Positions 1 to 64,000 of a DNA stretch of 64,000 nt are shown piece after piece. The position numbers and the translations under genes are program-made. The notes under the pieces are model-generated. The model saw only the letters and a list, made by a program, of their open reading frames with translations, was not told the origin of the DNA and did not search any database. Source of the stretch: Cyclobacteriaceae bacterium (GTDB taxonomy: Bacteria > Bacteroidota > Bacteroidia > Cytophagales > Cyclobacteriaceae). Every line of letters begins with the position of its first letter. Within the stretch, counting starts at the first letter, position 1. Location of the stretch: positions 1 to 64,000 of the forward strand of contig JAOUDZ010000010.1 of NCBI GenBank assembly GCA_029858965.1, given 5' to 3'.

Positions 1-1324
1 ATCCGCTGTCGTTCATCCAGGGAATTAGTTTCGATCCGCATGCGATTGCCAGGCCAAGGTATAATTGATGGTATTCAAGCGAGATCGTATTGGACATACC
101 TGCGAGAATTCCTGACGCAGTGATCATCGCAACTGTTGCCGATCCCTGCGCTGTTCTCACAATAGCGGTAATCAAGAATGACAAGGGAATCAATGCCATT
201 TGGTAATCCTTGGCCAGTTCACCGATTCGCGTGCTGATACCGGTTTGTTGCAGCATCCCCCCGAAGGCTCCACCCGCAGACGTGATCAGTATGATAACCC
301 CTGCACTCATCAGGGCCGTTTGAACGGAGGCAGTTAATCCTTTCTTATCGCCCTTCTTCTGTATAGCCAGTAAAATAAGGGAAGACAAAGCACCGGCGAC
401 CAATGCAATATTTTTCTCTCCAAAAAAGTTCAGAAAGGAAAGCGCTGCTTGTGTGAGCATTGAATTTGAAGCTTCATCTGTCTTGAATGTTTGAATCATG
501 GCATTTAAACTTATCAAGACTATCGGAATGGCTATTGGTAACAGTGAAAACCACAGCGGCGGTAAGGACTGCTCATTCTCGTCAGATAACTTCTGGATTT
601 CAGCAAGTGGCGCGTCAACAGAATCACGCAGGGGTATGGGCCACTTCCGGTTTGCCCACGAGGCAAAAAAGTAGCCTGCCGTAATAGTAACCAACCCGAC
701 CAGTGATCCGCCCACCATCATCATCCCGATAGGGATATTCATTTCACTCACCAGAAAAAGCGGTCCGGGTGTGGGAGGCACCAACGAGTTGGCCATTGCT
801 GCACCAGCCGTTATGCATAAGATTAGCAACAAATAGTTTTTCCCAATGCGCATAGCCATGGCCTTGGCGAGCGGAACCATCAGGTAAAAGACAGTATCAA
901 AAAAAACTGGTATGCCGATAAAGAAACTGCCGGTCAAAAAGCTGAAGGGTGCATTTTTGATGCCTGTAATTTTCACCAAAGAACGAACGATCTTTTCAGC
1001 CGCGCCGCTTTCCAGCATTGTCTTGCCAATGATCGAAGCCATCGCAATCAGGATACCAATTTTACCGCACGTACTACCAAACTCATTGGCGATACGAACA
1101 CCTACTTGCTGATTGGCCAGTTTCTGTGCCTCTGCTAAAGAGGCGCCTTTTCCGGTAGCAAACATTATAATGGCCGCATCGGGCGTCAATATTGCCACTA
1201 CGAAGGCACCCAGGAGCAGCGCCAAGAATGCATGTAAGCGCAATACAATGATTCCGCCAACTACAGTCAAAATTCCGATCGCTAAAACAAAAAGAGGATC
1301 TTCTGTGAAGTGTTGTATTTCCAA
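1..1324 (-). CDS. GntP-family gluconate/organic acid:H+ symporter, partial at window edge
   Basis: About 441 codons are open from a TTG at 1324 to the window edge, so the C-terminus is missing. An in-frame TAA lies five codons before the TTG and no ATG is available, which supports the TTG start. The translation is almost entirely hydrophobic segments. It contains the GntP-family stretch GKIGILIAMASIIGKTMLES and, later, PTPGPLFLVSEMNIPIG and a GGAFGGML loop. GntP members are inner-membrane proton symporters for gluconate and similar sugar acids, usually about 440-490 residues, so roughly 50 residues are probably outside the window. It lies downstream of a SusC/SusD pair but a strong terminator separates them, so it probably has its own promoter. 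The family is secure; the substrate is not. Confidence 0.88.
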   Translation of the reverse strand, partial: MEIQHFTEDPLFVLAIGILTVVGGIIVLRLHAFLALLLGAFVVAILTPDAAIIMFATGKGASLAEAQKLANQQVGVRIANEFGSTCGKIGILIAMASIIGKTMLESGAAEKIVRSLVKITGIKNAPFSFLTGSFFIGIPVFFDTVFYLMVPLAKAMAMRIGKNYLLLILCITAGAAMANSLVPPTPGPLFLVSEMNIPIGMMMVGGSLVGLVTITAGYFFASWANRKWPIPLRDSVDAPLAEIQKLSDENEQSLPPLWFSLLPIAIPIVLISLNAMIQTFKTDEASNSMLTQAALSFLNFFGEKNIALVAGALSSLILLAIQKKGDKKGLTASVQTALMSAGVIILITSAGGAFGGMLQQTGISTRIGELAKDYQMALIPLSFLITAIVRTAQGSATVAMITASGILAGMSNTISLEYHQLYLGLAIACGSKLIPWMNDSG

Positions 1325-1408
1325 GTTGGTAGTACTTTATGGTGTTAATATTTACAGAAGTCCGGTCTTCGCAAAAAAAGAAGAAGATATTTTAAAAATA
1401 CAGTAGAA

Positions 1409-1446
1409 AAACCAATCAGCCCAATTGTCATCAAGCTGATTGGTTT
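1409..1446 (-). terminator. Rho-independent terminator of the SusC/SusD operon
   Basis: A perfect 12-bp inverted repeat (AAACCAATCAGC / GCTGATTGGTTT) encloses a 14-nt loop. On the minus strand the right arm continues into TTTTTCT. It starts about 26 nt after the stop codon of the SusD gene and precedes the permease start. Confidence 0.78.
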
Positions 1447-1471
1447 CTACCCAGTGTGGTTCAACGCATGT

Positions 1472-3007
1472 TTATTTCACGTCCCACCAGACGCGGACAT
1501 CAAGATCATCAGGGCCCTGTCTGCCAATCGCTACATCAAGGTTTGCCGCATTGACTGAATGCTCTGAGTCAGGATACGTTAACCGTTGTATGAAGTCTTC
1601 TGTCTTCAGGTCACCTTTCAGCGGATTCGGAGCGACAATAGGAAATCCACTACGCCGGAAGTTAGCCCAGGTTTCGTGGCCATTCAAGAAGGAGGATACC
1701 CAATATTGATTGTTGATTTGTTCAATTTCCATTCCAACTTGCAATGGCTGCGAGGCAATGTAGGCAACAATATCAGCCTCGTCAACCGATGTATCACCGG
1801 GCCAGCTTGCCATTTGTTCCATATGGGCCCGGATGCCAGACTCGTATGCTGCCGAGGCGTCCCCTGCTGCCCATCCGCGTATAATTGCTTCCGCCTTAAG
1901 CAACAAAGTTTCTGAATAGGTCACCATAAAACTCGGCGCTTCGGGAGAGCCCAGTCTTCTCCTGTCCATTTCGCTGTAATCATATAAACTTTCGAGGCCA
2001 TCTGCGGCAACCTGCTCCGGAATCGTTGTGTTGTCAAATCCTTGTGGCATACCAATTTGCAGCGCCGGATCTGTTGTACCATTTGCCGGGATTTGATCGC
2101 CTTTGGTTTTCGCACCTACATAACGAATGGCAATGGACTTCAACCGCGGGTCATTGTTGTCTTTCAAGAATGTCATAAAATCCCTGTCTATATAGTAGAA
2201 TCCAGCCTGACCACCATTCAAGTTTGTGCCAAGGTCATTTCTAAAGTTGGCATCATGACGGATTACTGCATTGTCAAGGTTCGACTCCATTAACCCACCA
2301 GCTATTGCTTTCGCTGCAAATTGCTGAGCTTTAGCCGGGTTAACCTTTGTTAACCTCATCGCAGCCCTCAGCAACAATGAAAAGCCCAGTCTCTTCCAGC
2401 GAAGGATATTGGAACCCAGTCCGGCGTACATAACTTCCTGGGGCACTGCATCCTTTGCAGGATCCAGGGCATTTGATGCTTCTTCGAGTTCCTTCAGGAT
2501 ATCATCATAGATGGCTTCCTGAGTATCATACTCCGGGAACGCAATACCCTCCGTATACCCTTTTGCTGCCTGAAAGTAAGGAAGCTCGCCATAAGAATCC
2601 GTGAGAATCATGAACTCATGGGCCTTCCAGATTCTTAACATCGATAATAAATTGGTCTTATCCGGCTTATCTACCAACGCTGCTATTCCATCCACGAGGT
2701 TCTTCACAGTGTTACTATATCCATCCTGCCAGTTACCCTGCGTCGCTGACTTGTTGTCCAGGTTCAGGTTACCACCAGTACCCACACCAACAAAAGGCGT
2801 GATCATTTGCTTCACAATAGTTGTCTCATAAGTAAAATTGTTATAGCCGGGAGCACTCCCGATGATCGCGCGGTTCAATTGAAAAGTGGGATCAATAGAA
2901 ACCAACCGAACGGGGTCCTTGTTTATCTCATCGAAGCCATTGTCGCATGAGAGCAACAATGATGCTGCCAGTAGTGCACTTAGTAAGTATTTATGTTGCT
3001 TTTTCAT
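1472..3007 (-). CDS. SusD/RagB-family outer-membrane lipoprotein
   Basis: A 511-residue lipoprotein with a signal peptide ending in LLLSC (Cys21), followed by the acidic DNGFDEINKDP stretch typical of the SusD-like family (SusD_RagB / SusD-like_2). SusD proteins are surface substrate-binding lids that sit on SusC channels. The start is 12 nt after the stop of the SusC gene, so the two form one transcript. Middle-region motifs such as NILRWKRLGFSLLLRAAMR and the C-terminal NGHETWANFRRSG match SusD TPR-type helices. No glycoside hydrolase or sensor lies in the same operon, so the ligand is unknown. Confidence 0.92.
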   Translation of the reverse strand: MKKQHKYLLSALLAASLLLSCDNGFDEINKDPVRLVSIDPTFQLNRAIIGSAPGYNNFTYETTIVKQMITPFVGVGTGGNLNLDNKSATQGNWQDGYSNTVKNLVDGIAALVDKPDKTNLLSMLRIWKAHEFMILTDSYGELPYFQAAKGYTEGIAFPEYDTQEAIYDDILKELEEASNALDPAKDAVPQEVMYAGLGSNILRWKRLGFSLLLRAAMRLTKVNPAKAQQFAAKAIAGGLMESNLDNAVIRHDANFRNDLGTNLNGGQAGFYYIDRDFMTFLKDNNDPRLKSIAIRYVGAKTKGDQIPANGTTDPALQIGMPQGFDNTTIPEQVAADGLESLYDYSEMDRRRLGSPEAPSFMVTYSETLLLKAEAIIRGWAAGDASAAYESGIRAHMEQMASWPGDTSVDEADIVAYIASQPLQVGMEIEQINNQYWVSSFLNGHETWANFRRSGFPIVAPNPLKGDLKTEDFIQRLTYPDSEHSVNAANLDVAIGRQGPDDLDVRVWWDVK

Positions 3008-3019
3008 AGTTCTGGAGTC

Positions 3020-6000
3020 TTAAAATTTAACATTCAGGTTAAAGCCAATATCGCGTGTGATGGGCAATCCTGTTGCTTCCAATCCGGTTCTGCTGTCCCC
3101 GATAATTCCATTTTGATCGGGGTGAATATGCGGAACCCATTGCTTCAATACAGCCACATTATTAGCCACTAAATCCAGTCTTACGCCCTTTATATATTTG
3201 TTCTCCGGCAGAATTCTGGTGAAGTCGTAACCAATTGAAACCTGCCGTAATTGCCATGATCCGGCATTGAAGACTGACTGCTCAGACATTCTATACGTCC
3301 GGATGGTTTCATAATAGGGCTGGATAGGAGATTGCGCCGTATTCGGCGAATAAGAGCCGTCTGGATTTTCAAACACACCTTCACCGACGATGAAGCCCTC
3401 TTCTCTGCCTACCAGGGTAGCTTTGTCCAAACCATGACGGTAAGCATTGGTATGGGTGCCTGAAATCATCTTGTGACCAAGTTTGAAATCAATCAAGAAA
3501 GAAGCGGTTATGCCTTTGTAGCTAAAGCTGTTGGTAAAACCACCAACCCATTTTGGTAATGCACTTCCAAAAGCCAATTGATCCGCAGAACGTCTCGGTT
3601 TTCCACTAGCATCATGGACAATATTGCCCTGAGGGTCTCGCAGATAGCCATAACCATATAACTGCGCCATCGGTTGACCAACAACTTGTCTAACTTCTCC
3701 GTGGAAGTCTGCAGTTCCTACAGTGATAAATGATCCGTCTACGTCGTCTCCAAGACTAATTACTTTTGAAGTATTGTAGGATGCATTAGCTGCGATATTC
3801 CACCTAAAATTTGTGCCTCTGACAGGCGAAATAGAAGCCGCCATTTCCAGGCCCCGGTTTTGACTTTCACCAACATTGATCAACTGGTTACCATAACCTG
3901 ACGAGATTGGAATCTGCGCGGTCAATATCTGGTCAGAAGAAAGTTTATCGTACAATGAAATTTCAAATCGCAGATTATCAAACAACGCTACTTCCAATCC
4001 AATTTCCTTTTCCTTAACGCGCATAGGTTTCAACCCGGGATTGGGAATAGTTCCTGTATTGACATACCCTACCGGTTGATTGAGGAGTTGTTGGGAGCTA
4101 ATGGCATAGTACAAATTGTTTGAGTACGGAGAAACATCCGTGTCGCTACCAACTTCCGCGTAGGCTACTCTCAATTTACCAAACGACAGCCACGAGGGAA
4201 GATTTTGGAATGCCTGAGAGAAGACGAAGCTTCCTGTTATAGAAGGGTAAAGAATACTCCTGTTCTCCGGAGATAGCGTGGAGAACCAGTCATTCCTGGC
4301 TGTTGCGTTAATGTACAAGAACTCTTTAAAAGAGACTTCCGCAGAAGCATACAAGGAGTTCACTTTGCGTTCTGCCAGTGTGTAATTTGGCGTTACCTTA
4401 CTGGCATTGCCAATAGTGTAAAGATTCCGTGAAAAGAAATTTTCACCCAGGATAGTATTCACATCCGCACGACGGAACATGGAGTTCCCTCCCATATTGA
4501 CCAATACACCAAAATCGCCAAACTTTTTATTGATCCCGATTAGGAAGTCCGTATTAGTTTCTCTGAATCGTCGCTGATCCTGAACGTATTGTCCGTTGAC
4601 GAAGCCGGGGGGCGGTGAAGATTGGCGTTGTGATCCGGTAGGTAGATTGTAATCAACAAAACGCGAATAGAAATCCTGTCCCATACGTGCCTGAACAAAT
4701 AACCAGTCGAGCAAATCATATCTAGCAGTGATATTCCCATAAATTCTGTCGCGGCGATTATTTTCAAAACGCTTTAACGCGAAATAAGGATTTGTTCTGT
4801 TGGTAAACCGTGAATAACTAATTTCATCTCCATTGACATCGCAGCAATTTTCTCTCAGGAGATCCATCGGCATCGAAGACGAGAGTGTATAAATTACCAC
4901 CGGGCTAAAATCCTGCTCGGCTATATTGGGCGGGTTCTTTCTGTACTCGTATGAATAATTTATATTTCCGGAGACCGTTAATTTCTTCATTTTTTGCGTA
5001 AAACCAAGGTTAACGGTCTTTCTATTGTAGCTGGAACCAGGGAGTATTGATGTGGCGTCCATATTGGCAACAGACAGGCTTAAACCACCATTTTCCCCAC
5101 CGGATGAAACTGTAATCGTGTTCATGAAGGTCGAGCTATTGTTGTAGTATTCCCTTACTTTGCCGGGAGTAGGTTCGTAAGGCGCGACGATACCATCAAA
5201 CAAAATCTGTGTTCCGCCCATCTTTTCACCAAAGCTCCACACACCAGAGGTAGGAAAAGGAGCATTGGGCCTTACACCCCCTTCACCCTGTCCATACTCA
5301 TATTGATAATCCGTTAAATCATACGGCGTACCATTTGTGTAGTTCATATTGTAGGTAAGCTGGATGCCTTGCCCCTGGGCACGGTTTTTTGTGGTAATCA
5401 TGATAACACCGTCTTTGGCACGCGCACCATATAGCGCTGATGCAGCAGCGCCCTTTAGGACAGTCATGGAAGTAACATCATCAGGGTTAATACTGCTGAG
5501 TCCGTCACCGCTATCTGAATTCCTGTTACTACCTACCTCACCAACGTCACCGCTAACACCAAAATTAGTATTGTCAACTGGCACACCATTAATGACGATC
5601 AGGGGAGAATTGTTGTTTCCGAACGAAGAGACTCCCCTTATTCTGATCTTACTGCTTCCCTGTGGTCCGGAACCCAACTTAGTAATATTTACACCCGCGA
5701 CTTTCCCTTGGAGGGCATCCATAAAATTTGGTGTTCGGTTTACATTAAAATCTGAAGGGTCAACCTTGGCAGTAGCATAGCCCAAGGTTTTTTGCTCCCG
5801 TTCAATACCAAGCGCAGTTACCACGACCTCACCAAGTTGTTTGACGTCGGGTGCCATTGTAATATTAATCACGGAGCTGTTCCCTATAGATACTTCCTGC
5901 GAGGCGTATCCGATGAACGAAAAAATCAGCGCATCAGCATTCGCGGGAACACTAAGCGCATATGCTCCATTCTGATCCGAAACGGTACCTTGCGATGCGC

Positions 6001-6193
6001 CCTTTACCAACACATTCACACCAGGCAGCGGATTTTGACTTTCGTCCAAAATTTTACCCGTGATTGATCTGTCTTCCTGTGCATAGCCAATATAAGGATT
6101 GAACAGCAACGCAGCCAGGGACAGTAGCAGCATTAAACGAATTCTGGGTTGCCCGCCTCTGCCCAGCGGTCTTGAGTGTAATTGATTTTCCAT
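3020..6193 (-). CDS. SusC/RagA-family TonB-linked outer-membrane transporter
   Basis: A 1057-residue protein. The signal peptide (about residues 20-38, ending GYAQ) is followed by a carboxypeptidase-regulatory-like domain (ITGKILDESQNPLPGVNVLV, about 43-115), a plug domain (LQGKVAGVNI and VLKGAAASALYGARAKDGVI) and a long beta-barrel ending GFNLNVKF with a terminal aromatic residue. It imports oligomers or other large nutrients through the outer membrane using TonB energy. It is first in a two-gene operon with the SusD gene. The 460-bp leader holds a weak hairpin. A Cys-Cys pair occurs in a barrel loop (ENCCDVNG). Confidence 0.94.
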   Translation of the reverse strand: MENQLHSRPLGRGGQPRIRLMLLLSLAALLFNPYIGYAQEDRSITGKILDESQNPLPGVNVLVKGASQGTVSDQNGAYALSVPANADALIFSFIGYASQEVSIGNSSVINITMAPDVKQLGEVVVTALGIEREQKTLGYATAKVDPSDFNVNRTPNFMDALQGKVAGVNITKLGSGPQGSSKIRIRGVSSFGNNNSPLIVINGVPVDNTNFGVSGDVGEVGSNRNSDSGDGLSSINPDDVTSMTVLKGAAASALYGARAKDGVIMITTKNRAQGQGIQLTYNMNYTNGTPYDLTDYQYEYGQGEGGVRPNAPFPTSGVWSFGEKMGGTQILFDGIVAPYEPTPGKVREYYNNSSTFMNTITVSSGGENGGLSLSVANMDATSILPGSSYNRKTVNLGFTQKMKKLTVSGNINYSYEYRKNPPNIAEQDFSPVVIYTLSSSMPMDLLRENCCDVNGDEISYSRFTNRTNPYFALKRFENNRRDRIYGNITARYDLLDWLFVQARMGQDFYSRFVDYNLPTGSQRQSSPPPGFVNGQYVQDQRRFRETNTDFLIGINKKFGDFGVLVNMGGNSMFRRADVNTILGENFFSRNLYTIGNASKVTPNYTLAERKVNSLYASAEVSFKEFLYINATARNDWFSTLSPENRSILYPSITGSFVFSQAFQNLPSWLSFGKLRVAYAEVGSDTDVSPYSNNLYYAISSQQLLNQPVGYVNTGTIPNPGLKPMRVKEKEIGLEVALFDNLRFEISLYDKLSSDQILTAQIPISSGYGNQLINVGESQNRGLEMAASISPVRGTNFRWNIAANASYNTSKVISLGDDVDGSFITVGTADFHGEVRQVVGQPMAQLYGYGYLRDPQGNIVHDASGKPRRSADQLAFGSALPKWVGGFTNSFSYKGITASFLIDFKLGHKMISGTHTNAYRHGLDKATLVGREEGFIVGEGVFENPDGSYSPNTAQSPIQPYYETIRTYRMSEQSVFNAGSWQLRQVSIGYDFTRILPENKYIKGVRLDLVANNVAVLKQWVPHIHPDQNGIIGDSRTGLEATGLPITRDIGFNLNVKF

Positions 6194-6653
6194 AGTTTAA
6201 TTATTTAGGGTTAGGGTTATTAATGAGCTTATCCATTGAGATTATTCATGAGCATTAGAAGGCATTGCCGAAAAAGTCATTTTTCGTCGGCAGCCATGCT
6301 CGGATATTCAACACATCAAAGATCTAACCTCCTTTATCGCTGGAATAGAATAGCGATGTCGGGAAAGAGGTCGCGTGTTAAACGAAAGATAACCAAAAAT
6401 TATACAACCACAAACGATTGCCGAATAACTGCCTGAGCCGCACGGACACCTTGAGATCAGGAATTGACCCTGCCCGGTGCCCTACACTTAGGCCTGCCGA
6501 TATGTTAAGGCAGCGTCAACTTTTGGATCCGAAAATCTCCGCCTATACCGACCCACTTCTTTGTTTGACAAAACCATGCGCCTGAAGAAATAACCTGGAA
6601 TGCTGATACAACCAAGAAAATTTTGATTGTATCCATTTACTATCAAGCAGTCA
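6194..6653. other. Intergenic region upstream of the first SusC gene
   Basis: 460 bp without a supportable gene. It should contain the promoter of the SusC/SusD operon and the 3' end of the barrel-receptor transcript. I found no clear -7 element for the minus strand. Next to the SusC start there is a short TTAGGGTTAGGG stretch and, at 6266-6292, a hairpin in the leader. Confidence 0.5.
6266..6292 (-). promoter_or_regulatory. Possible hairpin in SusC mRNA leader
   Basis: TGCCGA and TCGGCA flank an A5/T5 pairing with a 2-nt bulge. It would form a stem about 75 nt upstream of the SusC start codon. Function is unknown; it lacks a proper T-tract next to the stem. Confidence 0.28.
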
Positions 6654-9074
6654 CTATTCATTTTTGAACTTATTCTCCATCATATTTTCTTTGAATGAAG
6701 TGCCCAGCGTATATCCGAATGTCAGCATGACTGCCCGCGTATCTAACTTCGCCTTTCGGCTGAACGTGAAATTATAATCTGAGGTAACAGCCCCGTATTG
6801 CTGCGTGTTAAAAATATCCGTCACGGTCAGCCCCAATCTCCCCTTTCCTTTCATGATTTCTTGCTGCAATCCCAGATCGACATAATAGACCGCCACCGTC
6901 CTACCTTGCGGAATAGCTGTTGGCGATGTGTAGCTGCCAATAACCTGTAATTTAAGATTCTTAAAAAGTGTGAAATTATTAATGAGTTTACTGTACCAGC
7001 TTAACTGATGTGTTGATACATCCGCCGCGGAACCGTCGTTGTCAATATGAATCTCATACGCCGAAAAACTAAAGTTTAGGCTCCAGTTTGATAAGGGATT
7101 GTATGTTGCAATCGCCTCAATGCCCAATGTGGTGGCATTGCCAAAGTTTAACGGCTGTGAAAACGCGACGCCATTGCTATCTAAAACCGTGTAGGGTAAA
7201 ATTGCATCCCTCCTTATACGATAGAATGCAATCATTGACAACGATACTTTTTGTAACGCATGATAATATCCAAGTTCCATCGAATGGATGAGTTCCGGCT
7301 TTAGACCCGGATTACCCCCATGTTGGTTTAGTGAATCGGTAATGTCAATAAACGGGTTGAGCTGCCCCAGGCCCGGTCTGTTAATTCTCCTGCTGTAGCT
7401 CAACTTAAAGTTATTTCGCGCAGGGGTATAGTAAAAAATATTGGCAGACGGATAGAGATTGAAATAGCTATTGCTAAACGCCTGCGATTCATCAAGGGTC
7501 TTTCCGTCGTTCCAAACCTGTTCAGCCCGCAGCCCGAAAGTGTACTTCCACGCCGGCTCCTCTTTTTGTCCTGTCCACCCCGTGTACTGCGTATAAACAG
7601 CATGTATCTGTTCCCTGAAGTCAAAGACACCGCTGTTTAATGGATCGGTAACAAAGTCCCCGTCCTCAAAGCTGGCTCTTTCAAAATCTGCGTTCAAAAA
7701 GCGGAAAATGCCTTTATAGCCGGTCTCCAGTGTGCCCCTGTCTGTAAAAGGTTGCGCATAATCTACTGCCATGCTGCTGAGATTTGTTTTCTCGTAAGTA
7801 TGCGTCCGCTGCAAATAAGAATCTCCCAGCGGAAGATCATCCTCAGAACGGGGTTCGGTTGTGATGTCGGTGTTTTCTTTGTCGTTCCCAACCGTGCTGC
7901 TCAGGTTAGCAACAAGCGATTTGCCCGGATCGTTAAAATATTTTGCATAATGGAGCGAAAACTCCAGGGCGTGACTTCTTCTTATCTCATTCGAAAACCG
8001 CTCGTCACGGCTGGTAAAATCATTTTCAATAGTTCTGTACGTATTGTTTAACGTTTCATTGTTGTCTTCCCCCGGAAATGCCCAGAGGGCTTCAAAACTT
8101 AGATTATTTTTTTTATTGGGCGCATAATCAACGGTAGCTTTTGCATTTTGGTAGAAAATCAATCGTTCATCGAACCTTCGTTGGGTAAGAAAATAATCAT
8201 CGGGTAAGTCAAAATTGATACGGTCACCATTCAGCTTCCTCGTTCTGGTAGTATACCAGTTATCATATGCCACACCAATATTCCATTTATCTGTTTTGTG
8301 ATTCAACTGCATGGAAGCGTTAAGTCGATACCGGTCACCAAGACCCGCGCCCACAGCAAATGCACCGTTTGTACCGCTATCCTCATTTTTCTTCAGCACG
8401 ATGTTGATAACTCCACCCTCGGCATCCGCATCGTATTTGGCTGATGGGTTGTTGATGATTTCTATGCGATCGATGCTGCTGGCGGGAATTCTAGACAATT
8501 GGGCCGCCCGGTCAACGCCGGTTATTCCTGAAACGCGTCCATTGATGAGTGTTAACGGAGTTTTTCCCCTTAGCGTGATGTCACCGTCAGCGCCAACCAA
8601 AACGCCAGGCATATTTTTTAGTAAATCGGCAGCCGTTCCACCAATTTGTGTAATATTATCTACTGCGTTTACCACATATCCCTCTTCTGTTTTCTGAATG
8701 ATGTTACGCATGCCGGTGATCTCTACGGCCTTTAGCATGAATGGGTCCGGTTCAATTGCAATATCATGGAGGTCAATTCTTTGATTGGCCGGGGTAAGTG
8801 AGACAGCGAGTTGCCTCGTGGCAAAGCCGATCATCTGGACGTTAAGCACATAGTCTGCATATGGCAACTTTTCAAGCCGGAATTTTCCCACGCTATCCGA
8901 TACTGTCCCTGCAACAATGCTAACCGAATCATTTTTTAAGGTCAGATAGACGTTGGCAAATTCTACAGGGTTGCCGCTTTCCTTAATTGCACCCCTGATA
9001 AACGTCGGGTTTTGGGCTAAGGATGTGATGCTCCACGAAATCAGCAATATGGCAGACAACGCATTTTTCAACAT
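6654..9074 (-). CDS. TonB-dependent receptor-like outer-membrane beta-barrel family protein
   Basis: An 806-residue protein with an N-terminal signal peptide (ending SLAQ), a carboxypeptidase-regulatory-like domain (about 25-105), a plug (GTAADLLKNMPGVLVGADGD and SRIPASSIDRIEIINNPSAK) and a barrel of the 'outer membrane protein beta-barrel' class (PF14905 type). No SusD partner is adjacent, so it is not a SusC. Members are usually about 780-930 residues. The last strand (MLTFGYTLG) is followed by a polar extension of about 14 residues, so the barrel does not end with the usual C-terminal aromatic. It appears monocistronic, and a -7-like element lies just upstream of its start. Ligand unknown. 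Confidence 0.88.
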   Translation of the reverse strand: MLKNALSAILLISWSITSLAQNPTFIRGAIKESGNPVEFANVYLTLKNDSVSIVAGTVSDSVGKFRLEKLPYADYVLNVQMIGFATRQLAVSLTPANQRIDLHDIAIEPDPFMLKAVEITGMRNIIQKTEEGYVVNAVDNITQIGGTAADLLKNMPGVLVGADGDITLRGKTPLTLINGRVSGITGVDRAAQLSRIPASSIDRIEIINNPSAKYDADAEGGVINIVLKKNEDSGTNGAFAVGAGLGDRYRLNASMQLNHKTDKWNIGVAYDNWYTTRTRKLNGDRINFDLPDDYFLTQRRFDERLIFYQNAKATVDYAPNKKNNLSFEALWAFPGEDNNETLNNTYRTIENDFTSRDERFSNEIRRSHALEFSLHYAKYFNDPGKSLVANLSSTVGNDKENTDITTEPRSEDDLPLGDSYLQRTHTYEKTNLSSMAVDYAQPFTDRGTLETGYKGIFRFLNADFERASFEDGDFVTDPLNSGVFDFREQIHAVYTQYTGWTGQKEEPAWKYTFGLRAEQVWNDGKTLDESQAFSNSYFNLYPSANIFYYTPARNNFKLSYSRRINRPGLGQLNPFIDITDSLNQHGGNPGLKPELIHSMELGYYHALQKVSLSMIAFYRIRRDAILPYTVLDSNGVAFSQPLNFGNATTLGIEAIATYNPLSNWSLNFSFSAYEIHIDNDGSAADVSTHQLSWYSKLINNFTLFKNLKLQVIGSYTSPTAIPQGRTVAVYYVDLGLQQEIMKGKGRLGLTVTDIFNTQQYGAVTSDYNFTFSRKAKLDTRAVMLTFGYTLGTSFKENMMENKFKNE

Positions 9075-9094
9075 AGCTTCATCATCAACACCCT

Positions 9095-9102
9095 CAAAGA
9101 TA
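9095..9102 (-). promoter_or_regulatory. Candidate -7 promoter element for the barrel receptor gene
   Basis: The minus strand reads TATCTTTG, a full match to the Bacteroidota -7 consensus TAnnTTTG, about 20 nt upstream of the start codon at 9074. I see no good -33 TTG at normal spacing. Confidence 0.3.
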
Positions 9103-9334
9103 TCAAAGTACCCATCATCTCATCCGGTTTTCTTCGCGAGGTCAAAATAATTTCACCACATGACAACACTGCCACCGGGCACCGGCTGCCGTGCTGATGA
9201 TTTTCCATAGAAAGTCCTCGTTTTGTGTTCATCGGAATTAGCCCTAAATTATCCGGACGACCGGAATGCCATGTTGGATTGAATTGAATCTTTCCGGAAT
9301 GATTTCCGGCGACAATTGTGCAAATTCGTACCCT

Positions 9335-10375
9335 ATGAAAAGAAACACCTTTCTCAAAACCTCGCTGCTCGGCATGGGAGCCTTGATCGCTGGCAGGGAC
9401 TTACTGGCTTCATCCACCAGAAATCCAATGCAGGTAAACAAACGTGAACGGATGCTACAGTGGCTGGAGGGCAAAAGTGAACCCGGGTATACCCCGGCAG
9501 CTTTCTTCCTGCACTTCGATGCGGAACATAAATTAGGCGCCGCAGCCGCTGAACGTCATCTGGAGTATTTCCGGTACACGGACATGGATTTCGTGAAAAT
9601 TCAATACGAACAGGAATATACGCCCGTTGATTTCCTCAAAAAGCCAACCGACTGGGCGAAACTCAGTCCGAAGAAGCTGGCGTTTTACGAACCCCAACTC
9701 GAGGCTGTAAGGGAGATCGTTCGCGCCGCAAAGAAAGATGCATTGGTTATTATGACCCTTTACTCACCCTTCATGTGGGCCGGTCACACTGCAACGCTGC
9801 CCGTATTGCAAAGACATATGGAGGAAGACCCCGAAGCTGTTAAGCGCGGGTTGGAGATGCTTACGGAAAGTCAGATGAGCTTTGTTAACGCCTGCATCAA
9901 AATAGGCGTAGATGGTTTCTATATGTCTACGCAGGGTTCGGAGACGGGCCAGTTCAAGGATCCGCAGCTTTTTATCGACTACGTAAAACCTTCGGACCTC
10001 GTGGCCATGAAGGAGGTCAGTTCAACTTGTCCGTTCAACATCTTGCACGTCTGTGATTACAACGCCCCATATGCAGGCTATGATGCAGTGCTCGACTATC
10101 CCGGGCAGGTGGTGAACGTGAATCCCCAACTTGTTGATAGGCTGCTTTCGTGGCAACAAATCTCAGGAATGTTTAAGCGGCCAAACATGGGTGGACTGGA
10201 CAGGCATGGCATATTGAGTTCAGGCACAAATGAACAAATTGAGGAGGAGGTACGCCGGGTTCTGAAAAATGCGCCAAGCCAATTCATACTGGGTGCGGAT
10301 TGCACAGTGCCCGGTGATACAGACTGGGGCAGATTAAAACATGCCATCAATGTAGCACATCGCTTTGCAGGGTAA
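9335..10375 (+). CDS. Uroporphyrinogen decarboxylase (URO-D) family protein with Tat-like leader
   Basis: A 346-residue protein starting at the ATG at 9335. An in-frame ATG 69 nt earlier is open but would put a polar stretch before the leader. The N-terminus MKRNTFLKTSLLGMGALIAG is a Tat-like signal, with K-R in place of R-R. The body resembles the URO-D TIM-barrel superfamily, including FVKIQYEQEY, VDGFYMSTQGSE, ILHVCDYNAPY, VVNVNPQL and the C-terminal ILGADCTVPGD. Related non-haem members act in methyl transfer or unknown sugar-locus reactions. The leader suggests a periplasmic role, so true haem synthesis is unlikely. It is divergent from the barrel receptor gene. Confidence 0.75.
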   Translation: MKRNTFLKTSLLGMGALIAGRDLLASSTRNPMQVNKRERMLQWLEGKSEPGYTPAAFFLHFDAEHKLGAAAAERHLEYFRYTDMDFVKIQYEQEYTPVDFLKKPTDWAKLSPKKLAFYEPQLEAVREIVRAAKKDALVIMTLYSPFMWAGHTATLPVLQRHMEEDPEAVKRGLEMLTESQMSFVNACIKIGVDGFYMSTQGSETGQFKDPQLFIDYVKPSDLVAMKEVSSTCPFNILHVCDYNAPYAGYDAVLDYPGQVVNVNPQLVDRLLSWQQISGMFKRPNMGGLDRHGILSSGTNEQIEEEVRRVLKNAPSQFILGADCTVPGDTDWGRLKHAINVAHRFAG

Positions 10376-10408
10376 TTAAATCATATTTAACGCACCACGC
10401 ATAAGAAA

Positions 10409-10672
10409 TTGAAGCTGGAAAATTTAAACAAAAACTGGCTTATCATTATTTTGGTGGCCGCTGTATTCGGGACGCTTGGATTTTTGGTGGGCAGAACAAC
10501 AGGCCAGCGAGGACCCCTCCCGATCATGCGGTTTCAACGTCATATGGGTCACGACTTTGGTTTTGAAAAAGGTGATGATGACGCCGATGTAGAAGTGACC
10601 GTGAAGATGGATACTGTCATCAAAGACGGGAAGCAAATTATCATCAAAGAAATAAAGAAGATTAAGAAGTGA
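10409..10672 (+). CDS. Small single-pass membrane protein, TTG start
   Basis: 87 residues from a TTG at 10409. A hydrophobic helix (WLIIILVAAVFGTLGFLVG) is followed by a Gly/Arg-rich turn, an acidic patch (EKGDDDADVE) and a lysine-rich tail (KEIKKIKK). It begins 33 nt after the URO-D gene and is probably cotranscribed. I do not recognise a family. The helix and the charged tail after it are what a small inner-membrane protein would show, but support is limited to that. Confidence 0.55.
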   Translation: MKLENLNKNWLIIILVAAVFGTLGFLVGRTTGQRGPLPIMRFQRHMGHDFGFEKGDDDADVEVTVKMDTVIKDGKQIIIKEIKKIKK

Positions 10673-10703
10673 TGCGGGCAAATCAATAATCCCCTGATGT
10701 TGA

Positions 10704-10735
10704 TGATCTGTTGCGGCCTGTTCAGTAACAGATCA
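10704..10735. repeat. Inverted repeat between two small genes
   Basis: A perfect 9-bp inverted repeat (TGATCTGTT / AACAGATCA) encloses 14 nt. It lies 31 nt after the small membrane protein gene and 33 nt before the DUF1858-like gene. No T-tract follows on the plus strand, so it may be a regulatory or stabilising stem rather than a terminator. Confidence 0.4.
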
Positions 10736-10768
10736 AGAAAAATTATTTAATCATTAAAAGCTGACACC

Positions 10769-10990
10769 ATGAAAATTACAGAAAAAACGTATGTTTCTGA
10801 AATCCTGAAAGCGCATGGTGATATTGCTGAAGTCATGGAATTATTTGGCGTCAGAAGAGTTGGTGGATTTGGTTTCCGGAAATTCCTAACCCGTTTTATT
10901 ACGGTTAAAACCGCTGCTTTCGTGCACGGGGTACCGTTAAATAAATTCATGAAGATGGTTGAAGCGGCAATCAACAAGAAGGAAAAATAG
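10769..10990 (+). CDS. DUF1858-like small protein
   Basis: 73 residues starting with an ATG. The pattern 'I-T-x-K-T-x-V-x-E-I-L-x-x-H-x-x-I-A-E-V-M' followed by a glycine-rich turn, a helix and a C-terminal helix (HGVPLNKFMKMVEAAINKKE) resembles the DUF1858 fold. That fold is often found alone or fused to redox proteins. The cysteine pair seen in many members is absent (GVRRVGGFGF instead). Cytoplasmic; function unknown. Confidence 0.62.
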   Translation: MKITEKTYVSEILKAHGDIAEVMELFGVRRVGGFGFRKFLTRFITVKTAAFVHGVPLNKFMKMVEAAINKKEK

Positions 10991-11133
10991 CATAACTGGC
11001 GAATGAAAGACCAATCAATTATGTATAGCCTTGGAATTGTAAATATAAGTACTTGTCGTTTGTATATCTTTGAACCGAAAGGTTTGGTTTAAGCGCAGCC
11101 TGTATTTGTTGACATTCCTAAATATTTCATCCC

Positions 11134-12093
11134 CTAATCCAGGCTCTTCCACACTTTCTCAATCAATGCCTTTGTCGCCAGGATTCCCTCGTGTTCACTG
11201 AGTATCTCACCTTCGTATTCTATTCCGATATAACCACTATACCCGGAGTCTTTTACGATTTTGAGCATCTTATAGTAATCAATTTTTGTGTCCTCACCCC
11301 TGGCATTAAAATTATATGATTTAGCACTGACTGCTTTCGCAAATGGCAAAAATTCTGCTACTCCTTTATACCTGTCATAAACTTCACTGCAATCACCCTG
11401 GGTACTTCCCCACTTTGCGGAGAGGCACCAGTTACCAAAGTCTGGAAAGGTTCCCAAATTTGGCTTATTAACCTGTTTTACAATTCCCGAAATCAATTTG
11501 CCATCAGCACTATGCAAGCCGTGATTTTCAATGATAATGTTGATATTCTCCCTGGCTGCATACTCACAAAGATGACCCATACTGTCTATTATTGCCGTAC
11601 GAAAGGCCGTTTTTTCAGGCTCGCCGAATGCATTAACCCTGATTGAATGACACCCCAATATTTTGGCAGCATTGACCCACTTATAATGATTTTCAACCGC
11701 CACTTTTCTTTCTTTATCATTGGCAACCCCAAGATCCCCCTCATCATCAACCATAATCAACAAACTCCTGACACCAACATTATCAGCACGTTTTTTCATG
11801 TTGATCCAGAATTTTTCATCTTTTCCTGAATCCGTATAAAACTGGTTAACATACTCTACAGCATTGATGCCATACGTATAGATTGCAATACTGGCAAACT
11901 CTATCGGATTGAGGTTTCCATCAACAAACTGTCGATGCAACGACCATTGTGCCAATGATAGTTTTAGATCGGACATACCTTTTGCTGTAAGGGCAACAGG
12001 CGAACGTAAGCCGTGTGCCAATAGTGCATTCGTACCTAAGGCAGCCGCGCTTGTGGCAGCCTTTTTCATGAATGTTCTTCTTTTCATCATCAT
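11134..12093 (-). CDS. Tat-exported sugar phosphate isomerase/epimerase-like TIM barrel
   Basis: A 319-residue protein with a clear Tat signal (KRRTFMKKAATSAAALG). The AP-endonuclease-2/xylose-isomerase-like barrel follows. Metal-site style segments include NINIIIENHGLHS, LGTFPDFGNW, SAKSYNFNARGED and IGIEYEGEI. Such proteins isomerise or epimerise sugars or polyols, or act on keto-inositols. Tat export implies folding with a metal before export to the periplasm. It is a single gene; the neighbours on both sides are separated by intergenic DNA or run convergently. Confidence 0.85.
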   Translation of the reverse strand: MMMKRRTFMKKAATSAAALGTNALLAHGLRSPVALTAKGMSDLKLSLAQWSLHRQFVDGNLNPIEFASIAIYTYGINAVEYVNQFYTDSGKDEKFWINMKKRADNVGVRSLLIMVDDEGDLGVANDKERKVAVENHYKWVNAAKILGCHSIRVNAFGEPEKTAFRTAIIDSMGHLCEYAARENINIIIENHGLHSADGKLISGIVKQVNKPNLGTFPDFGNWCLSAKWGSTQGDCSEVYDRYKGVAEFLPFAKAVSAKSYNFNARGEDTKIDYYKMLKIVKDSGYSGYIGIEYEGEILSEHEGILATKALIEKVWKSLD

Positions 12094-12221
12094 GCAGTGA
12101 TATTTATATTTTCCAACCAGCTTGATGCTTCAAGTGGGATGGGACTACGAAATGCCGTATAGATAAAAATACAAACTTTTGCCAGGATAAACCCGAGAAG
12201 GTCATATGCATAATAATGCAT

Positions 12222-12229
12222 CAAATCTA
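12222..12229 (-). promoter_or_regulatory. Candidate -7 element for the TIM-barrel gene
   Basis: The minus strand reads TAGATTTG (consensus TAnnTTTG), about 130 nt upstream of the start codon. There is no -33 TTG at usual spacing. Confidence 0.22.
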
Positions 12230-12416
12230 ATTTACGAACTTTAGCGAAGCACGTTGCTTTATACAAGAAAAATTATGATCAGAGCGTACTTTCCCCCTAA
12301 ACTCCCATTGACGGGCTCCCTACTTCAGTGAAAATATTGGGTATTCAACTATTTGTTTCATTTGTTCACAATTCAACATTTTAGCAAATTGTTTGCATGT
12401 CATCGAAGCGTCAGCT

Positions 12417-12468
12417 TGCGGCCATGAGCGCGTTCACACATCAGTCACCGTCTTGTTCCATGGCCGCA
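12417..12468. repeat. 10-bp inverted repeat downstream of GIN-domain gene
   Basis: TGCGGCCATG and CATGGCCGCA are perfect complements 32 nt apart, starting about 58 nt after the gene's stop. They could form a stem at the 3' end of the three-gene transcript. The long loop and lack of a T-tract argue against a simple terminator. Confidence 0.4.
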
Positions 12469-12525
12469 TAAGTACATTCAGCGTTGAAGCTGATCCGAAC
12501 AATATCTTCAAGGCCCAAGCGTGCC

Positions 12526-13254
12526 TTAATCCATTTTAACAATCTTTGATCCGCCGGAAAGATTTTGATCTGTAATGACACCACTGCCTTTGTAGTAGAC
12601 ATTGGAGGCGCCAGCTGCAGTAACATCTAGACTTTGCTGCACCGTAAGGTAAATATTGCATGCCCCATCAAGGTCTGCTATAAAATCGTTGGTTTCAAAG
12701 TCATACCCCCCCAAATTACTTGCTCCAGTAGCTTCCATATTAAATAAATCAGAATTGCCTGTAAGGTCCATAATGGAAGCTCCGGTTATTTTTGCAGACA
12801 ACTGATTCACCTGGACAAAACCTTTGAAATTACTTGCACCGGTCAATTCAACCAGCAAGTTGTCGCCAAGCAAATCATTCTGTAATTGAATCTTAACAGC
12901 GCCTACCCCATAAAATGCGTCAAGCTGTTTTGTGGTAACATAGACATTCAATACAGCATTACCCCCATTGATGCTGACATTGTTTGCCAGCTGAATAATC
13001 AACTGGTCGCCCTGTTTTTCGACAATAATAAACTCATGGAGATTTTCATTGGCTTCAATTTCAATGATTTCATCCGTATTAGAGAATGTCACATAAAGAC
13101 TAAATGGACCTGACACGTTTACCTTGGTATACCCTGTAATGGTTTTATTTACGGTTGTTACATTACCAGACGGTATTACAGAATGGTCTTCGTCGCATGC
13201 GGTAAACAGTACGCTCATTGTGAGGATCACGAAAAGAACTGATTTTGTTTTCAT
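12526..13254 (-). CDS. GIN-domain (DUF2807) putative adhesin lipoprotein
   Basis: 242 residues from the ATG at 13254; an earlier in-frame ATG would overlap the upstream gene and precede the signal peptide. The lipobox is LFTAC (Cys20), followed by acidic DED, a pattern linked to surface display in this phylum. The body is the 'head GIN' adhesin family. A repeating motif is visible about every 20-24 residues: LTGASNFKG, ITGASIMDL, ATGASNLGG, LDGACNIYL, AAGASNVYY, LSGGSKIVK. This suggests a right-handed beta-helix. It starts 29 nt after the serine hydrolase stop, so it is the third gene of that operon. Confidence 0.85.
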   Translation of the reverse strand: MKTKSVLFVILTMSVLFTACDEDHSVIPSGNVTTVNKTITGYTKVNVSGPFSLYVTFSNTDEIIEIEANENLHEFIIVEKQGDQLIIQLANNVSINGGNAVLNVYVTTKQLDAFYGVGAVKIQLQNDLLGDNLLVELTGASNFKGFVQVNQLSAKITGASIMDLTGNSDLFNMEATGASNLGGYDFETNDFIADLDGACNIYLTVQQSLDVTAAGASNVYYKGSGVITDQNLSGGSKIVKMD

Positions 13255-13283
13255 AGTATCATAGTTAAAAATTCTTTCTTCTG

Positions 13284-14369
13284 TCAATATGCTGCATCAA
13301 TAATCTTGTCGACAACGGGTAGCGCCTCATCTGCCTGTATTTCATAATCTCCTTGTGTATTTGGAATTGAGGACATAACCACCAGAAGGTTCTTATCGGG
13401 TATTATAAAAGCAAATTGACCACCATGTCCCCACATGAATCTGATATTTCTCGAATTGTCTACCCACCAAAAATATCCAAAGTCGTAGTTGAAATCTTCG
13501 ACTTCAACCTGCGTTGACAGCATGTCCTTAACCCAACTTGAACCAACAACCTGTTGTCCTTTCCATCTCCCGCTATCGGCCACACACAATGCTATTTTGG
13601 CCAACTCTCTGGGAGTCGTTTCAATACCAAATCCTCCCAGCGTAATGCCATCTTTATATCGAACCCAATTGTAATTAGTCATCTCAATTCTTGAGAACAA
13701 GACCTCGTCAGCCCATTCATCTGTAGGCTTTCCGACACTTTTCTGTATGATCGCTGACATTAAATGTGGGTTACCATCATTGTAATGAAACACTTTTCCT
13801 GGCGTTTCAGTGAGCGGGCGACCTAATATGTAATCGACACTATTGTCCGGAATCTGCCTCAGCATTTTGTCAGTTTCTCCGCGGGGTCCATCATTATCAT
13901 AATCAATGCCTGAACGCATGGTAATCAAATTTCGTATTGTAATACCGGCCTTGTCAGGATGACTGTCAAGCTCACTGTCAAAATATTCGGATATCGGATC
14001 ATCGATGTTGGCAATCAATCCATTTTCATTAGCAATCCCGGTTAAGATACCAATTACCTGTTTTGTACATGACCAGATCAAATGTCTTGTCATGATATCC
14101 TGCTCATCCTTGAAATATGCTTCTGAAACCAGCTTGCCATTCCTGAACACCAGTAAGCTTCTTAATGACCAGAGGTTTTTATCGGAATGGGCGCTTTCAT
14201 ATACATTGACAAGCGACGCAGAATCCATATTTTGAACAGAGGGGGATGACAACACCAAACCATCTCCCAATTCCTTTGGCAAAAAACCATGGAATGGGAG
14301 GTTTAAAGGATCGTTACTTAAACAGCTACCTATAAGAATAACTAATAAGAAACCAATGGTTTTCTTCAT
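13284..14369 (-). CDS. Serine hydrolase, class C beta-lactamase/DD-peptidase fold, lipoprotein
   Basis: 361 residues with a lipoprotein signal (lipobox LIGSC, Cys16). The beta-lactamase-like fold shows the S-x-x-K motif at Ser100-Cys-Thr-Lys103, a Tyr196-Asn-Asp motif in place of the usual Tyr-x-Asn, and the third motif HGG at His315. Related enzymes hydrolyse esters, D-amino-acid peptides or beta-lactams; the substrate cannot be told here. The start codon overlaps the stop of the upstream barrel gene by 4 bp (ATGA), indicating translational coupling. Confidence 0.87.
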   Translation of the reverse strand: MKKTIGFLLVILIGSCLSNDPLNLPFHGFLPKELGDGLVLSSPSVQNMDSASLVNVYESAHSDKNLWSLRSLLVFRNGKLVSEAYFKDEQDIMTRHLIWSCTKQVIGILTGIANENGLIANIDDPISEYFDSELDSHPDKAGITIRNLITMRSGIDYDNDGPRGETDKMLRQIPDNSVDYILGRPLTETPGKVFHYNDGNPHLMSAIIQKSVGKPTDEWADEVLFSRIEMTNYNWVRYKDGITLGGFGIETTPRELAKIALCVADSGRWKGQQVVGSSWVKDMLSTQVEVEDFNYDFGYFWWVDNSRNIRFMWGHGGQFAFIIPDKNLLVVMSSIPNTQGDYEIQADEALPVVDKIIDAAY

Positions 14370-15151
14370 ATTCTATTCTGTTTTTTCTTCCCGATTTTCC
14401 AAGTTAGATTCAATGCGTGTACCACGTAACTGAAATCCGGATTCTTGTAGTAGCCCACATATTCGAATTCGTACGATGCCGAAAGTTTTTTATCCTTTGC
14501 ATTAATCCATTCTATTTCCATGTTTGTGTGATTGAAGAGGTTGTAAGAACCAAACTTCAGGTCGCTATGCGCATTCCTCACAAAGTCCGAGAATTCACGA
14601 GAATAAAAGGTGGTTTCCGTTGCGGGCTGAGGACGAGACGTCCAACCCGCTATAGAATTGGCGACCACTACTTTAAATAATTTGTTTCTGAAAGGTATTG
14701 TTGCCATGAATCTGGGGCCCGCTTCAAGGGAGGTAAACCAAAACATCTTTCCACTCTGTAATTCAGGATACATTTGCCACTTGTAGTTGGTTGAAAAGTA
14801 TGGCCCGATTGTCAAAGGCCTGATAATACTTTCATTTACATTAAGTCCGTAGAAAAGATCTATCGGTTGAAAAAGCAACGCAGCACCAACGCCTTTGTTG
14901 AAATTGGCTCCAAAGCCCAGTTCAGGTGTGTATGAAAAGGTTTTTCCATCTGATGTACTGATGAAAGAATAGCCCAGATTCAGATTCATGCCATAAAACA
15001 CCAATCCATAGTTGAATTCGTCCTTGATTTGTGCGAAATGCGTTTTAAGAGAAAAAGACTGACTGTTATGCACAACATTATCCTGTGCAGAAAGAATGGA
15101 TAAACCCGGTACGGTAGAAACCAGAAGGAATATTTCAATTATCCTTTTCAA
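14366..15151 (-). CDS. Secreted protein, probable outer-membrane barrel
   Basis: 261 residues from a TTG at 15151. The frame is open further upstream, but only this start puts a signal peptide (KRIIEIFLLVSTVPGLSILSAQ) at the N-terminus. The rest alternates short beta-like segments with aromatic residues (YGLVFYGMNLNLGYSF, LGFGANFNKGVGAALLF) and ends in ALNLTWKIGKKKQ, as in small outer-membrane barrels. I do not recognise a named family. It is first in an operon with the serine hydrolase and the GIN-domain lipoprotein. Confidence 0.65.
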   Translation of the reverse strand: MKRIIEIFLLVSTVPGLSILSAQDNVVHNSQSFSLKTHFAQIKDEFNYGLVFYGMNLNLGYSFISTSDGKTFSYTPELGFGANFNKGVGAALLFQPIDLFYGLNVNESIIRPLTIGPYFSTNYKWQMYPELQSGKMFWFTSLEAGPRFMATIPFRNKLFKVVVANSIAGWTSRPQPATETTFYSREFSDFVRNAHSDLKFGSYNLFNHTNMEIEWINAKDKKLSASYEFEYVGYYKNPDFSYVVHALNLTWKIGKKKQNRI

Positions 15152-15440
15152 TGCAAGTCCCACTAATTCGCATGATGCCACAAAAACTAAATAATTCCCC
15201 AAATTTGGAGCCGTGCGAATTTGCATCAAATGAAGAAAGTCCAAAAAGGAAATGATTTTCAACAGCAAAGTCTCATGCACTCGCAGAAGACTCACTACTT
15301 GTCGAACCTAAGTTTCTGAAAATCAAATGATGTGAGTATGCTTCGCGAGGCGAGGGCCCCATTCCGTAAAAAATTCCTCCAGGTGAAAGACCGGATACTG
15401 TGATCAAATGGCTTTGTTGCCGCATCAAAATGATGGTGGC

Positions 15441-16634
15441 CTATTTTACTTCAGTTTCAAACGTTTTATCAAAAACCGTAATAAAAAGCGGATAGTTTTC
15501 TTTTAGCTTATTGTAATCAGCAGATTCTTTGTTTAGCCTGTGCTTTGTTACTATTACGGACAAGGTTAGATTTTCTTTTTTTTCAGCCCGATAGGAAAAA
15601 ATAAATGTTCTCTCTTCGTTCGGCGCAACGTTATTATCAGCTAATTTTTTTGCTTCCGGATACCATTCCCAGGTTTCTCCTATCCGGTCAGTTTTCGCAG
15701 ACAATACTGTCCCCGCTTCGTTCTTAAGCGTAAATGAAATATTAAAAAACCTCTCGGGGTCTCCTGTTGGGACTTTATGTCCGGCAAATTCATTCTTTAG
15801 TTTGAGGGTAAATAAGATGCTATCCAATATGTGATAAGAACGCTTCAGTGCAGAAGGGTAAAATGCAAACCCATTCAGCATTTTGGTTTCAACTGTATCA
15901 AATTTAGGGATACCAGAACCAGCGAAAAAGTGGAGATGACTAAGTCTTTTTCCATAACCTGGAACGATTTCACGGTTTACGGATTCCATGTGGCAGCTGA
16001 TGCAGTTCTTTTTTCCAAAATATGGTCCCGCCTTCCATTCGTCTCCCGTTTCAAACGTACAAGCCAGCGTGGGTGTAATCACCGCATTGGCATTATGGCA
16101 CGATATACAGAGTTGTTCAGAAAGAAAAACCGTGTCTTTTATTGACTGGTGAGGGCCCGTCGTCATTCCCGTAGGGCCAATTATCGAACCATTTCTTACG
16201 TGACAACTAGCACAGGTAATGCCTTCCTGCTGCAGGTCTTTGTCAAAATGAGGATTGCTGTTTTTAACAGGTTGATAAATATCTCCATCAACCAATCCTT
16301 CAATGATAAACGGTTGTTGGTTTTGTAATGGGATATGACAGTTTATACACATAAAAGGGCTTGATTCCTTTTTCAATTCCGCCTGAAATTGTAAATCTGT
16401 CCAGGCGTGCGCATGGGTTGACAATTTCCATTCATTGTAGTGCTGTTGATGACAAACACCGCATGCTTTTGCGCTCAAGGAAGTCAACCCCGCAGGAATT
16501 TCCTGATGGGGTATTGCTTTTTCCCAGCTATGCGTTAGTGGAAGTATGATCTTGGCCGGCTTGTTGCAGGCCACCAGGTCCAGCAGCATAGCGCCAAAAA
16601 CGAACGTATATATTATAAAGAATTCCTTTCTCAT
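15441..16634 (-). CDS. Pentahaem c-type cytochrome lipoprotein
   Basis: 397 residues with lipobox LVAC (Cys23). Five CxxCH haem-binding motifs are visible in order: CGVCH, CINCH, CASCH, CISCH and CISCH, all in the first 230 residues. The arrangement (QQHYNEWKLSTHAHAW after the first motif) is that of the cytochrome c554/NapC-like multihaem family. The C-terminal 170 residues carry no haem motif and look like a beta-sandwich. It probably transfers electrons in the periplasm or at the outer membrane. No obvious partner reductase is adjacent, so its donor and acceptor are unknown. Confidence 0.9.
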   Translation of the reverse strand: MRKEFFIIYTFVFGAMLLDLVACNKPAKIILPLTHSWEKAIPHQEIPAGLTSLSAKACGVCHQQHYNEWKLSTHAHAWTDLQFQAELKKESSPFMCINCHIPLQNQQPFIIEGLVDGDIYQPVKNSNPHFDKDLQQEGITCASCHVRNGSIIGPTGMTTGPHQSIKDTVFLSEQLCISCHNANAVITPTLACTFETGDEWKAGPYFGKKNCISCHMESVNREIVPGYGKRLSHLHFFAGSGIPKFDTVETKMLNGFAFYPSALKRSYHILDSILFTLKLKNEFAGHKVPTGDPERFFNISFTLKNEAGTVLSAKTDRIGETWEWYPEAKKLADNNVAPNEERTFIFSYRAEKKENLTLSVIVTKHRLNKESADYNKLKENYPLFITVFDKTFETEVK

Positions 16635-16680
16635 ATCTTATCGCATAGCCCCAAAGTTGGACCTCAGAAAACGCCGGATT

Positions 16681-17247
16681 TTAGAACCGCTTCCGGTCCG
16701 GGTAGCCCATATTTTCATAGTCGTGCTTGTTTATTCTGTAAATGTAAACATCAAGGCCAGACCATTTGGTTTCCTTTTCCATTGCCAATCCGTTCTTTTC
16801 CGCCACTCTCTGCGATTTAATATTTTTCCTGTCGATGATAGAAATTACCGATGCTGTTAAGTCATGCTGAAAAGCATAATCAATAAAAAGTCTTGCGGCT
16901 TCGGGCGCAAAACCCTGACCCCAATACTTTTTAAAAATGTGATAACCAACTTCAACTTCTTCTTTGTCGTCAACCTCCTGCCTTATGAGTCCGCATTGAC
17001 CAACAAAATCATTTGATTTCCTGTCAATGAGTGCCTGAAGGCCAAAACGGTTGTCTGCATATCGCTTCAGTTGCTTATCGACCCAATGCCTTGCGCTCTC
17101 CAAATTACTTGACAATACAAAAGCGGGAAAGAACTCAACGGCTTCTTTGTCCGCAAAAAAGTCAGCCCAGATCGGGATGTCATTTTCAGTCAACATGCGT
17201 GTCACAAGTCGAGCCGACTCTAATTTATCCTGATATACATGTCTCAT
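16681..17247 (-). CDS. GNAT-family N-acetyltransferase (RimJ/RimL type)
   Basis: 188 residues. It shows the N-terminal RLVTRMLTENDIPIWADFF segment, the central DFVGQCGLI strand and EVGYHIFKKYWGQGFAPEAA, in which Y-W-G-Q-G-F-A matches the acetyl-CoA pyrophosphate-binding loop. A conserved IDRKNIKSQRVAEKNGL follows. It is cytoplasmic and acetylates an amine on a small molecule or protein terminus. Two adjacent palindromes lie 115 nt upstream and may control it. Confidence 0.88.
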   Translation of the reverse strand: MRHVYQDKLESARLVTRMLTENDIPIWADFFADKEAVEFFPAFVLSSNLESARHWVDKQLKRYADNRFGLQALIDRKSNDFVGQCGLIRQEVDDKEEVEVGYHIFKKYWGQGFAPEAARLFIDYAFQHDLTASVISIIDRKNIKSQRVAEKNGLAMEKETKWSGLDVYIYRINKHDYENMGYPDRKRF

Positions 17248-17361
17248 TACAACGCTGGAAGCCCTAAATATAACCGAAACGGATCATAATTCCTTCGGGC
17301 AACTGTGTGTGACCATGTTGTACCTGTCCACAACCACTGTGACCGATCGTTTGACAGCACC

Positions 17362-17391
17362 GTCCAAGATTGGACAGTGTCATGCATGACA
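17362..17391. promoter_or_regulatory. Two adjacent palindromes upstream of the GNAT gene
   Basis: GTCCAA-GA-TTGGAC (17362-17375) and, 2 nt later, the perfect 14-bp palindrome TGTCATGCATGACA (17378-17391). They lie between the end of the 1304-residue fusion gene and the start of the acetyltransferase gene. Symmetric sites of this size suit a dimeric regulator; no regulator gene is adjacent. Confidence 0.4.
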
Positions 17392-17476
17392 TCACTTTAG
17401 CGCCAAAGCGGCATTTATTTTATTGCGAAACCAATCCCTGCTTACAACTTCAGCAGCGGGGGAAGCGAAATGATTC

Positions 17477-20400
17477 TTATAGTGATGGTTTCTGATCCGT
17501 TCTTAAATAAGCTACCAGATCAAGCACGTCCTTGTCGGAAAGCGTTTGCACTAATCCTTCAGGCATCATGGAGACGGCGGCTGTTTCCCGCGATTGTATA
17601 TCCGATTTATTGAGCACCAACTGGTCCTGGCCTATTACCCGCAAAGTAATTTGTCTGTCATTTTCGGCAACTACATTTCCACTGTACGTACGTCCATCTC
17701 TGCTGGTAATGACCACCATTCGGTAGTCGTCCTGAATTTCACCGCTTGGATCAATCAGGTTACTCAGCAGATAATCAATATTCGCCCGGTTAGAACCCGT
17801 GATATCAGGTCCTATTTTGCCACCTTCTCCATATAAGGTATGGCAAGCGCTGCAAGTGCGAACAAACAACGCCTTTCCGTTGCTGAGATCGGCTGTCGCC
17901 AATGCCTGGTTATTGAGCAGGTGCTGGTACCGCTTGTAAGCAAGCGCTTTATCACCAGACAACTGATCTATAGGTCCCCAGACTTCCACAAATCCATTGC
18001 CGACTACCCTGCGCAACTGGCGTGCGACATAAGCGGGTACATCACTTTTTTTGATTACCTCATCCTTAATAGCCTGCGTGAGCAAACGACCGTAGGTTGT
18101 CCGGGACGCCAAAGTCTGCAGCGCTTCTGCTTTCTCTGTCGCGTTAAAACTACCAAAGCCATCAATCAGTAAATGTCCAAATGGTTCATGTTCATAAGCG
18201 GCCATCGCACGAATAGCGTCAACGCTCAGCCTGGGCTCACTCAGTAACGTCGGGAGAATGGGCAACAATTCAGTACGCTGCCGCGAGGCTAAACTCTTCA
18301 GGGCATCTCGCCGGGCTTCAACAGGTGAAGATGGGTTTTTCAATGTGGCCAAGTATTTCTTGGCTGCTTCCGTATCCCCAAACAACTGCGCTACTTCCAA
18401 TGCCAATGCCGCCGAAGATTTTTCTGATTTCAATTTACCATAAACGGCGGTCCAATTTGCCGGCGCGGTGATGTCCGACCGGCCCTGAAGGCCCTCAACC
18501 ATACCGTTGAGCATGGCCGTCACCTGCGCGGGCCGTCTTCCAAGTTCCGCTACGAGCAGGTTTAAAGCGTTCGCGTCAACAAGGCGCCTTGCCGAAAATT
18601 CCGCAATCATGGGTATTTTACATCCACCCGCGAGGGAAATTCCACGCTCAGGGTTTTGTTCCACCAGATCCTCCATTCCATACCATATCATTTTCGGAAT
18701 ATTGTGATCTTCTATATCTTTTGCCTGCGATATCAGTCCCTCCGCTATACGCCAACGATCGTCTGACGGCACACGTTGTATGGCAGCGGCGAGGTAAAGT
18801 CTAACCACTGCCGATGGATCGCTTTGGCTCATCTTAACCATCGCTTCAATTGCCCTTTTCGGGGCGTTCATATCTTCACAAAGCATCTGTACGGCCCATG
18901 CACGCACATATTCATCCCTGTCAGTCAAAGACCTCTCCAAATCCTGTTGCTCAAAATTGTTGGTTATATGGAGTGCCCACATGGCGTGAAGGCGATGATC
19001 GGGATTTTTACTTTTCTTGAACAACCGTGTCAACTGTGCAACTGAGCCCTGAGAAAGAGATCCTTTGCTGGCGCGACTTTGCAGGATTACCCTGGCTCTC
19101 CGCGCGTGCCAATCGCTGCTACTGGTTTGCAGCGCCGCTAATTGTTCATCCGTCATCTTATTCAAATCACTGTATCTTCCATCCCAGTTCTTCGCCAAAG
19201 AATTCGCTGGACTAATCCGGAAAATTCTTCCTGTTTCTTTGTTGAGTACTTCCTTGCCGCAGATATCAGCATCATGCCAGTCTAGTACATAAAGGTCGCC
19301 TTCCGGCCCTACCTCCATACTGAACCCGATCCATTGCGCATTGTTGGCTTCTAGAAAGTCATCACCATGATGGGCAACAAATCCGGAGCCTTGTGCTTCC
19401 AGTACATCCGAAAGCACGGCATGCTCATGGATATTGGCCATAAACAACCGTCCCTGCTGTATTTCGGGAAAGGCATCGGATTGGTATATCCGGGCCCCAC
19501 CATGCGCAGACCGGTGCCGATGATCAACGATAGTGCTGATGTCGCTGTATACATAAGGGTTGAAGTGCTGGCCTCCCTGACGGTGATAAATACCACCCGG
19601 AATAACATGGAACATGTGTGGAATAACGCAAGCGGTGATGAAAAGCTGGCCTTTTCTATCATAGTCAATACCCCAGGGGTTGCTGAACCCATGCGCAACC
19701 ACCTCAAATCGTTTTTTGCTGGGATGATAACGCCAGACACCACCATTTATGTCCACCCCGTCTGCTTCCAACAGGTCTTCCGGGAACGCTTCGTTGTGCT
19801 TATAAATTTTCCCTTTCCCTTTCGGTTTTCGGATTTTTGAGGGTGTAGCAAAACCTTCCAGGCCATACAGCCATCCGTCTGGTCCCCAATGGAAACTGTT
19901 AATGGTTTCGTGGCGGTCGCGTATACCCCAGCCGGTGAGCAATACTTCAATATCCTTTTTGTCTGCAACATCATCTCCATCTTTATCAGGAACGAACAGC
20001 AGATTGGGAGGTGCCCCTAGAAAAAGGCCTTCGAATCCTACGGCAATGGCGGAAGGAAACGGTATGCCTTCCAGAAATACTTTGCGCGTATCGGCAATAC
20101 CATCATGGTCGACATCCTCCAGGATGACGATTCTGCTATCACCGAAATTGGAAAATCCACTGCCCCTGGATTCATAATCGCGGTTTTCTGCCACCCACAT
20201 GCGTCCACGGTCGTCCCAGCAAAAAGCTATGGGTTGCGTGACCATGGGCTCGCCGGCCCATGCATTGGCTTTAAACCCATCTATCAGCGTCATATTTTCA
20301 ACAGCCTCCTGTGGGCTGAGGAACTTTGCGCTTCTGCCTTCCTCTTGCGCAATGTTCCATAGAGAAGCTGTAGAGTACAACGAGTTGCTGCCAATGTATT

Positions 20401-21391
20401 CATCCCATAATTTGGTAAGCGCTACATCATTGAGTTCACCTGTATAGGCAACAATCTGGTGCCTGATGATTTCAGTTTCTCCTGATTTGATATGCCAGTC
20501 GCCCATGCGCGCCCGGACCGGACCGATTCCTAACTGTCCATCTACACGCCAAGGTTGCGGGAAACCTGCATTCTCAGGGTGGTCAAAAATGGCAATATGC
20601 GCAAGGTCTTCCCGTCCCTCCACCTGCATGCCTGCATCCACCCACATGGCGCGTTGGCCTTCGGCCTTTTCATTGCGTTGCCTGGCAGCATTCACGACTT
20701 CTCCGCGAATACCTTCTTTCCAGGGCATGCGCAGGAACAATCCGCCGTAATCAAATTCGCCGATCGTAACATCTTTCAGGGCTTTGCCCTGCCACTCCAG
20801 GCTAAGGAAAAATTTTCCCTTTTGCTCCCGCATGCTCCACAGCTGGGTTTCCTGTAAAATAGGCCTGCCATCATTATCCAGCATATCATAAACTGTCTTC
20901 CATGAAACTTCCGTACCCTCAGCATTTATCACTTCATATGATTGACGCTTCCAATGGTCGCCTTCGGGATGATGAAAGAAATCCCGGCCAATGATGGCTT
21001 CCATCCCGGGCATTTTTTCTTTTTGGTAAAAGTATTTGTGGACAGTATCCATCGGAGCCCCTGTTCCATTGACCCGTGTAAAACCCCAGTAAAGTCCGGT
21101 TTGATGCTTATGGTGACCGGGGCTGTATTCCGTGAGTTGCCCTTTCCCATCAGGTGCTGTGATGGGGTGCAGATAGGGACGAAAATCAGGCTTAGCATTT
21201 TGTGTTACGATGGCTTCGGAGCTTCCTTTTCTGAAAACAGAAATGGTTCCTGCTGCTTCGTCCTGCACAATGCTCAACACAATGGGATCATCGCTAACTG
21301 ACCCCTTTTGCTTTTGCGGGCCGCAGCCCGTTATCATCAGCAGTAATAGACAATAGCAAACAACAGACGCGGGTAAATAAATATATTTCAT
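17477..21391 (-). CDS. DUF6807 / PVC-type haem-binding propeller / HEAT / cytochrome c fusion lipoprotein
   Basis: 1304 residues with lipobox MITGC (Cys23). Four parts can be read in order. Residues about 35-335 are a DUF6807 ('PmoA family') domain with SPGHHKHQTGLYWGF. About 360-770 is a propeller of the PVC-type membrane-bound dehydrogenase class (WDDRGRMWVAENRDY, HWGPDGWLYGLEGF, VLDWHDADICG). About 770-1130 are HEAT-like helical repeats. The C-terminus (about 1180-1300) is a cytochrome c domain with CSACH and GKIGPDITGS. Such proteins are thought to oxidise sugars or related compounds and pass electrons to the bound haem. DUF6807 usually occurs as a separate protein or in simpler fusions. 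The gene is monocistronic. Confidence 0.9.
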   Translation of the reverse strand: MKYIYLPASVVCYCLLLLMITGCGPQKQKGSVSDDPIVLSIVQDEAAGTISVFRKGSSEAIVTQNAKPDFRPYLHPITAPDGKGQLTEYSPGHHKHQTGLYWGFTRVNGTGAPMDTVHKYFYQKEKMPGMEAIIGRDFFHHPEGDHWKRQSYEVINAEGTEVSWKTVYDMLDNDGRPILQETQLWSMREQKGKFFLSLEWQGKALKDVTIGEFDYGGLFLRMPWKEGIRGEVVNAARQRNEKAEGQRAMWVDAGMQVEGREDLAHIAIFDHPENAGFPQPWRVDGQLGIGPVRARMGDWHIKSGETEIIRHQIVAYTGELNDVALTKLWDEYIGSNSLYSTASLWNIAQEEGRSAKFLSPQEAVENMTLIDGFKANAWAGEPMVTQPIAFCWDDRGRMWVAENRDYESRGSGFSNFGDSRIVILEDVDHDGIADTRKVFLEGIPFPSAIAVGFEGLFLGAPPNLLFVPDKDGDDVADKKDIEVLLTGWGIRDRHETINSFHWGPDGWLYGLEGFATPSKIRKPKGKGKIYKHNEAFPEDLLEADGVDINGGVWRYHPSKKRFEVVAHGFSNPWGIDYDRKGQLFITACVIPHMFHVIPGGIYHRQGGQHFNPYVYSDISTIVDHRHRSAHGGARIYQSDAFPEIQQGRLFMANIHEHAVLSDVLEAQGSGFVAHHGDDFLEANNAQWIGFSMEVGPEGDLYVLDWHDADICGKEVLNKETGRIFRISPANSLAKNWDGRYSDLNKMTDEQLAALQTSSSDWHARRARVILQSRASKGSLSQGSVAQLTRLFKKSKNPDHRLHAMWALHITNNFEQQDLERSLTDRDEYVRAWAVQMLCEDMNAPKRAIEAMVKMSQSDPSAVVRLYLAAAIQRVPSDDRWRIAEGLISQAKDIEDHNIPKMIWYGMEDLVEQNPERGISLAGGCKIPMIAEFSARRLVDANALNLLVAELGRRPAQVTAMLNGMVEGLQGRSDITAPANWTAVYGKLKSEKSSAALALEVAQLFGDTEAAKKYLATLKNPSSPVEARRDALKSLASRQRTELLPILPTLLSEPRLSVDAIRAMAAYEHEPFGHLLIDGFGSFNATEKAEALQTLASRTTYGRLLTQAIKDEVIKKSDVPAYVARQLRRVVGNGFVEVWGPIDQLSGDKALAYKRYQHLLNNQALATADLSNGKALFVRTCSACHTLYGEGGKIGPDITGSNRANIDYLLSNLIDPSGEIQDDYRMVVITSRDGRTYSGNVVAENDRQITLRVIGQDQLVLNKSDIQSRETAAVSMMPEGLVQTLSDKDVLDLVAYLRTDQKPSL

Positions 21392-21654
21392 CTAAAAGGG
21401 ATAGGTTTTTTCGGTATACAATCTAATCAATTGGGGGGTAAGAAAATACAACTTGGAGCGATACCAGCATTATTTATCCGGACGGCTTCGCCTCAAGTGC
21501 ATATCGTTGTTGCGCTGCGAAATTTTGCGGCTTCATATAAATTGTTGAACCTCACACGTAAAGGTTCGAGATTTACACTGCGGCCATCAATACTTATTAA
21601 TACTGTTTTAATTTTGATGTTTGTTTCTTGAATATTCCTTGTTTGTATCTCAGT

Positions 21655-23142
21655 TCAGCTTTTCAACTTACTCCAGTTGTAGGTCATGCTTACAAACCAA
21701 CCAAATTTAGGAAAGACCTTCACTGTTGGTGGCGCGCTGGGAAGTTCTGTTATAAGGTAAGATTCATCCAGACGATAGTGATGATCCAGAACCTTGACTT
21801 CACGTGCCGTTGCCCCAACGGATAAAACGAGTCTTTCCCTTCTCCCGAAAATAGCAGAGCCACCCAGGTGGAAATTTAACCCGTCAAATGCCGTAGTGGT
21901 ACTAAGTCCGGGGCTAATCGCAACATTAAAATTCGTGCCGCTTCGCCTGTAAATGTGCATGAATGCGCCGACAGACAGCAAAAGCCTGCTCCCACCATCT
22001 TTCCGTTGAATAAATGCGGTCGAATCATTTATCGTTCTGTATTGAAACTCATTGCCGAGGAAATCAGCATTGCCACCGTTAAATAACAGGCCCGCGCTGA
22101 AATCAACTTTCCATCCGCCCTGCGTACGGTAGGTTTCTTCAATCACCAGTTTATTGTGATCTTCACATGGTAAGGCTTTGGCAGCATTTATGCTGATCTT
22201 TAGTTTCACCTCATCGCCGGAAACGCGAAGCGTATCTGTAGCATAGGTAAAATTCGATTCGTTTATGAGGTTGTAGTTGTTTACCAACGCCTGGATTTTA
22301 TTGTCATCCATGAATTTTTCCAGTGCAACTACTAGCGCAAAGGCTCCTTTGAGTACTGCACTGGCAGAGTCCTTTTGCGTCTTATACGCTTCATTTTCTT
22401 TTTTTGCCATCCGGTATCTGATGAGCCCCTCGCTGTAGTCCGGATGCTTTTTGTCCAATGGGAATTTATCCCACTCCCAAATAACATCTCCATTCTTTTC
22501 CATTTGCCTGTCAATGTCGTTCATGTATTCGGGAATGCGTTCCTGTATCGCTGTTCTTGCACCGACTGCTTTTTGAATGGCTGTTTCAAGCTCTGCTTTC
22601 AGTCCTTTTGCCTGCTCCACTCTTGTTTTAGGATAAACAGCAGGCAGGAATTTTTCTGTGGTTTCTATTGCCTCGTGTTCTATAGCATCATAAGCTATAC
22701 CGCACGACTGGTACAGGTTAGAAAGAATATTGTTGTACTGGGTTGTACTATTAATAAATTCGCTGGATGCGTATATGATTTTTAGATTCCTGTCTATTTC
22801 AATCTTCCGGTTAACCAAAGAAGGCAACAGTGATAATTCCATAACATTTTCAAAAGCATCGGGCAACAAGAGATTAAGATAACCCGGGAGATTTACAGCT
22901 GAAAAGATATTCGGGAGTTCAGTATTGAAATCGCTTTGCGTAAATGATTCATTGATCTTGTATAAGTTCCTGTTAACATTTTGAATGCGCACTACAATCT
23001 TACTCCCATGCCTGGCGGTCTTGTACTTTATAAAACCTTCAGGCTCCAAAAAATTAAACGTAGCGACTTCAGGAACGACATCCTGTGCGGCAACGGTGAT
23101 GGAAAAAACAACGGGTACAAATAGCAGTAAACATGTTTTCAT
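21655..23142 (-). CDS. Uncharacterised secreted protein with C-terminal barrel-like region
   Basis: 495 residues with a signal peptide (CLLLFVPVVFSITVAAQ). The first 320 residues are rich in charged helices, including RIQNVNRNLYKINESFTQSD near the start and a long stretch from about 160 to 290. The last 150 residues (GGWKVDFSAGLLFNGGNADF, GFFVSMTYNWSKLK-like end) alternate as in an outer-membrane barrel or periplasmic beta domain. I do not recognise the family. No operon partner: the neighbouring genes are separated by 263 and 421 bp. Confidence 0.75.
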   Translation of the reverse strand: MKTCLLLFVPVVFSITVAAQDVVPEVATFNFLEPEGFIKYKTARHGSKIVVRIQNVNRNLYKINESFTQSDFNTELPNIFSAVNLPGYLNLLLPDAFENVMELSLLPSLVNRKIEIDRNLKIIYASSEFINSTTQYNNILSNLYQSCGIAYDAIEHEAIETTEKFLPAVYPKTRVEQAKGLKAELETAIQKAVGARTAIQERIPEYMNDIDRQMEKNGDVIWEWDKFPLDKKHPDYSEGLIRYRMAKKENEAYKTQKDSASAVLKGAFALVVALEKFMDDNKIQALVNNYNLINESNFTYATDTLRVSGDEVKLKISINAAKALPCEDHNKLVIEETYRTQGGWKVDFSAGLLFNGGNADFLGNEFQYRTINDSTAFIQRKDGGSRLLLSVGAFMHIYRRSGTNFNVAISPGLSTTTAFDGLNFHLGGSAIFGRRERLVLSVGATAREVKVLDHHYRLDESYLITELPSAPPTVKVFPKFGWFVSMTYNWSKLKS

Positions 23143-23233
23143 GCCATTGAGAATTAAGGGTAACAGAACTTTGTTAGCGCTCTGACTGACCTGGGTTTTG
23201 CGGTTGGATTTTCAATCTACCGCTATTCCCATT

Positions 23234-23265
23234 CAGGAAATTGCATGTACAGGAAATTGCATGTA
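23234..23265. repeat. Perfect 16-bp tandem duplication
   Basis: The unit CAGGAAATTGCATGTA occurs twice with no spacer (23234-23249 and 23250-23265). It lies about 90 nt upstream of the start of the secreted-protein gene at 23142, so it could affect that promoter. Confidence 0.85.
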
Positions 23266-23470
23266 GTCAGCGCAAAGCTATTTTATGCTCGCAGCTTTGA
23301 AAACTTTCCTCAGCCGAACTTTTTACACTAAAGTTAAACGGTATTTACAATCCTCGCCAGCAACAGGTGCAAAAAAATGAAGACAACGGACGAAGCCGAT
23401 TTTTCGACCTATCCCAGCCAACAAATCAGGAATTGAATACTTTCCCCATCAGGGAAATGGTTTTGAAATG

Positions 23471-23507
23471 GCTAACCTTGTCGGTGTAAAAGACCAACAA
23501 GGTTAGC
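23471..23507. terminator. Strong hairpin downstream of DUF4136 gene
   Basis: GCTAACCTTGT and ACAAGGTTAGC pair perfectly (11 bp). Inside them GGT pairs with ACC after one mismatch, leaving a 7-nt loop. It lies 57 nt after the end of the DUF4136 gene. There is no clean T-tract on either side, so it may act as a 3' stem rather than an intrinsic terminator. Confidence 0.5.
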
Positions 23508-23563
23508 AATTCAATGAAGTTGAAGGTACGCAGCAGTACAAAAGGTCACCTTCCGCATGGTTA

Positions 23564-24103
23564 TTATTTCTCTGCCGGAGGATATTTAGAAAAAATCTGT
23601 TTCACGCCGTTGTTAATGTTTTCCTCTCTTTTTCCCGGACTCACATCTTCAGACAATGTTTTTGTTGCCCGTCCTTGCCACACGATCTTCTCGCTTGCCT
23701 TATCAACCATATTTACAAACAAGGTGCCAACTGTGTATTCATTTACATTTACCTGGGTAGTTGTAAACCCTCCACCATAACCATAACGCCAGCCACCTCC
23801 ATACATGCCTGAGCCTGTTGTCGTTGCTGTGGCTTCGGTTTTCTTCTCTGACCTCACATGAAGATCGATCAGTACATCGGGGGAATCAGATTTGCTGAAA
23901 CCTTTTGCAGCCATCTCGGTGTCAATTGCCCGCAGTACGCGGTCTCGATTCAACTGCTGAATAGGCAGATTTAGCGCGTCTTCACTAAACGCGTACGTTT
24001 TATAGCTGGAGAAATCAGCCTGGCTATCATAGTCATAGGTAACCTTGAGTGTACTGCAGGCTGCCAATTAAACAGCAAATATTGCACATACTAGTTTTTT
24101 CAT
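23564..24103 (-). pseudogene. DUF4136 lipoprotein interrupted by an in-frame stop in the signal peptide
   Basis: From the ATG at 24103 the reading is MKKLVCAIFAV, then TAA (24070-24068), then LAACSTLKVTYDYDSQADFS in the same frame. The stop therefore sits inside the lipoprotein signal peptide, immediately before the lipobox LAAC. The remaining 167 codons are intact and match DUF4136, including SSYKTYAFSEDALN, DVLIDLHVRSEKK, a Gly/Tyr-rich insert (MYGGGWRYGYGGGF) and a C-terminal KQIFSKYPP. Only restart at the TTG at 24067 would give a product, and it would lack an export signal. This is a nonsense mutation, a sequencing error or, less likely, stop read-through. The body shows no further decay, so the change is recent or an artefact. 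Confidence 0.8.
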
Positions 24104-24247
24104 ATTGATTTGTTTTAATATGGGAAACAAAGATTAGGACTTTTTGTTTCAAAAAAATCAGGAATCAGCAAATTTACCTGCCGTGGCGAAGGTTAAATCC
24201 TGAAGTTGACGCGCAAAACTTTTTTAAAATACCTTGATCTCTTTCGG

Positions 24248-24255
24248 TATTTTTG
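24248..24255 (+). promoter_or_regulatory. Candidate -7 element for the acylase gene
   Basis: TATTTTTG matches TAnnTTTG and ends 16 nt before the ATG at 24272. This supports that ATG over the earlier in-frame start at 24206. No good -33 TTG is at the usual distance. Confidence 0.4.
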
Positions 24256-24271
24256 TGACAGAACTGTTACA

Positions 24272-26326
24272 ATGAAGGCACCAGCTATTCTATTTATCCT
24301 GATTTCTTTTGCAGGTCACGCTCAGATTAAGCCGGTAGATCCTGCAGCGGTCGACATTGTCAGGGACCGCTGGGGCGTACCGCACATTTTTGCGAAGACC
24401 GATGCCGGCGTATCCTACGGACTGGCATGGGCGCATGCGGAAGATGATTTCAAGACCATTCAGTTAGGATTCCTTGCCGGCAAGGCGATGCTGGGGCAGT
24501 ACACGGGAAAATCAGGTGCAACGGTAGATTATGTTGTCCAATTCATGCGTTGTCGTGAACTGGTGGACAGTCGTTATGAAGAGGATATTTCACCAGTGTT
24601 CAAGACCGTCCTTCAGGCCTATTGTGATGGGATAAATTCCTATGCACGGTCACACCCCAAAGAAGTTCTTATCCGGAAAATGTTTCCCATTAACCCAAAG
24701 GATATGCTGACATACTCCGTGCTGCAACTCGCTATTGCTGCCGGAGCAGATAATGCCTTGAAGAATATCATCAACGGCTCCATCCCAGGCGTAGATGCCT
24801 GGAAACCAGGGGGCTCCAACGCATATGCCTTTAACTCCAGCATAACGAAAGATGGCGATACTTACCTTGCCATCAATTCTCATCAACCCTTGCAGGGACC
24901 TGTCGCCTGGTATGAGGCGCATCTCTGCAGTGAAGAGGGTTGGAATATTCTTGGCGCCCTCTTTCCGGGGGCTCCCATTATTCTGCTGGGCTGCAATGAA
25001 TTTCTGGGCTGGGCACACACTGTCAACTATCCGGACAAGCTTGATGTCTATCAGCTGGAAATGAATCCCAATAATAAATATCAGTACAAGGTCGATGGCC
25101 AATGGAAGGAACTGGAACGGACTGAGGCGAGGATGAAAGTGAAAATTGCAGGGCTCAAGATCACTGTAAAGAAAGAAGCCCTGAACAGCATTTACGGACC
25201 GGCCATGCGGGTAGATCGCGGTGTGTTCGCCATTCGCACCGGGGCATTAATGGAAATCAGAGCGCTGGAACAATGGTATCATATGAATAAGGCAAGGAGC
25301 TTCAGCCAGTTTAAAGCAGCATTGAACATGAATGCGATATCCGGCTACAACATCATTTATGCAGACCGCTATGATACCATTTACTATGTCAGCAATGGAA
25401 AAATACCGCTGCGCAACAAAGGTTTCAACTGGAAGGCTACGCTGCCCGGAAACACATCACAAACCTTGTGGTCCGCCTTTCACCCCTTCAGTGATCTGCC
25501 CCAGGTGCTGCAGCCGGCTTCTGGCTATATTTTCAACAGCAACCACTCTCCTTTTAATGCCACTGCTGCAAAAGATAATATCAAAGCAAACCAATATGAT
25601 CCTACCATGGGGTATGAAACGCACGACAATAACCGCAGTGAACGCTTCATGAATCTGATTGCAGCTTATCCGAAAATAAACTACGCGGAAATGAAGAAAA
25701 TAAAATACGATCTTCAGTTACCGCTTCATTTAAAATACCAAACGAGTTGCGACACCCTCTTCCTGCTGAACCAAAATGATCACCCCGATTTAGCAGCGCT
25801 GATTCAATCTTTGAATACCTGGGACAGAAAAGCCAATGTTGACAGCAAGGGCGCTGCATTATTCTCTGTCATCTACTATAAAGTTGTAGAAGAGCAAGAC
25901 GCCGGCGCCACTTACCGTTCTCTTACCGAAGCAAAGTGCCTGGAATTGCTGAGGTACAGTAAACACTATCTCGAGAAATACTTTGGCACCACGGAAGTTT
26001 CGCTGGGGCAATACCAGAAGCTTGTACGCGGACAAAAATCAATTGCCCTTCCCGGCATACCGGATGTGATTGCTTCGATGCTGTCAGTTCAATACAAGAA
26101 TGGTATGGTGAAGGGCGACCAAGGTGAATCCTATATTGAATTGGTGAAGTTCACGCAGGACGGCCCGGAAATCGAGACAATTAATTCTTATGGCGCTTCC
26201 ACCCGACCTGGCAGTACACACTACGCGGATCAAATGGAGTTGTTTATCCAACAGAAAACCAAACCCATGACACTTGACAAATCCCGGGTGTACAAAGAAG
26301 CTGAAAGGATTTATCATCCGCAATGA
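24272..26326 (+). CDS. Penicillin acylase-family Ntn hydrolase
   Basis: 684 residues with a signal peptide (APAILFILISFAGHAQ). The alpha-chain region contains DRWGVPHIFAKTDAGVSYGL and AWAHAEDDF. The predicted autocleavage site is at GGS-NAYAF, making Ser182 the N-terminal nucleophile of the beta chain. After it come INSHQPLQGPVAWYEAHL and FLGWAHTVNYPDKLDVY, the family's substrate-pocket and oxyanion region. Members cleave amide bonds of beta-lactams, acyl-homoserine lactones or N-acyl amino acids in the periplasm. Substrate cannot be assigned. Monocistronic and divergent from the broken DUF4136 gene. Confidence 0.9.
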   Translation: MKAPAILFILISFAGHAQIKPVDPAAVDIVRDRWGVPHIFAKTDAGVSYGLAWAHAEDDFKTIQLGFLAGKAMLGQYTGKSGATVDYVVQFMRCRELVDSRYEEDISPVFKTVLQAYCDGINSYARSHPKEVLIRKMFPINPKDMLTYSVLQLAIAAGADNALKNIINGSIPGVDAWKPGGSNAYAFNSSITKDGDTYLAINSHQPLQGPVAWYEAHLCSEEGWNILGALFPGAPIILLGCNEFLGWAHTVNYPDKLDVYQLEMNPNNKYQYKVDGQWKELERTEARMKVKIAGLKITVKKEALNSIYGPAMRVDRGVFAIRTGALMEIRALEQWYHMNKARSFSQFKAALNMNAISGYNIIYADRYDTIYYVSNGKIPLRNKGFNWKATLPGNTSQTLWSAFHPFSDLPQVLQPASGYIFNSNHSPFNATAAKDNIKANQYDPTMGYETHDNNRSERFMNLIAAYPKINYAEMKKIKYDLQLPLHLKYQTSCDTLFLLNQNDHPDLAALIQSLNTWDRKANVDSKGAALFSVIYYKVVEEQDAGATYRSLTEAKCLELLRYSKHYLEKYFGTTEVSLGQYQKLVRGQKSIALPGIPDVIASMLSVQYKNGMVKGDQGESYIELVKFTQDGPEIETINSYGASTRPGSTHYADQMELFIQQKTKPMTLDKSRVYKEAERIYHPQ

Positions 26327-26478
26327 TCCTTATTTACGCTAAGAATTACCGGCCTCTTCGCGATTTCCTCCATCATGCACACTCATGCCCGTAAAATGAC
26401 CGATGTACCCATTCCATGAAAGTTCCCTGTTGGCGAGCGGATTTGCATTGCCAAATGAAGCAACGCTAACACTACACG

Positions 26479-28107
26479 TTACTCCGATATAGGTCCATCA
26501 AATGCCTCTGGCTGCCGAATCTTGCGTTCTTCAATACTTAGATTTGGTATTCGATAATTGATACCCGCCTTTTTATATCTCAGATACTGCACTGATAATC
26601 TTTTTTGAAATGCCTCCCAGTCCAATTCTTCTTCATTGGTCCAGGCTTTTTCTGCTACTGCTGAAAGCCTTGGATAAGCCATGTACTCCAATCGCTTCTG
26701 ATTGGTAATAAACTCTGTCCAGATAGCCGCTTCAATACCCATAACGTTGGCAGACATAGTACTGTCAAAAGTATCAGGAACGGGATTCCACTTGTATATT
26801 GCTTCTGTAGAGTTTGCCCCGTTGCGCAATCCTTCCCAATATGCACCTGCCTCTTTCAAATCGTTTGGATAGTCCAAGTAGACAAAGTCGGCCGGAGAAA
26901 TAATAATATTATAACCTTGTTTTGCTGCAGCATATAAAGCTTCCGGTTGCAGACAACGCCACCATTGCAAGGTTGTTGCTTTGTTTATGCCAAAATCTGA
27001 AGCTTCATCCCAGGCTACAGGATGGAGTCCCGAAGCTACAATGAAATCAGCCATTTTTCTGTCAAACCATCCTTCAAATTCGTGTTGGTTGTGCAGTCCC
27101 AAAGCATTCATCTTGGCACGCATCACGGCCTGGTCTTCCCAATTATGGTCTCTTACTTCATCGCTTCCAAAGTGAACGTACTGTGTGTTAAAAATATCGG
27201 AGATGCGAAGCATCACTGTTTCAATCATTTTGATAGCATCGTCATTGGCAATATTGAGTGTATTGTTGCCCCCGCTAAAGGCTGGATAAGCTCTTTCCAC
27301 CGCACCTGAATGTCCGGGGATATCCACTTCGGGGATGATCATAATCTGTCTATCATTTGCATAAGCAGCGATATCTCTCGCTTCTTTCTCTGTGAGATAG
27401 AAGGCCGGCCCATTTGGATTTGACTTATCTCCACGGGAGCCAATTTCATGGAGTTTCGGATACTCCTTAATCTCTATTCGCCATCCATTATCATCTGTCA
27501 GGTGCAAATGCAGCCTATTCATTTTTTGCGCTGCCATTTGATCTATCAATTTTCTAATAGAAGCCGGGCCAAAGAAATGTCGTGAAAGGTCCAACGCAAC
27601 ACCCCTCCACTTGAACCTTGGCTGATCAGCGATAGTCAACTGGGGAATCTCCAGATTTGACAGACCGTTTTTTTCTCCAGGAACCGGAGCCAGTTGCAGA
27701 ATAGTCTGAAAGGCATAAAAATATCCAGCCTCAGAAGATGCTTTAATGGATACGTTGGTGTCATTGATTTCAAGGATATACGCTTCGTCATCCAATGCGT
27801 TATCCTCTATCAGTGCAATCGTATTTTCCTCTTCAGGTTCCGTTCCAATATGGCATGAGAAACCATATGCTTTTTGCAGTTCTTTGATAAACCAAAAGGA
27901 CACTTTGTTTTGCGCTCCTGTTGATAATACCAATTGGGTCAAAGAATCCAAAGTAAAAGAGCCTTCATAGACACGAACCTTATTGGGTTGGGGAATAATT
28001 GGCAAAACAACATCAGTTTTTTCATTTCGGACAGCAGGATTGCAGGAAACAAAAATGAGTATCCAAATGCACAGGAAAGATGCTTTTGACAGGGACAATT
28101 TTTTCAT
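26479..28107 (-). CDS. GH20 beta-N-acetylhexosaminidase lipoprotein
   Basis: 542 residues with lipobox FVSC (Cys22). The N-terminal domain (about 35-165) precedes the TIM barrel, which opens with PRFKWRGVALDLSRHFF and HLHLTDDNGWRIEIKEYPKL. The catalytic Asp-Glu pair is in YVHFGSDEVRDHNW at about residue 315. Most family members have G-G-D-E there, so G-S-D-E is a variant. It ends with ARLSAVAEKAW-type segments. It removes terminal GlcNAc or GalNAc from chitin fragments, glycans or peptidoglycan. Lipid anchoring puts it in the outer or inner membrane facing the periplasm or surface. Confidence 0.93.
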   Translation of the reverse strand: MKKLSLSKASFLCIWILIFVSCNPAVRNEKTDVVLPIIPQPNKVRVYEGSFTLDSLTQLVLSTGAQNKVSFWFIKELQKAYGFSCHIGTEPEEENTIALIEDNALDDEAYILEINDTNVSIKASSEAGYFYAFQTILQLAPVPGEKNGLSNLEIPQLTIADQPRFKWRGVALDLSRHFFGPASIRKLIDQMAAQKMNRLHLHLTDDNGWRIEIKEYPKLHEIGSRGDKSNPNGPAFYLTEKEARDIAAYANDRQIMIIPEVDIPGHSGAVERAYPAFSGGNNTLNIANDDAIKMIETVMLRISDIFNTQYVHFGSDEVRDHNWEDQAVMRAKMNALGLHNQHEFEGWFDRKMADFIVASGLHPVAWDEASDFGINKATTLQWWRCLQPEALYAAAKQGYNIIISPADFVYLDYPNDLKEAGAYWEGLRNGANSTEAIYKWNPVPDTFDSTMSANVMGIEAAIWTEFITNQKRLEYMAYPRLSAVAEKAWTNEEELDWEAFQKRLSVQYLRYKKAGINYRIPNLSIEERKIRQPEAFDGPISE

Positions 28108-28438
28108 ATAGTAATAGTAATCAACATTAGTCGCCTTAATTTATGATCTAACGGCCAGAGACCGAAGCTATACTTTGTTAAACGTACTCATAGAAATAAT
28201 TGCATTTTTAATAACGTAATTAATAACATAGATGTGGTATTTCAAACAGTTTAATCACGTCCAAGACACTTGTTTAATGAACCGGTCGTTGAAGAAAAAA
28301 TATTCAAAAAGCGTTTCCGGAAAACAGTTCATGAAAGATTGTTTCGATGTTGGCAATATTCTATCTTAATTCATGACCGTGATTGTAAAGGCTAGTGTTA
28401 TATCAACGAATCAGCTATAATTTTTTCAGGATACTAAT
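28108..28438. other. Intergenic region upstream of the GH20 gene
   Basis: 331 bp, AT-rich. It should hold the GH20 promoter and the 3' end of the esterase transcript. I see no convincing motif, repeat or small gene. Confidence 0.45.
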
Positions 28439-29929
28439 TTAGTTTTTTGTTTGCAGATGTTGGGCTAACCATTCCGCATATTTTTTCGCCAGAAACTGAT
28501 ATCCATCCTTGTTATAAGCATCATAATGTACTGTAAAATGATCTCCCGGATAGTATGCAAATTCAAAATTTGCGTGTAATTTTTTCATTTCTTTCTCTAA
28601 TAGCTTTACAGACTTGTCCAGAAAAAAATTATCATCAGTACCTACCGAAATTCTTATTTTAGCATCAAGATCAGGCTTAAGTTCTTCCCAATGATTTCTC
28701 AAAATCAATGATATATCGTAATCCTTCCAATGAGATGCCACTACCGGGTTAATTTCACCTGTGTTGACATTACAAATAGATTCGGGCACCCCATTTTTCA
28801 TCATTTTACCAAAGACAGCATTCCACGACATATACTGTTCTCCTCGATACAACACATTTTCAATCCTGTAATCATCCCTCAGGTAGATCCAGGGGATTCT
28901 CCCCCCGATAGATCCATCTATTCTTATGTTTTCTTCTTTATCATAATACATGTTTTTATCTTCATAGATATTCACCAATTGAAAGTTCCTGAAATCAACC
29001 GGGTCAGGAGAACTTGACCAGCAGCCAGCAAATACTTTAGGGTAATTGACCTGAAGCCATGCCACGGTCCATCCACCACTACTATGGCCTGTGAGGAAAC
29101 GCGCACCATTGCATCGGTATTTTTTTTCAATCAAAGGGATCAGTTCATTAATAAGCGCATCTCCCCACGGTCCGTTATTGGCGCTATTTGCATAGGTGCT
29201 GTGTCCCGTAGGACAGTTTCCATCCAGATATACAGTGATGCAAGGGATAGAATCAAGCGGGGTGCTATTCTCTTCTTTACCCGAATATGAATGATAATCT
29301 CCTCCAAAACCTGAAATCTTATAAAGTACAGGGAACATACGGGATGGAGCACTATAATATTCTAAAGGGAGAATAATGGCAGCATCAATAGTTGTCGCTC
29401 TTTTGTAAAACGATGACAGTAACGGCGAAGGAGCTTGGAGTTCTTTTACATAATCAGTTTCTTCAAACGTGGGCACCGGCATTTTCGAGTTGCAGCTAAT
29501 AGAAAACGTTTTGCCAAAGTCTTTAGTCAGGTTAATTTTTATTGGTTCATTATACATGTTATCCGGGCTGGACCCGATATTTCGACCTCCATTGTTTCTA
29601 TCCCAAACTACCTGGGCATAATATTCACCTCTCTCAATATCTGATAGTTTTACAGGGTAGGCAATCGCCGAATCATCAAATAATATGGTTGAATTTGGAT
29701 CTACTTTATTTACTGTTATGGAGAAAACACAAAACAGTGGCATCCCGTAATTAAGATCCTTTGGGGTTTTGCCATATTTCGAAAGGTATAATATCACTTT
29801 GCCCGAAAATGGCCCTTCATAGGCATCTGAGGTATACGATACTTTTATTTTTTGTGCCTCCACGCTCATATTGAAAAGAAACACCAGTAATCCCAGAATC
29901 AGGATTTGCCTTTTTTGGATTTTTTCCAT
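28439..29929 (-). CDS. Secreted esterase-like alpha/beta hydrolase (esterase D/IroE family)
   Basis: 496 residues with a signal peptide (LILGLLVFLFNMSVEAQ). An N-terminal beta domain (about 28-165) precedes the hydrolase domain. The nucleophile elbow is GHSSGGW with Ser283. The catalytic His is probably in PGDHFTVHYDAY near the C-terminus. The fold begins at TTIDAAIILPLEYYSAPSRM and includes PVLYKISGFGGDYHSY, as in the enterochelin-esterase/antigen-85 type family. Probable substrates are carbohydrate esters or siderophore esters. It lies 64 nt upstream of the stop of an acyltransferase-type gene on the same strand. Confidence 0.86.
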   Translation of the reverse strand: MEKIQKRQILILGLLVFLFNMSVEAQKIKVSYTSDAYEGPFSGKVILYLSKYGKTPKDLNYGMPLFCVFSITVNKVDPNSTILFDDSAIAYPVKLSDIERGEYYAQVVWDRNNGGRNIGSSPDNMYNEPIKINLTKDFGKTFSISCNSKMPVPTFEETDYVKELQAPSPLLSSFYKRATTIDAAIILPLEYYSAPSRMFPVLYKISGFGGDYHSYSGKEENSTPLDSIPCITVYLDGNCPTGHSTYANSANNGPWGDALINELIPLIEKKYRCNGARFLTGHSSGGWTVAWLQVNYPKVFAGCWSSSPDPVDFRNFQLVNIYEDKNMYYDKEENIRIDGSIGGRIPWIYLRDDYRIENVLYRGEQYMSWNAVFGKMMKNGVPESICNVNTGEINPVVASHWKDYDISLILRNHWEELKPDLDAKIRISVGTDDNFFLDKSVKLLEKEMKKLHANFEFAYYPGDHFTVHYDAYNKDGYQFLAKKYAEWLAQHLQTKN

Positions 29930-29993
29930 TGAAGTCGTTTTTTCTTTTAATGGCTATCTAGCCTGTGAACCTTGATAAAATGCGTTTTAATGC

Positions 29994-31166
29994 TTACAAA
30001 TAACTTAGCCACCATTTTTCCCTGTGACTTGATTTATACCTGTCAAATTTTACACACAAAGGATACAACAAGACAACAACCCCTGCCCACACAGCATAAA
30101 CAAACCACAGGCTGAAGCCAAATCCTTTTAGCGATGGTATTTCCGTTACCCAGTCATTGAGAATCATGCTATGCCATCCAAACCCGGTTAACTGCGCCGC
30201 CACCATGGCTAAACCGTGAATGAGATAAATGTGCAGGATGTAGTAGAAAAAAGGAACCCTCCCGAAGGTACTGAAGAACTTTGCTATACCGTTTTTCAAA
30301 TTCTCACTGTAGGCAAGAAAGAGCAACGACGGACCCAGGGTCATGAGCAGATAAGAAAGCGACGGTGGGTACTTGGCAGGATTCAGGAATGACATCATTG
30401 TCTTCACAGTTGTATCGTATGATGTCCACTTCACGGGATCTCCATATACATTTATGCCTCTGACAATCACAAACAGTATGCTTGCAGCCATACCGATCGT
30501 GGTGAGGATTCCTTTTCGTTTCTGGCTGTCGAAAGACTGATCGTACATCGGGCCAAAGCAATAACCCAGCGACATTACTGCAATCCATGGGATGATCGGA
30601 TAGTAGGCATAAAGTTGATAACTTTCCGAAAGCTTAAATATCGTTAACTCATGAATCATTGCCCAGACTATGCTGCCTTCAAAATGTACAGTATCGAGCA
30701 GGTTGTGACCGAAAATCATTATGCAACTGAAAATCAAAATAATTTTACGGGGAAGATAAACCAATGCAGCCAACACCAGCATGCTGATACCTAACGACCA
30801 GATGACCAGAAAACCAGGCGTTCTGAACTGAACATCAAAATACCAGGCAAAATTTACCACAGTCATTTCGATGAAGACCAACCAAAGTCCGCGTTTCAAC
30901 AAAAAGCCGGAGAGTTCGCCAATGGATTTTCGTTTCCCTACAAAAAAGGCCGAAAGGCCTGCAAGAAAAGAAAATGCAGGTGCACAATAGTGCGTAATCC
31001 ACCGGGTAAAATAGATCGGCAGTGTTGTAGCGCTCGGGTCGGTAGGGTCAAAAAGAAACGCACCGGAATGAAAGTAATCCCTTGTGTGGTCGAGTGCCAT
31101 GATAACCATCACCAAGCCTTTGAGCAGGTCAATGGATTCTATTCTTTTGCCAGGAAGTGTTGCCAT
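29994..31166 (-). CDS. Multipass membrane acyltransferase-like protein (DUF1624/HGSNAT type)
   Basis: 390 residues with about ten hydrophobic segments. The N-terminus (ESIDLLKGLVMVIMALDHTR) and the next helix match the heparan-alpha-glucosaminide N-acetyltransferase catalytic domain family (DUF1624), with the conserved Asp-His in ALDHTRDYFH. Such proteins are thought to move an acetyl group across the inner membrane onto a sugar. The gene is 64 nt upstream of the esterase and runs in the same direction, so the two may be cotranscribed. Together with the GH20 gene they hint at amino-sugar or acetylated-glycan processing. Confidence 0.85.
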   Translation of the reverse strand: MATLPGKRIESIDLLKGLVMVIMALDHTRDYFHSGAFLFDPTDPSATTLPIYFTRWITHYCAPAFSFLAGLSAFFVGKRKSIGELSGFLLKRGLWLVFIEMTVVNFAWYFDVQFRTPGFLVIWSLGISMLVLAALVYLPRKIILIFSCIMIFGHNLLDTVHFEGSIVWAMIHELTIFKLSESYQLYAYYPIIPWIAVMSLGYCFGPMYDQSFDSQKRKGILTTIGMAASILFVIVRGINVYGDPVKWTSYDTTVKTMMSFLNPAKYPPSLSYLLMTLGPSLLFLAYSENLKNGIAKFFSTFGRVPFFYYILHIYLIHGLAMVAAQLTGFGWHSMILNDWVTEIPSLKGFGFSLWFVYAVWAGVVVLLYPLCVKFDRYKSSHREKWWLSYL

Positions 31167-31651
31167 GATTTAGTTTAGCATTTTCTCTGTTCAGCACACA
31201 GTGCTCACCGTACTTGAACCGCTGCAATTACCGGGTTGGATAAATGACATAATATAAGATGTTTTTTGCCTTATGCGCAAAACTTTGTTTTTTTTATTGG
31301 ATTCAGCTGGCGTTGAGATCTACAACAAGCTGGTTCCTGTCGAATTGAAACCAGAATACATAGTCAACCGGATAACGAATATGCGTTCTTACTGCGTGAG
31401 CGATAGCAGCGGCACCACGCAGTAGCGCAGGCGTTTGCGGCTGCACGAGGAGTATAGCGGATAGCGCGACCCCGAGACATGAGGGGGCACGCCAATGTAA
31501 AATCGCGTGCGCAATTTCATTATCCAACAAAAATCAATGGTTATGTCTGAATGTCCTTCAGTTCTGCATTGGTGCCAAAATTGCTGGAAAGTATTTTCTA
31601 ATTTCCTTACATTACAGTTTTATATCAATTCTTATCACTAAACCTACTATT
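31167..31651. other. Intergenic region with a GC-rich structured segment
   Basis: 485 bp between divergent genes. Positions about 31370-31510 are distinctly more GC-rich than the AT-rich flanks and contain a 9-bp inverted repeat (31390-31424). A CCCC/GGGG-flanked segment lies at about 31469-31486. An open frame on the minus strand crosses it but has no coding character. This may be a repeat element or an RNA; I cannot decide. Confidence 0.45.
31390..31424. repeat. 9-bp inverted repeat in intergenic GC-rich segment
   Basis: TACTGCGTG (31390-31398) and CACGCAGTA (31416-31424) are exact complements with a 17-nt loop. Confidence 0.45.
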
Positions 31652-32455
31652 ATGAAAACACAAAAAAATCCGATCATGAGGATTATTATGCTCATGTTCG
31701 TCCTTTTGATGGCTTCCCAAACAACAACCCTGGCGCAGGCCGCCGAAGATCCGGGTATTACCATGTACATTTACGTCAAGGTTTCAGGAGCGAACCGGGC
31801 AGAATTTGTAAAAAGAGAAACCACCTATTGGGCTGAAATCGCCAGGAAGGCAATGGCTGATGGCAACATTGTATTTTGGGCTTTGATGGAGAAAGTTGGT
31901 GGTTATGACCTGGAGAACAGTTCCAACTTCCTGATTATCAACAGGTATAAAAATATTGATGCCGCTGGTGAAGTTTGGAGTGAGAAAAATATCAAGGCAG
32001 CATTCCCCAATGTTACTGCGGACAAGATGGAGACCAATAGCATTAGTAAATGGACGAGTCAGTTCTATCTTCACACCGAAGATTGGCAAGAGGCCGCTGG
32101 CGCGAAGGGTGAAGATTACAAGTTTGTAAGTATGGTGTACCATGATTCTTCGAATCCTGGCAGTACTATCGCGCTTGAGCGCAAGCATTGGGGACCGTTC
32201 ATCAAGGCGGCCATGGACAAGAAACAAACTACGCAATTAGCCTGGGGTAATGCCATTATATTATCGCCTTCAGGATACAACATTCACGCCACCACTGTGT
32301 CATACGACATCTATCCCAGTCTGAAAGAAGCATTGAATCCTACATGGGATCCAAAAACGGTTTTTCCAAATGAAGGCCTCGCAGAAATCAACAAACTGGA
32401 ATCAAGCAGAGGCGGTGCCGTCTATCGTATCATTAAGGGCGTTTCGCCGGAGTAA
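31652..32455 (+). CDS. Secreted protein of two similar halves, function unknown
   Basis: 267 residues with a signal peptide (MRIIMLMFVLLMASQTTTLAQ). The mature part looks duplicated. Residues about 35-125 (TMYIYVKVSGANRAEFVKR ... FLIINRYKNIDAAGEVW) and about 150-245 (KFVSMVYHDSSNPGSTIAL ... TTVSYDIYPSLKEALNP) share the order strand, helix with K-x-H/Y-W, strand and strand. This suggests two dimeric alpha/beta-barrel (ferredoxin-like) units. I do not recognise a named family. A bidirectional terminator follows 14 nt after the stop. Confidence 0.78.
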   Translation: MKTQKNPIMRIIMLMFVLLMASQTTTLAQAAEDPGITMYIYVKVSGANRAEFVKRETTYWAEIARKAMADGNIVFWALMEKVGGYDLENSSNFLIINRYKNIDAAGEVWSEKNIKAAFPNVTADKMETNSISKWTSQFYLHTEDWQEAAGAKGEDYKFVSMVYHDSSNPGSTIALERKHWGPFIKAAMDKKQTTQLAWGNAIILSPSGYNIHATTVSYDIYPSLKEALNPTWDPKTVFPNEGLAEINKLESSRGGAVYRIIKGVSPE

Positions 32456-32468
32456 CTAAACAAACAAA

Positions 32469-32503
32469 AAAAGCAGTGCCTGATGACGTCAGGTACTGCT
32501 TTT
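32469..32503. terminator. Bidirectional intrinsic terminator
   Basis: A 15-bp stem (AAAAGCAGT G CCTGA / TCAGG T ACTGCTTTT, one G-T pair) with a 5-nt loop. It is flanked by A-runs on the left and T-runs on the right. It lies between the convergent secreted-protein gene and the NTF2-like gene, so it can serve both strands. Confidence 0.88.
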
Positions 32504-32542
32504 CTATTTAATGTTATTTTTGTTTATCCGGCAACCGGTTTC

Positions 32543-33055
32543 TTATTCCGAGACCATTGTGGAATCTGCCGGTTCCATGGAAGCTGCTGGTTGCCTGGCC
32601 AGATATCCGGGCAGCGCGTTGAAAATATCGATCTGCATTGCAATCTTGTTATCCTTTACAAAGAAGGACACATTGACCGGCGTGGTAACATCTTTTCCTC
32701 CGTTGGTTTTGCCGCTGTGCAAAAACCAGGCATGAACCCATTTATCGCCTTCATCGGTCACAATCATTTCATACACGGGATTTTCGCCAATATTATATTC
32801 CGCGTAGTTCGTCAAATTGCTTTTCAAGCCTTCAATGTATGCGTCAGGACCTACCCACTTATCTTCATCCCATACATTTACAGCGATTTTCGCCGTATCG
32901 GCATAACCGGCGCGGAACGTTTCCCAGTCACCGCTGAAATAGGCCGCGATGCCTTTTTTCACCAGGTCAATTTCAGGTGATTCCTTGAAATACTGCTTTT
33001 CCTGGCATGCTGACAGGGCCAGGAGCCCTAAAGCAAGAAAGAATAATTTTTTCAT
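32543..33055 (-). CDS. NTF2-like (SnoaL-type) lipoprotein
   Basis: 170 residues with lipobox LSAC (Cys17). The body has the NTF2-fold order: helix DLVKKGIAAYFSGDWETFRA, then YADTAKIAVN, WVGPDAYIEGL and strands KWVHAWFLHSGKTNG and VNVSFFVKDNKIAMQIDIF. Such small domains bind hydrophobic ligands or act as isomerases or scaffolds. Export as a lipoprotein makes a scaffold or binding role more likely than enzymology. Convergent with the duplicated secreted protein and divergent from the sigma-factor operon. Confidence 0.85.
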   Translation of the reverse strand: MKKLFFLALGLLALSACQEKQYFKESPEIDLVKKGIAAYFSGDWETFRAGYADTAKIAVNVWDEDKWVGPDAYIEGLKSNLTNYAEYNIGENPVYEMIVTDEGDKWVHAWFLHSGKTNGGKDVTTPVNVSFFVKDNKIAMQIDIFNALPGYLARQPAASMEPADSTMVSE

Positions 33056-33312
33056 ATTGGTTGGTTTTGGTTCATGTGAAGTTAACCAAAGCTGGTATTA
33101 ATTCGCTAGCGTTGAACCCTAAAATTAGGCCTACACGTATTAGCATTAGTCGCAAAGGGGGCAAGGAAGGTCATTAAACCAGCTATACTCCCAATCGTAT
33201 TGACGTGGCACTGCGCTCGCGCCGCTGGTTTTTTTGTAATTTGAAGAAAGGAAGGCAACCCTTTCATTTTTTGTTCCGTCAAGTATAAAGAACCTAAACC
33301 CGGGAATACCTC

Positions 33313-33855
33313 ATGGACCTGCTGATACTGGGCTGCAAGCGCAAAGATCGAGACAGCCAGCGATTGCTGTATCAGCATTATTATTCATATGCCTTAAGTA
33401 TCTGCGCCCGGTACTCAAGAACAATGGATGAGGCTAAAGAGGCGATGAATGATGGATTTATGAAAGTGTTTCTGAAGATCGATCAATATCATGGGGATTC
33501 GCCATTCAAACCATGGTTGCGACAAGTTATGATCAGGGCTTCCATTGATCAGTATAGAAAAGAGCTCAAGCACCAAAAGCATGATCCGATGGAGTCTGCT
33601 CATGCCGCTTTTACACAGCCCCGGGGCGAGGCCAATCTTTCACATGAAGAGTTAATAGGGTTGGTTCAAAGATTGTCACCCGCTTACCGGGCTGTTTTTA
33701 ATTTACACGTCATTGATGGCTACACCCATCAGGAGATTGGAAAAATGCTGAGGATTTCAGCCGGCACATCAAAATCGAACTTGCTGAAAGCGCGTGAGAA
33801 TTTGCGGAGCATGTTGGAAAGACTGGATAAGATTTCTTATGAAAAAGTTAACTGA
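33313..33855 (+). CDS. ECF-type RNA polymerase sigma factor
   Basis: 180 residues. Region 2 is visible in LLYQHYYSYALSICARYSRT, MDEAKEAMNDGFMKVFLKID and FKPWLRQVMIRASIDQYRK. Region 4 is in LVQRLSPAYRAVFNLHVIDG followed by YTHQEIGKMLRISAGTSKSN. There is no region 3 or 1.1, as expected for an ECF factor. The stop overlaps the start of the next gene by 17 bp, so the sigma factor and its membrane partner are made together. It probably controls this operon and other envelope genes. Confidence 0.93.
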   Translation: MDLLILGCKRKDRDSQRLLYQHYYSYALSICARYSRTMDEAKEAMNDGFMKVFLKIDQYHGDSPFKPWLRQVMIRASIDQYRKELKHQKHDPMESAHAAFTQPRGEANLSHEELIGLVQRLSPAYRAVFNLHVIDGYTHQEIGKMLRISAGTSKSNLLKARENLRSMLERLDKISYEKVN

Positions 33856-35356
33856 TCAGGAGCTCGATTCTCTTTTTAAGGAAGCCGCAGAAGGTTTACA
33901 ACCTGCTTTTGATTCGGCCGGATGGCGTGCCATGGAGACGAAACTTGATCAGGCTAATCGAGCCCCCTGGAGGGGGTGGATCCCGCTAATATTGTTGGGT
34001 ATAGTCATTTTTTCAGGCGGCGTATGGGTAGGCATAACCTATGAAGTTTCCAGTATCGGTAAGGTTACACCTGAAGGCAAAGAGCAAGCATTAATGCAAG
34101 ACCGGCCTGTCACGACGAGGCAAAATCAAAGTCAGCTTCAAAGCGCATCTGATGCTGAACAGGAAAGAACCATCGCTGATAAGCGCAGCGGGGAAGAAAA
34201 TAAATCAGGTGAATCGGTTGCTCCATTTGATCCGCAAGTTATTCGTGACGAAAGGAACAATACTCATCGTAGCAGCAGCGTCGTCACCAATAAAAAAAGT
34301 CAATTCGGTGAGGCGGAAACTTTCGTTAGCCAAAATGATAATAGTGGTTCATTTGCAGCGACAACCATTGCGCAGGCGAATGAACCATCTGATAAGCAAG
34401 GTATTCGCGACAAAAAGAACAATTTTCATCCCAGCAACGGGGTCATCACGGATGCAGCAAATAACATCAGCAAAGCCGAACCGCTCGCGCGCCAAAATGA
34501 AAACAGCAATTCGTTGATTGTTGCAGCGCACGCAGAAAAATCTGATAAGCCGGTTATGGGAAATCAGGAGCAAGTCGTTCATCCGGGCAGCAGTGTCATC
34601 GACGATGCGGAAAATCACCTCAGCGGAGCGGAACCGCCCGATCTGCAAAATGACAAGCGTAGTTCATTAACGGTAGTCAACGGTGATCATGCCAATGACT
34701 CGATTATGCACGAAATGAACAGTGGGAAAGCAGCCATAAACCAATCGGAGACGGCAGAAACGGTAATCGAACAAAGAAACAAGATTTCGAATTCAATTTT
34801 CATCAGAGCGCTCGCTTCCCCGGATTTATCCTCCATCAATTATGCCACAGCCAGCTCAGTTGGAAGCAACTTTGCTTTACTTGTGGAATATCAATTCAAC
34901 GGCAGGTGGTCAGTTTCTACCGGAGGAATTTGGTCAAAGAAAAAATATTCTACGGACAATGAGATCACGTACGGCAATTACACGGCAGATCGTTTGGATG
35001 GTACTTGCCGTATTCTGGACATTCCCATAAACCTTTCATATCAGTTTCGACCACATCACAGAACTTCATTTTATGCGAGTGCAGGCTTTTCATCCTACAT
35101 CATGGTAAGTGAAAATTATACCTATACCGTATTTACCAGTTATGGCGATCGGGTCTATAATGATGAGATAGATGGAAAAAATAACGAGTGGTTCAAGATG
35201 CTTAACCTATCGTTGGGCATTCAATATCAATTATCGCACCGGTTGTATTTACAGGCAGAGCCATTCTTAAAGGCTCCTTTGGCAGGTGTAGGCGAAGGTG
35301 ATGTATTGTTGTCCAGCATGGGTATATTCGCGGGTCTCAAGTATAGAATTAAATAA
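33839..35356 (+). CDS. Inner-membrane-anchored protein with repeat linker and outer-membrane barrel (candidate anti-sigma)
   Basis: 505 residues from the ATG at 33839, overlapping the sigma gene by 17 bp. Residues 1-45 are polar (MKKLTDQELDSLFKEAAEGL). Residues 47-68 form one transmembrane helix (IPLILLGIVIFSGGVWVGI). About 70-315 is a hydrophilic linker with three tandem repeats of about 52 residues. About 318-505 is a small barrel (FALLVEYQFNGRWSVSTGGI, DIPINLSYQFRPH, SSMGIFAGLKYRIK). The short N-terminus beside a sigma gene suggests an anti-sigma role. The layout would join cytoplasm, inner membrane and outer membrane in one chain. That role is inferred; the topology is read from the sequence. 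Confidence 0.75.
   Translation: MKKLTDQELDSLFKEAAEGLQPAFDSAGWRAMETKLDQANRAPWRGWIPLILLGIVIFSGGVWVGITYEVSSIGKVTPEGKEQALMQDRPVTTRQNQSQLQSASDAEQERTIADKRSGEENKSGESVAPFDPQVIRDERNNTHRSSSVVTNKKSQFGEAETFVSQNDNSGSFAATTIAQANEPSDKQGIRDKKNNFHPSNGVITDAANNISKAEPLARQNENSNSLIVAAHAEKSDKPVMGNQEQVVHPGSSVIDDAENHLSGAEPPDLQNDKRSSLTVVNGDHANDSIMHEMNSGKAAINQSETAETVIEQRNKISNSIFIRALASPDLSSINYATASSVGSNFALLVEYQFNGRWSVSTGGIWSKKKYSTDNEITYGNYTADRLDGTCRILDIPINLSYQFRPHHRTSFYASAGFSSYIMVSENYTYTVFTSYGDRVYNDEIDGKNNEWFKMLNLSLGIQYQLSHRLYLQAEPFLKAPLAGVGEGDVLLSSMGIFAGLKYRIK
34223..34699 (+). repeat. Three degenerate tandem repeats within the barrel-protein linker
   Basis: Units start near 34223, 34385 and 34538 (residues 129, 183 and 234). 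Each follows the pattern [D/S]-x-x-x-V/I-I-R-D-x-x-N-N-x-H-x-S-S-x-V-[I/V]-T, then A-E-x and Q-N-[D/E]-x-x-S-S. The copies have diverged, so this is an old duplication or fast evolution of a spacer. Confidence 0.65.
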
Positions 35357-35363
35357 GTTAAAT

Positions 35364-36176
35364 ATGCAAACCAGAAATCAAATCAGAATTATAACCGTTT
35401 CGCTATGCGTATCGTTGTTCACCTTCAAGGGATGTTCCAGTGATGACGCACCGCAGCCGGTCGATTGCGCCGTATCCACGCTTGCCGTAACTGGCTCCGG
35501 GTCAGGTCCTACTTCGTGTGGCGCCACCGATGGTTCGATCACTGCCACAGCAACGGGGGGGGATGAACCATATCAGTTTGCAATCGATGCCCAACCTTTC
35601 GGTGGTTCCCCGGCTTTTACCGGCTTGGCAGCCGGCACCTATCAGCTGAAGGTCAGGGATAAAAACAACTGTGAGCGAACCAAAAGTGTAACGATAAATG
35701 CAGCCGGATCAACACTTGCTGCCACTGTTAATACAACCGTAAGCGGTTGCAAAACCAGCGATGGCGTCATTACCATCAATGCAAGCGGCGGTACAGCACC
35801 ATATGCTTATCAAATAGCTGGCGGGGCAACATCCGGTACGTCAGTATACGATAACCTTGCTGCCGGAAATTATTCGGTTAAAGTCACGGACAACACGGGC
35901 TGTTCGGTAACGCAAAATGTGGAAGTCTTAAATGGAACTTTGTACAGTACTGAAGTGCAAAGCATTATTACTGCCAATTGTGCTGTATCCGGATGCCACG
36001 TATCGGGGGGTGCGGCATCTGTCAGCTTTACTAGTTTCGCAAATGTACAATCACGTGCCGCCGACATCAAATCAAAAACGCAAAGTGGTGAAATGCCCAA
36101 AGACGCAGCCAAATTACCACAAGCTCAGCTGGACCTGATTTCCTGCTGGGTAGAGGATGGCGCTTTGAACAATTGA
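35364..36176 (+). CDS. SprB-repeat lipoprotein with C-terminal cytochrome-like CX4CH domain
   Basis: 270 residues from the ATG at 35364, 7 nt after the previous stop. Lipobox FKGC (Cys24), then SSDDA, a surface-export-like signal. Two SprB-type repeats follow (about 50-115 and 125-190), each with GSITATATGG/GVITINASGG, AAGTYQLKV/AAGNYSVKV and a conserved Cys. The C-terminal 70 residues read IITANC-AVSG-CHVSGG, a CX4CH motif instead of CxxCH, with later SGEMPKDAAKL and LISCWVEDGA as in short planctomycete-type cytochromes. Haem binding is plausible, and CX4CH is known in cytochromes c3. Electron transfer or adhesion at the surface is inferred. Confidence 0.8.
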   Translation: MQTRNQIRIITVSLCVSLFTFKGCSSDDAPQPVDCAVSTLAVTGSGSGPTSCGATDGSITATATGGDEPYQFAIDAQPFGGSPAFTGLAAGTYQLKVRDKNNCERTKSVTINAAGSTLAATVNTTVSGCKTSDGVITINASGGTAPYAYQIAGGATSGTSVYDNLAAGNYSVKVTDNTGCSVTQNVEVLNGTLYSTEVQSIITANCAVSGCHVSGGAASVSFTSFANVQSRAADIKSKTQSGEMPKDAAKLPQAQLDLISCWVEDGALNN

Positions 36177-36183
36177 GCTTCAA

Positions 36184-36729
36184 TTGAAAAAAGTAAAAGC
36201 AATCATACTGTTGGTCCTGACGACTCCCGTAGTACTTTCCGTCTATGGCCAAAAGTACGCTGCCGAACAATCCTTGGTCAGTTTTTTCTCTGATGCTCCT
36301 GTTGAGGATATCAAGGCAGAAAACCATAAAGCAATTAGTCTGCTGAATGTGTCCACCGGGGAGGTTGCTATTTCAATTCCCATCAAAGATTTTGAGTTTG
36401 CCAAATCCCTGATGAAGGAACACTTCAATGAAAAGTATCTCGAGTCAGATAAATATCCAAAAGCCATATTTCAGGGGAAGTTTATTAACTTTAATTTAAA
36501 TGATTCCTCCGAACAAACAGTAAATGCCACAGGCAAGCTAACCATTCATGGTGTTACCAGAGAGATTAAAGTATCCGGAACATTTCAACCCAGCCCGAAT
36601 CAAATCGTGGCGCGGTCGAAATTTGTGATCAGATTGGAAGATTATAAAGTTAAAATTCCTCAGATCCTGTGGAACAATATTGCAGAGGAGGTTGAAGTAA
36701 CAATAGCGCTAACCTATAAACGCTTATGA
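36184..36729 (+). CDS. YceI-family secreted protein
   Basis: 181 residues from a TTG at 36184, 7 nt after the preceding stop. Signal peptide (AIILLVLTTPVVLSVYGQ). The YceI lipocalin-like fold shows EVAISIPIKDFEFAKSLMKE, HFNEKYLESDKYPKAIFQG, TVNATGKLTIHGVTREIKV and VRSKFVIRLEDYKVKIP-like segments. Family members bind isoprenoid-like lipids in the periplasm. The stop overlaps the next start by 4 bp (ATGA), so the two are translationally coupled. Confidence 0.9.
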   Translation: MKKVKAIILLVLTTPVVLSVYGQKYAAEQSLVSFFSDAPVEDIKAENHKAISLLNVSTGEVAISIPIKDFEFAKSLMKEHFNEKYLESDKYPKAIFQGKFINFNLNDSSEQTVNATGKLTIHGVTREIKVSGTFQPSPNQIVARSKFVIRLEDYKVKIPQILWNNIAEEVEVTIALTYKRL

Positions 36730-37601
36730 GAATACTTATTGTCCTTTTCTTCCTTGCGGGTACAGCTTGTTATGCACAGGATGACTTGCTTAACGAACTT
36801 GAACAAAGCAACCCAACGGAACCCGAATACGTAACATCCACATTTAAAGGTAGCCGTTTGGTTAACGGTCAGACTGTCAAAACAAAAAATAAGCGTGAAC
36901 TGGAATTTATTTTCTCGCATCGGTTTGGGGCGATAAATCAGGGCCTATACGAACTTTTTGGTCTGGATCAGGCCTATGTTCGCCTGGGCCTGGAGTATGG
37001 TATTACGGATCGACTGGGTGTCGGCCTGGGACGCAACTCCGTGGATAAGACAATGGACAGCTACCTGCGCTACAAAGCCTTAAAACAAGTAGTCGGTGGC
37101 ATGCCTGTTACCATTACTGCTTATGGAAATTTTGCGATTAAAACTTCACCAAAAAAGGAAGATGCCGGATTTGATATTACGCTGGAGGATCGCCTCTCGT
37201 ATACGGGTCAGTTGCTTATCGCCAGAAAGTTTACTTCAGCGTTGTCACTTCAACTGATGCCTACCGTTGTTCACAAAAACCTGGCTGACCAGACCATTGA
37301 AAACAACACCCAATTTGCACTGGGGGCAGGTGGCAGAGTAAAAGTGTCGAAAAGTATTTCACTGAACGTCGAATATTATCATCGTTTTGGTGTCCCGGAC
37401 AACAATCCTTATTACGATGCCCTGGGTTTTGCAGTTGACATTGAAACGGGTGGTCATGATTTTCAATTGATCATCACCAATACCAGAGGCCTGACAGAGC
37501 GTGCTTTTATTACTGAGACTGCCGGCGATTTCTTTGACGGAGACATCCATCTTGGATTTAATGTTACACGCACGTTTCAATTCGGCCGAAAGAAAAAATA
37601 A
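36726..37601 (+). CDS. DUF5777-family outer-membrane barrel protein
   Basis: 291 residues with a signal peptide (ILIVLFFLAGTACYAQ). The DUF5777 hallmark is seen in FKGSRLVNGQTVKTKNKREL, then EFIFSHRFGAINQGLYELFG. The rest is a barrel with short strands (YVRLGLEYGITDRLGVGLG) ending NVTRTFQFGRKKK. It is the last gene of the ECF unit, and the stop is followed by 130 bp before the convergent MtfA-like gene. Function unknown; DUF5777 genes commonly sit beside cytochrome and YceI genes. Confidence 0.88.
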   Translation: MRILIVLFFLAGTACYAQDDLLNELEQSNPTEPEYVTSTFKGSRLVNGQTVKTKNKRELEFIFSHRFGAINQGLYELFGLDQAYVRLGLEYGITDRLGVGLGRNSVDKTMDSYLRYKALKQVVGGMPVTITAYGNFAIKTSPKKEDAGFDITLEDRLSYTGQLLIARKFTSALSLQLMPTVVHKNLADQTIENNTQFALGAGGRVKVSKSISLNVEYYHRFGVPDNNPYYDALGFAVDIETGGHDFQLIITNTRGLTERAFITETAGDFFDGDIHLGFNVTRTFQFGRKKK

Positions 37602-37649
37602 AATATGGTCTAACCCTTCTGGCTACCACACACAAACGGCTCAGCTCCT

Positions 37650-37686
37650 TAATCCTGTAATGACCGGCGTATGTCTTGCAGGATTA
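37650..37686. terminator. Inverted repeat between convergent genes
   Basis: TAATCCTG and CAGGATTA (8 bp, 21-nt loop) lie in the 130-bp space between the DUF5777 gene and the MtfA-like gene. The position suits a terminator, but the loop is long and no T-tract follows. Confidence 0.3.
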
Positions 37687-37731
37687 CCTGTTACTCATTT
37701 ACTGTCGCCGATAATTTTTCGTTTACTTAGA

Positions 37732-38541
37732 TTATGTTCTAGTCACTACATTAACTTTGTGCGTATCAAAAATAGTGGAAAGAAATTCATACAGTTCCGG
37801 ATGTCTTTTTTGAAATTTATACGGATTGGAAAAGAAATATTCGCTTACTACTGCCAAAAACTCAGCATTACTCGTGAGCGCGTAAGGATTGATGTCAGAC
37901 TTCCCGTTAGCGATTCTTTTTATCTCATTCTTTATTTCATGCAGCCAGGGCCCAACATAACGATGGTTCAATAGCAATTCTGGGACACCATCAATTGCAC
38001 CATCTTCCTTGTCAAGTAAATGCACGAATTCATGGATGCCTACATTTTCATTGTGTGGCAATCCATCGAATGCTTTGACAAGATCGGGTTTAGACAAGAT
38101 GACGTTGCCATTCATAAATCGATTACCCACCATTCCAGCGATAAATTCTTGATGTCCTTCAAATCGTTGGGTTTGAAACTGCTCATCAAAGCTGTTGGGA
38201 TAAATCAACACGGTATTGACGTTGGCATAGTTGTATCCTGGAAAAGCAAAGGTGGGAATAACGGCACTGCACGCCACCATTAGCCGTATCGTGTCATCAA
38301 TGTCAGTGTCGATTGCGTCAATATTTTTGGTGGCCAGGAACAGTTGTACGCGTTTTTCGAAGAGTGCTTTATCCTGATCGTTTAACCCCCCGTAAAATAC
38401 TACGCGTTGTTTAAGGATTGTTCGCCACTGCTCCGGAAAGTTTCGATTCAACTTTTCTTCCAGCGCCTTTCGCTTCTTTCTGGCGTAAACCAACACGGCA
38501 CTCAGTACTGTGACTGCAAAAAAGGTTATAATTAGGTCCAT
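37732..38541 (-). CDS. mtfA: MtfA-like zinc-dependent peptidase (M90)
   Basis: 269 residues. An N-terminal hydrophobic segment (LIITFFAVTVLSAVLVYA) precedes the cytosolic-type MtfA domain. The zinc motif HExxH is H170-E-F-V-H174, in GIHEFVHLLDKEDG. Downstream INPYALTSNAEFLAVVSEYF supplies the third-ligand glutamate region typical of M90. In E. coli MtfA regulates the glucose phosphotransferase system via Mlc; this organism probably has neither partner, so the target differs here. The symbol rests on family similarity only. Confidence 0.88.
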   Translation of the reverse strand: MDLIITFFAVTVLSAVLVYARKKRKALEEKLNRNFPEQWRTILKQRVVFYGGLNDQDKALFEKRVQLFLATKNIDAIDTDIDDTIRLMVACSAVIPTFAFPGYNYANVNTVLIYPNSFDEQFQTQRFEGHQEFIAGMVGNRFMNGNVILSKPDLVKAFDGLPHNENVGIHEFVHLLDKEDGAIDGVPELLLNHRYVGPWLHEIKNEIKRIANGKSDINPYALTSNAEFLAVVSEYFFSNPYKFQKRHPELYEFLSTIFDTHKVNVVTRT

Positions 38542-38756
38542 TCTACAATATTTGGATTAACGTGACCACAATGAATGCTGACTAGCAGATGTTGAAGATA
38601 CCCAGGAAAAGTACAGTTCAAACAATAAGGAAAGCAGGAAAGCTCGATAGGGACTTCTTCTCCAAAAGATGAAACGATGTAAACTCCACCCAGGGTGAGC
38701 AACGGCATCCATACATTGTATAAAACGAGAAACGTTGTATTTTCAAATCCTTTCAT
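38532..38756 (-). CDS. Possible small membrane protein
   Basis: 74 codons overlapping the start of the MtfA-like gene by 10 bp. One hydrophobic stretch (FLVLYNVWMPLLTLGGVYIV) and four cysteines (LSCFPYCLNC, HCGH) are visible. I recognise no family, and the coding evidence is only the hydrophobic helix and the ATG start. It may be spurious. Confidence 0.3.
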   Translation of the reverse strand: MKGFENTTFLVLYNVWMPLLTLGGVYIVSSFGEEVPIELSCFPYCLNCTFPGYLQHLLVSIHCGHVNPNIVEWT

Positions 38757-38851
38757 GAAGCAATGAAAACGTCATGTTGCTGTAAATCCCTGTTTAGGGT
38801 TCCACTTATACTCAGGATTTATGGTGTCGGGAATCTCAACGAAATAAAGTA

Positions 38852-39040
38852 CTACAGTTTGAGGAACTCAAGCATTTTATAAACCAGGATACCCGGCCAA
38901 AACATTGCTTTGATAAACCCCATAAAACCCATCCAAAAGCTTGTAGCATGTTGGATAAAATAAATAAGGGCACCAATAAACCCTATACCATACACGGCGG
39001 ACGATTGCCCAACCATCCTGGTTTTAATTCTTTCCTTCAT
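38852..39040 (-). CDS. Conserved small membrane protein (62 residues)
   Basis: Two predicted membrane segments (VYGIGFIGALIYFIQHA and MGFIKAMFWPGILVYKMLEF) joined by TSFWMGF. This pattern, with F-I-x-H-A-x-x-F-W and W-P-x-x-L-V-Y, recurs in short uncharacterised proteins of many bacteria that I recall without a name. It starts with an ATG and has a charged N-terminus (KERIKTRMVG), so it probably sits in the inner membrane with both ends inside. Confidence 0.7.
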   Translation of the reverse strand: MKERIKTRMVGQSSAVYGIGFIGALIYFIQHATSFWMGFMGFIKAMFWPGILVYKMLEFLKL

Positions 39041-39168
39041 CGCAAGAAACGTTAACCTAAGTTAAATACTGTTGGCTGAAAGTATTTAATTGTACAGGAC
39101 TTCCGTATGATTCCCGTCAGCGAATGGCGTGATTCTTATCAGGCCCTTGTGCTCAATGAACCCTTTTA

Positions 39169-39206
39169 CCCTCAGTGTCAGCCGAGCCACTCGGAGACAC
39201 TGAGGG
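39169..39206. repeat. 38-nt palindrome, copy A of a two-copy REP-like element
   Basis: An 11-bp outer stem (CCCTCAGTGTC / GACACTGAGGG) and a 5-bp inner stem (CCGAG / CTCGG, 3-nt loop) are separated by small bulges. It lies 56 nt after the end of the CxxCxC barrel gene. A related 38-nt copy is at 40727-40764. Confidence 0.75.
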
Positions 39207-39262
39207 GAGGAATGCCGCTGTAATCATAGTTTCTTACATGGCTTATGAGATGTATGTTTGTT

Positions 39263-40180
39263 TTAAAAGGAATAGGTCAGGCCCAATAGCACCATTGACT
39301 TCATTTTAGTTTGACCATCGTAATAATTTTGCGTCATGGGAATAAACACTACCGCATTGAACCCCATTTTTTTGAGGAGAAGGTTTACGCCTAAACTTGA
39401 ATTGAAGATATACCCGTTACTATTCTCGATGGTACTACCTTCAAAGTGGTTAATATCGTTATGCTGGAAATTAATCCCGACATTAGGCTTTATTTTCATT
39501 TCCGATTTTGAAAAGGTGTAATAGTAGGACGAATTCAGGTAGGTTCGATTTCCAAATCGGTAGTTATCCTGATTTGCAGTGTTAATCCTATAGGCAATAT
39601 TGGTTACAACCCCACTGTTGTTCCACATCAGATTGTGTGTTGCATTGAGCATATAATCCACACTTCCTGTTCCGGCTTGCGAGTTGAAGTCACCGATATT
39701 AAAATCAGGATTAGTGACATCTACCTGATTGATTCCGGTGGGCAACTTTATTCCACCCCCAAGATAAAGTTCATGACGCACAGTTACCTTTTCGTTCTTG
39801 CTCAGGGCTGTTGAAGCCACTACCTGGTAGTTTACCAATAACATCAAATCCCCAAAGCCCTTTGTATTAGTAATGCCTTCATCACTTTCTTTTCGGGATA
39901 TGATGTACGGCATGAAGGCCATTACCTGGATTTTTTTGAAATTGTATCCGCCCCACAGTTCCATGGACTGATAAAAGTCGTGACTGAATTCTTCAGGATC
40001 GGATTTCATGCGGGAATCAAACTGAGAGAAACTGTACCGAAATCCTGCAAAACCATTGCTGAAGCTAGGCAAGAGGCCGATTTGGAAATTACTATTGGCA
40101 CAGCCACAAATTTCGCATCCGTAGCTGACGGATGAAACGGAAAGAAAAACTATGATAATAAATGAATAGTGCTTCTTCAT
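39263..40180 (-). CDS. Secreted CxxCxC barrel protein, probable metal-linked transporter
   Basis: 305 residues with a signal peptide ending at about SVSYG. The mature N-terminus is CEICGCANSNFQIGLLPSF, a tight CxxCxC cluster that could bind copper or another soft metal. The rest is a barrel (FRYSFSQFDSRMKSDPEEF, VRHELYLGGGIKLPTGIN, SVDYMLNATHNLMWNNSG) ending with SMVLLGLTYSF, an aromatic terminus typical of outer-membrane barrels. Similar proteins sit near copper-related genes in this phylum, as I recall it. It is 92 nt downstream of the 127-residue gene and probably cotranscribed. Confidence 0.78.
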   Translation of the reverse strand: MKKHYSFIIIVFLSVSSVSYGCEICGCANSNFQIGLLPSFSNGFAGFRYSFSQFDSRMKSDPEEFSHDFYQSMELWGGYNFKKIQVMAFMPYIISRKESDEGITNTKGFGDLMLLVNYQVVASTALSKNEKVTVRHELYLGGGIKLPTGINQVDVTNPDFNIGDFNSQAGTGSVDYMLNATHNLMWNNSGVVTNIAYRINTANQDNYRFGNRTYLNSSYYYTFSKSEMKIKPNVGINFQHNDINHFEGSTIENSNGYIFNSSLGVNLLLKKMGFNAVVFIPMTQNYYDGQTKMKSMVLLGLTYSF

Positions 40181-40272
40181 TTTAGTTATTTTAAGTGTTG
40201 GTGATAGGAAAAAGACCTATTTCCGGTTAGCGCGATGGCGTTGAAGCATCCGGAAAAATTGAAGAGAATACT

Positions 40273-40656
40273 TTATCCTAAAGTGGCGGGTGGGTGAAAA
40301 ATGGAGGCGCCCAGGGAATATCTGTAAAGATCCGAAGCTTCCATCACGCGCTCAGGGTTTAACTGAATTTCCGGAGGGCATGGAAGTTGGAATGCTGAAA
40401 TGAAAAAGAGATTTATTTCCCTGGTTTGCAAAACAGATTGTGGAACAGACTCGGGTTCATCCTCCGTCTCAATCGTAAGTCCATCGCTGAAATCAAACTC
40501 GCTGTTACACATCGCAATTGGAATTTCTGCGATAATGCCAATCGAAAATGCGATTTCATGTCGCTTTTGATATAACTGATCAAGGATGCCCATCCGGTAT
40601 CCGCTGTGGAGTGCCATCGTCACTATTGTTGTACAAACAACCAGCTTCCTGATCAT
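40273..40656 (-). CDS. Conserved hypothetical protein paired with the CxxCxC barrel
   Basis: 127 residues. The pattern H-S-G-Y-R-M-G-I-L-D-Q-L-Y-x-x-R-H-x-I-A-F and then IAEIPIAMCNSEFDF recurs in short uncharacterised Bacteroidota proteins found near metal-uptake genes. It may carry a leader (KLVVCTTIVTMALHSGYR), but export is uncertain. Function unknown. Confidence 0.62.
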   Translation of the reverse strand: MIRKLVVCTTIVTMALHSGYRMGILDQLYQKRHEIAFSIGIIAEIPIAMCNSEFDFSDGLTIETEDEPESVPQSVLQTREINLFFISAFQLPCPPEIQLNPERVMEASDLYRYSLGASIFHPPATLG

Positions 40657-40726
40657 GAGCGCAAGTTATAGCGTAAAAACTTGTGAACCAATTTTCGTCA
40701 GAAATAACCACACTTAAAAACTAGAT

Positions 40727-40764
40727 CCCTCATCGTCACCCGGGCCATTCGGGGACGCTGCGGG
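40727..40764. repeat. 38-nt palindrome, copy B of a two-copy REP-like element
   Basis: 30 of 38 positions match copy A at 39169-39206 in the same orientation. The stem is kept, with two G-T pairs in the inner stem and two mismatches in the outer one. At one outer pair T-A in copy A is C-G in copy B. It lies 17 nt after the stop of the histidine kinase gene on the minus strand. Confidence 0.65.
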
Positions 40765-40781
40765 GGGCAATCCAGACACGC

Positions 40782-42146
40782 TTATTCCTTTCTGAACACG
40801 ACCTTAAATGTGGTTCCTTTATCAACAGTACTGTCCGCTGAGATTTCTCCACCCATCGCCTCTACCTGAGTTTTCGTGATGTAAAGACCAACGCCTTTAG
40901 CATCAGGGTGATTGTGAAAGGTGGTGTTCAAACCAAAAAGCTTGCCTCCATGTTTGTGTAGGTCAATACCAACTCCATTATCCCGCACGGTCAATATTAC
41001 TTTGTCGCCGATATTCATAGTCTGAAAATGTATTTGTGGGGTACGGTGAGGTGACCTGTACTTGAGCGCATTAGAGAAGAGATTAAGCATAATGCTCTCC
41101 AGGTAGGATTTGGGGTATTCAATCGACTCTGCTTTTGAAAAATCACTGGTGACAATGGCACCGGTTTCCATCAGATGACCAGATAAAGATTCCAGGGTCT
41201 TGTCAAATATTTCTTTAAAGGTTACTAGCTCGGATTCTTTGCTTAAATCCTCCTGAATTTTAAGGGCCTCTGTTAGGTCGTTTAGTGTTGATGTGAGATG
41301 GTTTATAACCGTTTCAAACTTCCCAAGGAGCATTTCTCTGTCCTCACTCCGCGTGCTCTCTTTATAGAAATGCAGCAGCGAGTTGAGATTGCTAACCGGT
41401 GATCTCAAATTATGAGATGTGATCTGCGAAAAGTTCAATAGTCTACTATTTTGTCTTTGCAGTTGATTGGCGAGAACCTCCAGTTCGGATTTTGCCTTTT
41501 CAATTTGTTTCATATCAAGACCTATTCTTATCCTATCTTTTCTGATGACATGAAGCGCACTCAATACCAATAAAATCGAGGCAAATGTTCCTGTCACCAC
41601 CATCTTAATCGTTTTGTCAGCATTTTGGTCAGACACGGTAACGCTTTCGTCGAGTAACGCTTGTTCCCTACTTTTGATCTTATAAATCAACTGCGGAATA
41701 AGGTCTGTAATGAGTACCTGATTTCTATTTTCTGAAAAAAACTTTTGGGCTTCGTAAAAGCCTTTTTCCTTTCTTTTTCTAATTACAACCTCAACAAAGT
41801 CTTCTGCACGAATAGCCATATATGCTGATAATTGGTTAAGATCAGCAAGCGCCAGGCTGTCTTTCATCATGGATTGAAGAATACGTAATCCCTCACTTGT
41901 TTTACGATTGATATTCTTACGGTTCATTAAATCAGTCGTGTCACCTGTTATGACATAGGTCCTGGCAGAAAGGTATAAATCCTTAGCGTTAGAAATCAAT
42001 TGCTCCAGCTCGTAAAATATCCTGTTTGTGTTATTTATTTTCTGCTCGGTTTCAATCATATTTCTTACGTTCCAAACAGATAGGATTCCAATGGCGACAA
42101 TCACAATAAAAAAAGTGCCAAAGAAGAGTAGAGCGGAACGCAGCAT
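40782..42146 (-). CDS. Sensor histidine kinase with extracytoplasmic sensing region
   Basis: 454 residues from the ATG at 42146; a TTG 12 nt earlier is an alternative. Two membrane helices (about 5-25 and 182-200) bracket a helical CHASE3-like periplasmic domain. A coiled coil leads to the HisKA region with H245 in SHNLRSPVSNL. The ATP-binding domain shows NLFSNALKYRSP (N box), VRDNGVGIDLHKHG (G1) and GVGLYITKTQVEAMGG (G2), ending in a GTTFKVVF segment. No response regulator gene is adjacent. Signal unknown. Confidence 0.92.
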   Translation of the reverse strand: MLRSALLFFGTFFIVIVAIGILSVWNVRNMIETEQKINNTNRIFYELEQLISNAKDLYLSARTYVITGDTTDLMNRKNINRKTSEGLRILQSMMKDSLALADLNQLSAYMAIRAEDFVEVVIRKRKEKGFYEAQKFFSENRNQVLITDLIPQLIYKIKSREQALLDESVTVSDQNADKTIKMVVTGTFASILLVLSALHVIRKDRIRIGLDMKQIEKAKSELEVLANQLQRQNSRLLNFSQITSHNLRSPVSNLNSLLHFYKESTRSEDREMLLGKFETVINHLTSTLNDLTEALKIQEDLSKESELVTFKEIFDKTLESLSGHLMETGAIVTSDFSKAESIEYPKSYLESIMLNLFSNALKYRSPHRTPQIHFQTMNIGDKVILTVRDNGVGIDLHKHGGKLFGLNTTFHNHPDAKGVGLYITKTQVEAMGGEISADSTVDKGTTFKVVFRKE

Positions 42147-42410
42147 TCCCGGAAGCAATTTAATTTTCTGACATAGCGTTGCAATATACCAAGAAGCGTA
42201 TCAGTTTTAACCAATACTTTAGGTCGTGTCAGAGAACAAAGTCCTCCCGGCAATCCCGAAAAGCACAACGTTTTCCCCCCTAGCTTGGTGTCTTGAAAAG
42301 ATGCTAAATCAAAACCGTTTTGCAGGAAGGATCTAAGGTACTTCTAAGACTTCATCGTCCGCTGACGAGTGACGCTGAAGGGTAGGAAGTTTGTAATGAA
42401 CCGTTACGAC

Positions 42411-43844
42411 TTACCCGTTGATTTCGTAGCCCGGGTTCTGAACCATATTTTGGTTTACGTCCAATTCTACCTGCGGAATGGGGTAAACGCGCTGGTTGTC
42501 ATTCGGGGGTATCACATCTGGACCGGAGACTGCTGTTCCCGGAGCGTCAACAAATTGATTGCGGGTTGCTGACAAGCCACGACGGAAGAGATCGAAAGCG
42601 CGGTGTCCCTCAAAGGCGAGCTCCCTGCTCCGCTCATCCATGATTACAGACAAATCAGCACTGATGAGGTCGCTTGCTCCACGTGCTGCGCGCAGTGTAT
42701 TCAGATAAGGCACAGGGTCGCCGCTGGTTTCCAAGGCTGCTTCCGCGGCAATCAGGTACATTTCAGATGCCCTGAGGATTTTCGGACTAGTAAGACCCGG
42801 AACACCATCAGCCCCATCAAACTTATGCTGGTACCATTGCCCATCGATATAAAGCCTAATCCAATCCAGGCGAACATCGCCATCATCTGCCACACCATCC
42901 AGGTCTGCATCCATCAACTTTCGCCAATCTGTGGAAGGACGGATATCGCCATAGCCAGGTGATGGAACGTAAATACTGCCGAGGTTGTCAGGTCCTCTGG
43001 ATTCTGATGCTAAAAACTTTAGCGTAAATATCTCCTCAGAAAATCCATCCGATGTCCAGGCATCGGTCACATCGGCTGCATCCATAAGGGGATAAGATCC
43101 TGAATTGATAACTTCATCTGCTTTCAACTTTGCTGTCGCATAATCGCCTTTGTAAAGTGCTACTCTGGCCTGCATGGCCGCTACGGCATCTTTGGTGATC
43201 CTGTAGGGTCCCTGCGAATTATCCAACAAACCCGCCGCTTTTGCGAGGTCTGCGTCTATCTGCGCATAAACTTCAGCAACGGTGGCTCTTGCCGGTTCGG
43301 CGCCAGGATCAAGTGGCGCGATAACGACAGCAACACCGAGACTGCTCGGATTAACCGTATAAGGCTGTGCAAAGGCACGAACAAGGTCGAAATGGGCAAG
43401 GGCCCGGATGGCGTAAGCTTCGCCTTCAACCAATGAAGCCTCTGCCTGATCCGAAGAATTAATATCAACCACCTGGATTTGCTCAATTATATTGTTCACC
43501 ATCAATATGGTGGCATACGCATCAGTCCACAAAGCTGTTTGCGTATTGCTTGAGTTCAGCTGATAGTTCCAGTTCTGCAAGAACCTGTTTGAGTTATCAA
43601 TTGAGATGTATACGTTGTCGGCCCCAACCTCAGGTATCACAAGAAAATCCCTTCCGTACCAACTCAGCCGCTGAAGTCCATCGTAAGCTCCGTGCAAGGC
43701 CGTCACGAGTCCGTCAAACGTACCCAGTGCCTCCGTTGTAGACAAGGCTTGTGGGTCATTCTGTTCAAGTTGATCCGTGCAGGATGTTATCGTGAACAAC
43801 ACTGCTATCGTCGTTGCAGATAATTTATATAAGATCTTTTTCAT
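42411..43844 (-). CDS. SusD/RagB-family outer-membrane lipoprotein (second pair)
   Basis: 477 residues with lipobox ITSC (Cys22). It contains FDGLVTALHGAYDGLQRLSW and the central AIRALAHFDLVRAFAQPYTV, hallmarks of the RagB/SusD family. The C-terminal part contains SPKILRASEMYLIAAEAAL and MDERSRELAFEGHRAFDLFR. It starts 21 nt after the SusC stop. Ligand unknown; the gene set around it has no hydrolase. Confidence 0.94.
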   Translation of the reverse strand: MKKILYKLSATTIAVLFTITSCTDQLEQNDPQALSTTEALGTFDGLVTALHGAYDGLQRLSWYGRDFLVIPEVGADNVYISIDNSNRFLQNWNYQLNSSNTQTALWTDAYATILMVNNIIEQIQVVDINSSDQAEASLVEGEAYAIRALAHFDLVRAFAQPYTVNPSSLGVAVVIAPLDPGAEPARATVAEVYAQIDADLAKAAGLLDNSQGPYRITKDAVAAMQARVALYKGDYATAKLKADEVINSGSYPLMDAADVTDAWTSDGFSEEIFTLKFLASESRGPDNLGSIYVPSPGYGDIRPSTDWRKLMDADLDGVADDGDVRLDWIRLYIDGQWYQHKFDGADGVPGLTSPKILRASEMYLIAAEAALETSGDPVPYLNTLRAARGASDLISADLSVIMDERSRELAFEGHRAFDLFRRGLSATRNQFVDAPGTAVSGPDVIPPNDNQRVYPIPQVELDVNQNMVQNPGYEING

Positions 43845-43865
43845 GAGTTTGCTTTTTTAATATAT

Positions 43866-46800
43866 CTAGAAAGTAATGTCCACGCCAAACGTATAACTTT
43901 TGCCAACGGGGTAGCGGAAAAACTCACGTCCATTTTGATCCATTTCCGGATCAAAGCCGGAGTACTTTGTGGTAACCCACAAGTTTTGTCCTGTTGCGTA
44001 GAGGTAAACATTTTTGATGCCGCTTTTACCCAGTATATTTTTCGGCAGCGAGTAACCAAGCGTGACATTCCGGAGTCTGACAAATGATCCATCTTCAAGA
44101 TAGCGTGTCGAAAACGCGTTGGCGGAATTATTGCCTCCCAGCAAGGGCTGTGGTCTTTCAGCAACATCGCCAGGATTTTGCCAGGTACCTTCAGCGGCAG
44201 CCACGAGGTAATTCCACCCAAAGCGCTGACCATCACTTTCGATGAAGGACCTGGATTCATTCGATACCTTATTACCGTGGACGAATATGAAGAAAAAGCT
44301 GAATGTTATACCTTTATAAGACATCGCATTGTTCAATCCACCCGTGAATTTCGGAGTGGCATTGCCTACAATGTAACGGTCTGCCTGTCCATAAACCCCG
44401 GTAGTGGTTTCACCTTCTCCTGTATAATTGCCGCTGGCATCAAATCCACCCTTGGCCCATAAGGGCGTACCGTCAGCCGGGTTTACACCTTTCCACTTCT
44501 GGACATAGAAGCTTTGGATAGGAATGCCTTCCCTGGAAATCTGGGGCCCGTTGAGGATGTCTTCTCCACCTGGGAGGGAAACAATCTTGTTTTTGTTCCA
44601 CGCAACATTGAAATCTGTGCTCCAGCGAAACGCGCCATCAAAGTTTACTGTTGTCAGTGTCAATTCGAATCCGGAATTTTGCATCTCGCCGATATTTTTA
44701 AGTGCCGTAGAGAAGCCCGTTGTTCTGGATACGGGAACGTTGAGGAGCAGATTGTCGGAATTGCGCCTGTAATAATCCATCGAGGCAAAAATTCTGTTTT
44801 CAATAAATCCAAGATCCAAACCTATATCGAGAGACCGGCTTTGCTCCCAGGATAAGTTTGGATTGGCTATCTGATTCGGCTGGCTTCCGGGAATTCCATT
44901 GTAGGCAGCATTGAAGCTGTACAATCCCAGCGATCCATAATCTCCGATAGCAGCATTCCCACTGGTTCCATAGTTGATTCTGAGTTTCCCATCCGATATC
45001 CAGCCTACACCGGACATGAAAGCTTCGTCATGGAAACGCCAGCCACCAGCCAGTGACCAGAAGGGCGCCCATTGTTTTCCGGTTCCAAATCTTGAAGAAG
45101 CATCATAGCGGATACTGGCGCTGAGAAAGTACTTTTCCTTATAGTTGTAGTTTGCCTGTCCCAGGTAGGATATGAACCGGTATGCCGACCGTGATCCATC
45201 AACTTGAACAGGCTCGGCTGTAGATTGGAGCGTCTGCAACTGACCTGTGGCTAACCCTTTACCAAAAGCCAGAAAATAGTCCCTGTTATTCTGCTGATAT
45301 TCAAATCCTGCTACACCATCAATAATATGATTATCGCCGATCGGTACTTCAAAATTAACAAGCGTCTGGGAAGTCAGGGTTATATTCTCACTGTAGTCGT
45401 TAACTATCGCCCCATTATACTCCGACCCATCACCTGTTGTGGGATCCAGGAAACTTGATTCTTTCATGGAAATAAAGTCAAGTCCCACATTTTGTGTCAA
45501 TCCTATTTTATCAGTAAAATGATACGTAGCGTAGACTTTGGCAAGGGTCCTTAAAGTGTTGTTGACAGAAGGATTGCGTGGTACGGAATATAAGAAGTTA
45601 TCGGCTGTAAAAATTGAGAAATCCGGTTCCAGGCCTGTGTAAAGTTCGCCGGTGTCAGGATTGATCTTTGATTGAAGGGGTGTGTTTACAAAAGCGCCAA
45701 GCAAAGGGCTTGAAAAAGTAGCTCCTGAATTCGCATTAAGCTGGTCCGTGTATGAAAGATTGAAATTCGTACCAAAATCGAGTTTTTCAGATACGCTGTG
45801 CTTCAGATTCATCCGGGTAGTGTAACGCTTGAAGCTTGACCCGATGAGTGTGCCATCCTGGGCAAAGGCTCCACCTGAAATATAGAACTGAGTCTTTTCA
45901 TTTCCTCCGGATGCCTGGAGCTCGAAGTTTTTCGTATGTCCTGTGCGGAAGGCTTCATCAACCCAGTTCGTCGTTGCGTCGAGCAATGAAGCAGGTCTGA
46001 CAGCATCGATGGTAGCCTGGTCAAACCCGGAGTTGGCAAGCACTTGTCTTTCATAGTCCCACGCTTGTTGGCCGTCCATCATCTTCAGATTGCCGATCAG
46101 TGGCGAAGTGCTGCCATAGGCGATCTTGGCGGTTATTTTTGTTTCACCGCTTTTTCCCTGCTTGGTTGTGATCAGGATTACGCCATTGGCTGCGCGCGCA
46201 CCGTACAAGGCTGTTGCTGAAGCATCCTTGAGTATGGTCATATTTTCAATATCACCCGGATTGAGGTTCGAAAGGATATCCATTGTCGTTGTATTATGAG
46301 AAACGTCCCCGCTTTCCACGATAACACCGTCAACCACATAAAGCGGATTGCTACTCCCCGTGATAGAGCCAGTACCCCGGATCCGGATGTTCTGCTGCGC
46401 GCCGGGCTGACCAGATGGAGCCGTTGTACGCACACCGGCGGCGCGGCCCTGGATGATCTGATTGATATCAACGACGGGTATGTTTTCGATTCTCTTTTTA
46501 TCCACGATCGAAACTGCGCTCACGAGCTTTTTCTGGGTAGTGGCCGTATAGCCTACAACGACAACCTCAGAAAGCTGGGTCGCATTTACGACCATCGTGA
46601 CGTCGATGATGCTCTGGTTGCCTATTTCAATTTCCTGCGAATCAAAACCCACAAAAGACACGATGAGCACACCCCCGTCATTGGGAACTGAAATGGAATA
46701 ATTTCCGTCAATATCCGTCACTGTTCCTGTCGCGGTCCCTTTCAGCAATATGTTAACGCCAGGGACACTAGTCGCATCATCGGAGGACGTAATTGTACCC

Positions 46801-46874
46801 GTCACGGTACGTTGTGCATATCCAAATGTCACAGATGCGATCAGGATACTGAAAGAAAGTAGAATGCTCCTCAT
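43866..46874 (-). CDS. SusC/RagA-family TonB-linked outer-membrane transporter (second pair)
   Basis: 1002 residues with a signal peptide (LLSFSILIASVTFGYAQ). The regulatory-like domain (TGTITSSDDATSVPGVNILL) is followed by a plug (IQGRAAGVRTTAPSGQPGAQ and MTILKDASATALYGARAANG) and the barrel, ending SYTFGVDITF. The sequence is clearly different from the first SusC in this window, so the pairs are unlikely to be a recent duplication. It is first in its operon and has a 319-bp leader region. Confidence 0.94.
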   Translation of the reverse strand: MRSILLSFSILIASVTFGYAQRTVTGTITSSDDATSVPGVNILLKGTATGTVTDIDGNYSISVPNDGGVLIVSFVGFDSQEIEIGNQSIIDVTMVVNATQLSEVVVVGYTATTQKKLVSAVSIVDKKRIENIPVVDINQIIQGRAAGVRTTAPSGQPGAQQNIRIRGTGSITGSSNPLYVVDGVIVESGDVSHNTTTMDILSNLNPGDIENMTILKDASATALYGARAANGVILITTKQGKSGETKITAKIAYGSTSPLIGNLKMMDGQQAWDYERQVLANSGFDQATIDAVRPASLLDATTNWVDEAFRTGHTKNFELQASGGNEKTQFYISGGAFAQDGTLIGSSFKRYTTRMNLKHSVSEKLDFGTNFNLSYTDQLNANSGATFSSPLLGAFVNTPLQSKINPDTGELYTGLEPDFSIFTADNFLYSVPRNPSVNNTLRTLAKVYATYHFTDKIGLTQNVGLDFISMKESSFLDPTTGDGSEYNGAIVNDYSENITLTSQTLVNFEVPIGDNHIIDGVAGFEYQQNNRDYFLAFGKGLATGQLQTLQSTAEPVQVDGSRSAYRFISYLGQANYNYKEKYFLSASIRYDASSRFGTGKQWAPFWSLAGGWRFHDEAFMSGVGWISDGKLRINYGTSGNAAIGDYGSLGLYSFNAAYNGIPGSQPNQIANPNLSWEQSRSLDIGLDLGFIENRIFASMDYYRRNSDNLLLNVPVSRTTGFSTALKNIGEMQNSGFELTLTTVNFDGAFRWSTDFNVAWNKNKIVSLPGGEDILNGPQISREGIPIQSFYVQKWKGVNPADGTPLWAKGGFDASGNYTGEGETTTGVYGQADRYIVGNATPKFTGGLNNAMSYKGITFSFFFIFVHGNKVSNESRSFIESDGQRFGWNYLVAAAEGTWQNPGDVAERPQPLLGGNNSANAFSTRYLEDGSFVRLRNVTLGYSLPKNILGKSGIKNVYLYATGQNLWVTTKYSGFDPEMDQNGREFFRYPVGKSYTFGVDITF

Positions 46875-47193
46875 AAAATATATTTAGGTTAATTAGGTCG
46901 TTTCATAATGGCGGTTCGAAAGGGCTCGATTTTTTAACACAAACCCAGTCAGTATTTCGTTTTGAATGAATTAAAAAATTGTTTTGTAACTGCTAATGGA
47001 AAGAACCGCACAACGAAGTAAAGCAGATAGCGGCCTTCAATTTTGCAAATCTGGCAGGAGGGAATATCCCTATCAAGAAATAGTCAGGTGATAGCCTTCG
47101 GCCGATTCATGAAATTAATATACACTTATTTTTCAGATTGGCAACGCGCGAAGGAAAATAACTCTATTAATATACTTATTAAAGAATAGATTT
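46875..47193. other. Intergenic region upstream of the second SusC gene
   Basis: 319 bp, AT-rich, between the SusC start and the end of the cyclase gene. It contains a direct repeat ATTAATATAC at 47114-47123 and 47166-47175. I found no clear promoter element or terminator. Confidence 0.45.
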
Positions 47194-49404
47194 TCATGAG
47201 GCTGGATGCAACACAAAGTACATCTCCATCTCCCCTTTGCCCTTCACCTGGATCTTCTCTCGTTTTTCAAATGTGAAGTCTGATTCATCTTTGATTTCTT
47301 CGTAAGTAGATTCGCTAATATTCACCCTACCGACTTCACTACTGCTTTCCATGCGCGAGGCGGTGTTCACGGTGTCGCCCCAGATGTCGTACTGGAATTT
47401 CTTAACGCCAACGATACCCGCTACTACCGGACCCGTGTGAATGCCAGCACGCATTTCAAAGGCCATTAAACCAGCTGCATCTTGGGCTGCTTTTCTTTTT
47501 AAAATAAATTCTTGCATTTCCAGTGCCGCCCGAACGGTACGGATAGCCGCATCTTCTTTGCTTCCCTGCAGACCACCCGCTGCCATGTAGGCATCGCCAA
47601 TGGTTTTTATCTTTTCGATGCCGTACTTCTCCATAATGGCATCAAAGCCTTTGAAACAATAATTGAGTTCACCCACCAATTCGCCCGCACTTAAATTTCC
47701 AGAGGTTTCGGTGAAGCCTTTGAAATCAGTAAAGATGATGGACACCATATCAAAATCGCGGGCCAGGGCTTCACCGTTTTGTTTGAGTTCTTCGGCCACC
47801 TCAGCAGGGAGGATGTTGAGCAACAAGCTTTCTGACCGGTCTTTTTCTATTTGTAAGACGGCTTTGGATTTGCGTGTAAAGTTCAGGCGGCTCCACAAGC
47901 CTCCGGACAGGACAAAGAGCATGATTCCGGATCCCAGAAAAATATTCCGGGTGTTGTTCTTCTGGTGAATCTCCGTTTCATGCGCCATCTGCACTTCCAT
48001 TTTATCTTTCTGTTGCATCAGGCTGTCGGCCATTTTCTCTTTGGAAAATTCCATCCGCTGAAGTTTTTTGCCTGTTTCATTTTTGTTAAGACTATCTTTA
48101 AATAGCGTAAAACGCTCATGGAATATAAGTGCCTTGCTGTCCTGATTTGTTGACTTATATGACTGGTATAGACATTCGCATGCATCCCGTTGACCTTCGA
48201 TATATAGATTTTTTTCAGCTACTGTAAGTGATTTATTACACCAGGTAATGGCTTTTGTAAATTGACCTGATTTTCTATACGTGTTTCCTATGATAGCATA
48301 TGGCTCTGCATTTATCATTCCCAATTCTTCACCGATTTTCAATCCCCGCATTGCATAGTCCAGGGCATTTTTATAATCCCCGCTTTCATAATAGCAGTAG
48401 GCCAGGGATACAAAAGAACCACCTAAACTATATTTACCAACCACACCCATTTCTTTGACCAACTTTTCAGATACTTTCAAAGCGCTAAAAAAATACTCCA
48501 TGGCCTTCGGATAATTCTTTTGTTTGGCATATGCACCTCCGATTCCCATCAATATGCCAGCGGTCTCCCGATGGTTAAGTTCGTCCAGGAGATCCAAAGC
48601 CCGCGAAAAATATTCAACAGATTTGCTATAATCCTCAAGGCTGAGATAAATACCTCCGAAAGCTGTGAGAATATGGGATGACTGGTGGTGGTTCCCGTGT
48701 GCTTCAGCTTGCTGCAAGGCAATAGTAAGATAATCTATTGCCTTAGCATAATTACCCTCAACAGCATATGTACCTGCAAGATATTGATTGATCGTATATG
48801 CCAATCCCTTGCTTTCTGTTTCCAGCCCGAGTTTTAATGCTTTAAAATAGTATTCCCTCGCCTCAAGGATCTTGTTTTGTCTGTGAGCGTCCTTCCCATA
48901 AGCAGTAAATGCTTTAGCCATGCCTTCTTTGTTATTGCTTTCCTCTGCAACCTTTAGGCTGCGGGATAAATATGTCTCGCCTTTCGGTATATCATTTAGA
49001 AAAGCTCCGTAAGTTACGCCCAGGCTTTGTAGGGACTCAAAGATGCCTCTGGGATAGCCTATCTCTTCCGCTATTTTCAAGCCTTGCTCAAACCTCTCTA
49101 TGGCCATAGGAATATTGCCGCGCAATGCCTGGCATGCTCCTAAATTGTTTAAACCTATCACCTCGTATTTTCTTGATCCTGTCTTTATAGCAAGGTCATA
49201 GATCAGTTGGGACAGCACTTCTCCAGAATCAAGCTTATCATCAAGCATCATGGGTTCCCAGATAAACTTATTCAAGGCTTCCATGCGGATGGTGTCGGCC
49301 TGGGTTTTATCATTCCAGATGCCCATCAGGGAATCAAGATTCATTTGGGCATAGCTGCTGATGCTTAGTAATAGCAGCGAAAACAAATTGAGCGTCTTTC
49401 TCAT
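47194..49404 (-). CDS. TPR-repeat transmembrane adenylate cyclase (class III)
   Basis: 736 residues. Signal peptide (LFSLLLLSISSYAQ), then about 10 TPR-like repeats (about 60-440, for example YAKAIDYLTIALQQAEAHGN), a coiled coil, one membrane helix (about 485-505) and the cyclase domain (about 553-730). Metal-binding aspartates are in SIIFTDFKGF and IKTIGDAYMA. The Lys in EKIKTIGDAYM and the Asp in FQYDIWGDTVNTASRME are the residues that favour ATP over GTP, so cAMP is the expected product. The periplasmic TPR array would sense a peptide or protein. Its start overlaps the stop of the upstream partial duplicate by 4 bp. Confidence 0.92.
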   Translation of the reverse strand: MRKTLNLFSLLLLSISSYAQMNLDSLMGIWNDKTQADTIRMEALNKFIWEPMMLDDKLDSGEVLSQLIYDLAIKTGSRKYEVIGLNNLGACQALRGNIPMAIERFEQGLKIAEEIGYPRGIFESLQSLGVTYGAFLNDIPKGETYLSRSLKVAEESNNKEGMAKAFTAYGKDAHRQNKILEAREYYFKALKLGLETESKGLAYTINQYLAGTYAVEGNYAKAIDYLTIALQQAEAHGNHHQSSHILTAFGGIYLSLEDYSKSVEYFSRALDLLDELNHRETAGILMGIGGAYAKQKNYPKAMEYFFSALKVSEKLVKEMGVVGKYSLGGSFVSLAYCYYESGDYKNALDYAMRGLKIGEELGMINAEPYAIIGNTYRKSGQFTKAITWCNKSLTVAEKNLYIEGQRDACECLYQSYKSTNQDSKALIFHERFTLFKDSLNKNETGKKLQRMEFSKEKMADSLMQQKDKMEVQMAHETEIHQKNNTRNIFLGSGIMLFVLSGGLWSRLNFTRKSKAVLQIEKDRSESLLLNILPAEVAEELKQNGEALARDFDMVSIIFTDFKGFTETSGNLSAGELVGELNYCFKGFDAIMEKYGIEKIKTIGDAYMAAGGLQGSKEDAAIRTVRAALEMQEFILKRKAAQDAAGLMAFEMRAGIHTGPVVAGIVGVKKFQYDIWGDTVNTASRMESSSEVGRVNISESTYEEIKDESDFTFEKREKIQVKGKGEMEMYFVLHPAS

Positions 49405-50144
49405 GGCAGGGTCTTTAGCGATCGCTGACTATAATCCAGCGCCTTAATATTATCTCCTTCACTCACATACAGGTTTGCAATGTCATTGAGACCAGCAGCA
49501 ATATTGTCTTTGCGCCCCAGTGCCTCATTCAGCGCCAGCCCGCGTTCATAATATGCTATGGATTTTACAAAAACGCCCATCTCTTTATAAAGCAATCCAA
49601 GACCACCATAAATACCAACGATAACCGACGTCAAGGAATACGACTTTATCTCTCCCAATACAGAACCATTCTTTGCTTTGGCCAGCATGTCTTCGGCTAT
49701 GCCCAATGACCGGGTGAAATAATCTATGGCCGCCTCGTACGCTCCTGTTCTTTGATAGATCACGCCAATTATGCCCAGCGATCGGGCAACGCCATAGGGA
49801 TATCCAATTTCTTCAGCCAGTTTTGAACTGCGCATGCCTGCTTCCAATGCATTTTTGAAGTCACCCATCATGGCAAAGGCGCGAGATTGCTGGATCATCG
49901 CATCGACTTCGTATCTCTTCAGTTTTTTTGAAGTAGCCAGCACAAGCATGTCGCCGGCCAACACTAATGCTGAATCCGGCCGATTTCCGGCTGCGTTGTA
50001 TAAATATTCATTCAATGCATTGAACCGGGCTGTGTCTGCCAGCCTAGTATCTTGCCATACACTCAATAAAGAATCCAGGTCAATCTGGGCGTAGGTGCTG
50101 AAACTCAGCAGCAGGGAAGTAAAGAGCAAGATTGGCTTTGTCAA
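49401..50144 (-). CDS. TPR-only partial duplicate of the cyclase gene
   Basis: 247 residues from a TTG at 50144, chosen because it puts the signal peptide KPILLFTSLLLSFSTYAQ at the N-terminus. It is similar to the first third of the cyclase: both have S-[TS]-YAQ-x-x-L-D-S-L and, further on, AEEIGYP-[YR]-G followed by SLGIIGVIY/SLQSLGVTY. It stops after about four TPR units (ALDYSQRSLKTLP) and has no membrane helix or cyclase domain. Its TGA overlaps the cyclase ATG. This is either a truncated copy after tandem duplication or a soluble periplasmic partner. Confidence 0.82.
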   Translation of the reverse strand: MTKPILLFTSLLLSFSTYAQIDLDSLLSVWQDTRLADTARFNALNEYLYNAAGNRPDSALVLAGDMLVLATSKKLKRYEVDAMIQQSRAFAMMGDFKNALEAGMRSSKLAEEIGYPYGVARSLGIIGVIYQRTGAYEAAIDYFTRSLGIAEDMLAKAKNGSVLGEIKSYSLTSVIVGIYGGLGLLYKEMGVFVKSIAYYERGLALNEALGRKDNIAAGLNDIANLYVSEGDNIKALDYSQRSLKTLP

Positions 50145-50267
50145 GACGTTAATATAAGCAATTTGAACAGCACACTCAACTCGAGACTCCTCCAGGCATC
50201 TGACGGCCAAGCTGCCTGGTGAATTTTCACTGAAAAGCTTATGACATCAGTTGTCGTTATGCTTCTG

Positions 50268-50275
50268 TATGTTTG
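50268..50275 (+). promoter_or_regulatory. Candidate -7 element for the DUF2779 gene
   Basis: TATGTTTG matches TAnnTTTG and lies 25 nt before the start at 50301. A TTG occurs 14 nt upstream, shorter than the usual spacing. Confidence 0.4.
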
Positions 50276-50300
50276 ATAATTAAATAAATAACCATCACCG

Positions 50301-51770
50301 TTGAGACATCAACTTTCGAAATCGACCTTCATGTACGGGTGCCAGTGCCCCAAGCGGCTTTTTTTGCATAAGTACGGGCGGGACCTGCGTAACCCAATTG
50401 ATGATGGCCAACAATTTATTATGCAGGCCGGCACTGATGTCGGTGAGCTTGCCCGACAACTTTTCCCGGGCGGTGTAGATGCCGCTCCTCCTGACGCTTA
50501 TGCTTATCAAATATCGGTTGAAAAGACGAAAGCATTTATCAGACAAGGTGAATCCATTATTTATGAAGCTGCTTTTCAATTTGAAGGTGTTCTGTGCGCA
50601 CTCGATATCCTGGTCAGAAAAGGAAATGCCTGGTATGCTTTTGAAGTAAAAAGTTCAACTTCCGTTAAAGCACAACATGTACAGGATGCAGCACTTCAAT
50701 ATTTTGTAACAACGAATTGTGGATTACTCGTGCATGATATTTCCATCGTGTTTCTCAATAACCAATACGTACGTAAAGGAGCGCTTGATACCCAGCAATT
50801 ATTTTCAACGCAATCGGTGGTAGATGAAGCAAAAGCGCTACAAGACTTCGTAAACGACAAAATACAGGCATTCAAAACCATGCTTGTGCAGCGCAATGTG
50901 CCTGTCGTTGATATTGGTCCACATTGCTTCACACCCTATGGTTGTGATTTCACCAATCACTGCTTTTCGCATATGCCATCGGAAGATTCAATCTTTGAAC
51001 TGCCCGACAGGACAGCCTGGAAGTTATACGCGGACGGGTACAAAGCGTTACATCATATCCCTGACGATTACGAACTATCCGACAAGGTGAACATGCAGCT
51101 ATTGCATCATCGCACGGGTGAGGTTTTTATTGACAAAGCCCAAATCAGAAAATTCCTTTTGCCACTCACCCACCCCCTGTATTTCTTTGATTTTGAAACC
51201 ATCATGCCGGGCATCCCGGAGTTTGATGAGAGTAAGCCGTATCAGCAAATTCCGTTTCAGTACTCGCTACATGTGCAACGTACCAGGTATGCTGCATTAG
51301 AACATTTTTCTTTCTTAGGTGATGGTATCAGGGACCCCCGTTCTGAATTGCTCATTTCGATGCTGCAGCATCTTGGAACCACTGGCAGCATTCTCTGCTA
51401 CAACATGAATTTCGAGAAGCAACGGATCAAAGAGCTTGCAACGCTATATCCGAATTTCGAAAAAGAGCTTCTGGCCATCAATGAACGTGTCGTTGACCTG
51501 ATGATTCCTTTTGCCAGGCGCTGGTATTACCACCCTGACTTTAAAGGAAGTTATTCCATCAAAGCTGTTTTGCCGGTGCTCATACCGGAACTGCGGTATG
51601 ATGTATTACCTATTCAGGAAGGCGGCATGGCCAGTTTGGCATATGTGCAACTGAAATGGCAAGACGATGAAACTATTTCTCTGCAAAGGCAACAGCTAAT
51701 GGACTATTGTAAAATGGATACTTTGGCCATGGTAAAGATACTTGAATACTTAAGGCAAGTGATTAGCTAG
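50301..51770 (+). CDS. DUF2779 protein: Cas4-like nuclease domain plus DEDD-type exonuclease domain
   Basis: 489 residues from a TTG at 50301 (LSKSTFMYGCQCPKRLF gives the family N-terminus). The first half resembles a PD-(D/E)xK nuclease of the Cas4/AddB class. Cys14 and Cys16 lie in CQCPKR, a D-x-[I/L] strand leads to FEVKSS (E-x-K), and a later cluster CFTPYGCDFTNHC could complete an iron-sulphur cluster. The second half has an RNase H-like exonuclease pattern: FFDFET (D-x-E, about 297), CYNMNFEKQRI (about 372) and DYCKMDTLAM (about 473). DUF2779 has no known function that I can name. It is a single gene beside the TPR-cyclase region. Confidence 0.85.
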   Translation: MRHQLSKSTFMYGCQCPKRLFLHKYGRDLRNPIDDGQQFIMQAGTDVGELARQLFPGGVDAAPPDAYAYQISVEKTKAFIRQGESIIYEAAFQFEGVLCALDILVRKGNAWYAFEVKSSTSVKAQHVQDAALQYFVTTNCGLLVHDISIVFLNNQYVRKGALDTQQLFSTQSVVDEAKALQDFVNDKIQAFKTMLVQRNVPVVDIGPHCFTPYGCDFTNHCFSHMPSEDSIFELPDRTAWKLYADGYKALHHIPDDYELSDKVNMQLLHHRTGEVFIDKAQIRKFLLPLTHPLYFFDFETIMPGIPEFDESKPYQQIPFQYSLHVQRTRYAALEHFSFLGDGIRDPRSELLISMLQHLGTTGSILCYNMNFEKQRIKELATLYPNFEKELLAINERVVDLMIPFARRWYYHPDFKGSYSIKAVLPVLIPELRYDVLPIQEGGMASLAYVQLKWQDDETISLQRQQLMDYCKMDTLAMVKILEYLRQVIS

Positions 51771-51800
51771 TGGCTTTTGTGTTGCTGTTCGAATCACTCT

Positions 51801-52259
51801 CTACCGGCAACTCGGGCATTCCCAGTCTTTGTCAAGGTCAATCACAGTCACAATAGAAAGGTGCCGTTGTTTTGGCGCCACAATTACACGGATATGCTGG
51901 CGGTCTCTTGCCGTATAACCTTCTACGGCATATTTTGGACCCTGTGCAGCATCCAAATCACTCTTATTATAATTGACATCAGCTTTGCGCACAATCTCCT
52001 TCACTTCCTTCTGTGTAATGTTCCGGCACGCCATGCGACAGCGGGCATGCTTGGTGAAAAAATATTCAGCTTCAGGGTCGCGAAAAATATCCAGATTACT
52101 TCGCCTGCTTTCCGTTGCTTTCTTCGTGCTGGGCGCTGTATTGTTTGTAGCAGGACTTCCGGTTTCTGAAACTTCCTCTGACCGGTACTGCCTGATGCCA
52201 AGGGCAATAACAAACAGTACAGCGAGGATGATATAAGGGATTAGCTTTTTTTTCTGCAT
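51801..52259 (-). CDS. DUF4258 domain protein with membrane anchor
   Basis: 152 residues. A membrane helix (LIPYIILAVLFVIALGI) and a Ser/Thr-rich linker precede a DUF4258-type domain (YFFTKHARCRMACRNITQKE to HIRVIVAPKQRHLSIVTVID). The domain resembles a small RelE-like fold, and it keeps H-A-R-x-R-M and a Cys-rich end (WECPSC). It is unlikely to be a classical toxin because it is exported and has no antitoxin gene. It lies downstream of the DUF2231-cytochrome gene. Confidence 0.82.
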   Translation of the reverse strand: MQKKKLIPYIILAVLFVIALGIRQYRSEEVSETGSPATNNTAPSTKKATESRRSNLDIFRDPEAEYFFTKHARCRMACRNITQKEVKEIVRKADVNYNKSDLDAAQGPKYAVEGYTARDRQHIRVIVAPKQRHLSIVTVIDLDKDWECPSCR

Positions 52260-52338
52260 ATAATATTACTATTCGTTTCTGTATCAAAGGTGGCGCGTTA
52301 CGCGCTCCACCGATGGGAACGCTTCATCCATACCGCCC

Positions 52339-53652
52339 TTACAACGTTTGGGTAATCTTGGTATTGAACGTATAAACATTTCTAAGATTCTTCATATCTC
52401 TTAATACCTTAAGTGTCTCATCCGTAACGCGCGTGCTGTATAAATTGATGCTCGTCAGCTTTTCCAGGTTTCTTAATCCCAACATCCCCTCATCTGTTAT
52501 CGGGTTCTTATCAATTCTCAGCTTTTGAAGGTTAGTAAACGCCCCAACGATAAGCAGATGATTATCCAGAAGCCCTACACCAGACAAATTAAGCCAGACT
52601 ACATTATCGCCAATCTTCTCCAAACCTTTTAACAACTGATCCAGCTCCCTACCCTCAGCCTTTGATGGTGGCAAAGTAACGTCCAGCATATTTGTTCCAC
52701 CAACAAGTTCGCGAATTACAAAACCATTCGTCATGAGTTCATTCAAAAGTGTACTGTCGATAGCAGGTAGTTTAACAAGATTGTCCAGACTACCTAAGCC
52801 CAGAATAGCAGAAACGATGGCATCCATCTTTTCATCATGTGGCGTTTTTGTGTATAGTGTATCAAAACTTGCCTGTGCCTGATCAATCCACCACACGATT
52901 ATTTCTTTCTCTTTTTCTGTGAGCGGCTTCTTTCCCTCCGAAGGCATGAAGTCGTCATCATCAGGATCCAAATGCGTACGCCTCACCATCTCGCTTTCTG
53001 AAGAATTTCCAGGCACGAAGACCACCCCATTCTCCCCTCCTTTTCTGAATGTTTCCATGGTCTCAAAGGAAAGTTCTCCCTTTCGTTTACCCCGGCGATG
53101 GCAGGTTTTGCATTTTTTATCGAGGATCGGTTTCACCAGGTGACTGTATACCTGAACTTCCTCCAGCGAATTTGGGGGAAGTATCTGCTCGTCTAAGTTT
53201 GTATTGAACGGAAGATAGGCTGTCAGGTAATCTTCACCGTGGGTAAGGCTACCCCCCAGATGACCTGTGATCATTATTCCAAATGTCATCACAATGAGCA
53301 TTGCCCATCTGGGTCGTTCCAGCTTTACATCGGGGAGTTTTATCTTGTCGATGATTAAGGCATATGCCATGAATGCCAGCATTGTCGTAATAATCCCCGA
53401 CCACATATGCCTGTCTAGCAGATTACTATCGTAACCACCGTCCAGCGAAAGCAAGTATCCCAAAAGGCTGGCGATGGCAGCAGATATCCCGCCTAGCAAT
53501 AACGTTACATGAATGGCTCCTTCAAGTCGAAGTGCCGGCTTGTACACCGCAAGCAACTTAAAAATAAACGCCATAAGGAGAAACCCTATTGGCAGATGCA
53601 CCACCAGGGGATGAAACCTTCCGAAAAAAATAATCCAGCTGTTAACTTCCAT
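52339..53652 (-). CDS. DUF2231 membrane / cytochrome c / LRR fusion
   Basis: 437 residues from the ATG at 53652, 4 nt after the NHL gene stop; a GTG 12 nt earlier would overlap that gene. Four membrane helices (about 10-140) form the DUF2231-like part (FHPLVVHLPIGFLLMAFIF). A periplasmic cytochrome domain with CKTCH (about 175-285; FMPSEGKKPLTEKEKEIIVW) follows. The C-terminal 110 residues carry leucine-rich repeats (NLQKLRIDKNPITDEGMLGL, NLEKLTSINLYSTRVTDETL). It is the last gene of the DUF1553 operon and may pass electrons from the other products to the membrane. That role is inferred. Confidence 0.9.
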   Translation of the reverse strand: MEVNSWIIFFGRFHPLVVHLPIGFLLMAFIFKLLAVYKPALRLEGAIHVTLLLGGISAAIASLLGYLLSLDGGYDSNLLDRHMWSGIITTMLAFMAYALIIDKIKLPDVKLERPRWAMLIVMTFGIMITGHLGGSLTHGEDYLTAYLPFNTNLDEQILPPNSLEEVQVYSHLVKPILDKKCKTCHRRGKRKGELSFETMETFRKGGENGVVFVPGNSSESEMVRRTHLDPDDDDFMPSEGKKPLTEKEKEIIVWWIDQAQASFDTLYTKTPHDEKMDAIVSAILGLGSLDNLVKLPAIDSTLLNELMTNGFVIRELVGGTNMLDVTLPPSKAEGRELDQLLKGLEKIGDNVVWLNLSGVGLLDNHLLIVGAFTNLQKLRIDKNPITDEGMLGLRNLEKLTSINLYSTRVTDETLKVLRDMKNLRNVYTFNTKITQTL

Positions 53653-53656
53653 ATCG

Positions 53657-54760
53657 TTATACACGCACTAGCTTAACAGGAGGTGTATGATTCGCATTCC
53701 ACTGGCAAACGTAAAGATTCTTATCTTCATCCACGCAAACATCATGGCCGTGATTAAATATCTTATCGGGTGTCTGATACATTTGTTGGAGCGAGTTGTT
53801 TACGTAGACAGGTTCCGTACCACCGGGGTTTGATACTACTTTATTAGTGCCGTCAAGGATGGTGATGAATCCCGTATCCTTAACCCATTTTTGTCCATCC
53901 TTTGTTTCAGACCAGCAGACACCCGCATATATGTTCTGATCATCAAGGACAGGTCTGCACACAAACAGACCGGGTAATTTCACCGTCCTGATGTATTTGC
54001 CATCAAGCGTAAAATATTTGAATGCATATTCTGTTCTGGAAGTACAAACCAGCAGTGGTTCCTTTCCTCTGTGATCAATGGCCACGCCATGGGCATTTAC
54101 GAGATTATGCTCAGCATTACTATTTTCATGTCCTCCAAAATGTCGTATATACTTACCGTTGTAGTCATATTGTATTATATAATCAGAGCCGTAGCCGTCC
54201 GCCACATAAATATCTCCATTGGGACCGACCGCTACTTCGGTAGGCATAAAGGGCTGGTCCTTCCTGTAAATACCAAGTGTATGCGGATCTCCCAAATTAA
54301 AGAGCAAGCGTCCAGTAATATCAGTCTTGAATACCTGACCAGCTTGCTTCGTCCATTGGCCTTGTTTGTTCTGATACCAGCCGCAATCGACAATAAACAA
54401 GAAATCCTCGCCGCCTTCTTTGGTCAACGTGAGTCCATGCCCGCCGGGATACTGCGTACCCCAATAATCCAGCAACTTGCCGGACTTATCAAATACCAGA
54501 ACATTATTGTGTGTATCATCTCCCAGCATCAGCAATCTTCCGCTGCTGTCCATTACCATCTCATGGCAGTTCATGAGCGGATTGTGCACCGGACTTATCT
54601 TTGCCCAGTCTTTCACTACCTTGTACCGATATTCCCCATGGCCAATAATGCCATCGTCTGCTGGTCGGTTGGTAAGGATGTTAAATCCAAAAGAGGGCAA
54701 AGCACTTGCCACACCCGAAACCAGTGCCGCTTTCCTAATAAATGTTCTGCGTGTAGCCAT
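53657..54760 (-). CDS. Tat-exported NHL/six-bladed propeller protein
   Basis: 367 residues with a Tat signal (ATRRTFIRKAALVSGVASAL). Repeats such as NVLVFDKSGKLLDYWG, VAVGPNGDIYVADGYGSDYI and GVAIDHRGKEPLLVCTSRTE form a propeller of the NHL type. It probably binds a substrate or protein partner in the periplasm. It starts 7 nt after the DUF1501 gene, and its stop precedes the membrane-cytochrome gene start by 4 nt. Confidence 0.9.
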   Translation of the reverse strand: MATRRTFIRKAALVSGVASALPSFGFNILTNRPADDGIIGHGEYRYKVVKDWAKISPVHNPLMNCHEMVMDSSGRLLMLGDDTHNNVLVFDKSGKLLDYWGTQYPGGHGLTLTKEGGEDFLFIVDCGWYQNKQGQWTKQAGQVFKTDITGRLLFNLGDPHTLGIYRKDQPFMPTEVAVGPNGDIYVADGYGSDYIIQYDYNGKYIRHFGGHENSNAEHNLVNAHGVAIDHRGKEPLLVCTSRTEYAFKYFTLDGKYIRTVKLPGLFVCRPVLDDQNIYAGVCWSETKDGQKWVKDTGFITILDGTNKVVSNPGGTEPVYVNNSLQQMYQTPDKIFNHGHDVCVDEDKNLYVCQWNANHTPPVKLVRV

Positions 54761-54767
54761 ATAGAAT

Positions 54768-56264
54768 TTATGTAAGTATGTCGTTTACCAATTTACCATG
54801 AACATCGGTAAGTCTGAATCTTCTTCCCTGATGTTTGAACACTAACTTTTCATGATCAATGCCCATCAGGTGCAGCAGTGTTGCCTGAAAGTCGTGTACA
54901 TGCATAGGGTCTTTTACAATGTTGTAGCCAACCTCATCGGTTTCTCCAAAGGTAAATCCGGGTTTTACACCGGCTCCCGCCATCCACATGGTAAAGCATC
55001 GTGGGTGGTGGTCGCGGCCATAATTAGTAGGTGTAAGCTTTCCCTGCGAATAGACAGTCCGGCCGAATTCTCCTCCCCACACAACCAGAGTGTCTTCCAG
55101 CAAACCACGCTGTTTAAGATCCTTCACTAACGCAGCCGTTGCCTGGTCTGTGTTTTTGGATTGGTTCGTTATGCCCTCCGGCAAAAAAAGATGCTGATCC
55201 CATCCCTGATGATACAGTTGCACAAACTTCACATCGCGTTCCAGCAGTCTTCTGGCCAGCAGGCAATTGGCCGCATACGTTCCCGGGTCGCGACTATCCT
55301 TTCCGTACATTTCAAATACTTCATCAGGTTCATCGGACATATCGGTTATCTCGGGTACAGAAGTCTGCATGCGATACGCCATTTCATACTGCGAAATCCG
55401 CGTATTGATTTCCGGGTCGCCATAGGTTTCGTATTGTATTTTATTCAGGTTCTTGAGATAACCGAGCATTTCAGCCCGATCGGCACCATCATAATTTTCC
55501 GGATTATTCAGGAACAGAACGGGATCTTTCCCCGACCTGAACTGTACACCCTGATGCCGAGACGGCAGGAATCCATTTCCCCACAATCGGGCATACAACG
55601 GTTGCCCTGAAGCATTTTTTGACACCAGCACAACAAAAGAAGGAAGATTCTCGTTATCAGAACCCAATCCATAGCTTAACCACGAACCAATGGAAGGACG
55701 ACCTGGCAACTGACTTCCTGTCTGAAAAAATGTTATGGCTGGATCATGGTTGATGGCTTCGGTGAACATCGATTTTACAAAGCATAAATCATCGACGATT
55801 TCCGCTGTATGCGGCATCAAATCACTTACCCACGCTCGGCATTGTCCATACTGCCTGAAATTAAAGACAGAGGATGCCATCGGCAACGTACTTTGTTCAG
55901 CGCTCATGCCCGTGAGACGTTGTCCTTTTCGAATGGATTCCGGTAAATCCTGTCCTTGCAAGTCTTTGAGTTTGGGTTTATAGTCAAACAAATCCAATTG
56001 CGATGGGCCGCCACTCTGGAAGAGATAGACTATGCGCTTTGCCCTGGGCATAAAATGCGGAAGCTTGAGGTCTCCGGTAAACATTTCAGGTTCAATCTTC
56101 GAAGCAGATGCCTTTAACTTGTCAATACCCAACAGCGAGCCCAGTGCCAGCGCACCCAGTCCCATCGAAGTTTTCGTAAGAAATGTCCTTCGGTCAAGTT
56201 GCTTCTGAATTTTATTGAGGTCAGGGTCATTTGACCTGAACGCCTCGTCATGCGGGTGTCCCAT
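54768..56264 (-). CDS. DUF1501 family protein, Tat-exported
   Basis: 498 residues. A Tat signal follows a short polar N-terminus (LDRRTFLTKTSMGLGALALG at about 26-45). The DUF1501 core has RIVYLFQSGGPSQLDLFDYK, ITFFQTGSQLPGRPSIGSWL, DTLVVWGGEFGRTVYSQGKL and NYGRDHHPRCFTMWMAGAG, an alkaline-phosphatase/sulfatase-like fold. DUF1501 and DUF1553 proteins are often encoded side by side and are presumed to act together. It is 8 nt after the DUF1553 gene. Confidence 0.94.
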   Translation of the reverse strand: MGHPHDEAFRSNDPDLNKIQKQLDRRTFLTKTSMGLGALALGSLLGIDKLKASASKIEPEMFTGDLKLPHFMPRAKRIVYLFQSGGPSQLDLFDYKPKLKDLQGQDLPESIRKGQRLTGMSAEQSTLPMASSVFNFRQYGQCRAWVSDLMPHTAEIVDDLCFVKSMFTEAINHDPAITFFQTGSQLPGRPSIGSWLSYGLGSDNENLPSFVVLVSKNASGQPLYARLWGNGFLPSRHQGVQFRSGKDPVLFLNNPENYDGADRAEMLGYLKNLNKIQYETYGDPEINTRISQYEMAYRMQTSVPEITDMSDEPDEVFEMYGKDSRDPGTYAANCLLARRLLERDVKFVQLYHQGWDQHLFLPEGITNQSKNTDQATAALVKDLKQRGLLEDTLVVWGGEFGRTVYSQGKLTPTNYGRDHHPRCFTMWMAGAGVKPGFTFGETDEVGYNIVKDPMHVHDFQATLLHLMGIDHEKLVFKHQGRRFRLTDVHGKLVNDILT

Positions 56265-56272
56265 AATCCTGG

Positions 56273-59200
56273 TTATCGTTTTGTAATCGTTGCGTCAGCA
56301 TTCATAATTGTACTGGCAACCACAGCATTGGCAGCTACCCATGACAAGTCATCTCGGTTGGGAACTGCAAACGCTCCTGCCGTGATCCATCCCCGTATTT
56401 TATCAGGATGACTTTTGAATTTTTGATATTCTCGTTCCCTTAACGCAATCATTAACTTAAGCTCTGCCTCATTGGGCAGTCTACCCGTAAGTTTCAGGTA
56501 AGCATCTTTAATGGGTTTATCATTATTTCCAAGATCGCTCATTTGTTCGCCCAAGACCCGCGCAGCCTCGACATAGGTTGGATCATTCAACAATACCAGC
56601 GCCTGCAACGGCGTGTTTGTTTCCTGGCGTCTGACAATGCACTCACTTCTTGCGGGTGCATCGAAGGTGGCGATGCTGGGGTGCGGAACAGTGCGTTTCC
56701 AAACGGTATACAAACTTCTGCGGTACAGTTTTCTTCCTGAATCCTGCTTATATTCTGCTCCGTTAATTTTCCACAATCCCGGCGGCTGATACGGACTTAC
56801 GCTTGGACCTCCTATATCATCGACCAGGAGTCCGCTGGCCGCAAGCGCATTGTCGCGAAGCATTTCTCCAGACAGGCGTTTTGCAGGCCCTCGCGCCAGC
56901 AGTCGATTGTCTGGATCCCTTTCCATCAGATCCTCCCTGAACCTGGATGACTGTCTATATGCAGCAGACATGGCCATTTTTTTGAGTATAGCCTTTATAT
57001 CCCATCCACTTTCGCGAAAATTTATGGCCAGCCAATCCAGCAACATGGGGTGCGATGGCATCTCACCCTGGTTACCGAAATCTTCGGCTGTTTTTACGAT
57101 ACCTTTCCCAAAAAGCATCTGCCAAAAACGGTTTACTGCTACGCGGGCCGTAAGCGGATGTTCATCATCCATAAGCCACAATGCCAACCCCAATCTGTTC
57201 CTGGGTAAATCTTCTGCCATAGGCAATATACTTTCCGGAACTCCTGCCGTAACCTCTTCGCCATACGCATCATACTGTCCACGCTTCAAAACATAAGCTT
57301 TCCTGGGGTTTTTCATTTCCTTCATTACCATTACCTCTTGCCTGTTTTCAAGCGAATCAGCCATCGTCATCCGATGTTTTGTAACTGTCGTTCGGGGTTT
57401 ATTAAGTTTTTCCGATACTGTACGCCAATAAAAATCCTCCAGCATTATTTTCTGTTTGTTGTCGAGTTGTGCAAACTCCGTACTGAGTACTGCGCGATAT
57501 CGCTTCGGAAAAGATACCTGGATGACTTCCAACGGGCTCAATTCCCTATTGAATACTACAATATCATCTATGATGGTTCCCTTAACACCTTTTCCTCTCC
57601 ACAACGCTCCGATCTGAATACCAGGCTCTGGTTGGCCCTTTCGCCTGAAGAGAATATCCTTATACAGGTTATCCACTTCAATAGTTGTATTCACTACTTC
57701 GCTATTCATGTACAATTTTAAACCGCGCGCAGTACTTGAACCATCATAGGTAATCATCAGGTGAACCCATTCATCGCGTGGTAAAGGTTTATCAGCAAAT
57801 TCAATTATAGCATTGTCCGGCGCCGTGTGCGCCATCATCACATAGAGTTTGTTGTCCAGCAACTCAAGGCGGTATCCACGGAAGTTGTAGATAACTGCAC
57901 CGTCACCGTTGTGAAAGATTACACCATCAGAAATATCTTTGGGAACCTTTGCCCACAATCCCACGCTAAATGGCTCAGCCCTGCCGAATGCCCCAATACC
58001 ATTGAGATCAAACCAGGCATCGCCATTGAGCAGCAGGCCATCACCCTGTATTCCACCTGCAAAAACTGCTTTTTCACCATTTGTCGCATTCTGCTTCATT
58101 GCTCCGCGCTGCGAAGTGTTGATTTTGTTGGTAAGCGATTTTTGGTCAAATGAGAAATGGGCCTGAATGTTCTTCGGGTAAATTTGGTTTGCATATTTCA
58201 GATATCGGCCGGATGCCATCCAATTTTGGACTTCGCCGCTACCTTCTCTTTTGATAATATCAATATCGTGCTCCTGCTCTGCAATAAGGCCGTTCAAATA
58301 ATTAACAATACTATCCTTGCGCTGATCTGGAACAATAATAGTGGGAACAGGCATGGCATCATCCCATGAAATCTGTCCTTCCTCATTTACATTATTAAAA
58401 AAGCTGAATAGCTGATAATAGTTTTTCTGCGAAATGGGATCGAATTTATGATCGTGACACCGGGCACATCCTACGGTTAAAGCCATAAAAGCCTGACTTG
58501 TTGTATTCACCCTGTCGACAACATATTCGACACGGAATTCCTCGCGAACGATTCCACCCTCCATGTTCTGTGGATGAATTCTGTTAAATGCCGTCGCCAG
58601 TTTTTGTTCATACGTTGCATCAGGCAAGAGATCTCCTGCAAGTTGCCAGGTCACAAATTTGTCGTAGGAAATATTTTCATTGAATGATTTTATCACCCAG
58701 TCACGATAAGGTGACATATCACGATAGCGATCAACGGTATAACCATGCGTATCTGCAAACCTGGAGATATCCATCCAGTGCAGTGCCATTTTTTCTCCGT
58801 AATGCGGAGAAGCCAACAGTCGGTCTACTTGTTTTTCGTATGCGTCAGGAGAATGATCAGCCAAAAAGTTATCAATTTCAGCAGGTGTAGGTGGAAGACC
58901 GGTGAGGTCCAGGCTCACCCTCCGCAGCAATATTTCCTTTTCCGCAGCAGCGGAAGGCGTAAGTCCGGCTTGTTCAATCTTCGCGAGTATAAAATTGTCA
59001 ATTTCATTGGCAACCCATACTGTATTCCTGACAGCCGGCAAATCTTTCTTTTCAGGTTTAATTAAAGCCCAATGGGGTTTGTATACTGCTCCCTCTTCAA
59101 TCCAACGGATGAGTACAGCTTTTTCGTGCGCCGATAGCGTAAGGTTAGACTCAGCGCCAGGCATCCTGTATTCTTCGTCGGACGAAATAATGCGATGAAA

Positions 59201-59497
59201 CAACTGACTTTTCCTGAGGCTTCCCGGTGTAATCGCGAATTTCCCGGGTGATTCCGGCAGCTCCTTGAATGCTAAAGCGGAAGAATATAACTGCAAGCCC
59301 GCTTTAACTTTGCCTTTATCCGGTCCATGGCATGCAAAACACTTATCGGATAGAATAGGCTTTACATGAATGTTAAAATCCAGGTGATCGGGCAGTTCTT
59401 TCATCGCCAATGCTACATCCTCCGGCAATTCAGGGCTACACCTGAAAAAAGTAAACCCAACAAACAGAAGTGCAATTATTCTGCAGCAACCACGCAT
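56273..59497 (-). CDS. DUF1549/DUF1553 cytochrome protein with LamG-like domain
   Basis: 1074 residues from the ATG at 59497; an earlier in-frame ATG would precede the signal sequence. Signal with FFRC (Cys20). A PSCyt1-type domain (CFACHGPDKGKVKAGLQLYS) is followed by DUF1549 (RRVSLDLTGLPPTPAEID to CARCHDHKFDPISQ). A LamG-like lectin domain (about 450-650: YKDILFRRKGQPEPGIQIGA) and DUF1553 (about 790-1040: HPLTARVAVNRFWQMLFGKG, LVLLNDPTYVEAARVLG) complete it. This is the classic catabolic module of Planctomycetes-like loci. It heads a four-gene operon divergent from an AraC regulator. Confidence 0.93.
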   Translation of the reverse strand: MRGCCRIIALLFVGFTFFRCSPELPEDVALAMKELPDHLDFNIHVKPILSDKCFACHGPDKGKVKAGLQLYSSALAFKELPESPGKFAITPGSLRKSQLFHRIISSDEEYRMPGAESNLTLSAHEKAVLIRWIEEGAVYKPHWALIKPEKKDLPAVRNTVWVANEIDNFILAKIEQAGLTPSAAAEKEILLRRVSLDLTGLPPTPAEIDNFLADHSPDAYEKQVDRLLASPHYGEKMALHWMDISRFADTHGYTVDRYRDMSPYRDWVIKSFNENISYDKFVTWQLAGDLLPDATYEQKLATAFNRIHPQNMEGGIVREEFRVEYVVDRVNTTSQAFMALTVGCARCHDHKFDPISQKNYYQLFSFFNNVNEEGQISWDDAMPVPTIIVPDQRKDSIVNYLNGLIAEQEHDIDIIKREGSGEVQNWMASGRYLKYANQIYPKNIQAHFSFDQKSLTNKINTSQRGAMKQNATNGEKAVFAGGIQGDGLLLNGDAWFDLNGIGAFGRAEPFSVGLWAKVPKDISDGVIFHNGDGAVIYNFRGYRLELLDNKLYVMMAHTAPDNAIIEFADKPLPRDEWVHLMITYDGSSTARGLKLYMNSEVVNTTIEVDNLYKDILFRRKGQPEPGIQIGALWRGKGVKGTIIDDIVVFNRELSPLEVIQVSFPKRYRAVLSTEFAQLDNKQKIMLEDFYWRTVSEKLNKPRTTVTKHRMTMADSLENRQEVMVMKEMKNPRKAYVLKRGQYDAYGEEVTAGVPESILPMAEDLPRNRLGLALWLMDDEHPLTARVAVNRFWQMLFGKGIVKTAEDFGNQGEMPSHPMLLDWLAINFRESGWDIKAILKKMAMSAAYRQSSRFREDLMERDPDNRLLARGPAKRLSGEMLRDNALAASGLLVDDIGGPSVSPYQPPGLWKINGAEYKQDSGRKLYRRSLYTVWKRTVPHPSIATFDAPARSECIVRRQETNTPLQALVLLNDPTYVEAARVLGEQMSDLGNNDKPIKDAYLKLTGRLPNEAELKLMIALREREYQKFKSHPDKIRGWITAGAFAVPNRDDLSWVAANAVVASTIMNADATITKR

Positions 59498-59623
59498 AAC
59501 CACTGAGCTTTTTAAGAAATGACACCGTATTCCACAATCAAAGGTCATAAATTCTGCGTTGTTCAGGGTAGTCCGGAGTAGGGGAATTCTTGCACATTTC
59601 CGACATTAGTAAAACAAAAATCA

Positions 59624-59631
59624 TACTTTTG
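59624..59631 (+). promoter_or_regulatory. Candidate -7 element for the AraC gene
   Basis: TACTTTTG matches TAnnTTTG and lies 22 nt before the GTG at 59653. It is inside the 155-bp space shared with the divergent DUF1553 operon. The usual -33 TTG is not at the expected distance. Confidence 0.4.
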
Positions 59632-59652
59632 ACATCACTCAACTGATTATTA

Positions 59653-60531
59653 GTGGTTTATACCTTGCACAAATCCTTTGACAATTTAAAGATTACGCTG
59701 CTCAATGTTGGGTACGCTGACCTGAGCCACAAATGGGATTATGATAATGTGATCAGTCCCTATTCACGGCTTTATTACATTACCGATGGGACTGCAAAAG
59801 TGTATCACAACAACACCGCTTACGTTTTAAAGCCTGACTATCTCTACCTGATCCCAAGTTATACCTACAGCCGGTATAAGTGCGATGAACACATGTCTCA
59901 GTATTATATCAGTGTGATGGATGAAATCGGGCAAAGTTTCTCCATGTATAACTTTTACGAGTTCCAATACGAAGTGCAGGCAATCCCTGGAGATAGGGAC
60001 CTTTTCGAACGACTGCTTACTATTAATCCAAACCGGAATTTGGTACGTGAAGATCCCAAAGTGTATGATAACCGACCAACACTTCTGAGCTTCATCGAAC
60101 GAAATAAGGAATTAAGTTCATCCGCAATGTTAGAAACGCAAGGGATTATTAAAGTACTATTTTCACGATTTTTGAAGGATGAATCTGCGCCCTCAAAAAA
60201 ATCTATTTGGAACGAGCGTATACTGGAAACCGTACGATACATCCACGAGAATTTGCCTCACGTTCTGTTGGTGGAAGATCTTGCAAGGCGATGTCATTTA
60301 ACGCCAGACCATTTCTCGCGTCTATTTCTTGAATCTACGGGGCAACGTCCGATAAAGTACATTCAGCATAAGCGGATTGAACGCGCTCAATTACTGCTAA
60401 CAACTACCGCCAACTCACTTCAGACCATAGCCGAGAAGGTAGGCCTGGAGAATATCTCCTATTTCTCAAGGTTATTCAAAAAGGAAACCGGAAAGACAGC
60501 GGGAGAATTCCGAAGGGAGCACTGGGCATAA
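59653..60531 (+). CDS. AraC-family transcriptional regulator
   Basis: 292 residues from a GTG at 59653. The N-terminal part (about 1-160) is a cupin-like sensing region (YYITDGTAKVYHNNTAYVLK, PDYLYLIPSYTYSRYKCDEH). The C-terminal 100 residues are two helix-turn-helix motifs: HVLLVEDLARRCHLTPDHFS, RLFLESTGQRPIKYIQHKRI and SRLFKKETGKTAGEFRREH. It is divergent from the DUF1553 operon and convergent with the PQQ dehydrogenase gene, so it probably senses the substrate of these genes. Ligand unknown. Confidence 0.93.
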   Translation: MVYTLHKSFDNLKITLLNVGYADLSHKWDYDNVISPYSRLYYITDGTAKVYHNNTAYVLKPDYLYLIPSYTYSRYKCDEHMSQYYISVMDEIGQSFSMYNFYEFQYEVQAIPGDRDLFERLLTINPNRNLVREDPKVYDNRPTLLSFIERNKELSSSAMLETQGIIKVLFSRFLKDESAPSKKSIWNERILETVRYIHENLPHVLLVEDLARRCHLTPDHFSRLFLESTGQRPIKYIQHKRIERAQLLLTTTANSLQTIAEKVGLENISYFSRLFKKETGKTAGEFRREHWA

Positions 60532-60586
60532 GCAATGCAAACAAATATGGCTGTGCTGCCATTCCAACACGTCATGAATTTTTATG

Positions 60587-62773
60587 TTATGGCAGCGCGA
60601 AACAATAGTAGCTATCACCCGGTTTCGTTCCTGGTTTTCCACCGCCTCCGGCTGCAATGACAACGTATTGTCGGCCCCCAATTTCAAAAGTTGCAGGGGT
60701 AGCATAGCCACCTGCATCCATTTGGAATTCCCATAGCAGTTCACCCGTATCTTTGTCATAGGCATGCAGGCGTTCATCCATCGCGGCACCGATAAATACT
60801 AACCCCCCTGCCGTCACAACGGGGCCTCCAATATTAAACGTGCCCGTTGGTTTTAAACCTTGCGCTTCAAGCTGTGGATAAGTTCCCAGTGGAACCTGCC
60901 ATTTTATTGTCCCTTTGTTCAGATCTATGGCATTGAGTGTCCCCCATGGCCTTTTGTTTACCGGGAACCCGGCAGGATCACGAAAATCCCAGTGACCCGT
61001 ACTCACATATGGAATTTGGTTGCGCCAGCTTGTTCTTAAGTCGTTGGTTGAGATTTTTTCGTTTTCATCTTCCTGAAATAACCAGGCCACAATTGCTTTT
61101 TTTTCCACTTCAGAAAAAGTCCTGAATGATGGCATTTGTCCTTTTCCGGTTTCAAGCAGCGATAGCACCTGATCTTTTGTCATGCGCGCTTTAACGCCAC
61201 TCAACGGTGTAACCGCGGGGGAAGTTTGAAAATTTGTCTTGGTTTGAACGTGACAATTAGCGCAGATGGATTGAAAGATTTGTTTTCCCAAAACACCCAG
61301 CGTGGTTTCTTTATCGCCCTTCGACTGGACCATCGAAATCCACTCCGCTTCGTTGCTTGCGTTTACAATCAACGTGTTGGATTCGGGATCAAAAGCTGCC
61401 CCTGGCCATTCCGACCCGCCATTGAATTGCGGAAACATGACGACAGGCTTTAATGATGGCGGTGAGAAAATGTTCCCTTTGATCATGTTTTTGATGGTGT
61501 CTCGCACATACTGCGTCGCTGCGGGATTCAGGTCCGTAATTTCCTGATCGGTAAAAACCTGCCGGGCATACGCCAGCGAAGAAATTGGAAAAGGTTGTGT
61601 TGGCCAGCTTTCTTCACCGGGTATATCCGACCTGGGAACGCTTCGTTCCGCTACGGGAAATACAGGCAAGCCGGTATCGCGGTTCAATACAAAAAGATGA
61701 CCCATCTTGGTAGGTTGCGCAACAGCGTCAATTTCTTTTCCATCCTTTGCTAAGGTCACTAACGTGGGCGGGCATGGAATATCGTAGTCCCACAAATCGT
61801 GATGCACTACCTGGAAGTGCCATACATATTCTCCGGTTTCAGCATTGAGCGCCATTACACAGTTGGCAAATAGATTTTGACCAATTCGATTACCTCCCCA
61901 ATGATCATAGGAGGCTGATCCCGTGCCGAAATAGACGATTCCCCTTTTCGTATCGAGTGTGAAACCACCCCAGCTATTGGCCCCTCCGTTTGTTTTCCAG
62001 GAATCCGGTGACCATGTTTCATAGCCTGGCTCCCCCGGATAAGGTATCGTATGAAAAATCCACTTGCGTTCGCCGGTACGGACATCAAAAGCACGAATGT
62101 GCCCGGGTGCTCCCGGATTTGGGCCCTCACCAACAGATGTACTGATAATCAGCTTATCATTGAACACAACCCCAGGTGTAGACGAAGTAACGAATTGAAG
62201 CTCCTCCCGATCCAGATTCTTGCGCAAATCTATTCGCCCTCCCTCACCAAAGCCAATAATCGGTTTACCGTCTTTTGCATTCACCGCATAGAGGTAAGCG
62301 CCAACAGCATAAAAGAGTCGTTGATCCACGCTGTCGCGCCAATAGGTTAGTCCGCGATTCATTCCACCACCTTTTCCACCCTCGGGATCAAAGACCCATA
62401 GTTCCTTTCCGGTGGCAGCATCAAGCGCCACGGCTTTTAATCGGGGAGTAGTTATATACATCGTCCCCTCCACGATGATTGGATTGCATTGAATCGTACT
62501 GGGGGGATCACTTCGCATATCATCGGCGCGATATTGCCAAGCGACTTTGAGTTTACTTACATTTTTACGGTTAATCTGATCCAATACTGAATAGTGCGTT
62601 CCTTTGACGTCGCCACCATATACCTGCCATGTCGTGAAATTGTCACGTGCATCTATGGTGTCTCTTTCCCTGATTTTGGTACAACCCATGATTATCAAAG
62701 GGATCAACACCAGAAGACCACCAGGAAAAGTGGAAAGTATTTTCAAAGCATTTCGGTTAAAGGTGAAATTCAT
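60587..62773 (-). CDS. PQQ-dependent dehydrogenase lipoprotein with inserted cytochrome c domain
   Basis: 728 residues with lipobox IMGC (Cys31). Tryptophan-docking blades of an eight-bladed quinoprotein propeller are visible (NPIIVEGTMYITTPRLKAVA, AATGKELWVFDPEGGKGGGM, GGNPGAPGH-type turns, LHAYDKDTGELLWEFQMDAG). A cytochrome c domain with CANCH lies inside the propeller at about residue 500 (MTKDQVLSLLETGKGQMPSF). Such enzymes oxidise alcohols or sugars in the periplasm and pass electrons to the haem. It is on the minus strand 138 nt downstream of the Gfo/Idh gene and may be cotranscribed with it. Confidence 0.91.
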   Translation of the reverse strand: MNFTFNRNALKILSTFPGGLLVLIPLIIMGCTKIRERDTIDARDNFTTWQVYGGDVKGTHYSVLDQINRKNVSKLKVAWQYRADDMRSDPPSTIQCNPIIVEGTMYITTPRLKAVALDAATGKELWVFDPEGGKGGGMNRGLTYWRDSVDQRLFYAVGAYLYAVNAKDGKPIIGFGEGGRIDLRKNLDREELQFVTSSTPGVVFNDKLIISTSVGEGPNPGAPGHIRAFDVRTGERKWIFHTIPYPGEPGYETWSPDSWKTNGGANSWGGFTLDTKRGIVYFGTGSASYDHWGGNRIGQNLFANCVMALNAETGEYVWHFQVVHHDLWDYDIPCPPTLVTLAKDGKEIDAVAQPTKMGHLFVLNRDTGLPVFPVAERSVPRSDIPGEESWPTQPFPISSLAYARQVFTDQEITDLNPAATQYVRDTIKNMIKGNIFSPPSLKPVVMFPQFNGGSEWPGAAFDPESNTLIVNASNEAEWISMVQSKGDKETTLGVLGKQIFQSICANCHVQTKTNFQTSPAVTPLSGVKARMTKDQVLSLLETGKGQMPSFRTFSEVEKKAIVAWLFQEDENEKISTNDLRTSWRNQIPYVSTGHWDFRDPAGFPVNKRPWGTLNAIDLNKGTIKWQVPLGTYPQLEAQGLKPTGTFNIGGPVVTAGGLVFIGAAMDERLHAYDKDTGELLWEFQMDAGGYATPATFEIGGRQYVVIAAGGGGKPGTKPGDSYYCFALP

Positions 62774-62911
62774 TTCAATAGTTTTGCCACTACGCCAATT
62801 TACATATTTATAGTAGTTTGGTGCCAGATCCTCATGGCAACATTTATGATAGGCGATGAAGGGTCTCCTGCGCTTGTTTACGCTATGGGACGGATGATTC
62901 GCCTGTAAATA

Positions 62912-64000
62912 TCAAGCCAGCGTAAATTCAGGCAGTGGCATAATTTTCCCGCCTTGCATAGCAGACTCATGAGCCAGTATGCCCACGCAGGTAATGTTAG
63001 CCGATTGTACTGCATTGGGATAGGGCACACTGTTCGTTAGCAATGCGCCTACAAATGCGTGAACGAGGTGAGGGTGGGATCCGCCATGCCCGCCGCCTTG
63101 TGTAAAGGAAAGATGCTGATGTTCATCGGCATCATAAACACCCTTGGTTGTAAAGCGCTGAATGGACTCCGGTAACAGTTTGGCAAAATCGGGACACTCA
63201 ACTTCTTCCGGGATTTCCGGCTCCGGTCGCTTTGCAGTGTGGAGCACCAAAGGTCTTCCTTCAATCAGTGGCCATTCTACCGATTTCTTTGAGCCATACA
63301 CTTCAAAACTTTCACGGTATTGGCGCGCTACATCGAAAAGCGACCGGTACACATGGGCCGTGATGTCAGAATTCCTGAATTTGATGTGAGCAGTTTCTAC
63401 AGCATATGGCGAGTTGTAATGCTTCTGTAGTTCATCACGAATAGTCCCAGAGCCGAAACAGGAAACATATTCTGCCTCTCCCCTTACCAGCCCCAGGGCG
63501 GGGCCAACGCAATGGGTAGCATAATGCATTGGTGGTAACCCTGGCCAATAGTTTGGCCAGCCATCCATATCCTGCTGGTGGCTTGCTTTTATAAACTGTA
63601 ATTTTCCCAATTCACCTTTATCATAAAGTTCCTTCATGAAGAGAAACTCACGTGCATACACCACCGTTTCCATCATCATATAGGTGAGGCCCTTTTCTTT
63701 GGTGAGACGAACGATTTCCTCGCACTCACTGACTGTCGTAGCCATTGGTACCGTACAGGCTACGTGTTTACCTGCTTTTAATGCCTTAATGGATTGAATG
63801 CCATGATCTGGAATGGGCGTGTTGATATGCACCGCATCTATATCATCATCTTTCAGCAGCTCATCATAATCTGTATACCGTTTTTCAATTCCAAAAGCAT
63901 CGCCAATCTCGTTGAGCTTTGCCACATTCCGTTGACAGATCGCAATCAGGTTAGCCTTTGGATACTTTTTGTAAATCGGTATAAATTCAGCGCCAAAGCC
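62912..64000 (-). CDS. Gfo/Idh/MocA-family oxidoreductase, partial at window edge
   Basis: 363 codons are visible up to the window edge, where the N-terminus continues (GFGAEFIPIYKKYPKANLIA is part of the Rossmann fold). AVHINTPIPDHGIQSIKALK, then AGKHVACTVPMATTVSECEE (the usual EKP position reads V-P-M) and the C-terminal dimer domain are visible. Family members oxidise or reduce sugars with NAD(P). No Tat signal can be seen because the start is missing. The stop is 138 nt before the PQQ dehydrogenase start. Confidence 0.9.
   Translation of the reverse strand, partial: GFGAEFIPIYKKYPKANLIAICQRNVAKLNEIGDAFGIEKRYTDYDELLKDDDIDAVHINTPIPDHGIQSIKALKAGKHVACTVPMATTVSECEEIVRLTKEKGLTYMMMETVVYAREFLFMKELYDKGELGKLQFIKASHQQDMDGWPNYWPGLPPMHYATHCVGPALGLVRGEAEYVSCFGSGTIRDELQKHYNSPYAVETAHIKFRNSDITAHVYRSLFDVARQYRESFEVYGSKKSVEWPLIEGRPLVLHTAKRPEPEIPEEVECPDFAKLLPESIQRFTTKGVYDADEHQHLSFTQGGGHGGSHPHLVHAFVGALLTNSVPYPNAVQSANITCVGILAHESAMQGGKIMPLPEFTLA

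Follow-up and report, generated by a model that had tools for sequence, protein, structure and literature searches.

A predicted Dma/Das-type pair of sigma factor and barrel protein in a Cyclobacteriaceae bacterium, its recurring promoter-like motif and its envelope gene operon

The locus analysed here raises the question whether a single polypeptide could hold an ECF sigma factor at one end and sit in the outer membrane at the other. In classical cell-surface signalling of the FecI/FecR/FecA type an outer membrane event controls the ECF sigma factor via an inner membrane protein; there the TonB-dependent receptor FecA and the anti-sigma factor FecR are two distinct proteins, whereas the locus studied encodes one chain with a small barrel. 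It lies in a 64,000-nucleotide stretch of a Cyclobacteriaceae contig (JAOUDZ010000010.1, positions 1 to 64,000; the window), whose numbering is used throughout. The sigma gene and its partner gene have the following features:

33313..33855, + strand: ECF sigma factor, 180 aa, Das-like (Pfam regions 2 and 4)
33839..35356, + strand: Dma-type partner, 505 aa (AlphaFold2 model, barrel profiles, profile-profile match)
33839..33976, + strand: predicted cytoplasmic anti-sigma domain, residues 1-46, with W29 (model; hhalign; conserved Trp)
33980..34039, + strand: single transmembrane helix, residues 48-67 (AlphaFold2 model; hydropathy of relatives)
34043..34783, + strand: tether of 247 aa (residues 69-315), disordered, Cys-free and predicted to lie in the periplasm (pLDDT)
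34211..34696, + strand: three tandem repeats within the tether, diverged, 51-54 residues each, roughly residues 125-286 (self-match)
34793..35347, + strand: C-terminal 8-stranded outer-membrane-type beta-barrel, residues 319-503 (model, Pfam, fold matches)

The sigma product matched Sigma70_r2 (E 1.3e-10) and Sigma70_r4_2 (E 2.5e-13), corresponding to ECF regions 2 and 4. The partner ATG is at 33839 and its stop at 35356, so that the two genes share 17 bp (33839-33855); the overlap of an ECF sigma gene with its partner, claimed in the original prediction, is borne out by these coordinates and by the Sigma70 matches. One single-sequence query revealed no close viral relatives.

The partner was modelled with AlphaFold2 from 66 aligned sequences (mean pLDDT 69.3, pTM 0.51), and its anatomy was established computationally. 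Two N-terminal helices (residues 6-18 and 26-40) were modelled with ten-residue pLDDT means of 74-90 over residues 1-40, the membrane helix at 48-67 had modest confidence (means 52-73), and residues from about 70 to 310 were unstructured (42-57). The polar N-terminus followed by one membrane helix and the linker of about 250 residues, both read from the sequence beforehand, were recovered in this way as residues 1-46, helix 48-67 and a disordered stretch of 247 aa. The three tandem copies of about 52 residues also held at the protein level, with a spacing of 51-54: the best ungapped self-match of the tether scored 102 (offset 54), and a score of 91 was reached at offset 51, both beyond the maximum of 57 obtained in 500 residue shuffles. 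No DNA-level repeat was detected by TRF in the tether region, and with the protein-level self-match present this indicates that the repeat copies have diverged.

Structure prediction, chosen in advance as a possible refutation of the C-terminal barrel, returned a high-confidence barrel at residues 319-503; from residue 321 on, the pLDDT means over ten residues are 86-98. The count of eight strands takes 436-445 and 450-464 together as one strand. The region is covered by PF13568 (E 1e-10) and PF13505 (E 3.1e-7). The top structure match was a porin of the Legionella Dot/Icm machine (VIA Z 19.1), tied with NspA (18.9) and OmpA (18.5, 9a2m) and followed by the OprF N-domain (17.7) and OmpW (17.1), and Foldseek run on the barrel returned small outer membrane barrels with E values down to 1.6e-9. 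A PDB sequence search with the whole-protein profile gave 24 weak matches, none of them an outer membrane barrel. The barrel turns in the model have 4-5 residues each and alternate with predicted outward loops whose lengths are 5, 12, about 16 and 10 residues, which agrees with the tether entering the barrel from the periplasm. The Pfam hits of the partner included no TonB-dependent receptor domain, and this, together with the single chain carrying an 8-stranded barrel, ruled out a FecIRA-type system.

Conservation was followed in 104 distinct relatives (the window protein, those of its family and named proteins), all chosen by a match to the barrel profile. A Trp ahead of the membrane helix was present in every one of them. 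The best 19-residue hydropathy was at least 1.6 in 91 relatives and at least 1.2 in 103, and the net charge favoured a cytoplasmic N-terminus in 85, with 9 ties and 10 opposed. In this barrel-selected set the tether measured between 111 and 637 residues, with a median of 173.5, and Cys was almost absent from it. The tether was poorly conserved (0.51 bits), the two N-terminal helices (2.24 and 1.98 bits) and the barrel (1.97 bits) much better. Within the barrel, loops 1-3 had 1.12-1.15 bits and loop 4 had 2.33; the outward halves of the strands reached 2.39 bits vs 2.05, these being descriptive values. A mirror-tree comparison with the sigma factor gave a partial r of 0.41 for the N-terminus and 0.52 for the barrel, so the N-terminus was not singled out.

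The search for homologues with the same gene order found that order repeatedly. At a cut-off of E 0.001 the partner had matches in 44 genomes out of the 98 in its family, the window's genome among the 44. Besides the window's own locus, 50 distinct places were listed; the strongest 40 were taken and 10 left out. In 37 of these 40 loci the partner gene either overlaps a sigma gene of the same strand or lies 3 bp from one; of the remaining three, L051 and L073 are truncated where their contigs end, and the 8.6 kb retrieved for L072 contain no sigma gene. Named genomes were scanned by sigma alignment and the best 80 places analysed. All 80 had a partner gene downstream, with the barrel profile (E 0.01 or better) matched by 75 partners and the N-terminal profile (E 0.1 or better) by 77. 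A chance gene arrangement is ruled out by the 37/40 family loci and the best 80 named sigma relatives. The five partners failing the barrel profile differ in character: the L126 gene contains a run of N followed by a barrel match (E 8.5e-56), L138 and L161 have weak Pfam barrel matches below the cut-off (E 0.0043 and 0.24), L129 has no Pfam barrel match, and the 211 residues of L150 leave no room for a barrel. The L150 partner lies behind a sigma gene and has the N-terminal domain (profile E 2.6e-9) and the helix; similar barrel-less single-helix partners adjoin related sigma genes at L164, L167 and L185. A held-out set of 20 further places, top sigma matches outside the family and one of them a repeat, provided 19 new loci, of which 18 matched the barrel profile. 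Six of 142 matching plasmid records were inspected as well, and five had a barrel-annotated partner, L185 being the one without. The record names of the best 80 were of Bacteroidota type except for L149 (Thalassobius, MAG), L155 ('bacterium', MAG) and L131, which is Rhodohalobacter of the phylum Balneolota (NCBI taxonomy).

The Dma family of Bacteroides thetaiotaomicron was reportedly described by Pardue et al. in PNAS in 2024. The window pair fits the Dma/Das type and, by sequence comparison, appears to belong to this already described family; the idea of a single chain is hence not new. A J Bacteriol paper of 2026 (PMC13088901) reports that deletion of Dma1 or Dma2 acts through the neighbouring sigma factor, and that the Dma2 locus (BT_1558) contains BT_1559 (Das2), BT_1557 (DUF4943), BT_1556 (DUF4858) and BT_1555 (nitronate monooxygenase-like). 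The B. finegoldii locus L183 has the order sigma gene, barrel protein, DUF4943, DUF4858 and nitronate monooxygenase, and it was taken as the Dma2 orthologue because this order matches BT_1559-BT_1555. L184, beside a NigD-like gene, and L182 from Parabacteroides share the layout of L183. PF13568 was above its cut-off on L184 and L182, and PF13505 was at its cut-off on L183.

In profile-profile comparison with these three Bacteroidales proteins (a three-sequence alignment) the whole partner scored 98.0% (E 1.9e-13), aligned over the barrel, the barrel alone 96.8% (E 2.2e-10), and the N-terminal domain 92.1% (hhalign, E 6.3e-7); five control comparisons with reversed or mismatched parts gave 0.1-1.4% (E 0.036-0.7). 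Simpler profile-to-sequence searches were weak: with the barrel profile L182 had E 4.7e-4, L183 0.62 and L184 1.8, and with the N-terminal profile L182 had E 0.58 and neither L183 nor L184 was listed at E 10. The link to Bacteroides Dma therefore rests on the three-sequence profile-profile scores and the shared layout. The window protein has the N-terminal domain, one helix, disordered tether, barrel and adjacent ECF sigma gene of Dma1/Das1 and Dma2/Das2, and homology suggests that its N-terminal domain binds the sigma factor.

The identity is low. A single pairwise comparison of the window sigma factor with the B. finegoldii Das2 orthologue gave 32% (E 8e-29), and by this likeness the window sigma factor may belong to group ECF21. 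Sigma similarity was also unspecific, L185 with its barrel-less partner reaching 130 bits vs 131-185 for L182-L184; other sigma genes of the window's genome, from L168 on, had 85 bits or less. The tandem repeats of the tether are a further difference from Dma1 and Dma2. Dma3 of B. theta (bt_2778-2779 locus) is placed in the same family and carries a sigma domain within its own chain, whereas the window sigma factor is encoded by a separate overlapping gene (PMC13088901). A limited literature search found no study of Dma-type pairs outside B. theta, and the signal for the B. theta pairs is still hypothetical.

Upstream of the sigma gene a promoter-like sequence was recognized:

33255..33279, + strand: promoter-like motif GCAACC-N16-CGT, 34-58 nt before the sigma start codon (motif count, PWM)

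Its full form at this place is GGCAACC-N16-CGTATT. An unbiased paired 4-mer count over 109 upstream regions found AACC and CGTA 16 bases apart in 26 regions, where 0 were expected. In the same discovery set GCAAC-N17-[CT]GT occurred in 68 regions (50 shuffles: mean 0.46, maximum 2); a spacing of N15-18 raised this to 74, 68 of them at 17, and left 35 of the 109 unmatched. The exact form was present in 10 of the 19 held-out loci, among them L223, which lacks a matching weight-matrix score. The PWM score of the window motif, 27.7, was the highest within the window, the next being 14.4 and 11.7. No such motif was seen ahead of any of the six plasmid-borne sigma genes tested, some of them from Bacteroides, and this sets the window pair apart from the Bacteroides pairs among them.

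In nine upstream regions the motif also matched on the opposite strand, and in six of these (L112, L117, L124, L127, L132 and L158) the divergent gene belongs to one family, as judged by tblastn to the L132 protein. Three products tested matched Lipoprotein_15 (E 1.8e-35 to 1.5e-38). In four loci a related gene lies just 5' of the sigma gene in the same direction, and the motif precedes it in three, with scores of 27-31, L088 being the exception. All these scores have to be set against the null for 430-bp stretches, which was broad (median -3.8, 99% 24.2, maximum 31.5; n=810, real sites included), so the single Lipoprotein_15 scores of 13.9-19.1 are weak when taken alone.

The pair is followed on the same strand by three genes for envelope proteins:

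35364..36176, + strand: lipoprotein-like SprB-repeat protein, 270 aa, with a C-terminal CX4CH, cytochrome-like by eye (SprB E 1.7e-11)
36184..36729, + strand: YceI-family protein, 181 aa if TTG 36184 is the start (PF04264 E 4.2e-17, scanned from 36196)
36726..37601, + strand: DUF5777 beta-barrel protein, 291 aa (PF19089 E 2.1e-90)

The spacing is tight: 7 bp separate the dma stop from the SprB gene and another 7 bp the SprB gene from the YceI gene, which overlaps the DUF5777 gene by 4 bp. No cytochrome profile matched the SprB-CX4CH protein of the window, and its relatives had CxxCH and weak cytochrome matches below the cut-off (E about 0.001); since the profile matches are weak, the cytochrome-like label rests on CxxCH/CX4CH and the C-terminal pattern.

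The recurrence of these genes was surveyed in 112 distinct loci, for which between 0.3 and 4.6 kb of DNA behind the pair was covered. On the same strand downstream, 51 loci had a YceI gene and 48 a DUF5777 gene; 47 had both, and 52 had at least one of the two. On the upstream side, whichever the strand, each was found in 3 of the 112 loci, and downstream on the opposite strand YceI occurred in 1 and DUF5777 in 3. YceI and/or DUF5777 were also found in 12 of the 19 held-out loci. Gene order varies between loci, and so does the companion: it is a cytochrome-like lipoprotein in some, a Rieske-family protein in 20 (E 1.1e-12 and 7.5e-7 for the two tested), a CHRD protein in 11 (E 4e-31 for the single one tested) and an unassigned protein in 5. 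DUF5777 is present by itself in 85 of the 98 family genomes and, being so common alone, is not a marker of the sigma-partner pair. Across 100 loci, motif and operon were not associated (Fisher p 0.14). The downstream genes differ from those of the Dma2 locus, which are DUF4943, DUF4858 and nitronate monooxygenase-like, the window having the cytochrome-like lipoprotein, YceI and DUF5777.

A Dma/Das-type signalling pair that spans both membranes, holds its sigma factor and drives the operon from the shared promoter probably accounts for the locus as a whole. The first 46 residues would lie in the cytoplasm, the helix in the inner membrane, the tether across the periplasm and the 8-stranded barrel in the outer membrane; the simultaneous span is suggested by topology, linker length and homology. 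The two N-terminal helices would clamp the sigma factor encoded by the overlapping gene, probably as CnrY holds CnrH; CnrY is not known to have a barrel. As described in PMC7406223, CnrY, a class II anti-sigma factor, wraps two helices around the ECF sigma factor CnrH, a likeness to the two-helix arrangement presumed for the window N-terminus. A change at the outer membrane, such as a ligand on the barrel, displacement of the barrel or its failed insertion, might then free the sigma factor, either directly or via cleavage of the tether. The free sigma factor would read its own promoter, GGCAACC-N16-CGT, and raise the operon of itself, its restrainer, the cytochrome-like SprB lipoprotein, YceI and the DUF5777 barrel. 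Such local feedback resembles the effect of the dma2 deletion in B. theta, which, as reported in PMC13088901, raises das2 and BT_1555-BT_1557.

Other explanations were weighed against this one. It is very improbable that helix 48-67 is an unusually long cleaved signal peptide of an ordinary outer membrane barrel beside which the sigma gene is incidental. Small outer membrane barrels do often carry cleaved signals, and a lone helix ahead of a polar stretch may look like one, but the 46-residue N-region with its two helices and its Trp in 104/104 relatives, as well as the sigma neighbour in 37 of 40 family loci, do not suit a signal peptide. L150 even keeps the N-terminal domain and helix behind a sigma gene without any barrel, and the Dma2 deletion is reported to act through Das2 (PMC13088901).

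Two further possibilities concern what happens to the chain. Its tether might be cut in the periplasm, and the two halves would then work apart, one as an anti-sigma factor in the inner membrane that regulated proteolysis sets free, the other as a barrel in the outer membrane. Proteolysis is the switch for RseA and other well-studied ECF anti-sigma factors, a disordered tether would be accessible to proteases, and the barrel-less partners at L150, L164, L167 and L185 would suit such a scheme; both halves are, however, encoded in one gene in 75 of the best 80 relatives by profile, and the tether is never below 111 residues in the 104 relatives, all barrel-selected, which makes this unlikely. 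A tentative place, still on the doubtful side, is given to the barrel as a sensor of outer membrane assembly that binds no ligand, its failed insertion leading to degradation of the chain and freeing of the sigma factor. In its favour, the model shows neither a plug nor a distinct domain for ligand binding, conservation of loops 1-3 is poor, and the downstream genes encode envelope proteins, another barrel among them; the better conserved outward strand halves and loop 4 hint instead at a conserved outward site.

Relative to the Dma family, the shared motif before the pair and the recurring envelope operon behind it appear to be new. A limited search, in which the motif was not searched as text, found no published report of the motif or the operon with such a pair, no literature on DUF5777, and none joining YceI with an anti-sigma factor in Bacteroidetes; a wider search gave one Burkholderia listing. 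We lean slightly towards a Dma branch with its own promoter, AGGCAACC-TTTT-N12-CGTATT, running an interchangeable outer-envelope programme of redox type. The proposed branch spans Cytophagales, Sphingobacteriales, Chitinophagales and one Balneolota genome, and the proposed programme comprises a c-type-cytochrome-like or Rieske lipoprotein, YceI, the DUF5777 barrel, CHRD lipoproteins and Lipoprotein_15 proteins, the last under promoter copies that are divergent or lie upstream. If this is true, a single chain couples the state of the surface to electron-carrying envelope proteins, in contrast with Bacteroides, where Dma coupling concerns vesicles or glycan use. One-chain signalling across two membranes may then be common in environmental Bacteroidota and their neighbours, beyond gut Bacteroides. 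Concrete targets for study are at hand in the motif and the recurring operon, and the minimum tether length of 111 residues can easily be set against the width of the periplasm.

The window's genome was also inspected for further copies of the motif. Genome-wide the bare pattern was not enriched (54 matches vs 85 in a reversed control). The weight matrix was applied to the window and to fetched stretches (30 of the 54 pattern places, L163-L179 and L188-L190), and the stretches scanned did not support a regulon in trans. High scores were obtained at L165, upstream of a sigma gene (25.4), and at L212 (19.0) and L219 (24.0), where the sites are inside genes on the opposite strand; L206, L189, L213, L210 and others scored 11-16. 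Another YceI-DUF5777 cluster, L188 (YceI E 1.1e-18), contained no site scoring 11 or more. L189 is a further DUF5777 cluster of this genome and encodes a YceI domain, EB_dh/cytochrome and 4Fe-4S proteins; these neighbours would fit a redox role, though they do not prove one.

A second pair of the Dma kind, in which an ECF sigma gene overlaps the gene of a barrel-bearing partner, is possibly present in the genome from which the window derives:

60845-61357 of contig C225, minus strand, sigma gene of locus L166

The gene that it overlaps encodes a partner of 481 residues, whose membrane helix lies close to residue 48. The partner gave a weak match to the barrel profile (E 0.0017) and no match in the Pfam search, and the promoter-like motif (GCAACC-N16-CGT) is absent at this locus.

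The motif was found in the same genome, with a weight-matrix score of 25.4, at another sigma gene:

13276-13800 of contig C168, minus strand, ECF sigma gene of locus L165

Inspection by eye of the region 3' of this gene revealed only what appears to be a decayed Dma N-terminus with shifted frames, followed by a putatively CHRD-like gene. The restrainer of this sigma factor may have been lost, or else the arrangement may reflect an assembly error.

At the relatives' loci L150 and L185 and at L164 and L167 of the window's own genome, the sigma gene is followed by a gene for a short single-helix protein lacking the barrel. The L150 partner matches the N-terminal domain profile (E 2.6e-9); the likeness of the L185, L164 and L167 partners to this domain was seen by eye or is weak (E 2.8 for L164). 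The predicted anti-sigma module may also occur without the outer membrane part.

Very long tethers were observed in the partners at L043 (637 residues in a protein of 900) and L048 (435 of 705). L072 is an orphan member within the fetched 8.6 kb, in which the Dma-like gene is complete and a sigma gene was not found. Rhodohalobacter, of the phylum Balneolota (NCBI taxonomy), has a member, L131, accompanied by the motif, YceI and DUF5777.

One residue of the window's Dma-type protein is a nearly invariant Cys:

35006-35008 of the window, codon of C390, close to where barrel strand 4 begins

C390 lies on the side of the barrel predicted to face outward.
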